Source: Stereum hirsutum FP-91666 SS1 (taxonomy: Eukaryota > Basidiomycota > Agaricomycetes > Russulales > Stereaceae). Taken from it: a DNA stretch of 64,000 nucleotides. The stretch lies in contig NW_006763132.1 of assembly GCF_000264905.1 (NCBI RefSeq), positions 1,643,870-1,707,869 on the forward strand, in the 5' to 3' direction. Position 1 is the first letter of the stretch, and each line of letters begins with the position of its first letter. Of the stretch, positions 1 through 64,000 are shown piece after piece. A program made the translations under genes and the position numbers. The notes below the pieces were generated by a model, which was not told where the DNA came from, did not search any database, and worked only from the letters and a program-made list of their open reading frames with translations.

Positions 1-699
1 GCGCCAACATAAATGTCGAAGTCAGTATCGCACCATTCAGCACCGGTGAGCGGAGAAAGAGGAACAGGGGAGACAAGTGAGTTTCCATACCATTCGTGCG
101 TCCGTCAGTGTCTGTGTTTCGCTTGTGTCGTATCTCGACTATATACCATTTCGCAGTCGTACGTATGATATTCGCCGTAGCCCATTCATTGACTTTTATA
201 TAGACGCATACTCGAAATTGGAGCAATGATCAAATCGACATTCGAACCCGTCATCCAAACCTCCCTCTACCCTCGCTCACAAATCGACATCTTCGTACAC
301 ATACTCCAACAAGACGGCGGGGCCCTGCAGGCCTGTATAAACGCCACGACCCTCGCGCTTTCCAACGCAGGCGTTCCATTACTCGATTTTGTCTGCGCTG
401 TTACCGGTGGCGTTCACATCACCTCGCCACTCCTGGACCTTACGACTCTCGAGGAGAACGATGTGCCGCATGTGACGGTCGCTGTCATGCCACGGACGGG
501 GAAGGTGACGCTTGTGAGCATGGAGACTAGGTTGCATGTGGATAGATTTGAGGAGGTTTTCAGGGTGGCGTGTGAAGCTGGAAAAATATTGCATGGTGAG
601 ATGAGGAGGGTAGTAAGAGGAAGGACAACGAAGCTCGTCGATGCCATGGGGGCAACTCTCAAAACTTCCACCGTACCAGATGATGCAATGGAGGAATAA
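1..699 (+). CDS. RRP41: Exosome core subunit RRP41/SKI6, 5' end missing
   Basis: Seen: two exons, 1..76 and 204..699, joined by a GTGAGT...TATATAG intron; the first two bases belong to a codon that starts outside the window. The 189 visible codons give an RNase PH-like fold: a stretch reading VNVEVSIAPFSTGERRK, then RILEIGAMIKSTFEPVI, LYPRSQIDIFV and LQQDGG, in the order found in Rrp41. Known: Rrp41 is one of the six RNase PH-like proteins of the eukaryotic exosome ring, which guides RNA to Rrp44/Rrp6 for 3'-5' decay and processing in nucleus and cytoplasm; the ring is catalytically inactive in most eukaryotes. The gene converges on TRM8, with only 132 bp between the stop codons. Another RNase PH-like subunit (Rrp46, Mtr3) is the alternative, but the motif set fits Rrp41 best. 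Confidence 0.9.
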
Positions 700-831
700 A
701 CTGTTAGCTATCTCTTGATGAAGGACTAGGCACGCGTGGTACGCAGAATCACGCGAAAGGCATGGCGGAGTCAACTACTTAATCGCTACAATCTTCGGTC
801 GAATACATGGCGCTACACCACAGAACCCCTG

Positions 832-1945
<1,114 letters not shown>

Positions 1946-2497
1946 GATTTTAAGAGTAGAAGGACAAGAGATTCTGCTTCAACACAACGAACAACGCAGT
2001 GGGGTCTGTCTGGAGGTTCGGATGGCTGCAATTTGGAAGGTGAAGACAGTTGAATAGTGTCAGTTACGTTCAAGACAGATTCCATTTCTATCGAACAGTA
2101 TTACGGTGGTGTACTTGCCTGATCCAACACAATATGACAGCAAGCAGTGGGAGTATGAAGATATGAGCGGTTTCGCGATGAGGTGGCGCGAGCTCGGGTG
2201 GCGAAGCAGTCATATTTTGGTCCGGCCGATGCCGTGGTTCTACGAATTCAAGTGGCGACCACCACATCGTGCATCAAAGCGGCCAGAAGCTCGAAGCTGT
2301 CCAAACTTATGCTACTGTCCGTTTGAAGGACCTTGAAATATTGTGCAGAAGTTACAAAACGACCTTAAAGTATATACCAATAGTGGAACACCCCATCAAC
2401 GACTGGCGAAAAGGCCCATCCCAATAATATATCTGCATAAATACAGCTTTTCTCTCAACCCCATTAGTACTCCCAACCTCTTCCTACGATCCTACAA
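1946..2497. other. Intergenic: TRM8 upstream side and thaumatin-like 3' side
   Basis: No gene is supported here. The first ~150 bp should contain the TRM8 promoter and 5' UTR on the minus strand; the end should contain the 3' UTR of the thaumatin-like gene. Short open stretches are not conserved-looking and have no intron logic. Confidence 0.5.
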
Positions 2498-3263
2498 TCA
2501 AGGGCAGAAAGTGTGCGTGAAGGTCTGGCCCAAGGCCGAGTTGCGGTCTGCAGCGTAGTCGGTAGCGTAAGAGTACGCCTGATCGTCGGCGCAAGAGCTC
2601 GTCGTACAAGTGACGGTCTGGCCATCGGACGAGGTGAGCTTGGTGTTGATGTTGATGGAGGAGTCGACGCGGCTCAAGTCCCAGGAGGTGCGTTCGCCAC
2701 CGTAGGCAGCGCCGAAGTTGGCGTAGCCGTATTCGGAGAGGATGACGCCGGAGGTGATGCCCGCGTCAGTGCAGACCAAGCCTAGAGAGAGCGAGAGGAA
2801 TTCAATTTTGAGCACGGTGTTAGCCTAGAGTGTTAGATAGTTGACGTACCACCGTTGCAGCCACCAGTAGCACAACCAGTGCCGTCGGCGGCACAGCCGG
2901 TACGACCCCACGCACGGATGCCCTACAAGCGTTGTTGATTGAGTATGAGAGGTCGATACCAACCCAGGGTAGGTAAACACTTACGAGCTCAGTGTCGCCA
3001 ATGGTGTAACTGACAGAGCCACCAGCAGCGAGGGAAGTACCGTATGCAACGGAAGTGTCCGGTGCGCCGTTGGGGGCTTTGCCGACGGCGGGCCATACAG
3101 CTGAGCGTGGACGAGATCGTCAGCATGATTCGCAAGATATTCGGGGAACGACGAAGGAAGGTAACTCACTGTAGCCGCAGTTGTTCTGGAAATGGATGAC
3201 GAAGGCGTTGGCGGTAGACGCAGCAGCGATGAGGACAGCGAGAGTAGCAGCGATGGACTTCAT
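2498..3263 (-). CDS. Small thaumatin-like secreted protein
   Basis: Seen: four exons, 3263..3170, 3100..2985, 2922..2850 and 2781..2498, giving 188 aa. Residues 1-19 form a clear secretion signal (MKSIAATLAVLIAASTANA) with an ANA cleavage site, followed by FVIHFQNNCGYTVWPAVG, the usual start of the thaumatin fold. The family signature follows as WGRTGC, then a Cys-Ala-Thr-Gly-Gly-Cys stretch and NGGLVC, and the C-terminus (CTTSSCADDQAYSYATDY...FCP) resembles the small fungal glycopeptide group of this family. Known: thaumatin-like proteins are secreted, disulfide-rich and may bind or cut beta-1,3-glucans; small ones often lack the acidic cleft. Enzyme activity is not predicted here. At about 190 aa it belongs to the small class. 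A TATA box lies about 100 bp upstream of the start codon. Confidence 0.82.
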
Positions 3264-3361
3264 GATGACGATGAGAGATGGATGGGTGAAAAGTAAGTGT
3301 GGTGGTGTAGGAATATCAGCCGATGACGGTTGTTGAGGATACGAGGGTAATACTCCCTCCC

Positions 3362-3368
3362 CTTTATA
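3362..3368 (-). promoter_or_regulatory. TATA box of thaumatin-like gene
   Basis: The minus strand reads TATAAAG about 100 bp upstream of the ATG at 3263, a typical position for a strongly regulated secreted-protein gene. Inference from position and sequence only. Confidence 0.5.
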
Positions 3369-4983
3369 CTGGTGGTATGGCTGTGCGTCTACTGAATATG
3401 ATGGACATTAGTGCAGCAAGCACATGGGGAGTCCAAACGCATCTGAGACGTATACATCGACGTGACGTATCGACATGCGGGGCATTCTACTCAGTAAATA
3501 CCGAGTCGCATGGCCGGAGGGTAGTGCACAAAAGCGGAGAAGCAAAATTCGTAGGCAAAGTCTCAATCGGGGACCCAGCTCCGTGAAGTGAGCGACTCGA
3601 TCTTTGTGCCCAGCGCATCCATTCGTGCACCGACTGACTGGCAGTGTACTGACCACAGAAGCGATCCTTATTCTCAATGATGAATGGGGGTTATTCGTAT
3701 AAGACACATGCAACGATATTTGGAGAAAGATGGTGGTGACCCAGCGCGCAGTAGCACGAGGACTTGTCAATGACCTGGCAAACATTGATTCTTTAGCGGC
3801 ACCGTCTAGTTCTTCGAGTTGATCGGCGCTAATTAAGCAATTTCCATGGCTCCTGAAGGTAGTCAAAGATGCGCAATAGACCAGAGAGAAACTGCCAGCA
3901 AAAATCGGGGCTACGTAGACTGTATTGATGCGGTCGAGACGCATCAGATATTTAGCACCATGATCATCATCGTTCGATACAAGCGACTCACCTTTCGGTT
4001 TTGCCGCGCTTGATCCTGAGCAGACCGTATGATGCTGAGGTGGGAGACAATGTAGATTTGATGGACGAAACGGCGCGCCAGTGCGCCATACGCTAAGAGT
4101 GTTTACCCATGTGGAGATTTGATCTGAGGGATTGAGCGCTGAGCAGGTGTAAATGTTCGATATAAGTATTCCTGTTTCTGTATACTACAAAGTGGACTAT
4201 GATCAAGATGTGTCCTGCGTCAATATGTGCTCTGGACAGGAGAGGGCTTTGAGGAATGACTCGGTAAGTTATGCGTACGTCAAGCAAGTTGAACCAGAGC
4301 AAACAGCCCCAAACAACGCCACACCGGGGACACGATGTATCGAAGCCGCGAGACGGTACTTCCTATGACCTTAAAAAAAAGAGACGGTACCTCCATCAAG
4401 TCCAGTAGACGCTCCCAATAATGGCCGCCACCCAACTGGGCTAGAGCGCTTTTCGCTCAACTTCATTCACACTCCGTTTCAAGGGGAGAATGGATTGACG
4501 AGTGTGGCCCATCAAGCGCCGTCCGCGGCGTGAGTCGTTGGAGGGCCGTCGCTTTTGGCCATCCGGTCAACGTTGTGAGAGTAACGCTCCGGCACTCTGA
4601 GTCAAAAATATAGGCCTTAGGTGAAGGTTCGCCGACAAGATGATGTGGCTGAACTGCTCGAGACGCGCTGGCCGCCGGCGTATTAGTGGGCAGTGTCGAA
4701 ACCGGTGGACATGATCCTTTTAGTAGTATTAAGAGGGGGAAAAAGAAAGGTGAGTAATGACTAAAGAGGGGCTAAAGTTTTAGCACTATGTTTGATAGTA
4801 GAGGATGACTGGTAGATACAAAGGTGTTGAAGGAGAGGTCCCGAAGAGGAGCGATTGCTTTCAAGTGGCGTTCACAAATAGCACCAAATAAGCCGTGCGC
4901 ATTGCCGAGTGGCATGGCAGTGCGACCTCACTGGTGTCTTTCTACGCCAACTTCCACATTCACCGTACCGGCCGACATCTACC
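3369..4983. other. Long intergenic stretch with no recognised gene
   Basis: I find no protein with a recognisable family and no splice-joined reading frame in this 1.6 kb. Scattered ORFs of 60-178 codons have no signal peptide or domain. No tRNA T-loop/anticodon arrangement was seen. The right end should hold the promoter of the DNAJC8-like gene. Confidence 0.45.
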
Positions 4984-6098
4984 ATGTCAACAGAAGCATC
5001 TTCATCCTCAAGTACACCGAAACCAGAGGTCTCCATCTCTGACGCAGAGCTCGAGAAACTGCTCAACCGGGAAGCCTCCGCCTTCCAGCGAGAACTAGAA
5101 GTTGAGCGTATATTGGTAGCGTTCAAGCTGAAGTACGTCTCCTATCTCTCTCTGCCGGCACAATTCCTCTTCTACGTATGCAGATAGCAGAGGGTGTAAA
5201 CTGATAAACTGACGGTATTCGCAGTCCGTATGATATCTTAGATTTGACCGAGACCGCCAGACCGGAGGACGTGAAGAGGAAATACCGACAGCTCTCCCTC
5301 TGTGAGCCTCCATGACCATACACCACCTGGTCCTTTCGCCTCAACGGTGCTTCAGAGCACAAGTGAACGAGCGTATGAGCTGATCGAATACTTTCATTGG
5401 GTACGTTGTTCCGTATACAGTCATCCATCCTGACAAGACCCCCCACGCTCGTGCACCAGAAGCTTTTGACATCCTCAAGAAGGTCAGTCCTGTATCCTTG
5501 TGTCTATACATCTCCGCGGCACCTTATTTTTTTAATGTGCTGTGTTGCCCTTAGGCGGAATCAGAACTGAGTGATCCGGCGAAACGAGAAGAGCTCGACG
5601 CCACAATCAGCCAAGCCCGTATTCAACTCCTGAAGTCCCTCTCACTTCCTCCCAGCACCACCGACGATGATCCCAAACTCAAAGATCTCAAGCCCCCATA
5701 TAAGGCCCAACTTAGGGCGAAGTCCAAGGACATGTTGATTGAGGAGGAACTCAGACGGAGAAAGTACGCATCATCTCACGCTGTCGTGTTCTCGACTGTG
5801 TGGCGTCGATACTGACGACTTGGTCGGTGTTCTACAGGGCGATCAAGATGAACCTTGCCAACGAAGGGTTGGAAGCTAGAAAGAAGGAAGAAGAAGTTGC
5901 GACAAGGAAGCGCAAGGCCGAGGACGATAAGAAATGGGAAGGTGAGCACCGTGATACGCAATACTCGACTCCTCATGGACACTCACCTCCATCCTTTCAC
6001 GTCCGCTAGAAAACCGAGAACAGCGCGTCGACAGTTGGAGAACGTTCACCAAAGATTCCAAGAAGAAGAAGAAACAGAAGGTCACCGTACTGGGCTAA
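4984..6098 (+). CDS. DNAJC8-type J-domain protein
   Basis: Seen: six exons, 4984..5132, 5225..5301, 5421..5482, 5555..5763, 5838..5941 and 6010..6098 (229 aa). The N-terminal 25 residues are Ser/Thr/Pro-rich. The J domain follows from about residue 50 (NPYDILDL, VKRKYRQLSL, then the HPD triad at about 78-80). The rest is a charged helical region (EEELRRRKAIKMNLANEG) ending in a Lys-rich tail (KKKKKQKVTVLG). Known: DNAJC8 is a J protein linked to spliceosomes; the HPD triad stimulates Hsp70 ATPase. Length and layout match DNAJC8 orthologues (about 250 aa). The basic tail suggests nuclear location (inference). The ATG chosen is the first in frame with the J domain. Confidence 0.88.
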
Positions 6099-6640
6099 GC
6101 CAAATCTTGTGATACTCTCTCTTTTCAGCTTCTCCATTCCGTTGTCGTTCACCTGCTTCCTTGTCCTTCCTCCGATCTGGTATATCAAGCTAGATAAGCT
6201 GAGCATTCTCAGTGTCAGCGTACGTAGGGTATATGTCTGGGTACCTGGACCGCGCGCTGAAGTTACCATCGGAACCAGTATGTTATTCTGTGTACAGGTA
6301 TTGTCAGGCGTCGTATAAATCTTCATATTACTGCTATATTACAGTTAAGGTCCCCTAGCATCTTGAACATTTTCACTTGTCTCACTGTCCACGAGCTCGC
6401 CCGTCTTGCGATAGTGCCATCATCTTGAGAGTCTATAGGCGGAAGTTTGCTGCCATATCTCCACGTCCCTCTCAAATATCTTGGCCGGCTACTGTCAGTG
6501 GCCTCGAATTCGAGATTGAAGCCTCAAGAGCGACCTAGAGTATCAGACTGCGAGTCTCTTTGACATCCTGCAACTCGCATGTTCTCAAGAATGATATGTA
6601 ATAGCAAGAAAGCGCACTGGAGTCCGCGTAAAGTACAAAC
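6099..6640. other. Intergenic between convergent DNAJC8-like gene and RMI1
   Basis: 542 bp that should hold both 3' UTRs. No further gene or strong repeat is visible. Confidence 0.5.
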
Positions 6641-9310
6641 TTAGTCCGACAACTCGATGACCTCCGTATCATCCGGCGGCGGCTGCCCCTTCCCCCTCTT
6701 GCTCGGACTCATGCTCATGCTATGAGCCCGACTGTGACCACGGCTATCGCTCGGCGTATCCATCCTCGTCCTCACGTTCCTCGTCGCTGTCACCTTCTCC
6801 TTCTTCACCGGCCCCACAACTTCTTCCTCGTCGCTATCCTCAATCACGATGACCGACAGGTCTTGAGAAATAGGCCGACTCTTCGGCTGCGATGTCCCAG
6901 CGGTCCTGCTAGTGCCCCGGGTTTGAGACGGAGTAGTTCTAGATGTCGAAGCACCGGACGAAGATGCTATCGGAGTAGGTCGCGGTCGCGGCCGTGCTTG
7001 AGTTTGTGATGGAAGCCCCCCGCCGGCCGTCGACCTGGAGGACGAAGCTACCTGAGCGGGTGGTGGTGGTTGTCGAGCGTCGACGGCCTTATACGGCGGC
7101 TCCGGTTTCACTGTCCCCACAGTCTGATTCTGATTCTGATTCCGATCCTGAGATTGTTGCGACCGGTTCACGACCTGGTCCAATTCATCTAATACATCCA
7201 TCGGGATATCTTCGTCGCCGTAATCTGAACTCCCCGCATCCTCCCGCGTTGACTCGTTGACGATGGTCGTATCAGCAGGTTCATCAGGAGCAGGACGAGC
7301 AGGACTGGTGGATACGAGATTGCGCGCACGAAGGAGAGGCGCTCGAGACCGTTCGGGCGATGGAAGGGGCCGTGGTGGAGCGGGTGGCGATGGCGATAAT
7401 TGTATCTTCCGAGCTCGAGTGGGAGACCACTGTGGGTTTATCTGAGCTAGTGGTTTCGGTGCTGGTACCGGTGCCAGTAATGGGGGTTGAGCCCTCTGCG
7501 GTTGTGGTGGTGGGGGTGCCTTCCGCGGAGGTGGCGCACGAGGTCTGACTTCCCAATCATGCTGTACATTCTCGTCCCCCTCCTCCTCCACCCCTTCCAT
7601 CTCCGCCTCCGCAACCATCGCATCGAAATCGTCGTCGCCCTCCCAATAACTGGGATTCCGAAACTGGTCGTACTTTCCGACGTTGCCACCGACCATTGCA
7701 GTCGCCACACCCGTCCTGGGAGGCGTCATCGGGATAACGAGTGTCGGCGCAGCGGCGAGCGCGTTCGACCCGGTGCTAGCGTTGCTGCTACTCGGAGCTG
7801 CATCGTCTCCGTTACCACTAGGCCCCGCGGTGGCGTTATTACCTGCGAAGTAACGTGATTGCTGGGCTTGAGATTGTGGTTGTGGTTGAGATTGTTTGGA
7901 GGCCTGAGAGTTGGATTGCGATTTGGCTTCTTCGATGATGGACGAGACGGAGGGGAATGTGCCGGTCGAGGTGACCATGGTGCCGAAGCGACGGAGTGGC
8001 GCTGGGTTGGGGGCGGAATTCGAGGGAGTCGGGTATGGATCTTTTTTGGGTTCGGGTTTGGGCACTCGGTCGGGGTTTGGACGAGGGGGATTGGGATGGG
8101 AAGTGGTACCATTTGTACGAGGTTGGGCGGGAGTGGGATTGGCCGGACGGGGTGGTGGTCGTGTTGGTTGAAGAGGTTGGGGCGGGAGTGCTTCTTGTTT
8201 CGGAGGTGCTTGAGCGGGAGGCGGAGGCCGGGCGGGAGCAGGTGCAGGAGCTGCCACTGGAGGAGGGAGTGCGGGTGCAGGTGCGGGTCTTGGAGGGTCT
8301 CCGCCATCAGCTCTGTCTGGTACGTCCTCGTCTGGGAGGTCGGTGAGTCTATTTGGAGCATGATGAATCAGAATGCGTATACGCTCCGATTTGACGCGAA
8401 GAGTCAGGCCAAAGAGACGACAACATTGCAGCTGACATACCCCATGCGGACCCGCAGACTTCGGACAAAATCACGTTCTTGGGTGGCGACACGGTCTTCA
8501 GTGCTGTAGCCCTTATGGATGATGTTTCTGGGTTCGAGAAATGCTATGCCTTTACGGACGACGACATCTTTGAGTTGCATCTGATTTGTGTGAACGTGTT
8601 GAGTACAAATCGTCTCCGTAAGAAATCAAAAGAACTAGCGTGTCAGACAATGAGACGTACCTTGTAGCCCAATTCCAGTTCACCCAGCATAAGTTCAGGT
8701 ATCTTGCGAAACTCGATAGCTTTGATGATCGTATGTCCGTCGCTCAACTCAAACCTCAGCATCCCTCGCGGATACTTGGGAATCGGACCTTCATCCTCCT
8801 CATCTCCCTGTGGTTCACCCTCCCCAACACCCCGTTCTCCGTCCCTCTCCCGTCTCTGCGCCGCCAGCCCAGCTAGGTCAGCTTTGTCCAGTCTCGCCTG
8901 TCTCGTATTCTGTAAGCTGAACGCGCTGTGGCCTATATCCGTCACAGCGATGATCTCGACAAGAACAGGTAGACCCATGACGCGTTTATAGTCCAGAGTG
9001 GGAAGATCGGGTGGGAAACCGGTGTTAGGGAGGGTGGAGGCAGAGAGATCGGACTGGAGGAGCTGGAGTTCGATTTGGGTGAGGAGTTCTGGGAGTGTAT
9101 TTGGTCCGAGGGGCAAGAGATTCGGATTGAACTCGGTGGTGAGCCAATTGTAGCACGCATCCAGCCATTCCTACAAGGTATCGCGGTGAATTTGTTAGCA
9201 ACTTCTTGTGGCCGGGGGTGAGGGAATGGGAATGACAGTACTGGGTCGACTTGTGGCCTTGGGTATTTTTTGTTCAGCCAGTCAACGACCTCTCGAGGTG
9301 CGTGAGCCAT
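6641..9310 (-). CDS. RMI1: RecQ-mediated genome instability protein 1 (RMI1), long form
   Basis: Seen: exons 9310..9242, 9170..8661, 8580..8441 and 8348..6641 (808 aa). The N-terminus has the RMI1 helix VVDWLNKKY and PEWLDACYNWL, followed by the OB fold with RGMLRFELSDGHTIIKAIE, IPELMLGELELGYK and MQLKDVVVRKGIAFLEP (residues about 150-215). After residue 235 the protein is a disordered Pro/Ser/Gln/Arg-rich tail of about 570 residues. Near residue 740 the tail carries VIVIEDSDEEE, and it ends in VIELSD, both good SUMO-interaction motifs. Known: RMI1 joins RecQ helicase (Sgs1/BLM) and Top3 to dissolve double Holliday junctions; the OB fold binds Top3. Yeast Rmi1 is 241 aa and human RMI1 625 aa, so this copy is unusually long. 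It is divergent from the carnitine acetyltransferase gene. Confidence 0.87.
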
Positions 9311-9646
9311 ATCCTGAATGTGTATCTATCAGAAGCCTATTATGGGATTTCAAGGAATTCGTGTGCTCAGATGCGCCTACCTTTGGACGACGCGTATGGA
9401 CCTGTATGGACGCGTTCAAGTTTGACGCGACGCGACGCGGTGATCAACGGTCAAAGTTCGCACGGCCACGGGAGATCGGAGGAGCCGCACGTGGCGCGCA
9501 GGACGTTCCTCTTCCGCTGCTCGACCGCGTCCGCCACAGGGAATATCGTTATGCCTCCTGCAAATCTATAAAATGCTTTAAAAATGCTGCTCTCTTTCCG
9601 TATCCATCACCATCTCATACAACCTAGAGCGTTGTCTATCGCATCC
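9311..9646. promoter_or_regulatory. Shared divergent promoter, RMI1 / carnitine acetyltransferase
   Basis: 336 bp separate the two start codons. A TATAAAA box at 9567..9573 lies about 75 bp upstream of the carnitine acetyltransferase ATG. No comparable box is visible on the RMI1 side. Regulation itself is inference. Confidence 0.45.
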
Positions 9647-12372
9647 ATGTCGACCAGGGCGAGAGCAAGGCCAAAAGCGCTGCGGTTGCCAGTTCCAGAC
9701 TTGCACAAGACGCTGCAGAAGTATCTTCGTTCTGTAGTGCCACTCTTGCAAGACCAGGAGGCGCGCGGTGGGCCTGCTTTCGATGTAGCCTACAATGAGC
9801 GTGTACGGTGGGCGGACGAATTCGAACATGGTCTAGGAGCTGTCTGTCAGCAACGTCTACACGGTGCGCCTTATTCTACGCGCATACATCGGCCTTTCAC
9901 TAACACCTCGTTCTCAAGAACTCGACAGAGCGTCACCTCATAATTGGCTGGATGACAACATCTGGCTCAAGAAAGCCTACCACGAATGGCGCGCACCACT
10001 TCTCGTGAACTCAAACTGGTGGCTCGCTTTTTACAACGATATTTCAGTCCCATCCCATGCTCTCACTTCACCGAAACCAGTGGGAGCAGCGGGCATCACG
10101 TCTTGGCAGGTCAGAAGGGCTTCTTGGTTGGTCTATCGCACTCTAGAGTTCAAGGACAAGTTAGAGCAGTATGTATGTTCTCGTCGTTCTCTTTCCAGTT
10201 CACAAGTGCTATGTCGATGAACTGACCATTCATTCACCATGGTAGACAAGAGCTGTACCCTGAAACGACAAGGACGGGTACGTGTCTCATAACTCACAAT
10301 CATCTCATTATAAATGACTGATTTAATACTATATGCAGGTACATGGTTCAGAGAAAACGCCCTCCGCACATTCAACACCTGTCGCGTCCCCCAAGTCGAC
10401 TGCGATTTCCTCAGCTCCCACCCTCCACCCTCTTCCCCCGATGCCCGTAAAATCGTTGTCATGATCAGAGACTGGTTTTATACCATCGACGCTTACCATC
10501 CAGACGGCAAACTCGTCTCGTCGAATGAAATGGAAAAGCGAATACGACACGTCGTGCGAGATGTCGAGACACGTATGCGTGCCGGTGACGCTGCGGTTCC
10601 TGTTGGAATACTGAGCTCGGATGAGAGAGATCACTGGGCAAAGGTACGCTCATGCTCAAGAATAGCGCATACATGCGCTAAACTCTCCGCGCATTTATTT
10701 GCAGAACCTCGAACACCTACTATCACTGTCTCCGTCCAATCACAAGACCTACACGACCATCCAACAATCTCTATTCGCCCTGTCCCTCGATCACTACACC
10801 CTCAACCCCTCTCTATCCCCCCCACCACCATCCACACCTACCTTCTCATCTTCAAACTCGTCATACCTGTCCCCACAGCCATCACCACACACACCGCTCC
10901 CCATCGACTCCGCCTCCGAGATCGACTCCCACTTGCACAACATCCGCTCCTCACTCAACGCCCACAACCGTTTCTTCGACAAAGCCTACACTCTCATCGT
11001 CGAGTCTAACTCTCGAGCCGGAGCCATGGGCGAACATTCACCTTGTGATGCTTTAGTGCCTAGTGTCGTGGCAGAGTACGCGATCGTACAGGGGATCGAG
11101 AGCGAGGCGTTTGATTCGCCTGACCCTGAGGTTGATTTTGCTGATGAGGCTAATGGGAAAGGGGAAGGTTGGGAGAGATTGGAGTGGGTTACGGATGAAT
11201 ATATCGCGAGGGAGTGCGTCGAGGCGGAGAAGAGAGCGAAGGAAATTATCGCGGATTCTGACGATAGTATGCTGTGGTTCGCGGAGTACGGTGCTGACTG
11301 GATGAAGTCTATCGGTATGTAACTGTCAACTTTATCCTCCTCTTGCAAACAGGCACTAACTAGCATTCTACGACACGACTATCTTTGCTGGTGCCACATC
11401 ATTTCACGGTGTGGCGTAATTATAGCCCGACTCTCCCCGGACGCATACATCCAAATGGCACTCCAGCTCGCATGGTACAGATCTAGAGGGACGTTCACCG
11501 CGACGTATGAGACCGTGCTCACGAGACTCTTTGACCGTGGCCGGACGGAAACGATCAGGACGCTCACGGCGGATAGTAGAGCATGGGTCCTGGCTATGAA
11601 CAATGAGTCGTCTTCCGTACGTCCTTTTCGATCTATTGTGTTAGTGAAAAGCCTGTTAACGTTCTGAGTTCTGTGCTGCTTACAGCTCCGCGAACGCTTC
11701 GCCCTCCTCCGCCGTGCCATTCAAACCCACACCTCACTCACCCGCGAAGGCGCCACCGGAAAAGGCATAGACCGTCACCTTCTCGGTCTACGACTCATGA
11801 TGCGTCCCGACGAGGGAGAAAAGTCGGATTTGTTTGAGGACGAGGTGTTTGGGGAGAGCCAGACTTGGAAGTTGAGCACTAGTGGGTTGAGTGCGGGACA
11901 TTTGTTTAGGGGAACTGGGTGCGTTTTGCCTTCTGAGTTCTGCGATTAGGGTAGGCTACGACTGATGGCGATGCATGTGGCGTGTGGCGATGTGCTTCTA
12001 GGTTCGGAGCGGCATACAACGACGGCTACGGGATCAACTGTACGTCCACTTTCTCCTCCATCTACCCTCCTTCGCTCTCCTTCCCTGTTGCCTGTCGTCC
12101 GCCCGGCCTAACACTCACCAGACATCCTCTCCTCTGCATTTCCGCCCCGTCCCTTCTGTCCAGACCTCTCCGGCCCCGATATGATCAAATTCGGAATCGA
12201 GTCAAAGTACTCATGTCCGCTCACTTCGACCGCGGCGTTCCAGGAGACTATCGTCGCTGCGATGCGGGATATGAAGCTTGTGTGCACGGAGGGTTTGACA
12301 CTCGCGGATGCGTCTCTTGGGCCTGTGAGTGGTGCTTCTGTGTCGGGGCAGGGACCGATGGCGAGGCTGTAG
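9647..12372 (+). CDS. Carnitine O-acetyltransferase
   Basis: Seen: nine exons, 9647..9863, 9919..10168, 10246..10277, 10339..10643, 10705..11314, 11426..11616, 11686..11918, 12002..12039 and 12122..12372 (708 aa). Family marks: LRLPVPDLHKTLQKYL near the start, NWWLAF, the catalytic His in GEHSPCDALVPSVV (His about 379), SPDAYIQMALQLAWYR, RGRTETIRTLT, and FGAAYNDGYGINY near the end. Known: the enzyme moves acetyl groups between CoA and carnitine, exporting acetyl units from peroxisomes and mitochondria. The last three residues are ARL, which fits the peroxisomal PTS1 pattern; the Arg-rich start (STRARARPKAL) could be a mitochondrial presequence. Exons 3 (32 nt) and 8 (38 nt) are very small. 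From exon 5 on it has a dead duplicate at 20.34-21.93 kb. Confidence 0.9.
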
Positions 12373-12727
12373 ACTGCTATAGATCAGCACAAGCGTGTAG
12401 AGGCCACGAAGAACGATATTGTGTGTTGGTGGTGGCGACGGGGTATACGTGCAAGGCGAATGGTGTCGGGACCTTGCAGTCGGCTCACTGGCGCGGTGTC
12501 GATTGCCACTCCTTGATCCTGCACGGTGCACAATGTGCGATTGCGAGTATCTTCGCAATATGTACGCTCTAGACGAGTTACGAAAACATGGATTCAGATT
12601 CAAGACTCGGAGTCAAGTTGTTCACAAAGTAGTTGTTAGTACATCCTTCCGGTTTCGGAACCGAAGCATTGGACTTCTCTCGTCTCTGATCTATCCCGTC
12701 CCGGTTGCCTTCTCATCCCAAGTCCCT
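12373..12727. other. Intergenic between convergent carnitine acetyltransferase and helicase A
   Basis: Both 3' UTRs should lie here. The stretch is part of the segmental duplication: a similar sequence, including the block around ACATCCTTCCG, recurs at about 21.93-22.27 kb. No gene seen. Confidence 0.5.
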
Positions 12728-15715
12728 CTATGCCTTGTCACTCATCTCTTCCTCAATATCCTTTATCTCTACCCACCCTTTCTCTCCCCACTCTGCCGCC
12801 ATCTTCCCGACCAAGGTATCCTTTCCCTTCCCTTCGAGCAAGAACTTCTTATTAGCGCAGATGAACATTCCGCGCTTGCATCGGGTGAGCATGACATTGG
12901 TACGGCGTAGGTTATCGAGGAAGCCTGGGTCTTTCGAGCGAACAAGGGAGATGATGATATAGTCATCCTCATTTCCTAGGGAAAGACAGAAGTTGTGAGT
13001 TATGGGGACAGCATCAGAGAGCAAGGTGAAGAGTCGGATGGGACTGAATATCATACCTTGGAAAGAGTCGACATTGAAGCACTTATTTTCCCAACCAAGG
13101 CCATTGTCCCTCAGAGTCTTCTCTAGAAGGTTGCGCTGTGGGTCATACCTATCAAGTGAAACAGATATTGAGAGTAGATCCAAGACATTTTGGTAGAAGT
13201 TGACGTACGGAGTGATGATCTTAAAAGAGACCTCTGCCTCTTGAAGGATCTGAGCTAATGATGCTACAGCCTCTGCTTGCTTGATATTCTGAGCAAATAC
13301 AGCAGCTTCAGAGATATACCCATGAATCAAGTCATAAATATCACATACCATCCATGATGTCCCATCTTTTTGCTCCTTTCCCTCAGGAATATCAATGAAA
13401 AAGCAGGATGGAGTTGTCTTTGGTACACGGTGTTTAGGATTGGAGTTGAGTTTGCCACTGTAGATCTCTGCAGAGATGTAGTCTCCAATCTGAGGAGGCA
13501 TACGGTCTAATACACCAATGAGGATACAAATGGAAGACTACAATCTTGCCCAACTTACATTGTGTGTCCAAGAACTTTGCTCTCTCGCGTAAGTGAGGCA
13601 TTTCAAAGATACTTTGTAGGTTGCCGATATCTTCTTGTCCATAAGGTGGAACTAAATATGCAGGTCAGTATGTGTGATAATAGCTGAAGGACAAAAATAT
13701 GCCTACGTTGCTTGTCATCTCCGATGAATGAAAGGTTTCGAATTTTTTTGCCAAAAGTGTTGAGCATGGGGAAGTAGTCACCAACAGTAATCTGACTGGC
13801 CTCATCAATCAAGATGCTGATGGGAGGAACAACCTTGGTGAATCCAAGGTCAGCGAGACGGGGGTTGGAGATCATGGAAAGGGTGCATAAGATGACTTGG
13901 GAAGATCCAAGTTCTCGCTCAACAGCAGCAGGTGATTTTGGCCACTTGTCTGAGGGAAGGATCTTATTCTGGATTTTTCTATAGAGATGCTCGTGCCTAT
14001 ACAATAGAGTTAGACAAGAGTTGAGTTGAGGAAAAATTCAGATTGCAAAGTTGAGACAAACCAGTCGAAGTGAAAGTCAGCTGAAACCAGTAATCTCCAG
14101 TCCTCAAACCCAACATCCATTAGCTTCTCTGCTATGTTCTTAACCGCCACATTAGACTGTGCCATCAGCCAGATGCCCTTCTGCCCTGCTTCAATAGCAG
14201 ACAAGACATAGGTTGCAATGACAGAGGTCTTTCCAGTCCTACAGATATATTACGAATCAATTTAAGCATACACAAACTATAGTGTAGTATAAATTAGGAG
14301 GACATACCCTGGAGGGCCTTGAATAATGGTAATCTTATCCTTTGCAGCAGTAGATAGCATGGATGTGATAGCGTCATTTTGGGAAGGATTTATAGGGTAC
14401 TGAGGATTTTCAAAAGGAGTAGCAGATGTAGTAGAAGAAGTGGTTGGCGGGGCAGTGTCCTCTGGCCATGGAGCTTTATCAGGTAAGTCCCAGATATGAT
14501 CAATCCATGGATTATCGAAGCCTGTCTTCCTTTGCAGCATAAGAAGAATATCCTCAGCAAGTTGAGCCTGTGCATGAGTGGGTGTAGAGCGGCTATGGCT
14601 GCTGATAGCAGTGACCACCTTCCCATCAAGGGAGAGATTATCCTGGAACTTCATAGTAGCCTGTCTGCCTTCAACATTGGTAGACATGGCTGAGGTAGTG
14701 AAGGTACCATGCTCAGTCTGAATGCGAACAGTCTATCAAAGGAGTATCACCTCAATGAGTGTGATTTATAAGAGATTAAAGAGTGTCTTACCGAGTTTGA
14801 GTCTTTATGCATCCGGGTTTGGAAGCGAGAATTCTGTGCCCGTAGCTTATGCTTTTTCTGGTCCCATTCGGCACTGGAGAAATCATTGGAAACAGTAGAA
14901 GGGTCCATAGCTGCAAGGAGATGGATGTCTGAAGCAAGCTTCTCCAAGAGTGCAAGGTGCTATAGGATATAATAGAGAACATATAAGTACACAGTTCAAA
15001 TGTGTGCAGTAAGGCCAGTGCGTACAGGTTCACTTAGCTTCTTGGTATCAATCTTTGGTGTATCAGGGCTGCGTGTAGCCTGCATGACCTCAAGATGTCC
15101 CATGTATGCGGAAACCCATGCTCTTTGAACTAGGTCCTGAGGACGTCTAGGATTGTACTCCTTTTGTTTGAAGAGAGCAGATATATTGTCTGCATTAAGC
15201 TCAGTATCATCGCCTAAAGCAAATCGGATGGATGCTAGGGGTATTCGAGAAGAGACAGGTAACACAGATTGAATGTCAATTCCAGAATTGATGTGAATGC
15301 CATAGTGCATATGAAGCAAGAGGCTCAGAGGTCCGAGGTCAAATCCATAGAGATGCTGTCGGGCTCGACAAAGAATAGTCCGCTTGAGACCATCTCGAAT
15401 CTTCTGAACTTTGTCTGTAATCTTAGGACTGAGCTCGATGATGAGGACATGTGCAAATTCGGGTTTGTCCCCCGGGATAGAGTTCACAGCAAGGGCTAGA
15501 ACGGCAAGAGAGCGGTTGGCCTGCGTGTGTGCGCCGGTGATTCCGACACAATGCAGAAAGTTCTTAGGATCATCGGTATGAAACAACCAACAGAGATGGT
15601 TTGGGTCAAGGTCTGTCTCGCGAATAGCGAGAGCAGAGATATTGGGCGTGTAGAGATTGATGATATTTTGCTGCACGGTGATCGTGTCAAGCTTATTCGG
15701 TGAGGGCTGCGTCAT
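12728..15715 (-). CDS. Helicase A: UPF1-like SF1 helicase with exonuclease-like N-terminal region
   Basis: Seen: ten exons, 15715..15026, 14959..14792, 14732..14308, 14238..14062, 13996..13707, 13651..13559, 13506..13349, 13288..13209, 13148..13057 and 12975..12728 (806 aa, no break). Helicase motifs in order: I GPPGTGKT (about 424-431), Ia AQSNVAVKNIAEKL, II DEASQ (about 551), III GDDKQLPP, IV QYRMPP (about 614), V NVDSFQGNEDDYIIISLVRS and VI TNVMLTRCKRGMFI. This is the AAA_11/AAA_12 layout of Upf1/Dna2/Sen1-type helicases. Residues 1-230 resemble an RNase D/WRN exonuclease fold (HVLIIELSP; YGFDLGPLSLLLHMHYG; GIDIQSVLP), but the usual D-x-E of motif I reads GITGA. An RNA/DNA role is likely; the substrate is unknown. 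Motif I is split by an intron. Helicase C is its close sister. Confidence 0.87.
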
Positions 15716-16544
15716 GTCGCAGAGACGAGCTTGGTGAGCACGCGAACCAGGTGCTCGGATTGAGAATGGGTCAAAATCGGGACTTGATCGGGACTGTTGA
15801 AGATGGCGGGGAAGAGGAACAAGATGCTGTTCGACGCAATCATATATTTAGCGCCAGAGTGGACAGACAGTCACAACAGATATCAAGCACGCACGAATGG
15901 ATCTCGGATGCCTCTGATTTTCACTTGAAGCTGATGGCAGAATTCAAATCGGGCCTACGCGGCGGGTGGCGCGCCACACACGACCTGAGCGAAATGGTTG
16001 AACATTGATTGAACATATATTAGAGGAGGATCAGTTAAAATCAGACGTACGATGGCGACAAGAGTTGTCTTCACAAGTTTCAAGATGCGACGAGCTCGAA
16101 GACTGAGCAGATTGCCTGATAGCTCGACATCGATTGCGATAGATATGGTGGCGAGACGTAGCGAGCAATTCAAAAAGCAAAAGACGCGTAAGAGATCAAG
16201 ATTTCTAGACAACTCTATGACAGTTGACTTACGATTGATGGCTGCGGGGGGAAAAGGCGATGCTGATGGACAAGATGGGCGGGGTGAGCGGCGAGCACAA
16301 CTGGAGGTGGAAGAGAGAGACGGAGAGGCCCGGGGAACTCCGGGCTGGCACAAAGCCTTCGAAGCCCAAGTCGTGCACGCCACTTAAATTATATCCTCGT
16401 ACACTAACGAATGGGAGGGCGAGGAATCGGAGAACGCTCGCCTGCATGTAATACAACTACCATCACAATGTCGCACCCATCGGATTCGAGTAGAGAAAGA
16501 ACGACAGTCTAACAATGTACTCCGGAGTCGCGACGTATGTCAGT
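15716..16544. other. Helicase A 5' flank / helicase B 3' flank
   Basis: No protein gene is supported. The stretch has a diverged counterpart at 25.24-26.09 kb. On the minus strand both keep donor-like sites (ATCGTACGTC near 16,045 / 25,555 and AATCGTAAGTC near 16,230 / 25,752), so non-coding 5' exons of helicases A and C are possible. Short frames in the two copies are broken by indels relative to each other. Confidence 0.4.
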
Positions 16545-19332
16545 CTAGAATCTACCCATCCAGACATCCTGTACCGACAGCCACGCTCTATGGCCACACT
16601 CCTTCGCTAACTTTCCAGCAAGAGAAGCCGATCCAGGACCTTCAAGGAAGGCACGATTCGAACAGATGGTCATACTTTGTTTGCATCTCGAGAGCATAAC
16701 ATTGGACCGCCGCAGGTCGCGCAAGAAGCCTAACTTCTCCGTCCGTACGAGTGAAATGATGATATGGTCGCTCTCGTTTCCTGAAGGTAATGAAATCAGC
16801 GCACGGCACGACATGCTATGGTGCAAGCGTAAAAAATGCGTACCTTGAAAAGCGTCGACGTTGAAGACTCTGTCCCCGCACGGAATATCCGCTCGCCGAA
16901 GAGACGTTTCGATTAGATTGCGTTGGGCATCATATCTACCAGAACGAAGGTCAACCCTTAGTCAAGTAGAGACACCAAGAAGATGTACGCACGGTGTTAT
17001 AATGCGGAAGGTTTTGCCCTCGCCATCATACCTTTGGGCTATGCGAACGGCGATATGGCATTCTTCCTTGTTCTATTCAGATATGGTCAGCTCGTGCTTC
17101 CTAGCCCGTGTATGGCTGCTACGTACGATCCAGCTATGTCCATCTTTCTCTTCCTTACCCTTTTGGACGTCGATAAATCGGCAGGCACTCGCAGATGCTA
17201 TAGGATGTTCAGTCTTCAATTTACCATCGTAAACGTGGCGAGAAATGAACGCCCCGACGACCCTCGGCATGCGATCTGAAGAAGGCGATGAGTCAGTCTG
17301 GAGTCTTATGAGGACGAGACGAGAAGAGACGTGCATTGTACTGCAAGAAGCTTGGCCTTTGATCGCAAGCGAGCGATCTCGAATACGCTCTGAAGCCCAG
17401 GTATATTCTCTTGTCCATAGGGCGGTACTACGCATAGAAATTAAGCGGCACTCGTAAAAAAAAGAAGGAAAAAAAAAGTCAGCGTACACTGCTTATCATC
17501 GCCGATAAACACCAACTTCGACACTGTGGTCTTGAACAGGTGTACTAGCGGTACGTAGTTACCGATCTCGATTTGGCTAGCTTCGTCAACGATGACAGTT
17601 TCGACAGGGACCACGGTGGTGAATACGGAGCACTTTGGGTTCGACAGCATGCTCAGTGTACAGAGTATGACCTTGGCACCTTCGAGCTTGGACTCAGCAT
17701 CCGACGTAGTCTTCGGGAACTTGTCGGAAACAATAATTTTAGGCCCAATCTTCTCGTATAGATGTTCATGCCTAGAGCGAGAGTACGTTGATGAGGACTT
17801 GCGGATATCATTATACAAGCCGACCCACCAATCAAAGTGAAAATCGTGCGAAATCAGTAACCTGAAATCCAGAAATCCCACAACCGCCAGCTTCTCCGCG
17901 ATGTTCTTCACGGCAACGTTAGATTGAGCGACGAGATATATCGTCCGTCGAGAGTCGCCTGCTCGAATGCGCTGAACCGATTCTGCGATTACGGTTGTCT
18001 TGCCAGTTCCCGGGGGACCCTGCACCAGACAGACTCGATCCCGAGCACCGGACGACAGTATGACCTGCACAGCGGACTCCTGGGACGAGTTGAGTGTGCG
18101 GAAGGAGGCGCGCGCCGCCAGAACCGGAAGAGGATGGAGTTTTGGGGCAGTTTTCCAGCTCCAAGTCGTTTCTGGGAACCAAATCGCTCGGAAGAACGGC
18201 AATTCGCAAAGGGAAATTTTGCCAAGGAAGGCGCCTCGAACAATGTCCTGACGTTCCGTTTCTGCGAGAGTGAGCGGGGCTTTGCCAATGGTCACAGCGG
18301 ATCGTAATTTAGAGCCTGTGGCGACGCCCTCAGGGACAACAAGTGCCGCCCCTTTGCCTTTGACATGTTTGGTGTATGCATTTCGTTGACACTTGCCATC
18401 GGCATGACTGAACGTCAGGCGGAGCTTTTGTTAAGCAGTCAGAAAACCGAGACTTCATACAAGGGTCAAGACGGCTACCTGAGTATCCCGGCGAATACGT
18501 GACTTGTAGCGTTTGGAAGTTACATGGAATACTCCACCTTTCTGGACGACCGTACGCTTTACATCGTTCGCAGTGACATTCGGTTTCAGTGCATCCAGTA
18601 AATGGGCGTCTCGATGAAGTTTTGACAAAGCCTTGAAAGCCTTGTAATGAAATGTTAGGTCAGGAACAATGAGTTAGGATGAATGCAGCGACACGAGGAT
18701 ACCTGGGGATTGAATAAACCGACATTCACGCGAGGGCACAACCCAGTCAGAGTCTCCCGATTCGTCCGAGAGGCAATGCGACAGGATATCCAAGCTCGCA
18801 AAGCCACTCGCCAAGGACTGCCAGTCTCTTGCTTCTCGTCTTTGTACGCAGATTTAGGGATGTGATAATCGATATCCCACTCGCCACATATAGCCTTGAC
18901 AAAAGAGTGATCTGATGCGTGCTCGTCGGTATCAAGAGACCAGAGGTCTATCAGATCTCCGACATGCAAGTCCATATCAAGGTGGAGTGCAGTGGCAACA
19001 CGATCTGCATGCAGCGAGTAGCGAGACAGTCTAGGATTTGACAGTATGTCTGAGACGACAGTAGGGATGGTGGGGCGTCGATGTGTCTGTCGTCGCTGTT
19101 TGGTAGGAAGATTGATGATGAGGACATGGGTGGCGGAGGCAAAAGCCAGAGCAAACAGAGCGCAGTGACTGCCGTACGCCGGAGCGACGCCGACGAAACC
19201 ATTCTGCACGGTAGCCATGAAATCTCGGGCAGCCCTTTTACTGAGAGAGTTGGCGTGATGTACGACGACATGGATAGAGGAGGGTTCGTCTTTGAAGACG
19301 GTCTGCTGGTAGGTGAAGGACTGATCTGACAT
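16545..19332 (-). CDS. Helicase B: UPF1-like SF1 helicase with exonuclease-like N-terminal region
   Basis: Seen: nine exons, 19332..18703, 18640..18479, 18424..17829, 17771..17488, 17427..17335, 17275..17127, 17072..16993, 16935..16844 and 16780..16545 (773 aa). Motifs: GPPGTGKTTVIAES (about residue 400), VAQSNVAVKNIAEKL, DEASQIEIG, FIGDDKQLPPYGQ, YRMPRVVGAFISRHVY, NVDAFQGNESDHIIISLVR, SNVMLSRCKQSMTICSN. N-terminal residues 1-210 match helicase D and, more weakly, A and C; the exonuclease motif I position reads VGVAPAYG, without D-x-E. The intron between exons 5 and 6 begins with GC (AAT|GCACGT), needed to keep the QYRMP motif in frame. Unlike A and C, motif I is not interrupted. Same unknown role; A and B look like an older tandem pair that was later copied as a block. 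Confidence 0.85.
17276..17334 (-). other. GC-AG intron in helicase B
   Basis: Splicing must run from CAAT|GCACGT to TTCAG|ATCGC to join CAA-T with AT to give QYRMP, as in A, C and D. The nearest GT donor (GTCTCT, 4 nt further) breaks the frame. So this is a 59-bp intron with a GC donor. Confidence 0.65.
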
Positions 19333-19915
19333 ACTAGGCCTTCGTGGAGGAGTAATGGCTAGAGAACTGGACGGCGTGGTGGGGCTCAGGTATGGGCGTC
19401 GAGGATGTCAGAGGCGCCAGACATAAATGCGAGAAGCACAGCAGGATCGTACGGCATGTCAAGAACAAAGATAGAATACGGTGCCACATAACTTAGAACA
19501 CATGAGAGCGTTGATCATGTTCAAAGGATAACCTGATTTGGCTGAGCAAATGCTCGCTGAGACCGCGCGTGGAGGTAGATGTCGGTCCTCTGCCCTGCAT
19601 GTGTGAACGGTTAGCGATATAAGCTTGTTTTGTATCGTTGATGAGTGAGCGAGGCTAGCCTCCCAAAGCAAAATAGCTAATCGTTCAACGCGAGGATCAC
19701 CAGTGAAGCTCAAGGAGGTAGTTCGACGCTACGCCACCGCCCACCGGACGTCGAACCGTTGAAGCTGTGTGACTGTAACAGGGAGGTGACGAAGGAGGAC
19801 GAGGTGACCATCGTGACGCTCCGTCCTGCTCCGTCACCCGCTCCGCTCGCTCTCAGTCGCTCGTTCTTTGCGATACGTCAACTCTTTCTCTAACATACTG
19901 TTCAATGTTCTTCTC
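19333..19915. other. Helicase B upstream / PAM18-remnant upstream region
   Basis: Corresponds to 28.86-29.36 kb of unit 2, where helicase D and PAM18 diverge. Resemblance is weak. No intact gene is seen; it should contain the helicase B promoter. Confidence 0.4.
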
Positions 19916-20254
19916 CAGGATCACATCAGTAGTCTTGTCGGTGTTGGTATAACTGTGTAACTTGTGCTGGTCACCACTTTATTCGGTATTCGACCAATGA
20001 GGATCGAGGGCGAAAATGGTTCGCCAGGAGGCCGCCACTGTAGTCCTCTACACCGCGTGTTCTCTAATCTCTATGGACTGGTTGGAACGCGGCTAAGTTG
20101 CATTATTTGAGTCACTTCTGTCCTACAGGAATAACCTCGACTTAAAATCTGGCCGAAGGATGCACATCGTCAAATTATGCCGTTCTTCCTAACCGAGGAG
20201 TCACATACGTAGTAATGAAGCTAAGGACCTACTCGAGTGCAGCCCACGGGATGA
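19916..20254 (+). pseudogene. Dead copy of PAM18 (TIM14)
   Basis: The stretch aligns by eye over its length with the working PAM18 at 29,364-29,733: GTCGGTGTTGG, GTCACCACTTTATTCGG, GAGGGCGAAAATGG, GCCAGGAGGCC, AAGGATGCACATCGTCAAAT and AAGCTAAGGACCT match near-identical blocks. The start codon position reads GGA, several stops interrupt the frame, and the bases that encode the HPD triad now read Leu-Pro-Asn. It sits between helicase B and the duplication junction, the same relative place as the working gene beside helicase D. It is a clear relic of the segmental duplication. Confidence 0.8.
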
Positions 20255-20335
20255 AGATGAGTTTTATCTCATCTATTCAAGGGGCACGTAGCTCTACAAC
20301 GTGAGGTCCTTACGGGTCTCATATACGTGCTACAT

Positions 20336-21929
20336 AGAGCCTCGAACCCCCCCATTGTCTCCGAATAATCAAGAGTCATACACGTTCATACTCTCTCAGT
20401 CACTCTCCATTGTCGCTGCGACCCTCATGAGACCCCCATTTTGTCTCCTTCGAACTCTATCTCGGGCCACCTCACTATCATCATCACATACATCTGTCAT
20501 GTCCATTCCCCTTCGCGATAGGCTCCCACCTCCACGACATCCTCTCCTCACTTGACGCCCACATCTGTTCCTTACAACTTCACTCTTGTCATCGAGTGCC
20601 ACTCTCAAATATTTGCCTTGTGGCGCCTCGGTGTCCAGCGTCCTGACGGCGCATTTCGCGATTATCTAGGAAATTGAGAGGACGGCATTCGAATCGCCTG
20701 ATGATTCCGTTAGTTTTGTGAGTGCGGCCGGTAGTGCTGAGCAGTCAGGTGGATAAGTGAGAAGGAGGGAGGGTTAGGAAAGATTGAAGGGTGACGACTG
20801 AGTGAAGAGAAGAGAAGAGAGCGAAGGGGCTTTTTTGACAATTCCGACGATAGTATTTTGTGGTTTACGGGGTACAGTGCTTACTGGATGGAATCCATCG
20901 GTATGTCATCCTGATTCTTTTGACCTTTCGAATGCAGACTAACTTGCATCTTAATATTCTCTTTTGCTATTCCTTGCTGATGCCACATTATTTCGCTGTG
21001 TGGCTTGATCTTGACCGATTCTTTTCGAAAACATACACGCAACTGGCACTGCAGCCCGCATGCCACGGAACCCACGGGCCCGCGACCGCGACCGTCGCAC
21101 CACACTGCGCTGCGAGGCTCTTCGAGTATGGACGAACAGAGACGTTCAGCCTGCTCATGGCGTTCAACAAAACCCCGGGTACTCGCTATGGGTAATGAGC
21201 GTGTTCTGTATGTCCTTCTCGCCTTGTTCTTGCCCTCCAGCATGAACTAACATAACCTCGTGTTTCTCGCCTTCAGTCGCTCGTAGCTTCATTAACGCTT
21301 CGCACTCCACCGCGCCATCCAAATTTGAAGCTCGCTCACGCGAAAAGGCCCGGGAAGGCCCCCGGCAGAAACGTTGACCGTCACCTCGGACTGCGACTGA
21401 CGATGTCTCCTGACAAAGGAAGAAGTCAGCGTTGTTCGAGAATGCGTTGTTCAGTAAGAGCTATACATGCATACCGAGCACGACACCTTTGCTCAGGGGA
21501 CCTAGGTACGTCTTGTCTCTCAGAGATTTCCGATAACTAAGCTAAAAGTGATGCTGATTGTGTGGGATTCGTCTCATTTGTGGCTTGTGGCGTATGACGC
21601 GACATGGTTGTATGTTCGAAGCCGCCTCCAACGCTCTGCTACGTCTGCTACGGACTCAGCTCTACATCCGCTCTCCTCTCCCTTCTTCTCTCCCTCACTT
21701 TTCTATGCCCGATCTTACACTCGCCACTCCAATCTCACCGCATTCCTTCAATACAGACCACTGTGACTCCGACGTGAACCAACTCGGTATGAAGCCGACG
21801 CATTCGTGTCCGCTCACTTCGACCGCAGTGTTTGAGGAGGCCCATATGCTAAGGGTTCGTTGCTAGCGGATGTCCGTGTTGGCTCCGTAAGTAGCGCTTC
21901 CGTGGCAGTGGTCAATGGCGAGGCTATAG
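20336..21929 (+). pseudogene. Dead, 5'-truncated copy of carnitine acetyltransferase
   Basis: Matches exon 5 to the stop of the gene at 10,705-12,372 (for example GCCTCGAACC...TGTCTCCG at 20,336, TGGATGGAATCCATCGGTATGT at 20,884, CATACACGCAACTGGCACTGCAG at 21,030, CGTCACCTCGGACTGCGACT at 21,377, GTCCGCTCACTTCGACCGC at 21,807, GGCGAGGCTATAG at its end). Exons 1-4 are absent: the copy starts at the duplication junction, so it never had a promoter or an N-terminus. It has many indels and the block with the catalytic His is lost. No product is expected. Confidence 0.82.
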
Positions 21930-22277
21930 AGTCTGGATGAGAGCGCAAAAGGATCCAAGAAGAACAGTACATGTTTTGAGTGACAGGGACACATCATGAC
22001 CAGCGTGAGGCAGGGGTGGCGCCAACTTTTGCAATCTGCTTGTGATGTGGTCTGCCGCTCTGTGATCCTGAGACTCGTATATGATGCACAATGTGCACTC
22101 CTGATTCTAAGTCAGCTACAAAAGCAAGGGATTCAGATTTAAGAGTTAAGTCATCCGAAGAGTATTAGTACATCCTTCCGATCTGAAAACCAGAGCATTA
22201 GACTTCTTTCTCCGCTGTTCTATTATCCTTAGTTCCTCTCCCATCCCAAGTCCCTCTGTGCCCTTTCTCTTCATCCT

Positions 22278-25243
22278 CTAGATTGCAACCTTCCCGTCCT
22301 CTACATCCTTTATTTCCACCCATCCCTTCTCTCCCCACTCTGCCGCCATCTTCCCAACCAAGGTATTCTTTCCTTTCCCTTCAATCAAGAACTTCTTGTT
22401 GGCACAGATGAACATTCCACGCTTGCACCGTGTGAGCATGACATTGGTACGCCGTAGGTTGTCAAGGAAGCCAGGCTCTTTCGAGCGGACAAGTGAGATG
22501 ATGATGTAGTCATCCTCATTTCCTAGGGGTAGAGTATGCAATATCAGTTATAGATAGAGAAAGTCAAGAAGTGGAGAGGGTATCATACCTTGGAAAGAGT
22601 CAACATTAAAGCACTTGTTTTCCCAGCCAAGGCCATTATCCCTTAGGGTCTTCTCTAGAAGGTTGCGCTGCGCATCATATCTATCAAGCAAAAGAGATAT
22701 TGAGAGTGTTTCCAAGATTTTTTGATGAAAGTTTACGTACGGAGTGATGATCTTAAAAGAAACCTCTGCCACTTGCAGAATCTGAGCTAATGATGCTACA
22801 GCCTCCGCTTGCTTGATGTTCTAGAAAAATGCAACAGCTTTAGAAATATATACATCAGTCAAATCATAAAGGTAACTTACTACCCATGACTTCCCATCTT
22901 TCTGCTCCTTTCCCTCAGGAATATCAATGAAAAAGCAGGATGGAGTTGTCCTTGGTACACAGTGTTTAGGATTGGAGTTGAGTTTGCCACCGTAGATCTC
23001 TGCAGAGATGTAGTCTCCAATCTGAGGAGGCATACGGTCTGACACGCCAATAAGCACAAGAATTGAAGATTACATCCACATCCAACTTACATTGTGTACC
23101 CAGGAATTTTGCTTTCTCTCGTAAGTGAGCCATTTCAAAGATACTTTGTAGGTCACCAATATCTTCCTGTCCATAAGGTGGAACTGAATATCCAGATCAA
23201 TATATGTGATAGCATTCAAAGGACACAGAGATGCCTACGTTGCTTGTCATCTCCAATGAATGAAAGGTTTTGGATTTTTTTGCCAAAAGTGTTGAGCATG
23301 GGGAAGTAGTCCCCAACAGTAATCTGACTAGCCTCATCGATCAAGATGCTGATGGGAGGAACGACCTTGGTGAATCCAAGGTCAGAGAGACGGGGATTGG
23401 AGATCATGGAAAGAGTGCATAAGATGACTTGGGAGGATCCAAGGGACCTCTCAACAGCGGCTGGTGATTTAGGCCACTGATCCGAGGGAAGGATCTTATT
23501 CTGGATTTTTCTGTAGAGATGTTCATGCCTGTATAAAAGAAGAGTTATACAAGAGTTGAGTTGATAAGCAAGTCAGATTGCAAAGCTGGCAAGACAAACC
23601 AGTCAAAGTGAAAGTCAGCTGAAACCAGTAATCTCCAGTCCTCAAACCCAACATCCAGTAGCTTCTCTGCTATGTTCTTTACCGCCACATTAGACTGTGC
23701 CATCAGCCAAATACCCTTCTGCCCTGCTTTAATAGCAGACAAGACATAGGTTGCGATGACAGAGGTCTTTCCAGTCCTAGAGATAGATTGAAATTAATTT
23801 GAGCATAAACAAGATGTGGTGTAGCAGAGATTGTAAGGACATACCCTGGAGGGCCTTGAATAATTGTGATCTTATCTTCTGGAGCAGTAGATAGCATGGA
23901 TATGATAGCATCATTTTGGGAAGAGTTTATGGGGTACTGCAGATTTTCGAAGGGAGAGGCAGATGTGGAAGGAGTTGCTAACAAGGCAATGTCCTCTGGC
24001 CATGGGGCTTTGTCAGGCAAGTCCCAGATGTGATCAATCCATGGATTGTCAAAGCCTCTCCTTCTTTGCAGCACAAGAAGAATATCCTCAGCAAGTTTAG
24101 CCTGTGCATAGGTAGGTGTAGAGCGGCTCTGGCTGCTTATAGCAGTGACCACCTTCCCACCAAGGGAGAGATTATCCTGGAATTTCATAGTAGCATGTCT
24201 TCCTTTGACTTTGGTAGACACTGCAGATGTAGCAAAGGTACCATATTCAGTCTGGACCTGAACAGTCTATCAAGGAAGAATCACTTCAACGATTGTGCCA
24301 ATTTAGAGATTAAAAGGAGTCTTACTGAGTTTGAGTCATTATACATCCGGGTTTGGAAACGAGAATTCTGAGTGTTCAACCTATGCTTCCTTGGATCCCA
24401 TTTGGTCTGAGAGAAATCATTGAAAACAGTAGAAGGGTCCATAGCTGTGATGAGGTGGTCATCTGAAGCAAGCTTCTCTAAAAGTGCCAGATGCTACAGG
24501 ATATAATTAAAGATAGATGAGCATGCAGTTTGAACGTATATAATGAAGTCACTACATACAGGTTGGCTTAATATCTGAGTGTTGATCTTTGGTGCATCAG
24601 GGCTGCGTGTAGCCTGCATAACCTCAAGATTTCCCATATATGCAGAGACCCATGCTCTCTGGGCCACATCCTGGGGACGTCTGGGATTGTACTCCTTTTG
24701 TTTGAAGAGAGCAGATATATTGTTTGCATCGAGCTCAATATCGCCTCCCAATGCATATTGGATAGAAGCAAGGGGTATACGAGAAATGATAGGCAATGCA
24801 GATTGAATGTCAACCCCAGAGGTAAGGTGCATGTCATAGTGCATATGGAGCAAAAGGCTCAGAGGTCCGAGGTCAAATCCATAGAGGTTCGGTTGCTGTC
24901 GGATACGGCAAAGGACATTCCGCTTTAGACCAGCCCGAATCTTTGTAACTTTGTCCGTAATCTCAGGACTAAGCTCGATGATGAGGACATGTGCAAATTC
25001 AGGCTTGTCCCCTGGGTCAGAGTTCACTGCGAGAGCCAGGACAGAGAGATGGTTGGATTCACTGTATGCGCCGGCGATGCCGACACAATTCCCAAGATCT
25101 CCGATATCATCTTTACCGAATAGCCATCTGAGATGTTTCGGAGTGAAGTCAGCTTCACGGACGGTGATAACAGTGATATCAGGAGTCTTAAGCTGAATGA
25201 TGTTCTGTTGCACGATGGTCGTGCGCGGAAACGGTTGCGTCAT
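22278..25243 (-). CDS. Helicase C: sister of helicase A
   Basis: Seen: ten exons, 25243..24560, 24493..24326, 24266..23845, 23776..23600, 23528..23239, 23183..23091, 23038..22881, 22820..22741, 22680..22589 and 22522..22278 (802 aa, intact). Exons 2, 4-9 have the same lengths as in helicase A, and the motif I intron is kept. Motifs: GPPGTGKTSVIA, AQSNVAVKNIAEKLLDVGF, DEASQITVGDYFPML, GDDKQLPPYGQ, QYRMPPQIGDYISAEIY, NVDSFQGNEDDYIIISLVRS, TNVMLTRCKRGMFICANKK. The C-terminal half is nearly the same as A; the N-terminal exonuclease-like region differs more (IVQQNIIQLKTPDI; VGIAGAY at the motif I position; YGFDLGPLSLLLHMHYDMH). An upstream in-frame Met exists (25,444), but 25,243 matches the start of helicase A. 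Retention of an open frame after duplication suggests it is in use. Confidence 0.85.
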
Positions 25244-26091
25244 GTTGCGACGAGCTTGGCCAGAATGCGAGGAGTGCGAACTAAGTAGGTGCTCGGATCG
25301 AAGGTGAATGCGAACGAGGAGTATCGGAGATGGTGAGGGAGGGGAGCGAGCTGCTCTTTGTCGCGATCCAACGGTTAGCATTATCAAGAACAGATAACCA
25401 CAGCCGATATCAGGCACGCACAAATGAAACTTGAATGCCTCCAACTCTCGCTTGATGGCAGCCTGGTTCGACCCGATGGGTGGCGAGTGGCGCGCCGCGT
25501 ACAGCCTGAACGAAGTGATTGAACATAGAGCAGAGAATGATCAACTGAGATCAGACGTACGATGGCAACAAGCGTCGTGTTCACAAGTCTCTAGATCCGC
25601 TGAGCACGAAGACCTGAACAGACAACCTGACAGTTCGATATCGATGACGATACAATATGGTGGCGAGGGAAAACACGACGTAGCGACAAATTGAAAGGCA
25701 AAGACGCATAAGAGATCAAGACTTCGACGACATCTGCATGATAGCTGACTTACGATTGACATCGAAAACGCGATGCTAATGACCAAGATGGGCAGGACGA
25801 ACAGCGAGCGCAGCGATGATGGAAGAGAGAGACAGAGGGCCTGGAAAATGCCGGGGACAAAGAGTGGCACAAAAGGGCACAAAGCCTTCGTCGAAGCTAC
25901 TTACCACGCCACCCGCGTCTCCCCAAAGAAAATCCTAACGCGAACGTCGTTCAGGACACGTAGAGCTCGGCTAATGGTCTCATACGAGATCTATACAGAT
26001 GTGCAACAAGAATATACGTAGAATCTTTCATGATGCCCCTCAGACAGGGACCCCTCTAGCACCCACGAGGAAGGAGCGAATGCCAGACAGT
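25244..26091. other. Helicase C 5' flank / helicase D 3' flank
   Basis: Diverged counterpart of 15.72-16.54 kb. Two minus-strand donor-like sites are kept between the copies. No protein gene is supported. Confidence 0.4.
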
Positions 26092-28863
26092 CTACAATCG
26101 ACCCATTCTGACATCCAGTACCGAGAACCAACCTTCATCACCGCACTCCTTGGATAACTTTCCAGCGAGCGAATCGGCTCCTACTCCGTCGAGGAAGGTC
26201 CGGTTCGAACATATTGTCATGCTCTTTTTGCAACGCGAAAGCATGACATTGGAACGACGCCAGTTGCGCAAAAAGCCCAGCTTCTGGGTCCGAACAAGCG
26301 AGATGATTATATGGTCGCCTTCGTTGCCTACGTGCACACGTGTTGCGGGTCAGCTCACAGGCCCGGAGCCTATGTGCGGGGAACGTACCTTGGAAGGCAT
26401 CGACGTTAAAGACTCCATCCTCCCACGAAAGATTCGCAGCCTTGAGAGAGTTTTCGATGAGGTTCCGTTGCGCATCATATCTAGGTATCATAAACCATTA
26501 GCTGAGCTTGTGAGCCTGCACACGGCGCACATACGGGGTTATGACTCGGTACGATTTGCCCTTCTTCGTGAACTCAGCGGCAAGGCGTAGGATAATATCG
26601 ACCTCTTCTTTATTCTGTGCAACAACAATGTCATTTTTCAAGGAGAGGACAGAGACAAGAAAGCGCGACTACTCACGATCCAGCTATGACCCTTTTTTTC
26701 TTCAACACCTTTGATGACATTCACGAAGCGGCAAGCCTTACGAGTCACTATCGAATGTACGGTCTTCAGTTTACGATCGTAGACATGTCGAGAGATGAAA
26801 TCGCCGATGAACTTCGGCATGCGGTCTGTTAAGAACTCGTCAGTAAGCTTTAAATCAAGAGAAGGTAGCCTTACACTGTGTATCGAGGAAAATGGCCTGT
26901 TGACGAAGATGTGTAATCTCGAAGACGCTTTGTAGCGTAGGGATGTCCTCCTGTCCGAATGGAGGTACTAGAACAATAACAGTGAGTCGATCAAGAAGGG
27001 GTCGAAACGAGAGGTGAACTTACGCTGCTTATCATCCCCGATGAGCACAAGCTTCGCCAGAGTGGACTGGAAGTGGTGAATAAGAGGGAGATAACATCCA
27101 ATTTCGATCTGGCTAGCTTCATCGACTATGGCCGCCTCGACAGGAACCACTCCAGTAAAGACCGGTAGCTTTGGGTTGGAGAGCATACTAATCGTGCAGA
27201 GAATGACCTTCGCGCCGCCCATTAGCCTCTCGGCTTCCAGCTTGGTCCCAGGAAACTCGTCCGAGCGGACGACGTTCGGGATGATCTGCTCATATAGATG
27301 TTCATGCCTAGAATGGGTTGTTAATTGACATTCTTGACCAGGCGATGACTGAGAGTGTAAATGACTCACCAATCGAAATGAAACTCGTGTGATACGAGGA
27401 GCCGGAAAGCCAGAAACCCCACGTCCGCCAATTTCTCCGCGATGTTCTTCACCGCTACATTCGACTGGGCTATGAGATAGACGCTACGGCGCGGGTCGCC
27501 AACCCGTATTTTCTGAACGGACTCCGCGATCACCGTCGTCTTCCCGGTACCCGGCGGCCCCTGCACCAGGCAGATCCTGTCGGCGGGCTCAGTGGACAAG
27601 ATGGCCCTCACAGCGAGCTCCTGAGAAGTGTTCAAAGGATGTTTTGACGTTTGCGCACCCGCACCGTTGAGCGGCCGAAGAGTAGGTGTTTTCGCCCAGT
27701 CGACAGCGTCATGAGAAACCCAGATAGCCTGGAAGAACGGGATGTCGTCCAAGAACAGCTGGGCTAAGAAAGCACGGCGAACAATGTCGTGTCTTTGACC
27801 TTCGGCAGTCGTAGGCGTGTCCTTCCCGATGGTATTCGCGGAGTAGATCTTCGTCCCCTCGCTGACACCTTGTATGGCGATCTCAGCCAGTCGTCCGTCC
27901 ACACCCCTCACCCTGCCACTTCGAGTAACAGTCTTCCCGTCCACCCGGAGCTTCATGTGAAGGATCTAACAAAAGCTTAGTCGAATGGCATGCAGAGAAG
28001 AGATAATGGACCAAATACTTACACCAGAATCTGTTGCGCGGATGCGCGACTTATATCGTGTGGAGGTCAATTCAAGGTTACCGTTACGGTGTTTAACTTC
28101 GCCTTTGACGTCGTTCTCCACGACCGTGGGCTTCAGGGCATCGAGCTTGTCGGCGTCACGAAGAAGTTTGGCTAATCGTTGGAGGTCCTACGAGGAAGAA
28201 TTCAGGTGAGCGGTGAACTCCGTCGTAGGTCAGTGCACGTACCATTTCAGGAAGCACACTAAGATCAAGCATCGGGCACGCCGAACTGTTCCTCGTATCA
28301 ACAGAAGCAATATGGCAGGACATCCAAGCTCGTAGGGCGGCGCGCTTGGGCCACCCCGCTTCACGTTTCTCATCCTTGTATACGTTTCTAGCGCTAGGGA
28401 GGATGTTCTGTTGTCCAAGAATAGTGCACAGAAAAGCGTAATCTGTGGGTTTTTTATGAGCTAAGGACCACAGGTCGACGAGCGTCCCGGCCTTAAACCC
28501 AAGATCTAAAAACAAGCCAGCGGCGATACGTTCCGGATGTAGAGCGTATCTGGTGTACGCAGGATTACAGAGCATATTAACAAGGGAAGCGAGACGATGT
28601 GATGGTGTGCGCGTATTGCCATGATTATGCTTTGACGGGAGTTTGACAAGAAGTATTTGGGTGGAGGATGCAAAAGCGAGGGTCTGTAACGCGCAATGAG
28701 GGCCAAAGGCGGGTGCCACCCCGATGATGCCATTCTGGACGGTCTGGAGGAAGTCCTGGAAGACCTGCTCCGTCAAAGAGCTCTGATCGCACACGACCAC
28801 AGGGAGATGCGAGGGGCCTCCCTTCAGAATTGCCTGCTGAACGGTTAATATTTCGCAAGGCAT
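26092..28863 (-). CDS. Helicase D: sister of helicase B
   Basis: Seen: nine exons, 28863..28243, 28187..28023, 27965..27370, 27307..27024, 26967..26875, 26825..26677, 26614..26535, 26480..26389 and 26327..26092 (771 aa, intact). Exons 3-9 have the same lengths as in helicase B. Motifs: GPPGTGKTTVIAESVQK (about residue 400), IAQSNVAVKNIAEKLADVG, DEASQIEIGCYLPLI, GDDKQLPPFGQ, QYRMPKFIGDFISRHVY, NVDAFQGNEGDHIIISLVR, SNVMLSRCKKSMTICSN. The intron before YRMP uses a normal GT donor (CAGT|GTAAGG), unlike helicase B. The N-terminal region (IIGVAPAFGPHCAL; QILLVKLPS; YALHPERIAAGLFLD; LVDLWSL) is the exonuclease-like part without motif I acids. Divergent from PAM18, 500 bp away. Function unknown beyond likely nucleic-acid unwinding. 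Confidence 0.85.
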
Positions 28864-29363
28864 GCGGCGAGGGAGGACAAGTGGTGAGAGTGATTGAGGA
28901 AGGTGAAGTGGGGGATAGGACGTACTGAGATTTATATGGCAGAATCAAGCGATGATCCTCAACGCCATTAAGCAGCATACACGCTGAGACAGCGCCACCG
29001 AAATACAAGAAAGAAGGACAAAAGACGACCTAATCAAACAGTGCGAGTGCTTGTGGCGGGGCGCTGGCGAATGGTATAAGGCATACAAACAGGTCTGGAA
29101 CAGTACTATAGCAACGGAGTGGACAGAACAAGTGCCAGGTTACCTCCTTCCGCCCTGACGTCAAGAGACGGAGCCTGCGACGTGAACTAATACAACGAAA
29201 GGCAAAATTGGGGTGAAGCTCAACACCGTCAACGACAAGCAGCGCCACGCTGCGTGGCGCCTGCTGAAGGGGGTGACTGAACGTGACTGTCGTAACAGCT
29301 TTGTCACCAACACGTTCTCCTTTTGACCTATTTCGACTCTCTCCCTGAACATTATTCTCCTCT
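28864..29363. promoter_or_regulatory. Shared divergent promoter, helicase D / PAM18
   Basis: 500 bp between two start codons. No TATA box is evident. Contains short GC-rich inverted stretches such as CGCCACGCTGCGTGGCG (29,241-29,257). Role as promoter is inferred from position. Confidence 0.4.
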
Positions 29364-29733
29364 ATGGCGACACCAGTCATTGTTGGCGTCGGTGCAATTG
29401 CTGCAGCTCTTGCCGGTCGTCACTTTATTCGGAATGCTGGAAGAGGAGCGGCAGATCAATGGGTGAAGGGAGGATTCAAGGCGAAGATGGATCGCAAGGA
29501 GGCCATTGCCATCCTTGGCCTCAAGTGAGTACCTTTCTTATGGGTTAGGTGGTTTCTGCTCAATCAAATTGCTTATGTCCACTAGAGAGGGACCTCAGCT
29601 GAAGACCCGGCTGAAGGATGCACATCGTCAAATCATGCTAGCAAATCATCCTGACCGAGGAGGAGCCCCATACTTAGCTAGTAAAATCAACGAAGCTAAG
29701 GATCTCCTCGAGCGCGAGCTCAAGGGACGATGA
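29364..29733 (+). CDS. PAM18: Mitochondrial import motor J protein PAM18/TIM14
   Basis: Seen: two exons, 29364..29524 and 29586..29733 (102 aa). Residues 4-22 form a transmembrane helix ([19 protein letters not shown]), then [19 protein letters not shown], and the degenerate J domain with HPD at 75-77 ([23 protein letters not shown]). This matches PAM18 in order and size. Known: Pam18 sits in the inner membrane with Pam16 and stimulates mtHsp70 at TIM23; it is essential in yeast. This is the only working copy in the window; the copy at 19.9 kb is dead. Confidence 0.92.
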
Positions 29734-31096
29734 CGAAGTCTTTACCTTACTTTCTCAGTCGGTACGTGGCTCTGCAACTCAATGGTCCTCATGAGTCTCA
29801 TATCGGAGCTAGGGCGCTCTATTTATCTTTGTTCTTCATGTGTAGTTATCACACTTGCCTATATTACATCCACGACTCTTGCAGAATCCCTTCCTCGCAG
29901 CAACCGTCCCGTTCACGAACATCTTATCCTGCCATAAGGCGTCGAAGATCCCTCAACACCCTTAATATCGGCTTTCTTTTCACCAGGTCAACGGGATGTG
30001 CGGAAACGTTCATCATCCCATGGCCAGATCCCCTTGGAGCTTTGCACGCGGCGGACCCATGTCAGTCCACGATTGCTGAGGGCGTATAATTACTCCTAAG
30101 TCGTCTTTTACTGCCGTGCGAATCCATGCGCCAGAGGAGAGGTACGTTCAACAAGTTCACCATTGGCGTATAAATCGACGTTGCATGACTACAGAGTCGT
30201 GAAGTGCAAACGCGGTCGTGCCTCCCTTACTCAGTTGTGATATACCCTCATGTCAGCTTTACTATTTCTTTGGGTGGTGCCACAGATGACGCTCTACGTA
30301 GCCCGAAGGATGGAGTAAGAACGAATGATCATATCGTGAGTGTGTTGCATCCTCGTGCTCGCTATGAAAGCGCTAGGAGCTATGTTTGATGCATGTCGCG
30401 CCTCCAGGACCACGCTCGAAATAAGAAAGTCGACATCGTCCCACCGCTTCCCACCGCACATCGGTCTTCGGTCGGGAAGCTCATGTCACTCTGCTATAGT
30501 GGTGCTCTGAATCATGCACTAGGTACCCTTCGAGAATCATCGTCCTCGGGCAGCAGGTTCTCAGGTGCTCTCAAGAGCGTTCTATGCAGCTATGTATCGC
30601 TGTCGAGAGTCGGCAATGGGTCGGCGTTCTCGTTGCGTCATATCGTTCTGCTTTGATGAAGTAACCAGTTTCTTCTCGCCGATGTCGACAAGGCGCAATA
30701 GCACTGAAGCGATAGCTCACGCCGAAAGCAAGTTATACGATACCTCGGCCTCACCCTCCTAACTCCAGCGCTCCAAACATCATGTTCGACCGAGCCCTAG
30801 TGCGGTTACGCACGCAGACATACGGCTCGGACTGCATTAATTTGGGCTGCCGATGCTGAAATGTTGGCCTCATCTCACCACACATGCAATGTATGTATCA
30901 CGGTATGTGATTGTTGATGAATCTTGAACATGTCTCAACGAGCCCGAATTTGGTTCGGATACCGGGTCTCGAGCTATACCGAATATGCATGGATGGCCCA
31001 ATATATGTGGACCTACAAGCTTTCTCCTGTCGTCCTGTCATTTTACCTCCCTTCGCCTCCACTGCCTCCAAGCTCTATCATCTCGCCCCTATAAAC
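29734..31096. other. Intergenic, end of duplication unit 2
   Basis: The first ~80 bp resemble 20,255-20,330, then the likeness stops at about 29,812, which marks the end of the duplicated block. The rest (to 31,096) has no recognised gene. Confidence 0.5.
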
Positions 31097-32608
31097 ATGA
31101 ACCAGAAGTGTATCCTCGTTCTTGGAGCGACTGGTGCTCAAGGCCTAGCCGTTGTCGACGCTCTGCTTGCTCCTGCCCCCGATGAATCTTCCTCTCCGTA
31201 CAAAATCAGAGCCCTCACCCGCGATCCGTCCAGCAAACGTGCACAAGACCTAAAGTCAAAGGGTGTCGAACTCGTATTAGGTCTGTCAACCCCTTTCGGC
31301 TGTTTCCACTTTTAGGTCGTGTTTTGACAAAGTGATACCCGTTTCATCCTTTCGTTCTTGGTTGCTGCGTACGGTGGCCCGGGTATGAAGGCAACACTGA
31401 TGATTTGGCTTCAGTCGAGACCGCCATGCGTGGCGTCTATGGTGCATGGGTCAACGTCGATGGGTTCACGGTCGGAGAGCAGAAGGAGATGTGGTCGGGC
31501 ATGAGAATTTTCGAGCTAGCGAAGAAGGCTGGTGTACGGCATTATGTATGGAGTAGTTTGGACTATGCCTTCAAGGTCAGCTTCCCCTTATTTCTTCTAG
31601 CATCTACGGTCTGTTGACCTCACGGCTTATCGCTTCATCTCCGTCTCTGATCACAGAAAGGAGGCTATGACGAGAGATATCGTTGCGAGCATTACGATGC
31701 CAAAGGACGAGTGGCCGAGTGGATGAAGGCGCAGCCATCGATCGTGAGCGACAACAGCATGTCCTGGTCTGTCGTCACCACCGGTCCATACATGGACATG
31801 CTCAAGCTGGTATGTTTCATGCATGTGTCTCCTCTCCATGCAAAAGCCTACGGATCGACTTATCAACATCCCTCTAGTACATGTTCGGTCCGCTCAACAA
31901 GCGGAAAGACGGCACTTTCGTGTTCGCCTCCCCTATCGGTAACGGTCACGTCCCAATGATCGCCCTCCCTGACCTCGGCTACTTCGCCCGCTACACCTTC
32001 GATCATCGCCAGGAGACGAGCGGGAAGGATCTCGAGGTTGCGAGTGAGATGGTACAGTGGTCCGAGCTGGTGAAGACGTTCCAAAAGGTAACTGGGAATA
32101 AGGCGGAATACAAGCCCGTTTCGTTGGACGAGTGGTTCGCAATTTTTTTCATCGTCTTCGAGAAGTGGTCACCAGGTGTTGATAGTCCTGGACGAAATTA
32201 GGTTCGAATTCTTCGTCGACTCGAATCGACCTGTGGCGTCCGATAATAAGCTCGGAGATGGGTCCACGACGTGGAAGAAGAACTTCTCTGGGTGGTGGGG
32301 TACGTCGGTTTCTCGACTGATGCAACCCAAACCAAGCGTCTAACCTAATACATTCTTTATCAGGCATGTTCAGAGACGATGTGGCCCAGCGTGACATGTC
32401 GTGGATCCGCAGTGTCAATCCTAACGGGTATACTGTCGAAAGGTCGGTCTTCTGTGTGTCTTGTTCGCTGTCACACTTCTCATGTTTCCCTTCGTACAGA
32501 TGGATGAAGGAGAACAAATATGATGGACAATTGAACAGACGTTTGCTGAAAATCGTGGAGGATGATAAGGCGGTGCACGTGAACCCGGCGAGGATCGCTA
32601 AATTGTAG
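31097..32608 (+). CDS. NmrA-like NAD(P)-binding protein
   Basis: Seen: seven exons, 31097..31280, 31391..31575, 31657..31809, 31878..32131, 32202..32299, 32364..32442 and 32500..32608 (353 aa). Rossmann motif LVLGATGAQGLAVVDALL at residues 6-23, RALTRDPSSKRAQDLKSKGVE, GAWVNVDGF, KAGVRHYVWSSLDY, SWSVVTTGPYMDML, and the C-terminal FSGWWGMFRDD. Known: NmrA-like proteins are atypical short-chain dehydrogenases, some acting as NAD(P) sensors of gene regulators, others as reductases; the catalytic Tyr-Lys pair is usually absent. The junction between exons 4 and 5 is the least certain: GA|GTGGTT to AATTAG|GTTC keeps the frame and gives VSLDEFEFFVDSN, which fits the family. Converges on the esterase. 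Confidence 0.82.
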
Positions 32609-32886
32609 GATCGAGTCCGTCGTAGGGCTCTTGTACGAGTACTATGTATTTTTTTACGATCGCGATGTAGGATGTGTTTGTTGAATACTATGTCATGTAT
32701 GCAGGTCGCTTATCCCTCTCATCCTTCGTGGACACCTTATAAGTTTGAAATACATATATAAAGTTGCGAAGGCTCTCGACTACATACAACAGAGAATCGT
32801 GATCACTGCAGTGGCCCAGGCCACCACAGCCTCTACAACTCCCTTATCAAAATTACAATGTGCGTATTCCAGTGTCTCAGGTGAAG

Positions 32887-34602
32887 TTACGCCGACCCCG
32901 AAAAGCTCAACAACCACCTGAACCCATCCTTCCACTCCTGCTCAAACCTCTTCGTCTTGTCTATACCAGGGAATACTACGATACAAGTCTGCATCAGTCA
33001 AACACGCTTCGGAACGAAGATGGGAACAAGGAATAAAACGTACCGTGATGGAATGCGTGCGGCATGCCCGAATACCTGTCGTTGGCAATAAGTGAATTAG
33101 AACAAACCACGCGTAAGTAATCCCAGAGTAGGTATACAAGTCAGAGAGAAGAAGAAAGCAGCATCAACATACGTATGCAACCTCGTCTGCACGCCACTCT
33201 CCCTCAAAACCTTCTCATAAAGAATCCCCTCGTCCCTCAACGGATCCATACCACACACCTGAACCAGTGCGGGTGGGAGGTTCTTGTGCTCAGGTGCGAG
33301 GAGAGGCGAGACGCGAATATCGTTCAGCTCGGTGGGTTTGAAATCCGCTGCATGTGATAATTGAGAACGTCAGGGATACTGAGGAAAAGAAGGCCAGAAA
33401 AGGTGAGTTTGGCAGACGAACCGAAGATGATCTCAATCTCAGCAGCGTTGAGGGCCCCGGTATCGCATGCCGGATCCCCAAGAGACTGAAGTTCAGGCTT
33501 CAACCTAACCAACAACAACACAGGCATGGCATCAGAACCCTTCCATTATACTCGTATTTCTTATATGGACCCGTGGACGTACTTCTCTGGAACGGCAGGC
33601 GGATAAACGACACAGGGATAGTTCAATATCTGTCCCGTTATCGGTCTGCCCTCGAAGAACGGATCGTCGCGCGCACGAAGAGCGCTGCCGGCGGCCATAC
33701 CCCCTCCTGCGCTCGCGCCGCCGACGATGAGACCCTTGGTAGGATCTGCGCCTAATTTTGAAGCGTTCTCGACAGCCTGCACGCATATCGTGAAGGAGGC
33801 AGTGAGTCCTCTGGACGATAATAAGTTAAATGAACCAAGAGAGTAGTTACCCATTTAAGACCCGTGTAGGCGTCTTCGGGACTTGCGGGGAAGGGGTTTT
33901 CAGGGCACAGCCTGGGTGGTGTCGAATAAAAATCAGCCGGTCAGTCAGGATTTCAAGACGGCGAAGTTTCGAAAGAAAAGTGTGATTCAAAGGAAACGAA
34001 ACCGAACGCAAACTACTCGCCTGTATTGAATCAAGACAATAACAGTCTTAAACTCGACACATCTCATCCTCATATCATAATCATCCACGTCAATATTCGC
34101 AAGCCGCCATCCTATAAAGTTTTGTCGTTCACAGGTTCTTGTCAGCGGACGAAAAGACGACACGAGCGTGTAGACGGGACTAGTGGGGAAACCGACCTGA
34201 GAGATGATACCAAACCAGGAGCGGATACGTCCCCGTTCCAGTCTTTCCGCCCGGGGTGGGTGTCAAGCACCTAACCAATATCTCACCTCCATCCACTGGA
34301 ACCTGGAAGTCCTGCAAACGGTACTCGGATTCTAAACCACCAGCCACAATCACAATCACGGACAAAAACCGTAAGATAATCCTAGATATTAGCACCTAGG
34401 CATCCTGAAGGCAAAAAAAAAGCTATGTACCAGAAGGAAGTGAAGGCTCCAAGCGGTCCATCTTCGGCTTGATTATATGGTCGATAAACCCCTGTCGGAC
34501 AACATGTATATCCGTACTCTGCGGCGGCGGGGGTGGCGCTTTCGCGAGGATCTCCATGAGTTGCGCGTCCGACTCCGCGAGGTGTGCATATTTGGATGGC
34601 AT
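32887..34602 (-). CDS. Alpha/beta-hydrolase, HSL-type esterase
   Basis: Seen: nine exons, 34602..34431, 34331..34197, 34111..34021, 33911..33851, 33776..33583, 33504..33422, 33347..33173, 33075..33044 and 32975..32887 (343 aa). The nucleophile elbow is GGASAGGGMA (Ser about 173), the Asp likely lies in GMDPLRDEG, and the His in SGMPHAFHH, the expected order for the hormone-sensitive-lipase family. The oxyanion stretch, normally HGGGW, reads HLSGW here. One exon is only 32 nt. The intron after QYR has a GC donor (CAG|GCGAGT); the alternative GT donor leads to a stop. No signal peptide, so probably intracellular. Substrate unknown. TATATAAG at 34,741-34,734 lies about 130 bp upstream. Confidence 0.85.
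33912..34020 (-). other. GC-AG intron in esterase gene
   Basis: Donor TACAG|GCGAGT, acceptor CACCCAG|GCTGTG, 109 bp. Use of the GC donor gives QYRLCPENPFP, the family motif; use of GTAGTT 5 nt downstream gives an immediate stop. Confidence 0.65.
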
Positions 34603-34733
34603 GATGGACGGCCTGGGTTCTGTTCTGTTCAACCGAGGAGCTATAGAGTGAGTACGACGAGAGGACCAAGGTAGAGCGAGAAGTTCACTGGCAAGACAGA
34701 TAAGAAGAGAACTTCATCTGCGGATTCAGACGT

Positions 34734-34741
34734 CTTATATA
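34734..34741 (-). promoter_or_regulatory. TATA box of esterase gene
   Basis: Minus strand TATATAAG about 130 bp upstream of the ATG at 34,602. Confidence 0.45.
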
Positions 34742-34967
34742 CCACCACCAGATTCTACCCCTGTCCGCGTCGTCCTCGCAGCTGAGCATGATGCCCGACG
34801 TTCGCATTTAAATTGCAATAATTCCAATCACTGGATCCTTCGACTCGGAGAGTGTTCAGGAGTGTCCTCTACGAAATCGAACCGTGTAAGCATCATCAAG
34901 CTGACAGATATCCCGTCGGGGCCGATCAAATCAGGAGTTAAAAGTCCATTCACTGGTCGTTGAACAA

Positions 34968-35153
34968 AGCGTAGATCAAAAGGAACACAAAAGGAAAACA
35001 TATATCGGTGTCCTGACGTTCAAGTACCAGCGTTGACTCAGAGCCGCATTGCGAGGAAGAGCGTAGATCAAAGGAAAGGAGAGCATGAGTCGGTGTCCTG
35101 ACAGGTCCTGACGTCCAAGTACCAGTTTTGACTCGAATTCCTACTACGAGGAA
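34968..35153. repeat. Two imperfect direct repeats of about 92 bp
   Basis: Units 34,968-35,058 and 35,060-35,153 share AGCGTAGATCAAA, TCGGTGTCCTGACGT(T/C)CAAGTACCAG, GTTGACTC or TTTGACTC, and end in CGAGGAA. Unit 2 has an extra TCCTGAC copy. Function unknown; possibly a tandem duplication in a gene-poor spacer. Confidence 0.6.
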
Positions 35154-35918
35154 AAGGTCGTTTGTCATCGCGGCCGTCGATAGTGCAGGTTGAGACTTGT
35201 CGTGACTCGTGAGCAGAACCGGTGATAGGCTTTTTTGAATTTGATGGCCGACCCCATTAAGTTCATCTGACGGCCTTTGGTTGGTTCATGGATGGTTGGC
35301 TGACATGCCTCCACCACAGATATCGTGTCCCTACTCAATCAGTTCACACTCACTCACCTTTACTTACGTTTCAAGGATCACCATTGACAATAAGAGAGCC
35401 AAAACCATCATGGACGGGGCCATATTTCATGCACAACCTCGGAGTTCTAGATGTGCCAATCGGTTTGAGCACCAGATTGTCATTGTCGCAAAAGCCCCAA
35501 CCAAGAAAAAAATTCCCATTAACTTCACTGTACCCAGCCAGAAGAAATATATAATCCACGCACAGCAGAGGTACAGAGAAAGCCACAATCAGCCAAGAAA
35601 AGAAAAAATAAAGAACTGATGGTATACGTGATGCGACGTCAGGATCAGCAGGAGTAGAATGGTGACCGAAAAAAGCAAAGTTCCGAGACTAATAAAGTAG
35701 GCAGAAAAGACAGACAGAACCTCGCCGGTAGGTTGTGGGTGTTGTACAACAACGAAACCAAAGACCAACAGAGACATGAGGCGGTAGTGGGAGAAGCTTT
35801 AACAGTTGGCAGGGGGTATATGTACATCAGGGCCAGACCACGACCGCTCCTTTGGATACCGTTGCGATAGGGCAAAGGGTGGTTTTAGCTGGCTTGCTGA
35901 CGCGGGGGAGCCTATCGT
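35154..35918. other. Intergenic, 3' side of GPI-protein gene
   Basis: No gene recognised. AT-richer than its surroundings near 35,500-35,700. Confidence 0.4.
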
Positions 35919-36839
35919 CTAGCAAAGGAAGGCGGCAACGGCGAAACCAAGCGCGCCGAGAGCCATAGCAGGACGAACGACGGATGCACCGCTGAGGGCA
36001 CCGGTGGTGCCAGCCCCTGCAGCTTCTGCGGCGTCAGTCACTGTCGACGTTGCGGAGGTGGCGGTCTTGGTCGAGGAGGCCTTGACGGAAGAGGAGGCGG
36101 CGACAGACGAGGCCTTACTGTGAGCGCGAACGAGGTGGGAAATATCGTGCGGAGGGAGTAAACAGATGCAACGATCAATCGACTGCCATGTGGATGAGGG
36201 CAGTTTTGGAAACGTACACGGAGGAGGAGGCAACGACGGCGCTTGAGCTTGATGAGGCGGCGATAGAGCTCGAGCTGGACGAGGAGCTCAGGCAAGACGA
36301 ATCGTCGCTCGCAGCAACAGTAACCTGATGGAACAGTTGAGAAAAAAGCCAAGACAGAGAGACGGGCATCACTCACCGCGCCAGTCCAAGCTTCCTCACC
36401 AGTCTCATCCTCGAGCGCAAGGAGGACCTCAGTCCCAGCGGCAACGTTGACGGTCCAGGTCATGGACAGACCATCGTGGTCACCGAGGTCAACGCTGCAG
36501 AACGAGAAAATTTGAATAGGCAGTTCGATGAAAGTCGTGAGGGCACGTACAGGTCGTCGCCACAAGGGTCGGCGGCGCTGACAACGATGAGGTTGTAAGG
36601 GCCAGTGGTCTGCGACCAAGTAATTTGTTGGGCCTGGCACTGAATACGCGCAAGTATATCAGCAAGAGCCCTCGAGCACAGAAAGCCGGACGACGTATGG
36701 CTCGTGGCCGCAGTCCCTTGCTTGCACTGAAGGTACGAACCTGAACGAGAGACGCGGGCGTATCAATCGTGAAGTCGGCACGGGCGCCACGGATGGCGGC
36801 GGCGGAAAGGAGAGTGGCAGTAAGGAGTGTGGTGAACAT
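35919..36839 (-). CDS. Ser-rich GPI-anchored surface protein
   Basis: Seen: five exons, 36839..36741, 36639..36551, 36494..36377, 36324..36218 and 36117..35919 (203 aa). Signal peptide at residues 1-21 (MFTTLLTATLLSAAAIRGARA). A beta-rich ectodomain follows with FTIDTPASLVQCQAQQITWSQ and two Cys in the next part (DPCGDDL), typical of the fungal Kre9/Knh1-like extracellular domain. Then a Ser/Ala/Thr-rich stalk with long Ser runs and a repeat SSVKASS, and a hydrophobic tail (RPAMALGALGFAVAAFLC) for GPI attachment. Known: such proteins are common on hyphal walls in Agaricomycetes, role mostly unknown. Stalk would be O-mannosylated (inference). Confidence 0.82.
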
Positions 36840-37113
36840 TGTTGATGATAATTCCGCGAGAGGAGGGAGGCGAAAGCTGAAGATGGAGGGCTGCGGGAAG
36901 AAAGGCTGAAGGTCGTTGGCGTTCGCGAGAAAAGTGTTCGAGCCCTCTCGGCGCCAAGCGCGTCCACCCACTTCCATCCAAATCAGGCAAGACCCTCCGT
37001 CGCCGCGTGATGCGCAGGCACCTAGCCTTTTATGGTTTCTACGTGGCCCCTCGCCACACAACTTGAAGGGCTACATGTATAAATCACTACTGATACAAAA
37101 ATATTCTAAATGC

Positions 37114-38640
37114 TCAACCCTTGACCAGAGACGCTATTTTATCCACCATATCTTCCTGCCCAACCTCTTTCGCCAGAAAGGACAAAAGAGACTCGTACTC
37201 ATCTCCATCATCCTCCCCATCCGAGTCCTCTTCCAACACACGGCCAAGGCAGACCGAGTTTGGACCCATGTTCAGATGTCCACCTGTAGGATCAACATTG
37301 AACTTCTTCATCTTCAACAAAAACTGGACGAGATCCGTGGCCACCTCAGCGTCCGCCTCTGTAAACTCTGGTTTCTCTTCCGAGCCCGAGTCAACATCCA
37401 TCTCGTCGTCCTGTGTCGCTTTCTCCTTACCCTTGCCCTTGCCCTTTGCCTTGCCCTCAGCCTCTGCAGGTTTGCCGAGTCTGACAAACATAGGATCGAA
37501 CCCGAAGTTCTCGTATTTCGCACTCGCGAGGCCCACGACGAGACCGAGCAGGCACTCCGGCTCCTTGACGAAATCGAAAGGCTGAGCGCGCAGAGTGCCC
37601 ATCCGGTCGTGGTACCACAACGATATGGTGAACTCATTGATCATGACCCCGCTCGTCCAAAGGCGGGCTTCGCTCTCGAAGGCCTGGGAGGCGTAGTGCT
37701 CCGCGAGCATTTCTGGGGTGTAGCGTTTATGCTGTCTAGCGCGATACTCCGAAGACGTGAGACGATCGTAGTCGACATCCTCCTCTTCCTCCTCCTCTTC
37801 GGCGTCTTCGCCAGAGCGCTCATCCTTCTGACGTGGTGGAATGCCAAGGTCATCCTCGTCCGAGTCTTCGTCAGCAGCCGCTCGATGTTTCTTGTTCGAA
37901 GATGGTGCTTCAGGCGGTGGTGGTGGCCCTCGGCGCGGGATCGGGATCGGCTCCGAGGTAGTTATACGCGCAAACATCACAGGTGAAGTCGGAAGTGTGC
38001 TCGACCCCGACAACGGGTCAATGTCCTCGTACACGAAGTACGCGAGCACACTGTTCCAGAGCACAGGCATGTCCGCCTGTTTCGCTGTGGCCTTCCTGGT
38101 CGATGGCAAGTTCGCCGCCGCGATGACTTCCTGTAGTCGGGGGAAGATGAGTCTGCTGAGCTCGGTGGTGAACGGCTTCCTGCGCTCGTCGAGAATGTAC
38201 GGTGCCTTCGAACCACTTTCATCCAAGACGTACCCGGACGAAACACGCTGTATCTCGTCCTCCAGCCAGAGTTTCTTCATCGCAGAAATATAATCCATCA
38301 TAGCCTGCGCACAAAGCCCCGCGAAGAAAGCCTGTCGTGCTTCCGGGTTCTTGTGCAGGATCTTGTAGCGGAGGAGTAATTCTGGGAGCAGTTTGAAGGT
38401 CCACTTGTCGAGATGGAGTTTTGCGGAATCAAAGCCCCAGACTGTGCGTATGAAGTCGAGAGCGGGGATGTCGAGGGAGAAAGTGTCGGTGTCATCGGAA
38501 GAGCCTTGGGGGTTTTCGGTGGCGGCAGAAAGGGCGTCGCGTTTCTGAGCTGCGGTGGGCTCGCTGGGGACTGGGGCTGATGTGCATTTGAGCAGAATTA
38601 GCTAGTGCGCGACATACATTCAAAGAAACGTACCACTCAT
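37114..38640 (-). CDS. FunK1-type N-terminal domain protein without kinase domain
   Basis: Seen: exon 1 is only 7 nt (38640..38634, ATGAGTG), exon 2 runs 38576..37114 (489 aa). Residues about 40-130 are helical (FIRTVWGFDSAKLHLDKWTF, FPRLQEVIAAANLPSTRKA). An acidic, disordered stretch follows (DEDSDEDD; a run of Glu), then SEARLWTSGVMINEFTISLW and YHDRMGTLRAQPFDFVKEPE, LLGLVVGLASAKYENFGFDP, which match the beta-rich region that precedes the kinase in FunK1 proteins of Agaricomycetes. The protein then turns Lys/Glu-rich and stops; no kinase motifs follow in any frame before the next gene. It is either a standalone regulatory form or a truncated gene. Shares a 369-bp divergent promoter with PCC1. 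Confidence 0.68.
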
Positions 38641-39009
38641 GTTGGCAAGCTTAGGCGACAGGTGTTACTAGAAATTGTGGCGTAGCGTAGTGAGCCAGGA
38701 AAGATCAAGTCAGTGGTCAGAAGTGAGTAGAGTCGCGTTGATGAGTTCAATCGCCTCAGAGGTGGTCAGTATATATAGTATTTGAGAACAAAGCGCGTTC
38801 AAGCTTTGGCACACCCGAAGCGGGGAACAAAGGCGCACAGAACAAACAACGCGTTGAACGACACGGCGCTTGTTCCCGATGTTGTTTCTCCGTCACTCGG
38901 CAACATCCGTCACCGCCGGCCCGGCGGCACAGTGTCTTTGATCAAGTTTGCTTTGATCCACGACGGTCTCGTTCGTTCGTCACCCAAATTGAAAGGAGGA
39001 GTGTACGAG
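38641..39009. promoter_or_regulatory. Shared divergent promoter, FunK1-type gene / PCC1
   Basis: 369 bp between start codons. A TATATATAG-like stretch lies near 38,770. Otherwise nothing distinctive. Confidence 0.4.
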
Positions 39010-39468
39010 ATGGCTTCTCAAACCGCAAACGAGACAGACTGGCACAACATGTGAGGGTCCCGTACCCATCTCCCCGTCCCTCCCACACACACACTCAATA
39101 AACAATTCTCCTGGTCCCCCCATCCCCAATTTCCAAAGAACCATCCGAATCCCCTTCGCCACAAACAAACATGCCACCATCGCCAAACAAGTCATCGAAG
39201 TCGATCGAGAGCTTCAACCTCATGCCGTGAAGCGAGACCTATCCGTGGAGGGCGACGTTCTTATTGCGTAGGTCTTTCCATCCATACGTATGCGCTCAGG
39301 TTGGAGTCATTCAATAACGAACCTCATTGTGGCGGCTTGCATAGGACGTTTTCGACGCTGACGGTGCGACTTGCTCGATTGACGCTCAATGCGTTTTTGG
39401 AGAGCGTGGATCTCATTATCCGAACCATTGGGGAGTTTGGTGAAGAGGCAGAACGGAGACGGTCGTAG
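39010..39468 (+). CDS. PCC1: EKC/KEOPS complex subunit Pcc1
   Basis: Seen: three exons, 39010..39050, 39139..39267 and 39345..39468 (97 aa). Sequence fits the small Pcc1/CTAG fold: TIRIPFATNKHATIAKQV, VDRELQPHAVKRDLSVEGDV, LIATFSTLTVRLARLTLNAF, ESVDLIIRTIGEF. Known: Pcc1 is the dimerising subunit of KEOPS, which makes the t6A37 modification on ANN-decoding tRNAs and affects telomeres. Length matches the family (about 90-120 aa). No signal or membrane segment. Confidence 0.9.
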
Positions 39469-39819
39469 TGCAGGGCCATAGGAAGCGCGGGTAGATGTGT
39501 CCTCTCCGGTTGGCCCACTTACTACTGGCAGGGTTGTATCAATGAAGTCTAAGAGATGCCGGAGGGCACACAATAAAATGTAGCATTAGCCGGTCATGAG
39601 CCAAAGTTGCGAAAGATTATGCTTTCGATTTTACTTTCGACTTCTGATACAAGATTTCGGTGGCGATACATCTGGGGCGACAGCCTACAACACCATAACA
39701 TCGTAGCACTACATCTTTGTGTTCAAGTTCAAGTTCATTGCCGAACGTCCGTGGCTCCCTATTCGTCTTCTCTGCCCCCGTTATGCATCACTGTCCAAGA
39801 AATGTTTTTGAGTGGACGT

Positions 39820-41611
39820 TCACTCCGCCTTGGCCTCCTCTCCGTCCGCGGCGGCCTTCTTCTTGTCCTTCTTCTTCGGCTCTCTCAGCTTCTTCGTCAG
39901 GAGCTCCTTCAGCTCGGCATCCTCGAGCTCCTTCTCGGTCTTGACCAACTCGGGCTTGTACCATACTGGAGGGTGGGTAAGGAGAATGGGACCAGCAGGG
40001 AGGAGAGCGATGGTGAAGTGGAAGCCGGCGACGAAGGTGTTTGAGGGAGTGTAACTGTTATTATGGGCACACAACAAAAAGTACCAAGTTAGCGGTCGTG
40101 AACAGTGGCATGAAGAAAGAGCATAAACGTACATGACCTCGTAAGGCTTGACGAGGGCATGCTGGACGGCCTCCTGCAAACCCATACGAGCCCTCTTCTC
40201 ATCCTCCAGTACACGAACGTTGAAGGGGAAATGTCCGGCCTTCTTTTGCACCTCCGAGAAGACAGCACGCGATGTCTTCATTTTTAGCTGGTAGGTTACG
40301 CTCGCCTCTCTCTGGTAGATCGTCGTCCGGGACTCCTCCAACCGTGCCTGTAAGACAACAGCCAATTTAGTTGGTGATGGATGAGAAGTAGTATGGATGA
40401 CGACGCACCTTGCCGTCTTCGCCGCTCGAGATGAGGATGTCCATGCCGTAAACCTCGTTCTCAGCAAAGGTGGCAGCCTCGAAGTCCTTCTTCTGCCCTT
40501 CCGAAGGGTTGAGGATGATGCGCTTCTTGCCATCGATGACGTTTTGCGATTGCTGGCACGACAACATTCCTATGCACCCAGCGTCAACATCCTCAACGAA
40601 AACACACTTAGTATTCAAAATACTCACCCTCGACAGGCTTGCAATCCCACGCCTGAGCGACCTTCGCCACCGCATCCGTCACCGCCCAGTTCTTGTTCCC
40701 GACCTTGATCAACCGCATTGCAGCCTCAGCCGCATGCCACGCCGCCTTGATCACATCGGCCTGGCGCCCAGTGACGGGTTCTGACTCTGAGGCTCCAACG
40801 ACGATCGTCTCAGCGCTGATGGAGGCAAAACCGTCGATGTGGGCACCGGTGTGGAGTTTTACGACATCGCCCTTGGCGAGGACTTGGGAAGAGAGGGGAT
40901 CCGAACTGTGGCGTTATGATCCATAGACGAGTGGATACGGTGAGGAAGGTGAAAAGCCACGGTGTGGTAGGGCGGAGGGATATGGTTCAAAGGAAGGGAG
41001 GGGTCGCGTGAGTTCCTTTTGTCGAACATGGAGACGCACGAAAACTTACGCAAGTGGAGAGAAATGGGCGACACAGTTGTTCACGGATACACTTGTGGGG
41101 AACGCAAGACCTGTGGAGTGGAATAACGCCGTCTGTCAATTTTCAGGCCCCAATTCAACCAGTGGAAAACTCGCGTCCCATGCAGAACATAATCAAAGCT
41201 AGAGAAAATAAAGGCAACGGCCAGAAGACGTACCTTTGCTGATCTTGACACCCTTTACAGACTTGTTATATACCGATCCTGTCCCCTCTTCGATCAATTT
41301 GTCTCCTTCGGTGCAAATGTCGATGACCTTCGCGCCCTCAACGGAGAGCTCAACGAGCTTTTTCATGACATTGTTGACGATGTCAGCTGCAGCCTATAAT
41401 CACCCATCGCATCCGAAGATCAAGATATTCCATCCAACGATTAAATGAAGAGCAAAGAGTGCGAAAGCCGATCAGCTCTAGACTTCAAAGCGAAAATATG
41501 AGATTGAACGATTGGACAGACTTTGTATTTTGTGATGTCGGCCTCAGCGGTAGAGCGAGGCTTCTCAACGGCGGGGGGTGGAACTTCTGGAGCTTTTTCG
41601 GTGTCGGACAT
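39820..41611 (-). CDS. EBP1/PA2G4-like protein (M24 methionine-aminopeptidase fold)
   Basis: Seen: seven exons, 41611..41522, 41393..41234, 41110..41050, 40905..40628, 40569..40409, 40347..40133 and 40054..39820 (399 aa). The pita-bread fold is seen from [16 protein letters not shown] through [79 protein letters not shown], and [18 protein letters not shown]. The C-terminus is Lys-rich ([20 protein letters not shown]). Known: PA2G4/EBP1 is a catalytically dead relative of methionine aminopeptidase 2 that binds rRNA and 60S subunits near the peptide exit tunnel. Metal ligands are replaced ([10 protein letters not shown] instead of the usual D...D pattern), which supports the EBP1 assignment over an active peptidase. 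Confidence 0.9.
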
Positions 41612-42337
41612 GTTGAAAAGTGGGTGGGTGGGTGGTGGTTGAAAAGAAAGGTAGGTGAGCGTGCAGAAGCCGAGCTCGAGGAGTGATGAGGTCAAGATGA
41701 GATCTGACTTGATCGAACCGCGACTCGCGACGTAACTATAACTTTTCCCAGCCGTTTCTTTACATGCGTTGTGCGAAACAGTATTTTATTGTATCACTGC
41801 CCCATTAGATGAGGGCTTCATGCACCCGTTCACCATCCTTCTTTGAAGGCAGGTCTCAATCCAACGCCCGGCGTTCTCAATCTGGTTACGCACATCCCAT
41901 GTTGGACCTCGCGAAAACCGAGGCTCAAAACAAACAAATTCTGTCAAGATTAATTCGGTTTCGATTCAAATAAAGAAAGCGGAACAGCAATCGTTGACAG
42001 TCAAGATAAGTAGTAGATGTGAATAAGCAATATTATGTACCATTGGTATACATCGCGCTCCAAAAGAAGTGTCCGATCATCCGCAAAAAAGTTGCAGACC
42101 GCACCAAGCATAGGACGAGATGAACTGGTACAGGGTGGGGTATGTCAGTAGAAGGGGAATAGTGTGTGATGGGCTGAGGGTGAATATGTACAATATGCAG
42201 ACGGAAATGTATAACGTACGTAGTCTATATACGATGCCAAACGCCAAATGTCTTCTCCATCCCCTGAAGTCCAGTGTCCAAGCACATCAACGCTCGCCCG
42301 AAGCAACTATATAGAAGAAGGCCACCGAAGATGAAAG
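41612..42337. other. Intergenic between EBP1-like and methyltransferase genes
   Basis: 726 bp with no recognised gene. Left part should contain the EBP1-like promoter, right part the methyltransferase 3' UTR. Confidence 0.45.
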
Positions 42338-44599
42338 CTACGACCCGTTTAGGATGGGTGCAGGCTGATGCGACGGGTCCTTCCAGGCCACAAAGCCCCT
42401 CACACAACGACACACGTCGTCGGGCGGTTGCGACTGATAGGTACCATGTCCAGAGAAGCTATTTCGCATGCCATCGTTGGGGCCAATCGGTTCCATCCGC
42501 ACGCGATCTCGCCATACTCGCCAGTCGGGAGGCTCGCCTGGAGGTGTGCTCCAATGTAGCGTCGACTCGACGATGCCGCGCATGTCTACCCTATCCGCCA
42601 TATCGCTATAAGAAAGTACATGTGATCAGGAAGGAGTGGACAAAAGAAAACGATAGAATATACGCACTTCTCCCAATTGAGCCAGGCAGTCTCAAACTCG
42701 TCCCGAGCGGTATTCTTTTTCGACCGGTCCATCGCCATTCTCGAGCCCATCTCATCCTTGTCCAACACCGGGGTGATCATCGGCCCCTTCCCATACATCT
42801 TCTCATACGCCTCCCATATAGCCTCCTTGCACCCCTTCACCATCTGCACCATCCTCTCCAGATGCATCGGCGCCCACGTCCAAACGAAGCTCGACGACTG
42901 CGGTAACGACGATGACGAATTGTTCGCAGACGTAGATGCCGACGCGAGCGGTTCGTCCTTGACCGTCGCACGGCGGAGAGTGCGATACGGCGCGGGGTCG
43001 ATCTTCTGCCCGAAGCGAGAGAAGGGGACTGGCGTACAATCGCGGTCCTCGCTACGCTTCCCGCTCGATCTCCGACTCTCACTCACACTCATCGTCCGCC
43101 CGAACGATGTCCGCCCCGATTTTCTTGGACCAGTAGCACCAGACGACGCCCATGTTTCCCTGTCCATCTCGGCTTCTATTTCCGTGGCACCGACCCTCGG
43201 TAGTTGAATCTCCATCGCCGGTAGTGCCCTGTACTCCTCGAATATCGTCGAGAGATACAGTGGGAGGACGTTCGTCGTTTTGCTTGCCAAGAATCGCATG
43301 CTCAACATCTCCTGCCATGCAGCCTTGAGCTTCGAGTGATCGAGCGGATCGGCGACACCCTCTATGAAGCCTTCGTCGTCCGGCCCCATGCCTACTCCAG
43401 AGAAGCTATACCGTAGCGAGGTATCCAGTGGTGACACCAAGTTATGCGAGTTATACGAGGACTCTTGAGAGGACGACTTCGTGCGCATGAAATTCAACTC
43501 ATACTCGCGAGATGACGGTTGGGAGAATTGAGTAGAGGTGGCGGTAGGCCCGGTTGTGGCAGTGGGCGTGCGGTTGTAGATGAAGTGTTGATCGTCACGA
43601 GGATCTTGACGGCGATGTGAAGAATCCGGTGAATCGAAAGACCAGTTGGACTCTTGGGATTCTAGGGAGGAGGGCATCGTGCTGCCACCCGCGCCGAATG
43701 TCAAATCCCCGAGGTATCCAGCAGAAGGGGGTGGCGAGGTCTCTTCTGGTGGCCCACCTGGGAAGATGAGATCTTCGTCGAGGAGCTGCGGAGCATGTTA
43801 GCATAGGTTTGGGATACACGCAAAGGGCGGTAGTACCTCTAAGACGCCCGAAGGTTTTAAAACCCGGTATACTTCCTACTCGTCGCGCGCGTCAGTTTGA
43901 CTATGGCAAGCGCCAGATATGATCACTCACTTCGAGCATGTACTGCCATTCGGACTCCGGCACACCCAGGCCGAGGTACGATGCCCTGACCATGTCGAAA
44001 TAGTTGTCGTCGAAGGCAAGAGGCTCCAAACTGTAGCAACCGCGGATAGCCGGGGTCAGGACCAAGTAACGCGGGACGTGCAAATAAAAGCTTTCACTCA
44101 CATATCACCTTTCACCCAATGCACTCGTCCCGCAATGTCTGCTGTGCTTGCAAGTCGATTAATCTTCGGTTGGACGTCGTACAAATCCATCCCGATCACG
44201 ATGGAATCCTACAGCTCCGTCGAAGAGGGGTTTTGAACAACGGAAGCAAAATAACGAGGAAGTATGGAACGGTAACGCACGGGATACTGCCGCGCATAGC
44301 AGATAGACCAATAACCGCTTCCGCATCCAAGGTCGAGAACTCTTTTGGGAGGAGTCTCGAATTGATGAATGGTCAAGCCTTTGGTGAACTGCGTCAGGAA
44401 CTTTGTGTCCCATATTCCGCTGGACGATTCGCACAGAATAAATCAGTGACGGATGACGTTCGAGGAGTGAACGAACGCACAAGTCAACCACACTCGTACT
44501 GTGCTTCAGTGGATATTCAAACCGTGCCCTTTTCCGATCTTTCGCGGAAGGTACTTCAACCTCCTTGACCTGCAGGATCGCGTCCGGTGCGATCGTCAT
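42338..44599 (-). CDS. SAM-dependent methyltransferase with long disordered insert
   Basis: Seen: seven exons, 44599..44481, 44419..44281, 44208..44102, 44030..43931, 43875..43837, 43785..42668 and 42605..42338 (629 aa). The class I fold shows motif I RVLDLGCGSGYWSICYA, motif II DSIVIGMDLYDVQP, GRVHWVKGDI, motif post-II FDDNYFDMVRASYLGLG, and motif III EEVYRVLKPSGVLELLDED, residues about 55-200. About 370 residues follow, Ser/Thr/Pro-rich and poorly structured, with two helical islands (LKAAWQEMLSMRFLASKTTN; FETAWLNWENDMADRVDMRG) that probably belong to the domain C-terminus. This layout is common among uncharacterised Agaricomycete methyltransferases, some likened to LaeA; the substrate is unknown. 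The frame is open a little upstream of the chosen ATG but contains no earlier Met before a stop; an unseen 5' exon is possible. Confidence 0.78.
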
Positions 44600-45080
44600 T
44601 TCTGGAGAGTCCTGATTTACGCCTTTCGGAAGGCGCGGTACAGATGCAACAATCGTCTTGGTGAAAGGTATAGATATATGTGGGGTAAGATAGCGCAGTC
44701 AAGGCTGGACGTTGGTGGTTCAAGCGGAAGCAGAGGAGCAGGTTAAAGCATCACAAGCGCCTAGCGTGCTTGTGGGTTCTGTAACGAAATAGATTCGCGC
44801 GGAAAATGTGGACGTCTATGCTGGTCAGAGGTCGTCAGGCCTCGGATAGCTGGCGAAGGAGAGAAGGGGAGCGGAGCTGGGTTGAAAGAAAAAAATACAA
44901 ATAATATAAGCGAAATGGGCATTGCGGCATGGCCGTGACCGCGCGAGGGACAAATTCGATTATTTCCAGATCTGCCAGTCGCCGCGCGCGATCTCCGGGG
45001 TCCTCCGCTACCGCTCACACGCGTCGAGACCGGTCGAGTCCACCGTTCAAACCGTCTCTCCACCGTCATCGACGACGACG
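44600..45080. promoter_or_regulatory. Shared divergent promoter, methyltransferase / NDUFB8
   Basis: 481 bp between start codons; no clear TATA box. Inferred from gene arrangement. Confidence 0.4.
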
Positions 45081-45691
45081 ATGAGCTCCGTACAACGCAT
45101 CGCGCGCGCTCGAAGCGCTCTCAGAGCCAGAAAACTTGCTTCCTCATCATCTCTGTTGCGAACATATGCCACCCGCTCGCCAGCCACTCTCGACAAGCCA
45201 GAGGAAGACCCGCTCCTGAACGGCTATCCCCAGCTGCCAAACGTCTCCCGTCAGAGTCTGCCCGCCACCGGATGGTGGGACGTAGCGGCAAGGAGGAATA
45301 TGGGTGATACTGTGCGTTAATCTCGAAATATGGAATCATCTCCCGTTCATTCACAGCTTGGTATACAGCTGCACGAACAGGAGGAGCTGTACTCTATGCA
45401 GGGCCCCGATCTTCCACTCGTCCCTCCTCAGCAAGCCGCCCGACACTTTGCCGTCGCTTGCGGAGTCTTCTTCAGCATCGCCATGCTCTGCAAGTACGGC
45501 CTCACCCCAGAACGGCCGTCTGTCCCGAGGGAATATCCGTATGAGGGCTTGGTGAAGGAGCTTGGTGGTTTGGAGGCGAACAAGGTGCGTTAACGACCGC
45601 ACATACATCTCAGACTGTCCGATCTCACGCGGTGACCTCGACGCCACCGCCCCAGGCAAATCCAGAAAAGAATGACGAAGATGAGGAGTAA
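45081..45691 (+). CDS. Complex I subunit NDUFB8-like
   Basis: Seen: exons 45081..45311, 45369..45584 and 45656..45691 (160 aa). The Arg/Ser/Ala-rich N-terminus (IARARSALRARKLASSSSLL) is a mitochondrial presequence. Then EEDPLLNGYPQLPNVSRQSL, GWWDVAARRNMGDTLHEQEE, the family core, and one transmembrane helix (HFAVACGVFFSIAMLCKYGL). The acidic tail is short. Known: NDUFB8 (ASHI) is an accessory subunit of the distal membrane arm of NADH:ubiquinone oxidoreductase. Length fits. Confidence 0.88.
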
Positions 45692-47395
45692 CTGGTGTAC
45701 CTTGACCAAATCCCACTTTGTCAGTGCATACGCGCAAGCGTTTGATTGTGAATTGTCTGGGCCTACAGCGTCATCTCGAGCGACCCCAGATACCCCTCGC
45801 CATCCCTCTAAGGCCGACCAAATCCACTCCTTAGCTGAATGTTACCAGAATATCTCACATCGCGGGGATTCAACATCATAGTATCATATGGCCTCAGAGC
45901 CCAATCTTCCGTCTTATCGGTCCTCTGACAACATCGTTCTCTGCCTCGGAAAGTTCTCTGGTTAACGGCTTCCGAACGTCGCCGTCGCTGGCCCCCGGAA
46001 GTATTGACACTCTGAACTGATACGCGACCTCGAAGTTCAGATACTGTCACCTTGGAATCCTTGTCAGATGTGTGTCAAGCGCCTTGCGCCTCTGCGCGCT
46101 TCATTTTCCAAGCCCCTGACCATCTACAGACAATACTGAAAGTTTACCCTGGGTATGTCGAACTCAAACCCTTCTTTTTGAGCCTTCTTAATCTGGCAGA
46201 CTACTGATTTTTGTCCATTCTGTTGAGGTCATGGGTCGTTCTATGGTATAGCACACAAAGTTTGGCCTCTGATCATCACTGGAGCCTGTTTCGAGAGTAG
46301 ACTTGTTCGAAGATGTGAACGTATTCCAACTCAGCTTCACGTCGAAGTTCGAACGTCGTCCTTCTAGATCTGTCCAATCGTTTTTATCTGTTTGTAAAAC
46401 ATCATCCGCCACTACGTCACGCGTCAAGCTTCCCACAGGAACCTCTCGAGCGCGTATACGAGCGTGTCACTTTGTAAATGGCATTGGATCAGACGTCGCG
46501 CGTCAGCCAACGCTCTTCCGTCGCGTAGACATGACAACGCAACGCAAGAAACCACCGCGAAGTATGGCGTATGACGCGGTACACATTCGATGAGATTCTC
46601 AGGTTCGTAATTGTGTCGCTGAAGGTGTCAGTGTGATACCGCCCCTGTAATAGCCTTCCCTTGCAGGTCCATCAAGCCACATATTCCACAGAATTTCTTC
46701 ATTGCATCCACATTCCAACTCTCATTAATACTCAGCTCTCGTTAGCACGGGCAGGATCTCATCCGTGCGTGCCTCCCGCAGCAACCAATCACAAGACGGT
46801 TCGCGTCCCCGTCCCAGCCCTTCCCATCAGAGTACTAGCCCGACTCGTTCATCCACCAGGAAACTCCATCCTCCGACTGCTTGGCTGAATAGACGGATTG
46901 AGTTGCTCGTTCCTGTTCTCGCGCATGCGACCCGTCTTCTAATTCCCGGCTCGGACGTGAACTTTTTGTGAACTTCATCCTGCGACTGATGTGGTTCTGG
47001 AACGATATGCAGGCCGGAGCAAGTTGTCGGTACGGTCTTGACCGTGGGGAGGTTCGTTTCGATTGGAACGAGGCGACGGAAAGACAGGTTTATTCAGGTC
47101 CGGAGCACATCTTACACCGCTTGAGTGATCGATCCAAGTGGGTCCATATTTGTGCGGTGAAAGATCTGATACAACATCACTCACTTAGGCGCATGAAGTG
47201 TAACCGTATCACATCTACGAATACAGCCTGCAGCTTTTATATGTGAGCGTATACAGGAGGACGTATGCATCATTATGAGGATAAAAATACAGCAATAATA
47301 TTCGTGACTAAGATACACCTGTCTCGAGCCCTTACGAACGTTCGTCTCAAGGTCCTGCGCATCCCGCCAAACCCGAAGCCATCACGGCACTGGTA
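45692..47395. other. 1.7-kb intergenic stretch, no recognised gene
   Basis: Several 60-110-codon ORFs exist, none with a family signature. I could not join them through good splice sites. Right end should contain the RAD2 3' UTR. Confidence 0.4.
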
Positions 47396-50300
47396 CTATG
47401 CGCTATCAGCAGCTCCACCCGAACCCGCACCATCCTCAGCCCCGTCGGTACGCGTCACACTCACATTCGCCTTCTCCGCCGCCTTCCTCACCGGCCGTGG
47501 CCTTGGTCTGGGTTTCGAAGGTGTCGTCACGTCTTCTGAACCACCAGCACCCTTCGATCCGCTCGCAGATCCTGCCCCTCTGGAGCCCGCATCGCCTTCG
47601 TAATCCGGGTCGTCTCCGTCGTCGTTACTTGATGATGCACTAGCAGCCCGTTTGCGTTTTCTTGTAGATCCATTGGCGGTGGATGTGGCGGCACCTCTCC
47701 CTCTCCCGCGGCCTCTCGCGGCAGCGCCACCTCTGCCTTTGCCCCGTCCCCTTCCACCTCCTCTGGTATCGCCATTGGTGGCACTCCCACCAGCTTTCTG
47801 TCTGTTTTTTCCCTTTCCCTTCGAGTTCGTCTTCTTCCCACCATCCTTCTCATCTCCACCATCACTTTGAGCCCCCGACTCCGATCCTGAATCACTTTCT
47901 TTATTCTCTCCCGCATTCTGCTTCTGCGCCTTCCTGAAATCGCTCACGACCTGTTGTAACCTCTTACTCGTATACGCCTGTTTCTTCCTAGGCGCAGCGC
48001 TGCCCATCCCACCAGAAACGTCGAAGAACTCGTTGAGGTTGCCTTGTCGGTTGAGAGCTTGGACTTGACCTCGCTTGTTCATTTTCTGGATGATGGGCAG
48101 GAGGAGTTCTTCGACTTTAGAAGATGACCAACCGAGTTCGTCTTGGAAGAGACTATTGTGGCCACGCAGGTCATGAGATCAGCGAGAACGAGAACAAACG
48201 AGTGAGAACGGGGAGACGTGCCTGCGGAGACCGTCGAGGTCTGGAAGACCCCATTTGAAGGGTTCTTCAGAGTCGTCGACGGTCGGGTGATAATATGCCT
48301 CTTTCTGTGAGGCCAATCACCGTACCGTCAGCCTGAATAGAGGATAAACATCAATAAGGGCGGAAAGACATACCACGGCAGCATTGGGCCAGTCGTCTGG
48401 AAGGTACAGATCTTTGAACCGCTTCTTCTATGAATTCGGCCGCCCATAGTCAACACTACATCTCAGTCCTGAAACGAAAGGGAGAACTTACAAATCTCTT
48501 CTTGAACTTGCTCTTGCTCTCCTCCGGCCTATCTCTGCCACTCTGCACCTTCACCCACCATTCTCTGAAATCACTCAACGCATCATCCCCGTGAAACTCC
48601 TTCAACAGCTCCATCGCCACCACCGGTCCCACCCCTGGCAAACCCTCCGTATAATCACTCCCTAGCAGATATGCCAACTGCACGAGCTTATTCCGCTCCA
48701 GTCCAAGCTCGCGCGCGAGGTCGGACAGCAAAAAACATTCTACGGTTTTAGACTGATTGAACATATTCTTAAAGACGCGCAGGCCGCCGAAGAGAAAGAC
48801 GTCGGAATCGTCAGTGATGATACCCTCGACGAGGCCGAGCTGGACGAGTGTGGCACACTGGGCTTCGGCTTCCATGGGCGCGGTGATATACGGAATGCCA
48901 AACAGACGGAGCATGATCTGCCGGCCAAATGCGTCAATCAGCCTTCTTTGCCTTAGTGGAAGAGACGTGTGAGAGTGCAAAAGAAAACCAACCATGATTT
49001 GAGAGATCATATGCTGCGTCACATCTTCCGAGTCCCTCATCGCCGCCTTCCTCTGCTGGTTCAGCCCCTTAATCTCCTCGTCGATCTCCCTCCTCACGCT
49101 ATCCAGATCCTTTCCCTTCACCTGCGAGATGAACCGGGCAAACTCGCCCTCCTCAGCATGTGGATCCATCTCTTGCGCCGCATCCCAATTGTCTTCCTTC
49201 GTGTGGGTTGCGCTCGAGGGAACTGGCTCATTCCCGTTCCCGTTGGCATTTACGTCAAGATGGGATGCTTGATGCGAGACGGGCGAAGGAGAGCGAGACC
49301 AGTCCGTCAAAGCTTCGTCGGATTCATCAGGTTCTTCTGCGGGTTTCGAAATCGATGCGGACGGTGTAGGTGGTAGAAGTGTAGAACCGGTGCCACTTTG
49401 GCTCGACACTCCTAGTTGGGTCGAAGACATGGTACGAATGGGGGTAGACGGTGCGTTCAGGACAGTATCTTCGTACAGGTCCTCCTCATGCTCTGGTACC
49501 AGCGGTGAATCTGATGGATTATCCCCTGCTTCCACCAGAGGAGGAGAAGCGAAGCGTATACGAGAAGGAGCCGTAGATGGGGCGGTTGAGTCGATAAGTT
49601 CAGTTAGGGGCGCCACTTGCGGAGAGACGATGTCATCAGCTGGGATCTGCGCAGGCAAAGGCACACTGGGAACAATCTCTTCCATGTCTTCGTCTGAATC
49701 ATCCATAACAACTGGAGGTGGAAGTGGTGAATGTGATCTTCGAATAGAATCTGGCATTTGAGGTTCGATGGATAATCCAGCGGTCATATGCGTGGGTGCT
49801 GGGACATAAACTTCCTCCATGTAGAGATCGTCGTCCGAATCCTCCAATACAAAGGGTGCATCTTCTACGACTGTCGCAGAGGGAGATGTCCTCCGCAGAT
49901 CTGGAGAGCGCGAAGGCCCCATGGTTGGCAAGTTTACAGGCTTCGTTGGCGTCTTGTTTCTGGTCGAAAGTAACAGTGTAGGTTTTCCGAACATAGACGA
50001 CTCAGGGATCATGCTGCCCAAGGTAGATGATCGTCTAGGTGTGGACACCGATGATAAGCGTTGCGGTGTCGGTCCTGCACCGGCAATGGCGAGCGCCGTC
50101 TCGAGACGTCCTGGAACATACAGGTCCTCGTCGACATCCGAAGAGACCGTTGTGTTGAGATCGTCGGGTAGTTCAACGCTGTCAGTGGTAGACGTGGCGT
50201 CCATAGAACGAGAATCAGCGTTCCCAATTGACATTCTGGAAGCCTCGAGAGCCCGTCGAAGAGCTGCTTCCTCCTCAACTTCCATAGATTCCTGCATCGC

Positions 50301-51953
50301 CGCGAGGAGCTCGGGGTCTTCATCAAACGTGGCATCTTCGTCTTCATCTCCTGCACCAAGTGAGACGCGTGGAAGTTCGTCGTCTTCAGGTTCAAAAAGC
50401 GGTCGCGGCCGCGACTCGATTCTTTGTTTCTTCTTGGGAGGGTTTTTAGATTTCGACGGCGACTTTCGAAAGGATGGGAGTTTAGCATGGGTATGTGAAC
50501 TAGAACGACGAGATATAGAGGCCAAAGCCATTCCCCGTCGATATTCCCGGAGGTCAGGGTCCATGGGGGCTGCTTGAGGGCTGTCATTGCCGTTGAGTAT
50601 GATCCCCAAAGACGAAGTGCAAAAACATACATCTCGACTTCCTCCATGTCCATATCGCTGTCCTCATCCTCGACTGCGCCACCCATGTTTTCGGTCCCGT
50701 TCTCTCTCGCCCTAGCTTTCACATCTTCCTGGTCGATTTCAATCGGCTTCGCCCTCGAACTCCCTTCCTCCCTAATCCCCAACACCCAACCGCCTTCTTT
50801 CCCTTCGTTCTTGATCAAGACATACTCCCTATTTCTCTCGCTCGCCACTCGTATCGGTATAGACACATGCGCCTGTCCGATGGTATCCGTCGTGACAAGC
50901 AACTGCTGCGTCAACGAGTTCCGCTGCTTCAAGTTCTTGATCTGCTCCTTACTAAAATCCAATGCCGTCCTCGACTTCTTCAACATATTCTGCAGCCTTT
51001 TATACGACGTCTGCCGTGACTTTAACCTCAAGTCGCCGATGATCTCGTACTGCACTTCGGTCGGAAGCTCGCGAAAGGCGGGCGAAGAGACGTCGAAGTC
51101 TTCAGGCCGCATCTCTTCGATGAAATCACGGAGTTCTTCCTCCGTGGCGAGACGAGGATCCGGAGCGGAGGAGCGTGTGGCGGACGAAACGCGGGCGTCA
51201 AGGTCGACGTCGGGAAGACGGTATGGGTCGTGGTCGTGCCATCGGTTCTTCTTCTTAGTCGATGAGGACGAAGGGAGAGTGTTCGGGACTTCTTCCTTTC
51301 GAGCGGGGGTCTTGGGTAGCGAACTGTCGATGTCCTCGAGGAACACGGTGTTCTCGTCTATAGTGACGGGACCAGCGGCCTTTCCCTTGCCCTTCGACGA
51401 GCTCCCGACCCTGCAACGGCTTGATATGGGCATCACAGACAAAAATTCATGTTTAGAAGGTACATACGTATGATTGAGGGCTTCGCGGCGCATCTGAGCT
51501 GCTAGCAGACGTTCTGCGATCTTGACATGACTCGCCGCCGCTCCGCTCTTTTTCTTCTTTCGCTCAGACTATCAACCACATCAGTTTCGAGGTTCATGGG
51601 TAGCTTCGTGCTCAAAGCTCAGAGACAACGCACTATGGTCGCCCTCTTCAACGCCGGTGCTCCTCCATCGAACACGAACACAGGCTTGATGCCGTAGAAC
51701 AGAAGCTTGCATATCCGCCTGAGAAACCCAACAAGGTGTGCATTGACGAGCGCACGACCTTCTTTATCGCGCATAGTAGCTTGAAACTGGTATATCCAAA
51801 TACTCGAATCGATGGCCATGGCCTTGCCTTCCATCGTCTCAAGCCTGCATACATATTGTAAGTCAGTACAAGAACCGTGACCAGGAGCAGTACGACGCAC
51901 AAGACAGGCCTGCCAACAGGCGAAAGAAGGTCCCACAGAGATTTGACACCCAT
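47396..51953 (-). CDS. RAD2: DNA repair endonuclease RAD2/XPG
   Basis: Seen: nine exons, 51953..51901, 51844..51634, 51568..51468, 51410..50631, 50580..48993, 48917..48492, 48427..48374, 48304..48222 and 48152..47396 (1350 aa). N region: MGVKSLWDLLSPVGRPVL, MAIDSSIWIYQFQA (catalytic Asp), FVFDGGAPALKR (second Asp). A long acidic spacer of about 800 residues follows, as in XPG. I region from about residue 905: LRLFGIPYITAPMEAEAQCA, GIITDDSDVFLFGG, YLLGSDYTEGLPGVGP (H2TH). The C-terminus has QGNLNEFF, a PCNA-binding (PIP) motif, then a Gly/Arg/Lys-rich tail with many GRG and RGG repeats. Known: XPG/Rad2 cuts 3' to bulky lesions in nucleotide excision repair and stabilises TFIIH. One intron (75 nt, 48,918-48,992) is a multiple of three and open; one has a GC donor. 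Confidence 0.9.
48153..48221 (-). other. GC-AG intron in RAD2
   Basis: Donor CGCAG|GCACGT, acceptor CACAATAG|TCTCTT, 69 bp. It joins LPDLDGLR to SLFQDELGWS, the conserved order; the GT four bases later (CAC|GTCTCC) is out of frame. Confidence 0.62.
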
Positions 51954-52604
51954 TCTGAGTTATTCGAGCACCCCCGCTCAGAGCAAGAAGGAGATGCCAG
52001 TGGGACATAGACAAGAGCGCGTTTCGTACGGTCGCAGGAGGTCAATAAGAGCTGCTGACTCAGACGCGAAATGTCAAATGAGCGCGTCGCGTCCGGGCAC
52101 GTGTGGCGCGAGCGTGGGAGCTGTGGCGTTCGGCACTTCGAGGTGGCACGTTTCTAGTCTTTCTTTTTGTCACATTCCATCACCAACTATTGACGAGAAT
52201 ATACATCTCTCGATCCTCTTTGGCTTGCGATAGTGCGTCTGGATTTATGCTTGCTTTCATTACTGGCGAAATAAGACTCGGGCTAGTGCTGTCGTCGGAG
52301 ATCTTTTTATACTGGGAAGATCTCACTGGCAGCAAAGGTGGTTCAAGAATCAAGTCGCCTCCAGTCATGGTGGTTCTCCGAATGCCTGCCATGACTACTG
52401 CTGGATATTTTTCAAACTCACCTGGTTGAAGATCACTTTTACTCCTTGCCTATGCTATCCGCATCTACGATTTCTAGCATGTCATAATTGCGGAGAACAC
52501 GTGTATCGCCTGAGATCTGCTGGCCCCACAAGTCCCCGTCTAGAGTCGCCCTGCACATCCAGCACACCACCATCCAAACATCCTCACCCATACTCTCATA
52601 ATCC
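51954..52604. promoter_or_regulatory. Divergent intergenic, RAD2 / APH-like
   Basis: 651 bp between start codons. No TATA box close to either start; no further gene seen. Confidence 0.4.
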
Positions 52605-54467
52605 ATGTCATTCCTCTCTCCGCCCGTCGTAGTCCCCAATCTCTCCACCTCAGACGTCGACCTCGAATTACTCGGACGGACCGTCGCAGAACGTGTCGGG
52701 ACTGAGATCAAGTCGGTCGATATAGCTGGGAAGAGTGAGCTTAATATATCTTCACGCTCGATATCGTAAAGACTTTGGCCGACGATACCCTACTTCGTCT
52801 CTCATAGATGAGCTGAGCAGGGCATGTTGTTTCTCCTCTTTCTCTTTCGTGTCTTTCGTTTACGGTATTAAACGATTGGAGTTCAGACGTTCTCGGTGGC
52901 GCTAAGAGATGGAGGGACGGTCATCGCGCGTATCTTGAACGCGAATATGCCGCCCGTCATCATCGAATCTGAGGTTTTTCTCTCACAATATAAACTCGAC
53001 TCGACTCGACTCCAGAGCTAACCATCCGACATACCATACATACCAGATCGCAACCCTGAAATACGTCCGCGAAAACACGTCCATCCCAGTCCCGACAGTC
53101 TTCTCGTACTCGCTCGATCCGTCGCATCCACTCGGTTGTTTTCTGTTCGTGCAGAAGGTACTCATACCCACCAGTAATCCGTCTATCGCCTACTAATACT
53201 CACCCAATTGCGTCCAAAGCCCCCCGGAATCAAACTAGACACGATCTTCGACGACCTCGCGCCAAGCACACAAGATACCCTCGTCGCCCAGCTGACCACC
53301 TACATGGTCGAACTATCGCATCATACCTTTCCTTCAATCGGCAGCCTCCTCCTCTCCTCCGCCACCGCCACATCCCCGCCCCTCGGCCCCCTCACCCTCC
53401 CCTCCTTCCACACCCCCTCCCGCTCCTCCCTCCCCTCTCTCTCCCGGGGCCCCTTCCCTACCGCACGAGCCTACTTCCACGCCTGCGCGCAACGCGAACT
53501 CGACTCCGCCCGCGCCCTGTTCACACAATCCGCATCAGATGGATATTTGAGGGAGTTGGAGGAGGGGGTGTTGAGGGTTGAGAGAGCCGTGGGGTTGATT
53601 TTGGAGCTGATTGGTCGGTGTGGGGGGTTGAACGGGGATGGAGATGGGGAGGAGGGAAAGGAGGGGGATGGGGTGTTTACGTTGGATTTGCATGAGGTGG
53701 GATTGAGGAGTTTGTGGGTGGATGAAGAGAATGAAATCGTGAGCTCGTTGGCTTCCTCTCTTACAAACACTCTGATCAGGATTCTGAAATGGTTTTGTTT
53801 TTGGGGTTAGGTGTGTATAACCGACTGGCAATCCATCGTCACACGCCCGCTCTGGCGCACTGCGCACCTCCCACCCTGGCTCTCCCCCTCTCTCACGTCC
53901 CCATCCCCATCCACCTCCACCTCCACACCAGACTCACTCACCCGAACACAAAGACTTATCGCCGTCGTCCGCCGCACGATCATCGATCTCGAAGGTCCCG
54001 ATTCCATCTATCTTCGTGCGTTGGACAGCGACGACACGCGACACGTATTGGATGAGGTGACGGAGTACAATGCGTTTACGGATGGGTTCCTCTTAGTCCC
54101 CACTTTAGAAAGCATGTAAGTATTCGGCAATAGGTATCTCTCGCTATCTCAGATGCCCCACTCACTCACTCACTTCCGTATGCATTGAAACCCTAGTCTC
54201 GCTACTCTCCCCGACGCCTCCGAGCCAGACAAAACCGGCCTAATCTCCTCAGTACCCAATTCCAACTCCGGCCTCTCATTGACTACACGTCTAAATCTCC
54301 AAAGCCCCAACTTCACAGGCTTTGGAGGGTTAATGTCTCCGCCTATGAGTCCTGTGCTGGCGTCCGGAGGTGGTGGGGAGAGGTATGAGCGGTATGGAGG
54401 ATTTAGGAGGTCTTTGAGGGGTTTGGTGCCAGCTCAAGAGAAGGAGAAGGCGATGGGTGATGTATGA
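52605..54467 (+). CDS. Aminoglycoside-phosphotransferase-like (APH family) protein
   Basis: Seen: six exons, 52605..52734, 52882..52973, 53047..53157, 53220..53738, 53811..54115 and 54197..54467 (475 aa). The N-lobe is kinase-like: FSVALRDGGTVIARILN, YVRENTSIPVPTVFSYSLDP, LGCFLFVQKKPG. In the C-lobe the usual catalytic loop H-G-D-x-H-x-x-N appears as TLDLHEVGLRSLWVD: the Asp is present, the His before it and the Asn are not, and there are three extra residues. VCITDWQSIVTRPLW matches the metal-binding Asp-Trp-Glu/Gln step. Known: fungal APH-like proteins are numerous and mostly uncharacterised small-molecule or protein kinases. The altered loop suggests weak or no kinase activity. The tail (residues 390-475) is Ser/Gly-rich. 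Substrate unknown. Confidence 0.68.
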
Positions 54468-55740
54468 TGCGTTGATATATTGTTGGTGGTGGTTATGTGA
54501 AGTGCTAGGCTATGGCATATTCGTGAGACAAGGCTTGCCAGCCTTTGGTTGTTCTGTTTATTTTCTTTCTTTCGGTCTGGGAAATGATCAGGTTCGGGCT
54601 GTATGTATTGTCACGGTCAGCGGCTCGTGTTCGACTGCATGGATAAACGGCTTACGGAACTGTCAATGTCAAGATGTTCTGTTCCAGAGGCTCGAAGTCG
54701 CGGCAATTCAAGACAAAGCCGAGAACAGTGAATCGAGAAGTCGGAATAGATGTTATCTGCAGGAGAGGTTCTGTGAGCTTCAAATCGGCTACTTTGGAGT
54801 TCGCAAACTTCAATTTTCAAGTAATGAGTACTTCGCTACGAACCCTCGGTAAGTGCCAGACGCAGGCCAAAGGAGCGTGATCAGCCAATGATCACAGCCG
54901 GCCTACACATTCCCCTTCAAAATGAAAATTCTATTGAAATTCTCACTTTTACATTTCGTTCTCATCGCCTCGCAACCCCAAGGTCCACTCTCACGGATGC
55001 GCTCAAGCCATGCATTCATCCCCCTCCCGTCCTTTTTCCTCTGCTACTCTCTCTTTTCTCCCTCTCTCAACAAGACGAGACATCCTAGAGGGCGCCACAC
55101 CGTTACGCCACAAGTGATGTAAATAGCTATTGGCAATTGGACACATCGCTCGCATGGTTTCCACGCGATGCCGGCGGCAAATCCATCGATCCGGCTGAAC
55201 ATGATTTCCGACGCTCGCCGATTATTATGTTCAACTTCTCTGTGCCACGGGCAAGCCACTGGACGCTCCCCTATGCATATTTGTGCGTCTCCCCTAGATA
55301 TTATCTTTTCTATGCCGGTGGGACTACTTATCTATACTCGACGTGCGACGGGCTGGAGGCTGTGGAGTGGCTCTGGGCCTAGTGCGAGCCGCGTGACTGG
55401 AAATCCCTTTGTTTTCCCGATTCGGACACCCTCTTGAACTTGCCTTTTCCTGTGCGTTATTCTGTACCCGCATCGCTCCGCTGCGGGTATATATAATCCA
55501 TTTAATTTGATCTTGAAGCTTCCATTCCGTATCCCGTGCTCCACCTCGCACCATCTAGACTTTTCTGACACAAGCCCACACGATCCCGCTGCGCGCTTCT
55601 TTTTGCGTTTATTCACACCAGAGGCCGAATTGGGACGCCCTGTTCAGCCTCCCAATCACTAGAAGGCGACGAAATGCGATACCGCCTGCCTCGAGGCGGC
55701 CGGCTACTGTTCGTTTCTAAGGCTTTTGTTTTTCCGGTTC
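54468..55740. other. Gene-poor stretch upstream of the repeat-array region
   Basis: No convincing protein gene. A 66-codon frame at 54,922 begins with a hydrophobic stretch (MKILLKFSLLHFVLIAS) but has no partner exons or family. TATATATAAT-like sequence at about 55,487. Confidence 0.35.
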
Positions 55741-55790
55741 TTATTTCCGGTGTCTTGTTTTTATTTCCGGACTCTGGAAAGGTATATAAG
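55741..55790 (+). promoter_or_regulatory. Candidate promoter: two TTATTTCCGG boxes plus TATATAAG
   Basis: TTATTTCCGG occurs at 55,741-55,750 and 55,761-55,770, followed by a strong TATA box TATATAAG at 55,783-55,790. There is no protein gene just downstream, but the structured repeat array lies on the same strand 1.5 kb further. A non-coding transcript starting near 55,815 is inferred. Confidence 0.45.
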
Positions 55791-55899
55791 AGGCCCCTCC
55801 GCACAGAACTGGGGGGCAGGCATTGGTTGACTCTTGACCACTTGCATCCCCCCACATTTTTTCTTCCCTCTTTTCCCTCCGCACTCCCCAGCGAGCTCG

Positions 55900-56260
55900 C
55901 TGTCCTCGACGATGCCCACGACGATGTCTCCGATATTGGTGAGTCCTCCCTTGCTCGTCGTCGTCGTCGTACCCTTCGCTCGTCGCTGATGCCTCTCGCT
56001 CTTTGCCACGTCAGCGTTGTCGTCGCCAACATCGTCGCCAACCTCATCGACGACAACATCGCCGACACTCCCCCTTCTCAGGTGCGCCCCCTTTTCTCTG
56101 TCATTATCGTCATCGTCATCGTTGCTGACCACCCTCCTTGTCCCCATCTTCAGCATCATCGCCGTCGTCGCCGTCGTCGACGACCCTCCCCACTTGCAGG
56201 TGCGCACCCATCCTCTCTGTCATCGCCATCATCAGCGCTGACTCGCCTATCTTTTTTTCG
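55900..56260 (+). repeat. Triplet-rich region (GTC/ATC runs) with AG|GT sites
   Basis: Runs of CGTCGTCGT, ATCGTCATCGTC and GCCGTCGTC alternate with pyrimidine tracts that end in CAG directly followed by GTGCGC (56,080 and 56,198). The open frame across it (Arg/His/Ser-rich) looks like a low-complexity artefact. Confidence 0.5.
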
Positions 56261-56379
56261 ACGATCAGGTACAATGTCTTTATCGAGCGATCAGGTGCGT
56301 TTCCTTTTTGGGATGGTCGTTCGCGAGTTAGTATATATTGGCTTGGTCGTTTCATCGTTCCATCTTTTCTTCGTCCCCC

Positions 56380-56620
56380 ACCTCGCTTATCTTCTCTTAT
56401 CGTCGTCTATCGTCCCCCATCGCTCTCTACCCTCTTCCACCATCGACCTTACCTACCTTGATCCACCTTCGTCTACCATCACCCATCCTCACCGACCTTC
56501 GCCTATCCTCATCGACCTTTACCTACACTCACAAACCCTCACCCACCCTCGTCCACCCTTACCCATCCTCACCCATCCCTAACCACACCTACCCTCGCCC
56601 TCTTACTCACTAACCTGTGT
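56380..56620 (+). repeat. C-rich pyrimidine tract of degenerate CCTCACCCAT-like repeats
   Basis: About 240 bp with strong strand bias: repeats of the type CCTCACCCAT, CCTTCGCCTATCCTCATCGA and CCCTTACCCATCCTCACCC. Not a telomere array, although CCCTAACC occurs once. Confidence 0.55.
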
Positions 56621-57294
56621 GATCTCTGGCGACACTCTACTTGGGCGACACTCTAGAGCTTAGGCGACCCTCCTTTGTTTCTTTCCTTATCCTTTCTTCC
56701 TCTTTTCTTCGTCGTTAGTCTCTCCACTGCACACACACCCTTCGTCATCGACCTTCGCCTCGACTCTTTCGTACTATATTCTTCCTTCCTTCCCTTTCAC
56801 CTTCCACCTCGTCTCACTTTGTCTCTTAGTTCGTAAGTAGTCCCTCATCTATGGCGACACCTCTCAGCTCAGGCGACTTCTACCTTCCCTTCCTCCTTCC
56901 GTCTGATCAACTCATCGCTACTTATGCTCCCTTCCTCCCTCATACTATATAGGTACGTTGTCTCTCCACTTGGGCTACACTCGGCTGGGATACACTCGGG
57001 CTTAGGCGACTTCAAGTTCGCTATCCTCTCCCTCCCTTCTTCTCCTTCCTCCTCTATCATCGACTCGTAAATAAGTTAAGGTCTCACGTGGTCTAAGGTC
57101 TAGGTCTAGATATATTGCGTGATCTTAAGGTAAGTATAGTCGTAGATAATATATTGTGTGATCTTGATGTTCTCCACGGTGCGTCATATGTAAGAGCTTG
57201 GTCCTGGTCTTGGTCTCGGTCTCATCTTAGGCAACATCCACCGCCCACCCATTCCTCCCTTGTCTTGCGTGTCTGTCTGAATTCAAGGTAAGTC

Positions 57295-57366
57295 CCCCTG
57301 GGAGAGCGTCGACCTTGTCGTGGTCCAGGGGCTCAGTACCTCTTCGGGGGGAAGCCAACAGACGCT
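57295..57366 (+). ncRNA. Structured element copy 1
   Basis: Stem a CCCCTG/CAGGGG; b AGCGTC/GACGCT; second hairpin CCTC-TTCG-GGGG (one U-G pair). Donor GTGCGT starts at 57,373. Confidence 0.65.
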
Positions 57367-57644
57367 CGCAAGGTGCGTTTCCTTTCTATCCCGTGTCACT
57401 GATTTTCTCTAGCGCCTCTTACAGGAGTTTTTCGACACGAAACTCATGCATGTCCGCGGGGAACACGTATTGATCTGTGAGTTTTTTCTTTCGATACACC
57501 TATCCTGGTGACCACGCTGACGTCTTCTTCAGTTTTCCTACAGGTGTGTGATTGTGTGAATGTAAGAGATTGGCATCGACCTGCCTCAACAGCAGCGCCC
57601 TCGACGCAACCTCGACACCGGGCCCCAAGAGATTCAAGACCGGT

Positions 57645-57717
57645 CCCCTTGGCAGAGTGTCGACCTTGTCGTGGTCAAGGGGCTCAGTACCTCTTCGGAG
57701 GGAAGCCAACAGACGCT
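57645..57717 (+). ncRNA. Structured element copy 2
   Basis: Stem a CCCCTT/AAGGGG, a double compensatory change from copy 1. Stem b AGTGTC/GACGCT (U-G pair). Second hairpin CCTC-TTCG-GAGG. Donor GTACGT at 57,724. Confidence 0.65.
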
Positions 57718-57930
57718 CACAAGGTACGTCTCTTTCTTTATATTATTACACTGATATTTTTTAGATTTTTTTATAGGCGTGTCAGGTTGTGGTGAGTCTC
57801 CGTTACTTTGTCTCGTTCGCGTAGATTTGTTTTACTGATGTATTGTGTTTAGGTTTTGTAAAAGGTGCGTGAGTGTGAGTGTGAGTAAAGGTACGTGCGG
57901 CGCTCTGCTCGCGAAAGCAGCATCGTCCTT

Positions 57931-58002
57931 CCCCTTGGTAGAGCGTCGACCTTGTCGTGGTCAGGGGGCTCAGTACCTCCTCGGAGAAAGCTAACAGACG
58001 CT
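57931..58002 (+). ncRNA. Structured element copy 3
   Basis: Stem a CCCCTT/AGGGGG (U-G pair); b AGCGTC/GACGCT; second hairpin weakened (CCTCCTCGGAGA). Donor GTAGGT just after GAAAG. Confidence 0.6.
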
Positions 58003-58284
58003 CGAAAGGTAGGTCTCTCCTCGTTCTATGTCGCTGATTTCTTTAGATTCTCTTAGAGCAGTGGCGTTCGACAGGAACCTCAAGATTTCCACGAGGAATA
58101 TGTATTAATCAGCGAGTCTTCCATTTCAATGCGCGCATACTCATGACCACATTAACTTCCTCCTCAGTTTTGCTGCAGCTGTGTGACTGTGTGAATGTGA
58201 CAGAACGGCGTCGACCTGCCTTCAACAGTAGTGCCTTCTAGTACACAACCTCGGCACCGCGCTCCAACGAGCTTCAAGACCGGT

Positions 58285-58368
58285 CCCCTGGGATAGCGTC
58301 GACCTTGTCGTGGTCCAGGGGCTCTAGTACCTCGGAGTTCGATCCTCTGAGGGAAGCCAACAGACGCT
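58285..58368 (+). ncRNA. Structured element copy 4 (long class)
   Basis: Stem a CCCCTG/CAGGGG; second hairpin is the long form CCTCGGAG-TTCGATC-CTCTGAGG (8 bp, T-loop-like loop). Followed by TACTAACAG then ATGAGT, where copies 9 and 10 have a GT donor. Confidence 0.65.
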
Positions 58369-58915
58369 TACTAACAGATGAGTGGGCTCGCGCTTTGATC
58401 TACATTTTTTTCCTGACCCGTTCTGTTCAGTTTTATTTCAGGCCAATACGTGCCAGTAAGCTCAAAACGATCGACGCCCTGAGGTCCAACACTCGGGCAT
58501 GACTACGGGTCCGGTCGACGACTCCAATCAAGCACGACATGAACGTGCGGTGGTCTCTGGGTCATCTTGGGCTGGGGCGTCTTGGGCTGGGTCTCTAGGT
58601 GTATTGGTTCTCTTTGTCTACTGAGTCTTTTCGTCTGCTGAGTCTGTTCGTCTGCTTGGCCTCTTTGTTTACTAGGTCTTGTGGGCTTAATCTCTACGCT
58701 GCTGGGTCTCGTGGGCTTGCGCTCTAGGTCTCTAGGTTTCTTGGCTTGGGCTGGTCTTGCTAGCGCTAGGCGAAATCGACATCGACCTCACGCCCGAGCC
58801 CAAGCGCGACATCAACATCGCCCACGACGCGGCGGGCTCAAGCACGACTTCGACATCTCACGACCGAGCTCAAGCACGACATCGACACCGAGCTCCAACG
58901 AGCTTCAAGACCGGT

Positions 58916-58987
58916 CCCCTGGGATAGCGTCGACCTTGTCGTGGTCCAGGGGCTCAGTACCTCCTCTGAGGGAAGCCAACAGATGCT
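58916..58987 (+). ncRNA. Structured element copy 5
   Basis: Stem a CCCCT G/CAGGGG; b AGCGTC/GATGCT (G-U pair kept); second hairpin CCTC-CTCT-GAGG. Donor GTGCGT after GAAAG. Confidence 0.65.
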
Positions 58988-59249
58988 CGAAAGGTGCGTG
59001 TTTTTCTGTATATTATATCGCTGATTTATGATAGATTGTCTTATAGGACTCGAGTGCCGTTGTAGTGAGTCTTCTACACACTCTTTCGTTCGCGGAGATG
59101 TTTTACTAACGTGCTGGATTTGATTTTTCCTGTAGGTATGTGAGTGTGAGTAAGTGAGACCAACGCTCTGTCTTCAACAGCAACGTCCTCGCCGGCCTTA
59201 ACATCCTCTCAACATGTCAGGATACGATTCACCTCAAAATACTCAAGAC

Positions 59250-59322
59250 CCCCTTGGCAGAGCGTTGACCTTGTCGCGGTCAAGGGGCTTAGTACCTCTT
59301 CGGAGGGAAGCTAACAGACGCT
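59250..59322 (+). ncRNA. Structured element copy 6
   Basis: Stem a CCCCTT/AAGGGG; b AGCGTT/GACGCT (U-G pair); c GACC/GGTC with loop TTGTCGC; second hairpin CCTC-TTCG-GAGG. Donor GTGCGT follows ACAAG. Confidence 0.65.
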
Positions 59323-59598
59323 CACAAGGTGCGTCTCTTTCCTTTTATTATGTCACCGATTCGTTTTAGATTCTCTTACAGGCGTGCGGAGGTGGTCCGG
59401 GTGAGTCCCTCTCGCTTTCGTTCGTCTAGATATTTTATTGACGTTTTGTGTTTAGTTTTTTTCATAGGTGAGTCAGTGTGAGTGTGAGTCAAGGTTTGGT
59501 CAAGGTAGGTTTTTGTCGAGGTAGGTCTCTTTCCAGGTGTGAGTAAAGGTAGGTCCGTTTCACAGCGGCGCTCTGCTTGCGAAAGCAGCATCGTCCTT

Positions 59599-59671
59599 CC
59601 CCTTGGATGAGCGTCGACCTTGCCGTGGTCAGGGGGCTCAGTACCTCTTCCGAGGGAAGCTAACAGTCGCT
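59599..59671 (+). ncRNA. Structured element copy 7
   Basis: Stem a CCCCTT/AGGGGG; b reduced to AGCG/CGCT; second hairpin CCTC-TTCC-GAGG. Donor GTAGGC follows AGAAG. Confidence 0.58.
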
Positions 59672-59956
59672 CAGAAGGTAGGCTTCTTCTTTATCACTGT
59701 GTCACTGATTTCGTCTGAATTCTCTTACAGGACTGGTGTCCGACGCGCGCGAAACCGATAGATGCCCGCGAGGAACGTGTACTGATATGTGAGTATTCCC
59801 TTTCGTTGCGAATATACTAGTGACTACGCTGACTTCCCCTCAGTTGTTCTATAGCTGTGTGAACGTGTGAACGTGAGAGAACGGCGTCGACCTGCCTTCA
59901 ACAGCAGCGCCTTCGACATAACCTCGACACCGGGCCCCAAGAGCTTCAAGACCGGT

Positions 59957-60029
59957 CCCCTGGTAGAGTGTCGACCTTGTCGTGGTCCAGGGGCTCTAGT
60001 ATCTCTTCGGAGGGAAGCCAACAGACGCT
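59957..60029 (+). ncRNA. Structured element copy 8
   Basis: Stem a CCCCTG/CAGGGG; b AGTGTC/GACGCT; second hairpin CTC-TTCG-GAG. Donor GTAGGT follows GTGTG. Confidence 0.62.
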
Positions 60030-60495
60030 CGTGTGGTAGGTATGTCGACCGGTGAGTTCTTCGCCCAATCTCGTTCACCTATATCTTTGACTGACGTTTT
60101 ATGCAGTTTTATTTCAGGGCGGTGCGTAGCGGTAAGCTCAAGACGATCGACGCCCTGATGTTCAACACTCGGGCACGACGACGGGTCCGGTCGACGACTC
60201 CAATCAAGCACGACGTCAACACCGGGCGGCGGTCTGGGGTCTCTTGAGCTGGGCTTCTGGGGCATCTTGGGTTGGGTTTATGGGTCTGCTAGGTCTCTCA
60301 GTCTGCTGGATCCTGGGGCACCTTGGGCTGTGTCTGGCGGCTGTCTTCGTCTTCTGGGCCTCGCGGGCTTGGTCTCTAGGTACCTGGGCTTGGGCTGGAC
60401 TTGCTGCGGCTAGTCGACATCGACATCGACATCGACCTCACGAGCGAGATCAAGCACGACTTCGACACCGAGCTCCAACGAGCTTCAAGACCGGT

Positions 60496-60578
60496 CCCCT
60501 GGGATAGCGTCGACCTTGTCGTGGTCCAGGGGCTCAGTACCTCGGAGTCCGATCCTCTGAGGGAAGCCAACAGACGCT
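60496..60578 (+). ncRNA. Structured element copy 9 (long class)
   Basis: Stem a CCCCTG/CAGGGG; long second hairpin CCTCGGAG-TCCGATC-CTCTGAGG; followed by ACTAACAG|GTGAGT. Confidence 0.65.
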
Positions 60579-61030
60579 ACTAACAGGTGAGTGGGCTCGC
60601 GCTTTTTTGATCCACATCTTTTTCTGATTCATTCTGCGCAGTTTTATTTCAGGTTCAGCATTGCGGTAAGCTCAAGACGACCGACGCTCCGATCACAACA
60701 ATCAAGCACGACGATGAGTCCGGCCGACGACTCCAATCAAGTAAGTACGACATCAATACTAGGCGGGGCTGTCTCTGGGGCATCTCGAGCTGGGTCTCTA
60801 GGTCTGTGGTTTCTTTGGGTCTGCTGTCTCTCTTCGTCTGCTTGGTCTCTTTGTCTGCTGGGTTTCGTGGGCTTCATTTCTAGGCTGCTGGGCTTGGGCT
60901 GGTCTTGCTGGAGCTAGGCGACGTCGACATCGCTCACGACCGGGCTCAAGCACAACATCGACATCGACAGGCTCACGAGCGAGATCAAGCACGACATCGA
61001 CACCGAGCTCCAACGAGCTTCAAGACCGGT

Positions 61031-61113
61031 CCCCTGGGATAGCGTCGACCTTGTCGTGGTCCAGGGGCTCAGTACCTCGGAGTCCGATCCTCCGAGGGAA
61101 GCCAACAGACGCT
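61031..61113 (+). ncRNA. Structured element copy 10 (long class)
   Basis: As copy 9 but the second hairpin reads CTCCGAGG on its 3' side, turning a G-U pair into G-C. Followed by ACTAACAG|GTAAGT. Confidence 0.65.
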
Positions 61114-61214
61114 ACTAACAGGTAAGTGGGTCATCAGCACTTCGATTCTCATGTCCTTTCTGACGCATCTCGTGTAGTTTTATTTTTCTACAGGTACGTC
61201 AGTGGGGTTGTTGT

Positions 61215-61335
61215 TTTCGCTCTCGCTTTCCTCTTTTCGCTCTCGCTTTCCTCTCTTCGTTCTCGCTTTCCTCTCTTCTCTCTCGCTTTCCTCTCTTCGC
61301 TCTCGCTTTCCTCTTTACGCTCTCGCTCTCATCTC
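61215..61335 (+). repeat. Minisatellite of CTCTCGCTTTCCTCTTCG-like units
   Basis: About six imperfect 19-20 bp units (TTCGCTCTCGCTTTCCTC) in tandem. Fully pyrimidine-biased on this strand. Confidence 0.7.
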
Positions 61336-61376
61336 CATTTCTCTATGCTTGTCTCAAGTCTTCAGCTTGAGTCCCT

Positions 61377-61460
61377 CCCCTGGTAGAGCGTCGACCTTGC
61401 CGTGGTCTAGGGGCTTTAGTACCCCGGAGTCCGATCCCCTGGAGGAAACCAACAGACGCT
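61377..61460 (+). ncRNA. Structured element copy 11 (terminal, diverged)
   Basis: Stem a CCCCTG/TAGGGG (G-U pair); c GACC/GGTC with loop TTGCCGT; b AGCGTC/GACGCT. The second hairpin is not cleanly kept, and no donor follows directly. Probably the last unit of the array. Confidence 0.55.
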
Positions 61461-61569
61461 CGTACCGATCTGACTTATCTTATCGCCTTCCTTCCTTCCT
61501 TCCTTCCGGTTGCTTTCGCTTTGACTGGAAACCGCCACCACCACGGGCCACCACCATACCGTGACCGCA

Positions 61570-64000
61570 TTTCTCTTCTGGTATGCAACATCCAGTTCCC
61601 TTAGTAATAGATCTGAGCTTCAGTTCGTGCATTCAAGGGAAAACATGGCAGACTCTCTATTCGCTCACTCGTTGTCTCCGGTTTCTGACTCTGGGGTCTG
61701 GTTTGACTCTCAGGCTGCGTGACTGGTACGCTAGCCTCACTCTCTGGATTGTTCTTTCTTCGAGTCGGCTGAAGCCCCAAGGCTCCACAATCTGAATCTC
61801 GAGCATCTGAGCTCAGACTGATCTCGCTGTGTTTCTTGAGCTTTGATCTCTGCACGCGATGGACTCGGACTGCGACCTCGAGAGTGATTTTGAGATCGCT
61901 TGATCTACATTCGTCGACTCGTGGCGAAGCATGTATTACAGTAATACTAGTAGGATGGAACGGCTACGTATTACCGAGCGCTCTCGCTCTACAAAACAGT
62001 TCTATATAGCGCAGAACAAACACTCTTACGAAAAGCTGCACGCTGCTGCTATGAACAATCTTGACACCTATGTACAACGAAAGCGTTGATGTGGAAGCTT
62101 AGACATTGATCGGCATCATTATCATACGAGTCCCCTTCTTGCCGTGGTCTGTATAAGTAATACCATCATCGTAAATCTATAAACCAAAAAGAACGAGTAC
62201 GGAAGTATAATATTAATAATAAAGGGCAATGCGATTGGAAGAGAGAGTGGGCTGCAGAATTAATATCACTTACGACAGGGACTAAGCTCGTGGTGCTGTT
62301 CCGGAAAGTTATTTAATCCTAGTCTATGTCTATTTTCTGCTACTTATCCCTTCATCCTCCTCTAGGCTCTCTCATCCTTCCTCCGCCTCATCGAAACCGC
62401 CGTCCTCCCACTGTTGTCTGTTCTGGATATACTTATAATACAGGGCCTCCGATGTTTCCTACATAGGAACCTCGGAGTCTGTACATACTACAAAATCGAT
62501 TTCGATTTCCGGAAGTGAAGCCACGACTCGGATGCCGGCCGACAGGTCTGGAACTGGGTAAGGTGAGCGATTGTCGGAGTAAGTACTAGTTTCGTAGATT
62601 CAGAAACATATGCACTGGCATATCGTTGACAGCCATAGCCATAGCCAGAAATATGCGTGCATCAGTAGAGTATGTAGACATTATTTGATTCACGGTTTAA
62701 ATTAGAATGCGTGTGAGGCTGAATACTTAAACGAAAGTCTCCGACGTGGCTTACATTTTGACAGTGGGGGAAGATGACTCTGAATCCGCCAAGAACCGAC
62801 ACGGTTACCGTGGCAGTTCCTTTTTACAATAATTTACGATGTTGTCTTCTCCACCTGGGAGTCCCGTTCGAGCTCGGTTAGCATCAAGCAGAATCAATGT
62901 AATTCAATATAACGAACACACAATTTGAATGTCGGTCACTGCCTCAGTACTAGCTAGTAGCCGATGTGACGAAAAGGGTTCTTCAAATGGGCGTATGTAT
63001 GCGTGCACCAAAACCGAGCGTGAATCTAAGTGATACGTACAAGTAACATAGCAAGACATCGTTATTTAATCGTATGTCCGGTGAATGCATTTCAGAGACC
63101 ACCCTACTTACTATCTCATGAAGAACCTCTTTTGACCGAGCCTCCTCATCTCCTGTACCACAAGTACTCATGATCTTGAAGAGCATTTGATTATAAATCG
63201 TTTAGACCCTCGGTTTTCTGCTCCGTTGCGACGAGGAATTCTCGAAAGGCAAATATCTGTGACCGTTTCGCGCCCTGTCCATAGACAACCCACCCTTCAA
63301 TAACTTGAACACATCGACATGACAGTGTTTGTCAAAATGGCAGGGAGAAGCCTTAGTACATATGGCCCCTGGCATACGTACCAATCTTGTGATCGTGCGC
63401 GGAAAGGAGCAGGGATTCAGATGCTCGTGTCCTCCTGGAATTTAAATGTCACGGCGAACAGCTCAACCTGGCTTAGCACTCACTGGAATGCCAATCCGAT
63501 GCTGGCATTGCTATGTAAGTTACAACGGGCTGAGAACACTTTACAGTCGTTTGCATATGAAACCCGAGGCGGTGTTTTTCTGTGCGCGCGGAAAGTTGTT
63601 TGTCTTATCCAAACAGTCACGGTGAGTCACAGTGTGGCACCATGAGCCACATAGTCAAAGAGTGTGGACCAAAGCCTCGACACTGACATTTGCGTCAGTC
63701 TAAGGGTAGATAAAGAAGTGCAGAAAATGTTTCATCATAAAATGGGAGCTGTACATTTTACACTATGGGACACAGAACAGTTGTGCAAATGGATGATGAT
63801 GGACGAGGGCCTCCTCGCAATGTCAAGTTGAGCGCCTTCAATCATTGAGACATGAGCTGAGAACCTACCCACTAGGAGGAGTGGGAGAAAGAGGCACTGA
63901 TGTGGTGCGAGTCCCAATCTGTGTCGGAGGAACGTTCATCGGTACTCAAGATGGAAAGCAAGGTCGGCTTGACTTGTTCAAGTCTAACCTGAACTCATTG
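61570..64000. other. Gene-poor right end of window
   Basis: 2.4 kb without a recognised gene. ORFs up to 108 codons are present on both strands but show no family or exon logic. AT-richer stretches around 62.2 kb. A gene could extend in from the right edge, but I see no support for it. Confidence 0.4.

Follow-up and report, generated by a model that had tools for sequence, protein, structure and literature searches.

An array of eleven probable HDV-like ribozymes of the fungal variant type in the genome of Stereum hirsutum

Eleven copies of a structured motif were located on the (+) strand within positions 57295-61460 of the window, which denotes the whole 64,000-nucleotide stretch of the Stereum hirsutum genome analyzed here. 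Judged from its fold and signature residues, each copy is very probably a self-cleaving HDV-like (hepatitis-delta-type) ribozyme of the fungal variant type. A sequence-only reading of this DNA had noted eleven repeated structured copies and selection acting on RNA structure, of which the former is confirmed and the latter is supported by pair-keeping changes across more than 100 copies. Its further proposal of a new, unassignable RNA class is not upheld, since the element fits the HDV-like ribozymes, for which a fungal variant was described in 2017 (PMC5640933).

Copy 1 (57295-57366), for which the cut is predicted between 57294 and 57295, was resolved into P1 (57295-57301/57325-57331), P2 (57305-57310/57361-57366), P3 (57312-57314/57322-57324), and L3 (57315-57321). 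A putative loop E is formed by AGTA (57335-57338) with GAA (57351-57353), between which P4 is placed, and J4/2 (57354-57360) contains the catalytic-type C at 57355. Copies 2 (57645-57717), 5 (58916-58987), 6 (59250-59322), and 8 (59957-60029) are all on the same (+) strand, as are copy 3 (57931-58002), in which AAA replaces GAA at the loop E position, and copy 7 (59599-59671), which has one P2 mismatch and was not found by the strict descriptor. A long P4 was observed in copies 4 (58285-58368), 9 (60496-60578), 10 (61031-61113), and 11 (61377-61460; +), the last of which is the final copy of the array. The copy search gave 12 rows for these 11 copies, copy 1 being matched in two registers. A generic descriptor of HDV-like ribozymes matched 10 of the 11 copies and nothing else on either strand of the window, and gave 1 match in 40 dinucleotide shuffles (one strand). 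This indicates that the array is beyond chance.

The stems called a, c, and d in the sequence-only reading proved to be real, and correspond to P1 with an exact register of 7 bp, P3 plus one flanking pair (with the 7-nt loop), and P4, respectively. Examples of the P1 pairs in the window are CCCCTGG/CCAGGGG, CCCCTTG/CAAGGGG, CCCCTTG/CAGGGGG, and CCCCTGG/CTAGGGG. The pairing of AGCGTC with GACGCT, which had been overlooked, constitutes P2 and crosses stem a to make a pseudoknot. The copies therefore show the nested double pseudoknot of HDV-like ribozymes, composed of P1 (7 bp), P2 (6 bp), P3 (3 bp), the 7-nt L3, P1.1, P4, and J4/2, where P1.1 is a single pair and the 3' strands of P3 and P1 abut with zero gap. 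Some copies contain mismatches in P1 or P2. A hairpin between P1 and P2 was recognized by eye in four copies (L077-L080).

Throughout the Stereum hirsutum genome, 137 good copies have been found so far at 33 loci, with arrays holding up to about 15 copies; two looser descriptors also list chance matches, which were not counted. For the residue counts, 136 of 139 model matches were parsed, the dropped ones being a copy with A->G in J4/2, a degenerate one, and one truncated by masked sequence. Copies are anchored in the parser by their resemblance to the core, and with this anchoring position 1 of L3 is U in 136/136 and position 6 is G in 135/136 parsed copies. These correspond to U23 and G28, the published L3 signature of HDV-like ribozymes (PMC3386971). 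When counted at a constant distance from the 3' end, the C of J4/2 is invariant (139/139). The P1.1 pair is GC in 103, UA in 30, UG in 1, and other in 2 of the 136 copies. A hairpin just upstream of the cut site is marked in type B groups and is not seen in most type A groups (29 of 33 groups covered).

The AGUA and GAA letters, which we take to be the loop E motif at P4, occurred together in 125/136 copies and in 10/11 of those in the window. The cleavage-site pair is C-G in 130/136 copies, including 11/11 in the window, and P2 and P3 are separated by one base in the register fixed by the parser, in which P2 pairs; this base is G in 135/136 copies. Li and Breaker (2017) described fungal HDV ribozyme variants with 230 representatives in 26 fungal species, and defined them by C-G at the cleavage site, loop E at P4, and an extra P2-P3 base (PMC5640933). 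The Stereum copies share these three departures as well as the nested double pseudoknot, though the extra base is G here and most commonly C in the variants as that article presents them (PMC5640933). Because the three departures are present together, and two fungal-variant constructs of this kind cleaved (PMC5640933), the motif is most readily assigned to a known kind of ribozyme. The general HDV consensus has an R-Y pair at the cleavage site, which is not the pair found here, and C-G is the stated departure of the fungal variants, which cleave and are included among the HDV-like ribozymes (PMC5640933).

Some observations point against the class assignment. The +1 base is C (T in 2/136), which departs from the general HDV consensus, and no HDV model of Rfam matches. 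C at this position is documented in the fungal variants (PMC5640933), and five trypanosomatid ribozymes are described as carrying C at the cleavage site (PMC4035085). Rfam 15 gave 0 matches at the gathering score over the whole window and no HDV family at lax E-values for the array and 18 other loci. This blindness of Rfam 15 may explain why the motif seemed new at first sight. Weak sub-gathering matches to miRNA, snoRNA, frameshift-element, and lncRNA families were taken as chance.

Covariation was evaluated on an alignment of 55 copies selected from 70, in which 98.0% of cells were paired compared with 91.9% after shuffling; two-sided cells numbered 77 against 28.0 in shuffles, and slid controls were at most 54% paired. 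Seven of the 15 copies left out had a longer or shorter J1/2 (57645, 57931, 59250, and 59599 of the window, L040:3459, L043:2275, and L039:4599), and the other eight were set aside for redundancy or oddness. When 12 pairs were counted on all 139 copies, 96.7% were paired versus 93.8% in shuffles. A tree of 82 distinct cores gave 10 two-sided, 41 one-sided kept, and 28 broken-pair events, compared with 0, 19-22, and 60-62, respectively, when partners were slid by one. This tree excludes a copy with a wrong P1 5' strand (L044:2976) and two with a core insertion or deletion (L043:8770 and L048:3499), which remain in the 136-copy residue and codon counts; with these three included, the events were 11, 46, and 50. 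P1.1 and P3 each changed on both sides in one event, at the split between types A and B. The first pair of P2 varies among AU, GC, GU, and UA, P3 pairs between AU and GC, and the third pair of P4 among UA, CG, and AU.

A TATA box in the context TATATAAGAGGCC was located at 55783-55788 (+), and is a putative core promoter of the array transcript. It is common to the array and to L040, L043, and L045, with the first ribozyme 1.5-1.65 kb further downstream. The pattern TATA[AT]A.{0,4}[AG]GGCC, composed after the motif had been seen, occurred once in the window, for which mononucleotide shuffles predict 0.24 occurrences per strand. A 5' splice motif was found within 24 nt after 88/102 type A copies, compared with 11.6% of control placements, and type A copies mostly lie 6-9 nt upstream of such intron-like motifs. 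For example, a candidate intron at 57373-57424 (+) begins 6 nt after copy 1 and contains GTGCGT, CACTGAT, and then either TCTAG ending at 57412 or TTACAG ending at 57424. Copy 11 has no 5' splice motif in the 24 nt that follow it, and past 61520 BLAST detected no similarity to the 11 other type A loci. No tRNA was detected in the window or, by ARAGORN, in 26 loci, and Pfam detected an XPG domain in one of five window ORFs and none in the other four.

In three classes, the sequence upstream of the ribozyme is conserved and that downstream has diverged. Classes C and D and terminal B2 copies show this asymmetry clearly, B1 weakly, and B3 and B4 not at all, while both flanks are poorly conserved at type A ends. 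In 3/4 pairs compared, unit homology stops no more than 16 nt from the ribozyme, and L083 and L084 remain alike for about 85 nt past it. Some unit classes thus end at the ribozyme, and class D units have the TATA box as their left edge. The setting, with arrays at exon-like ends in TATA-bearing, apparently non-coding units, appears to be new.

According to the proposed mechanism, the first 7 nt of the ribozyme RNA would pair to form P1, joined in the fold by P2, P3, P4, and the single pair of P1.1; self-cutting would take place immediately 5' of P1, with the cytosine of J4/2 serving as the catalytic base. By analogy with the class, the upstream product would end in a 2',3'-cyclic phosphate and the ribozyme would begin with a 5'-OH. 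The window ribozymes would form the 3' ends of exon-like pieces in one long, apparently non-coding unit extending from the TATA box at 55783 to about 61.5 kb, so that cutting may divide the transcript into defined pieces and fix the 3' terminus of the RNA that precedes each ribozyme. Flank asymmetry, units ending at the ribozyme, TATA boxes, and splice motifs suggest transcript processing as the likely job of the ribozymes, for which we see about an even chance. A more specific model, held somewhat more tentatively, posits about thirty non-coding Pol II genes, driven by TATA boxes, with RNAs that would end in single or arrayed HDV-like ribozymes in place of cleavage and polyadenylation; ribozymes in arrays would compete with splicing and release many pieces per precursor.

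The genomic placement can be compared with that of other HDV-like ribozymes. The fungal variants, as far as PMC5640933 presents them, differ from the Stereum copies in that the latter lie in splice-motif arrays and TATA-bearing units and include four with the J1/2 hairpin. R2 and large HDV-like ribozymes (drz-Agam-2-1) resemble the Stereum copies in a P1 of 6-7 bp, a variable P4, and tolerance of J1/2 insertions, and the large ones carry extra domains between P1 and P2, where the L077-L080 hairpin is located (PMC3774820, PMC4908430). They differ in genomic setting and with regard to loop E and the P2/P3 base, both described as deviating from the general consensus (PMC5640933). Theta ribozymes of gut phages likewise lie directly 3' of another RNA, whose 3' end the cut would set; however, they are described as minimal, without P4, and beside tRNAs (PMC10879173), whereas the Stereum copies keep P4 with loop E. 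Among IMG/VR viral contigs, the strict pattern gave 0 matches and the loose core pattern 12 stretches. The best model score was 16.6 bits, and this stretch was dismissed as chance, as no proper P1 or J4/2 was read in it.

Alternatively, the ribozyme may be part of a mobile element, as is the case for R2, L1Tc, and SIDER, with the arrays and single loci being insertions or their remains. This is compatible with the ribozyme assignment, and we regard it as unlikely. Pr77-type ribozymes (L1Tc, NARTc, SIDER) share the HDV-like fold and cleavage 5' of C1, and an L1Tc 5' primer starts with CCCTGG (PMC4035085); known HDV-like ribozymes are frequent in non-LTR retrotransposons as reported in the literature consulted, and the units here are dispersed, multi-copy, and sharply edged on the right in some classes. 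However, Pr77-type ribozymes mark the retrotransposon 5' end (PMC4035085), whereas the Stereum copies of classes C and D mark the 3' edge of the unit, and the left edge of class D is the TATA box. Furthermore, none of the 29 RVT_1 matches genome-wide lies within about 60 kb of a located copy, and a simple search at five loci found no target-site duplication, the longest shared strings being 4-6 nt.

Still less probable, in our view, is that the copies descend from the HDV fold and have lost the ability to cut, serving as structural elements for protein binding, splicing control at nearby 5' splice sites, or nuclear retention. The closeness of type A copies to 5' splice motifs and the P1 or P2 mismatches are in keeping with this, and active cutting within exons would sever the spliced RNA. 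Yet the J4/2 C and the L3 U1/G6 residues, which are tied to catalysis in the class, are invariant or nearly so, and fungal relatives cleave (PMC5640933). A protein-coding exon family was rejected as scarcely credible: the type A peptide STLSWSRGS...EANRR has a frame open across the element in 83/103 copies and the same 3'-end phase in 81/103, but its distinct codon variants are 17 non-synonymous versus 6 synonymous, both sides of pairs change together, and window copies 9 and 10 were read to contain a stop in that frame. As the sequence-only reading noted, reading frames differ among copies; in all three frames, most codon variants of the gapless core are non-synonymous.

HDV-like ribozymes have, to our knowledge, few natural roles besides those in viruses and retrotransposons. 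In Stereum hirsutum, they precede intron-like stretches, and in some classes form the 3' edge of promoter-bearing units. As Rfam 15 misses these copies, other fungal ones may be unannotated. With 137 copies found so far, this single genome would make ribozyme-made 3' ends in a eukaryote directly testable.

The eleven copies claimed in the sequence-only reading at 57295–61460 were confirmed; they lie on the forward strand of the window, are 72–84 nt in size, and have a start-to-start spacing of 286–631 nt. In a MAFFT alignment, the copies shared extended blocks free of variation, and P4 came in two lengths. The three stems described in that reading were retained, but a fourth pairing (P2), between AGCGTC near the start and GACGCT at the end, had been overlooked. 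It crosses the first stem (P1), so that the fold is a nested double pseudoknot. The exact register gives P1 (7 bp from nucleotide 1), J1/2 (mostly 3–4 nt), and P2 (6 bp) on the 5′ side, followed by one G, P3 (3 bp), and the 7-nt loop L3, with no gap between the 3′ strands of P3 and P1; J1/4, P4, J4/2, and the 3′ strand of P2 complete the 3′ side. This helix order is the HDV-like ribozyme layout given in PMC4908430. A descriptor requiring a perfect 7-bp P1, a perfect 6-bp P2, a 3-bp P3, U1 and G6 in L3, and C-N-R-A in J4/2, which was composed once the copies had been seen but from features published for the HDV-like class, matched 10 of the 11 copies and gave a single match in 40 dinucleotide shuffles of one strand. 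No further match was obtained on the forward strand of the window, and none on the reverse strand. At 61216–61335, between the last two ribozymes, a pyrimidine-rich 20-nt unit is present in six tandem copies.

A pattern search of the genome assembly (46 Mb, 38 contigs) allowing up to 2 mismatches yielded 162 matches, as compared with 32 for the reversed pattern. Together with DNA searches, it located copies at 33 or more loci, including the window; the copy number is a lower bound because it draws on part of the pattern matches and on 40 scored candidates per DNA search. A covariance model, proposed earlier along with an Rfam search, was built from 55 copies, which match by construction, and gave 139 matches in 33 loci (137 at ≥52 bits and two at 22–25 bits); Rfam 15 gave no HDV-like match, either in the window at gathering score or, at lax E-values, in the array and 18 other loci. 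Type A copies, with P3 of ACC/GGT, occupy 12 of the 33 loci, among them the window. Type B and others, with P3 of GCC/GGC and L3 of TCTTCGT or similar, occur singly or in small groups, mostly away from type A loci. Type C copies (loci L077–L080) carry, between P1 and P2, a 30–34-nt insert that can fold into a hairpin; large HDV-like ribozymes hold extra domains at this site (PMC4908430).

The position-1 U of L3 was present in all 136 copies compared and the position-6 G in 135, a pair called a signature of the HDV-like class in PMC3386971. When located by a constant distance from the 3′ terminus of each match, the catalytic-type C of J4/2 was invariant (139/139), as was the A two places on. 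The base preceding P1 was T in 112, C in 16, and A in 8 of 136 copies, and never G. PMC5640933 describes 230 variants of HDV ribozymes from 26 species of fungi, which depart from the general consensus in three respects: the cleavage-site pair is C-G, a loop E replaces part of P4, and P2 and P3 are separated by one additional base; variant constructs from P. chrysogenum and A. niger cut at the expected site. The same C-G pair was found here in 130/136 copies, and loop E, as AGUA and GAA together, in 125/136. A single base also separates P2 from P3 in the register that pairs P2, although it is G in 135/136 copies and most commonly C in those fungal variants. A C at +1 is also on record for five trypanosomatid HDV-like ribozymes (PMC4035085). 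Hence, the array that had seemed to fit no known RNA class is well supported as HDV-like ribozymes of the fungal variant, and the copies are likely self-cleaving.

The covariation anticipated in the sequence-only reading was borne out. In the 55-copy alignment, 98.0% of cells were paired versus 91.9% after shuffling, with two-sided changes in 77 cells versus 28.0, and sliding partners by 1–3 columns left 28–54% paired. For the 12 nested pairs over all 139 copies, pairing was 96.7% versus 93.8%, and two-sided changes numbered 53 versus 12.3. The P1.1 pair (n = 136) was G-C in 103 copies, U-A in 30, U-G in 1, and other in 2. When the changes were placed as events on a tree built from 82 distinct cores, with three faulty or indel copies left out, we counted 10 two-sided events, 41 one-sided events that kept the pair, and 28 involving a broken pair, versus 0, 19–22, and 60–62, respectively, with partners slid by one. 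Keeping the three copies in gave 11, 46, and 50, and 7 of these 50 broken-pair events fall at the second P1.1 pair, which is not formed in this ribozyme family. P1.1 and P3 each change once on the tree, where types A and B part, so P1 and P2 carry most of the weight of the argument.

Mean identity for classes C, D, and terminal B2 was 83–91% in the 100 nt upstream of the ribozyme and 39–66% in the 100 nt downstream, against a background of 32%. B1 exhibited a weak form of this asymmetry (79% and 69%), which was absent in the 100-nt flanks of B3 and B4, and both such flanks were poorly conserved at type A ends. In three of the four pairs from classes C and D, unit homology ends no more than 16 nt from the end of the ribozyme; the exception, L083/L084, continues about 85 nt past it. 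By eye, 22 of the 31 loci inspected carry a TATA box shared within their class on the upstream side of the first ribozyme, including the window array (55783, forward strand); at the other 9, a box was either missing or not seen to be shared. The TATA box forms the left edge of homology in class D and lies about 235 nt inside it in class C, and type A homology extends at least 790 nt further left. No Pfam domain was detected in the ORF over the 5′ part of the array, and variants inside the element were mainly non-synonymous in each of the frames. In class C units, a G-rich segment (GGGTGGGTAATCTG..CAGGCATGATCGCACC) is also repeated several times in tandem ahead of the ribozyme (L083, about 1515–2000, reverse orientation). 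Many type B units (L050–L053, L057, L039, and L044) have conserved hairpins, and some of these units a T-run, immediately 5′ of the predicted cut site. Upstream of the array, an XPG_I domain protein is encoded at 48459–50663 on the reverse strand, and its best named relatives are from Russulales (Dentipellis, Bondarzewia, Auriscalpium, and Heterobasidion); by this protein, the host is an agaricomycete near that order.

A 5′ splice motif follows within 24 nt of 88/102 type A copies, mostly after 6, 8, or 9 nt. For random placements, the frequency was 11.6% on the same strand (n = 1,947) and 6.1% on the opposite strand (n = 1,929). Branch-like and 3′ splice motifs were present as well for 74/102, versus 4.9% and 0.7% of the controls, these counts not being independent because the copies are related. 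Many type A copies have TACTAACAG or a near form, which resembles a branch-point consensus joined to AG, after P2 and right ahead of the 5′ splice motif. In four arrays (window 57285–57295, L040, L043, and L045), the first ribozyme comes directly after a 5′ splice-like motif (AAG GTAAGT, GTGAGT, or GTGGGT), with a C between the motif and P1; this first ribozyme may thus sit at an intron start rather than in an exon.

The comparison of copies establishes the fold and its conservation; as members of this class, the copies are expected to cut, and their position suggests a purpose. A Pol II transcript would traverse the whole unit, and each ribozyme would fold while emerging and cut 5′ of its own P1, leaving a cyclic phosphate on upstream pieces and a 5′-OH on downstream pieces. 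In small units, one RNA would receive its 3′ end from the cut; in arrays, cuts would fall between exon-like pieces and compete with the introns that follow. The open-licence literature searched, as far as its text was available, held no description of a comparable setting, and the interest of these ribozymes lies in their copy number, their arrays with splice motifs, and their gene-like units.
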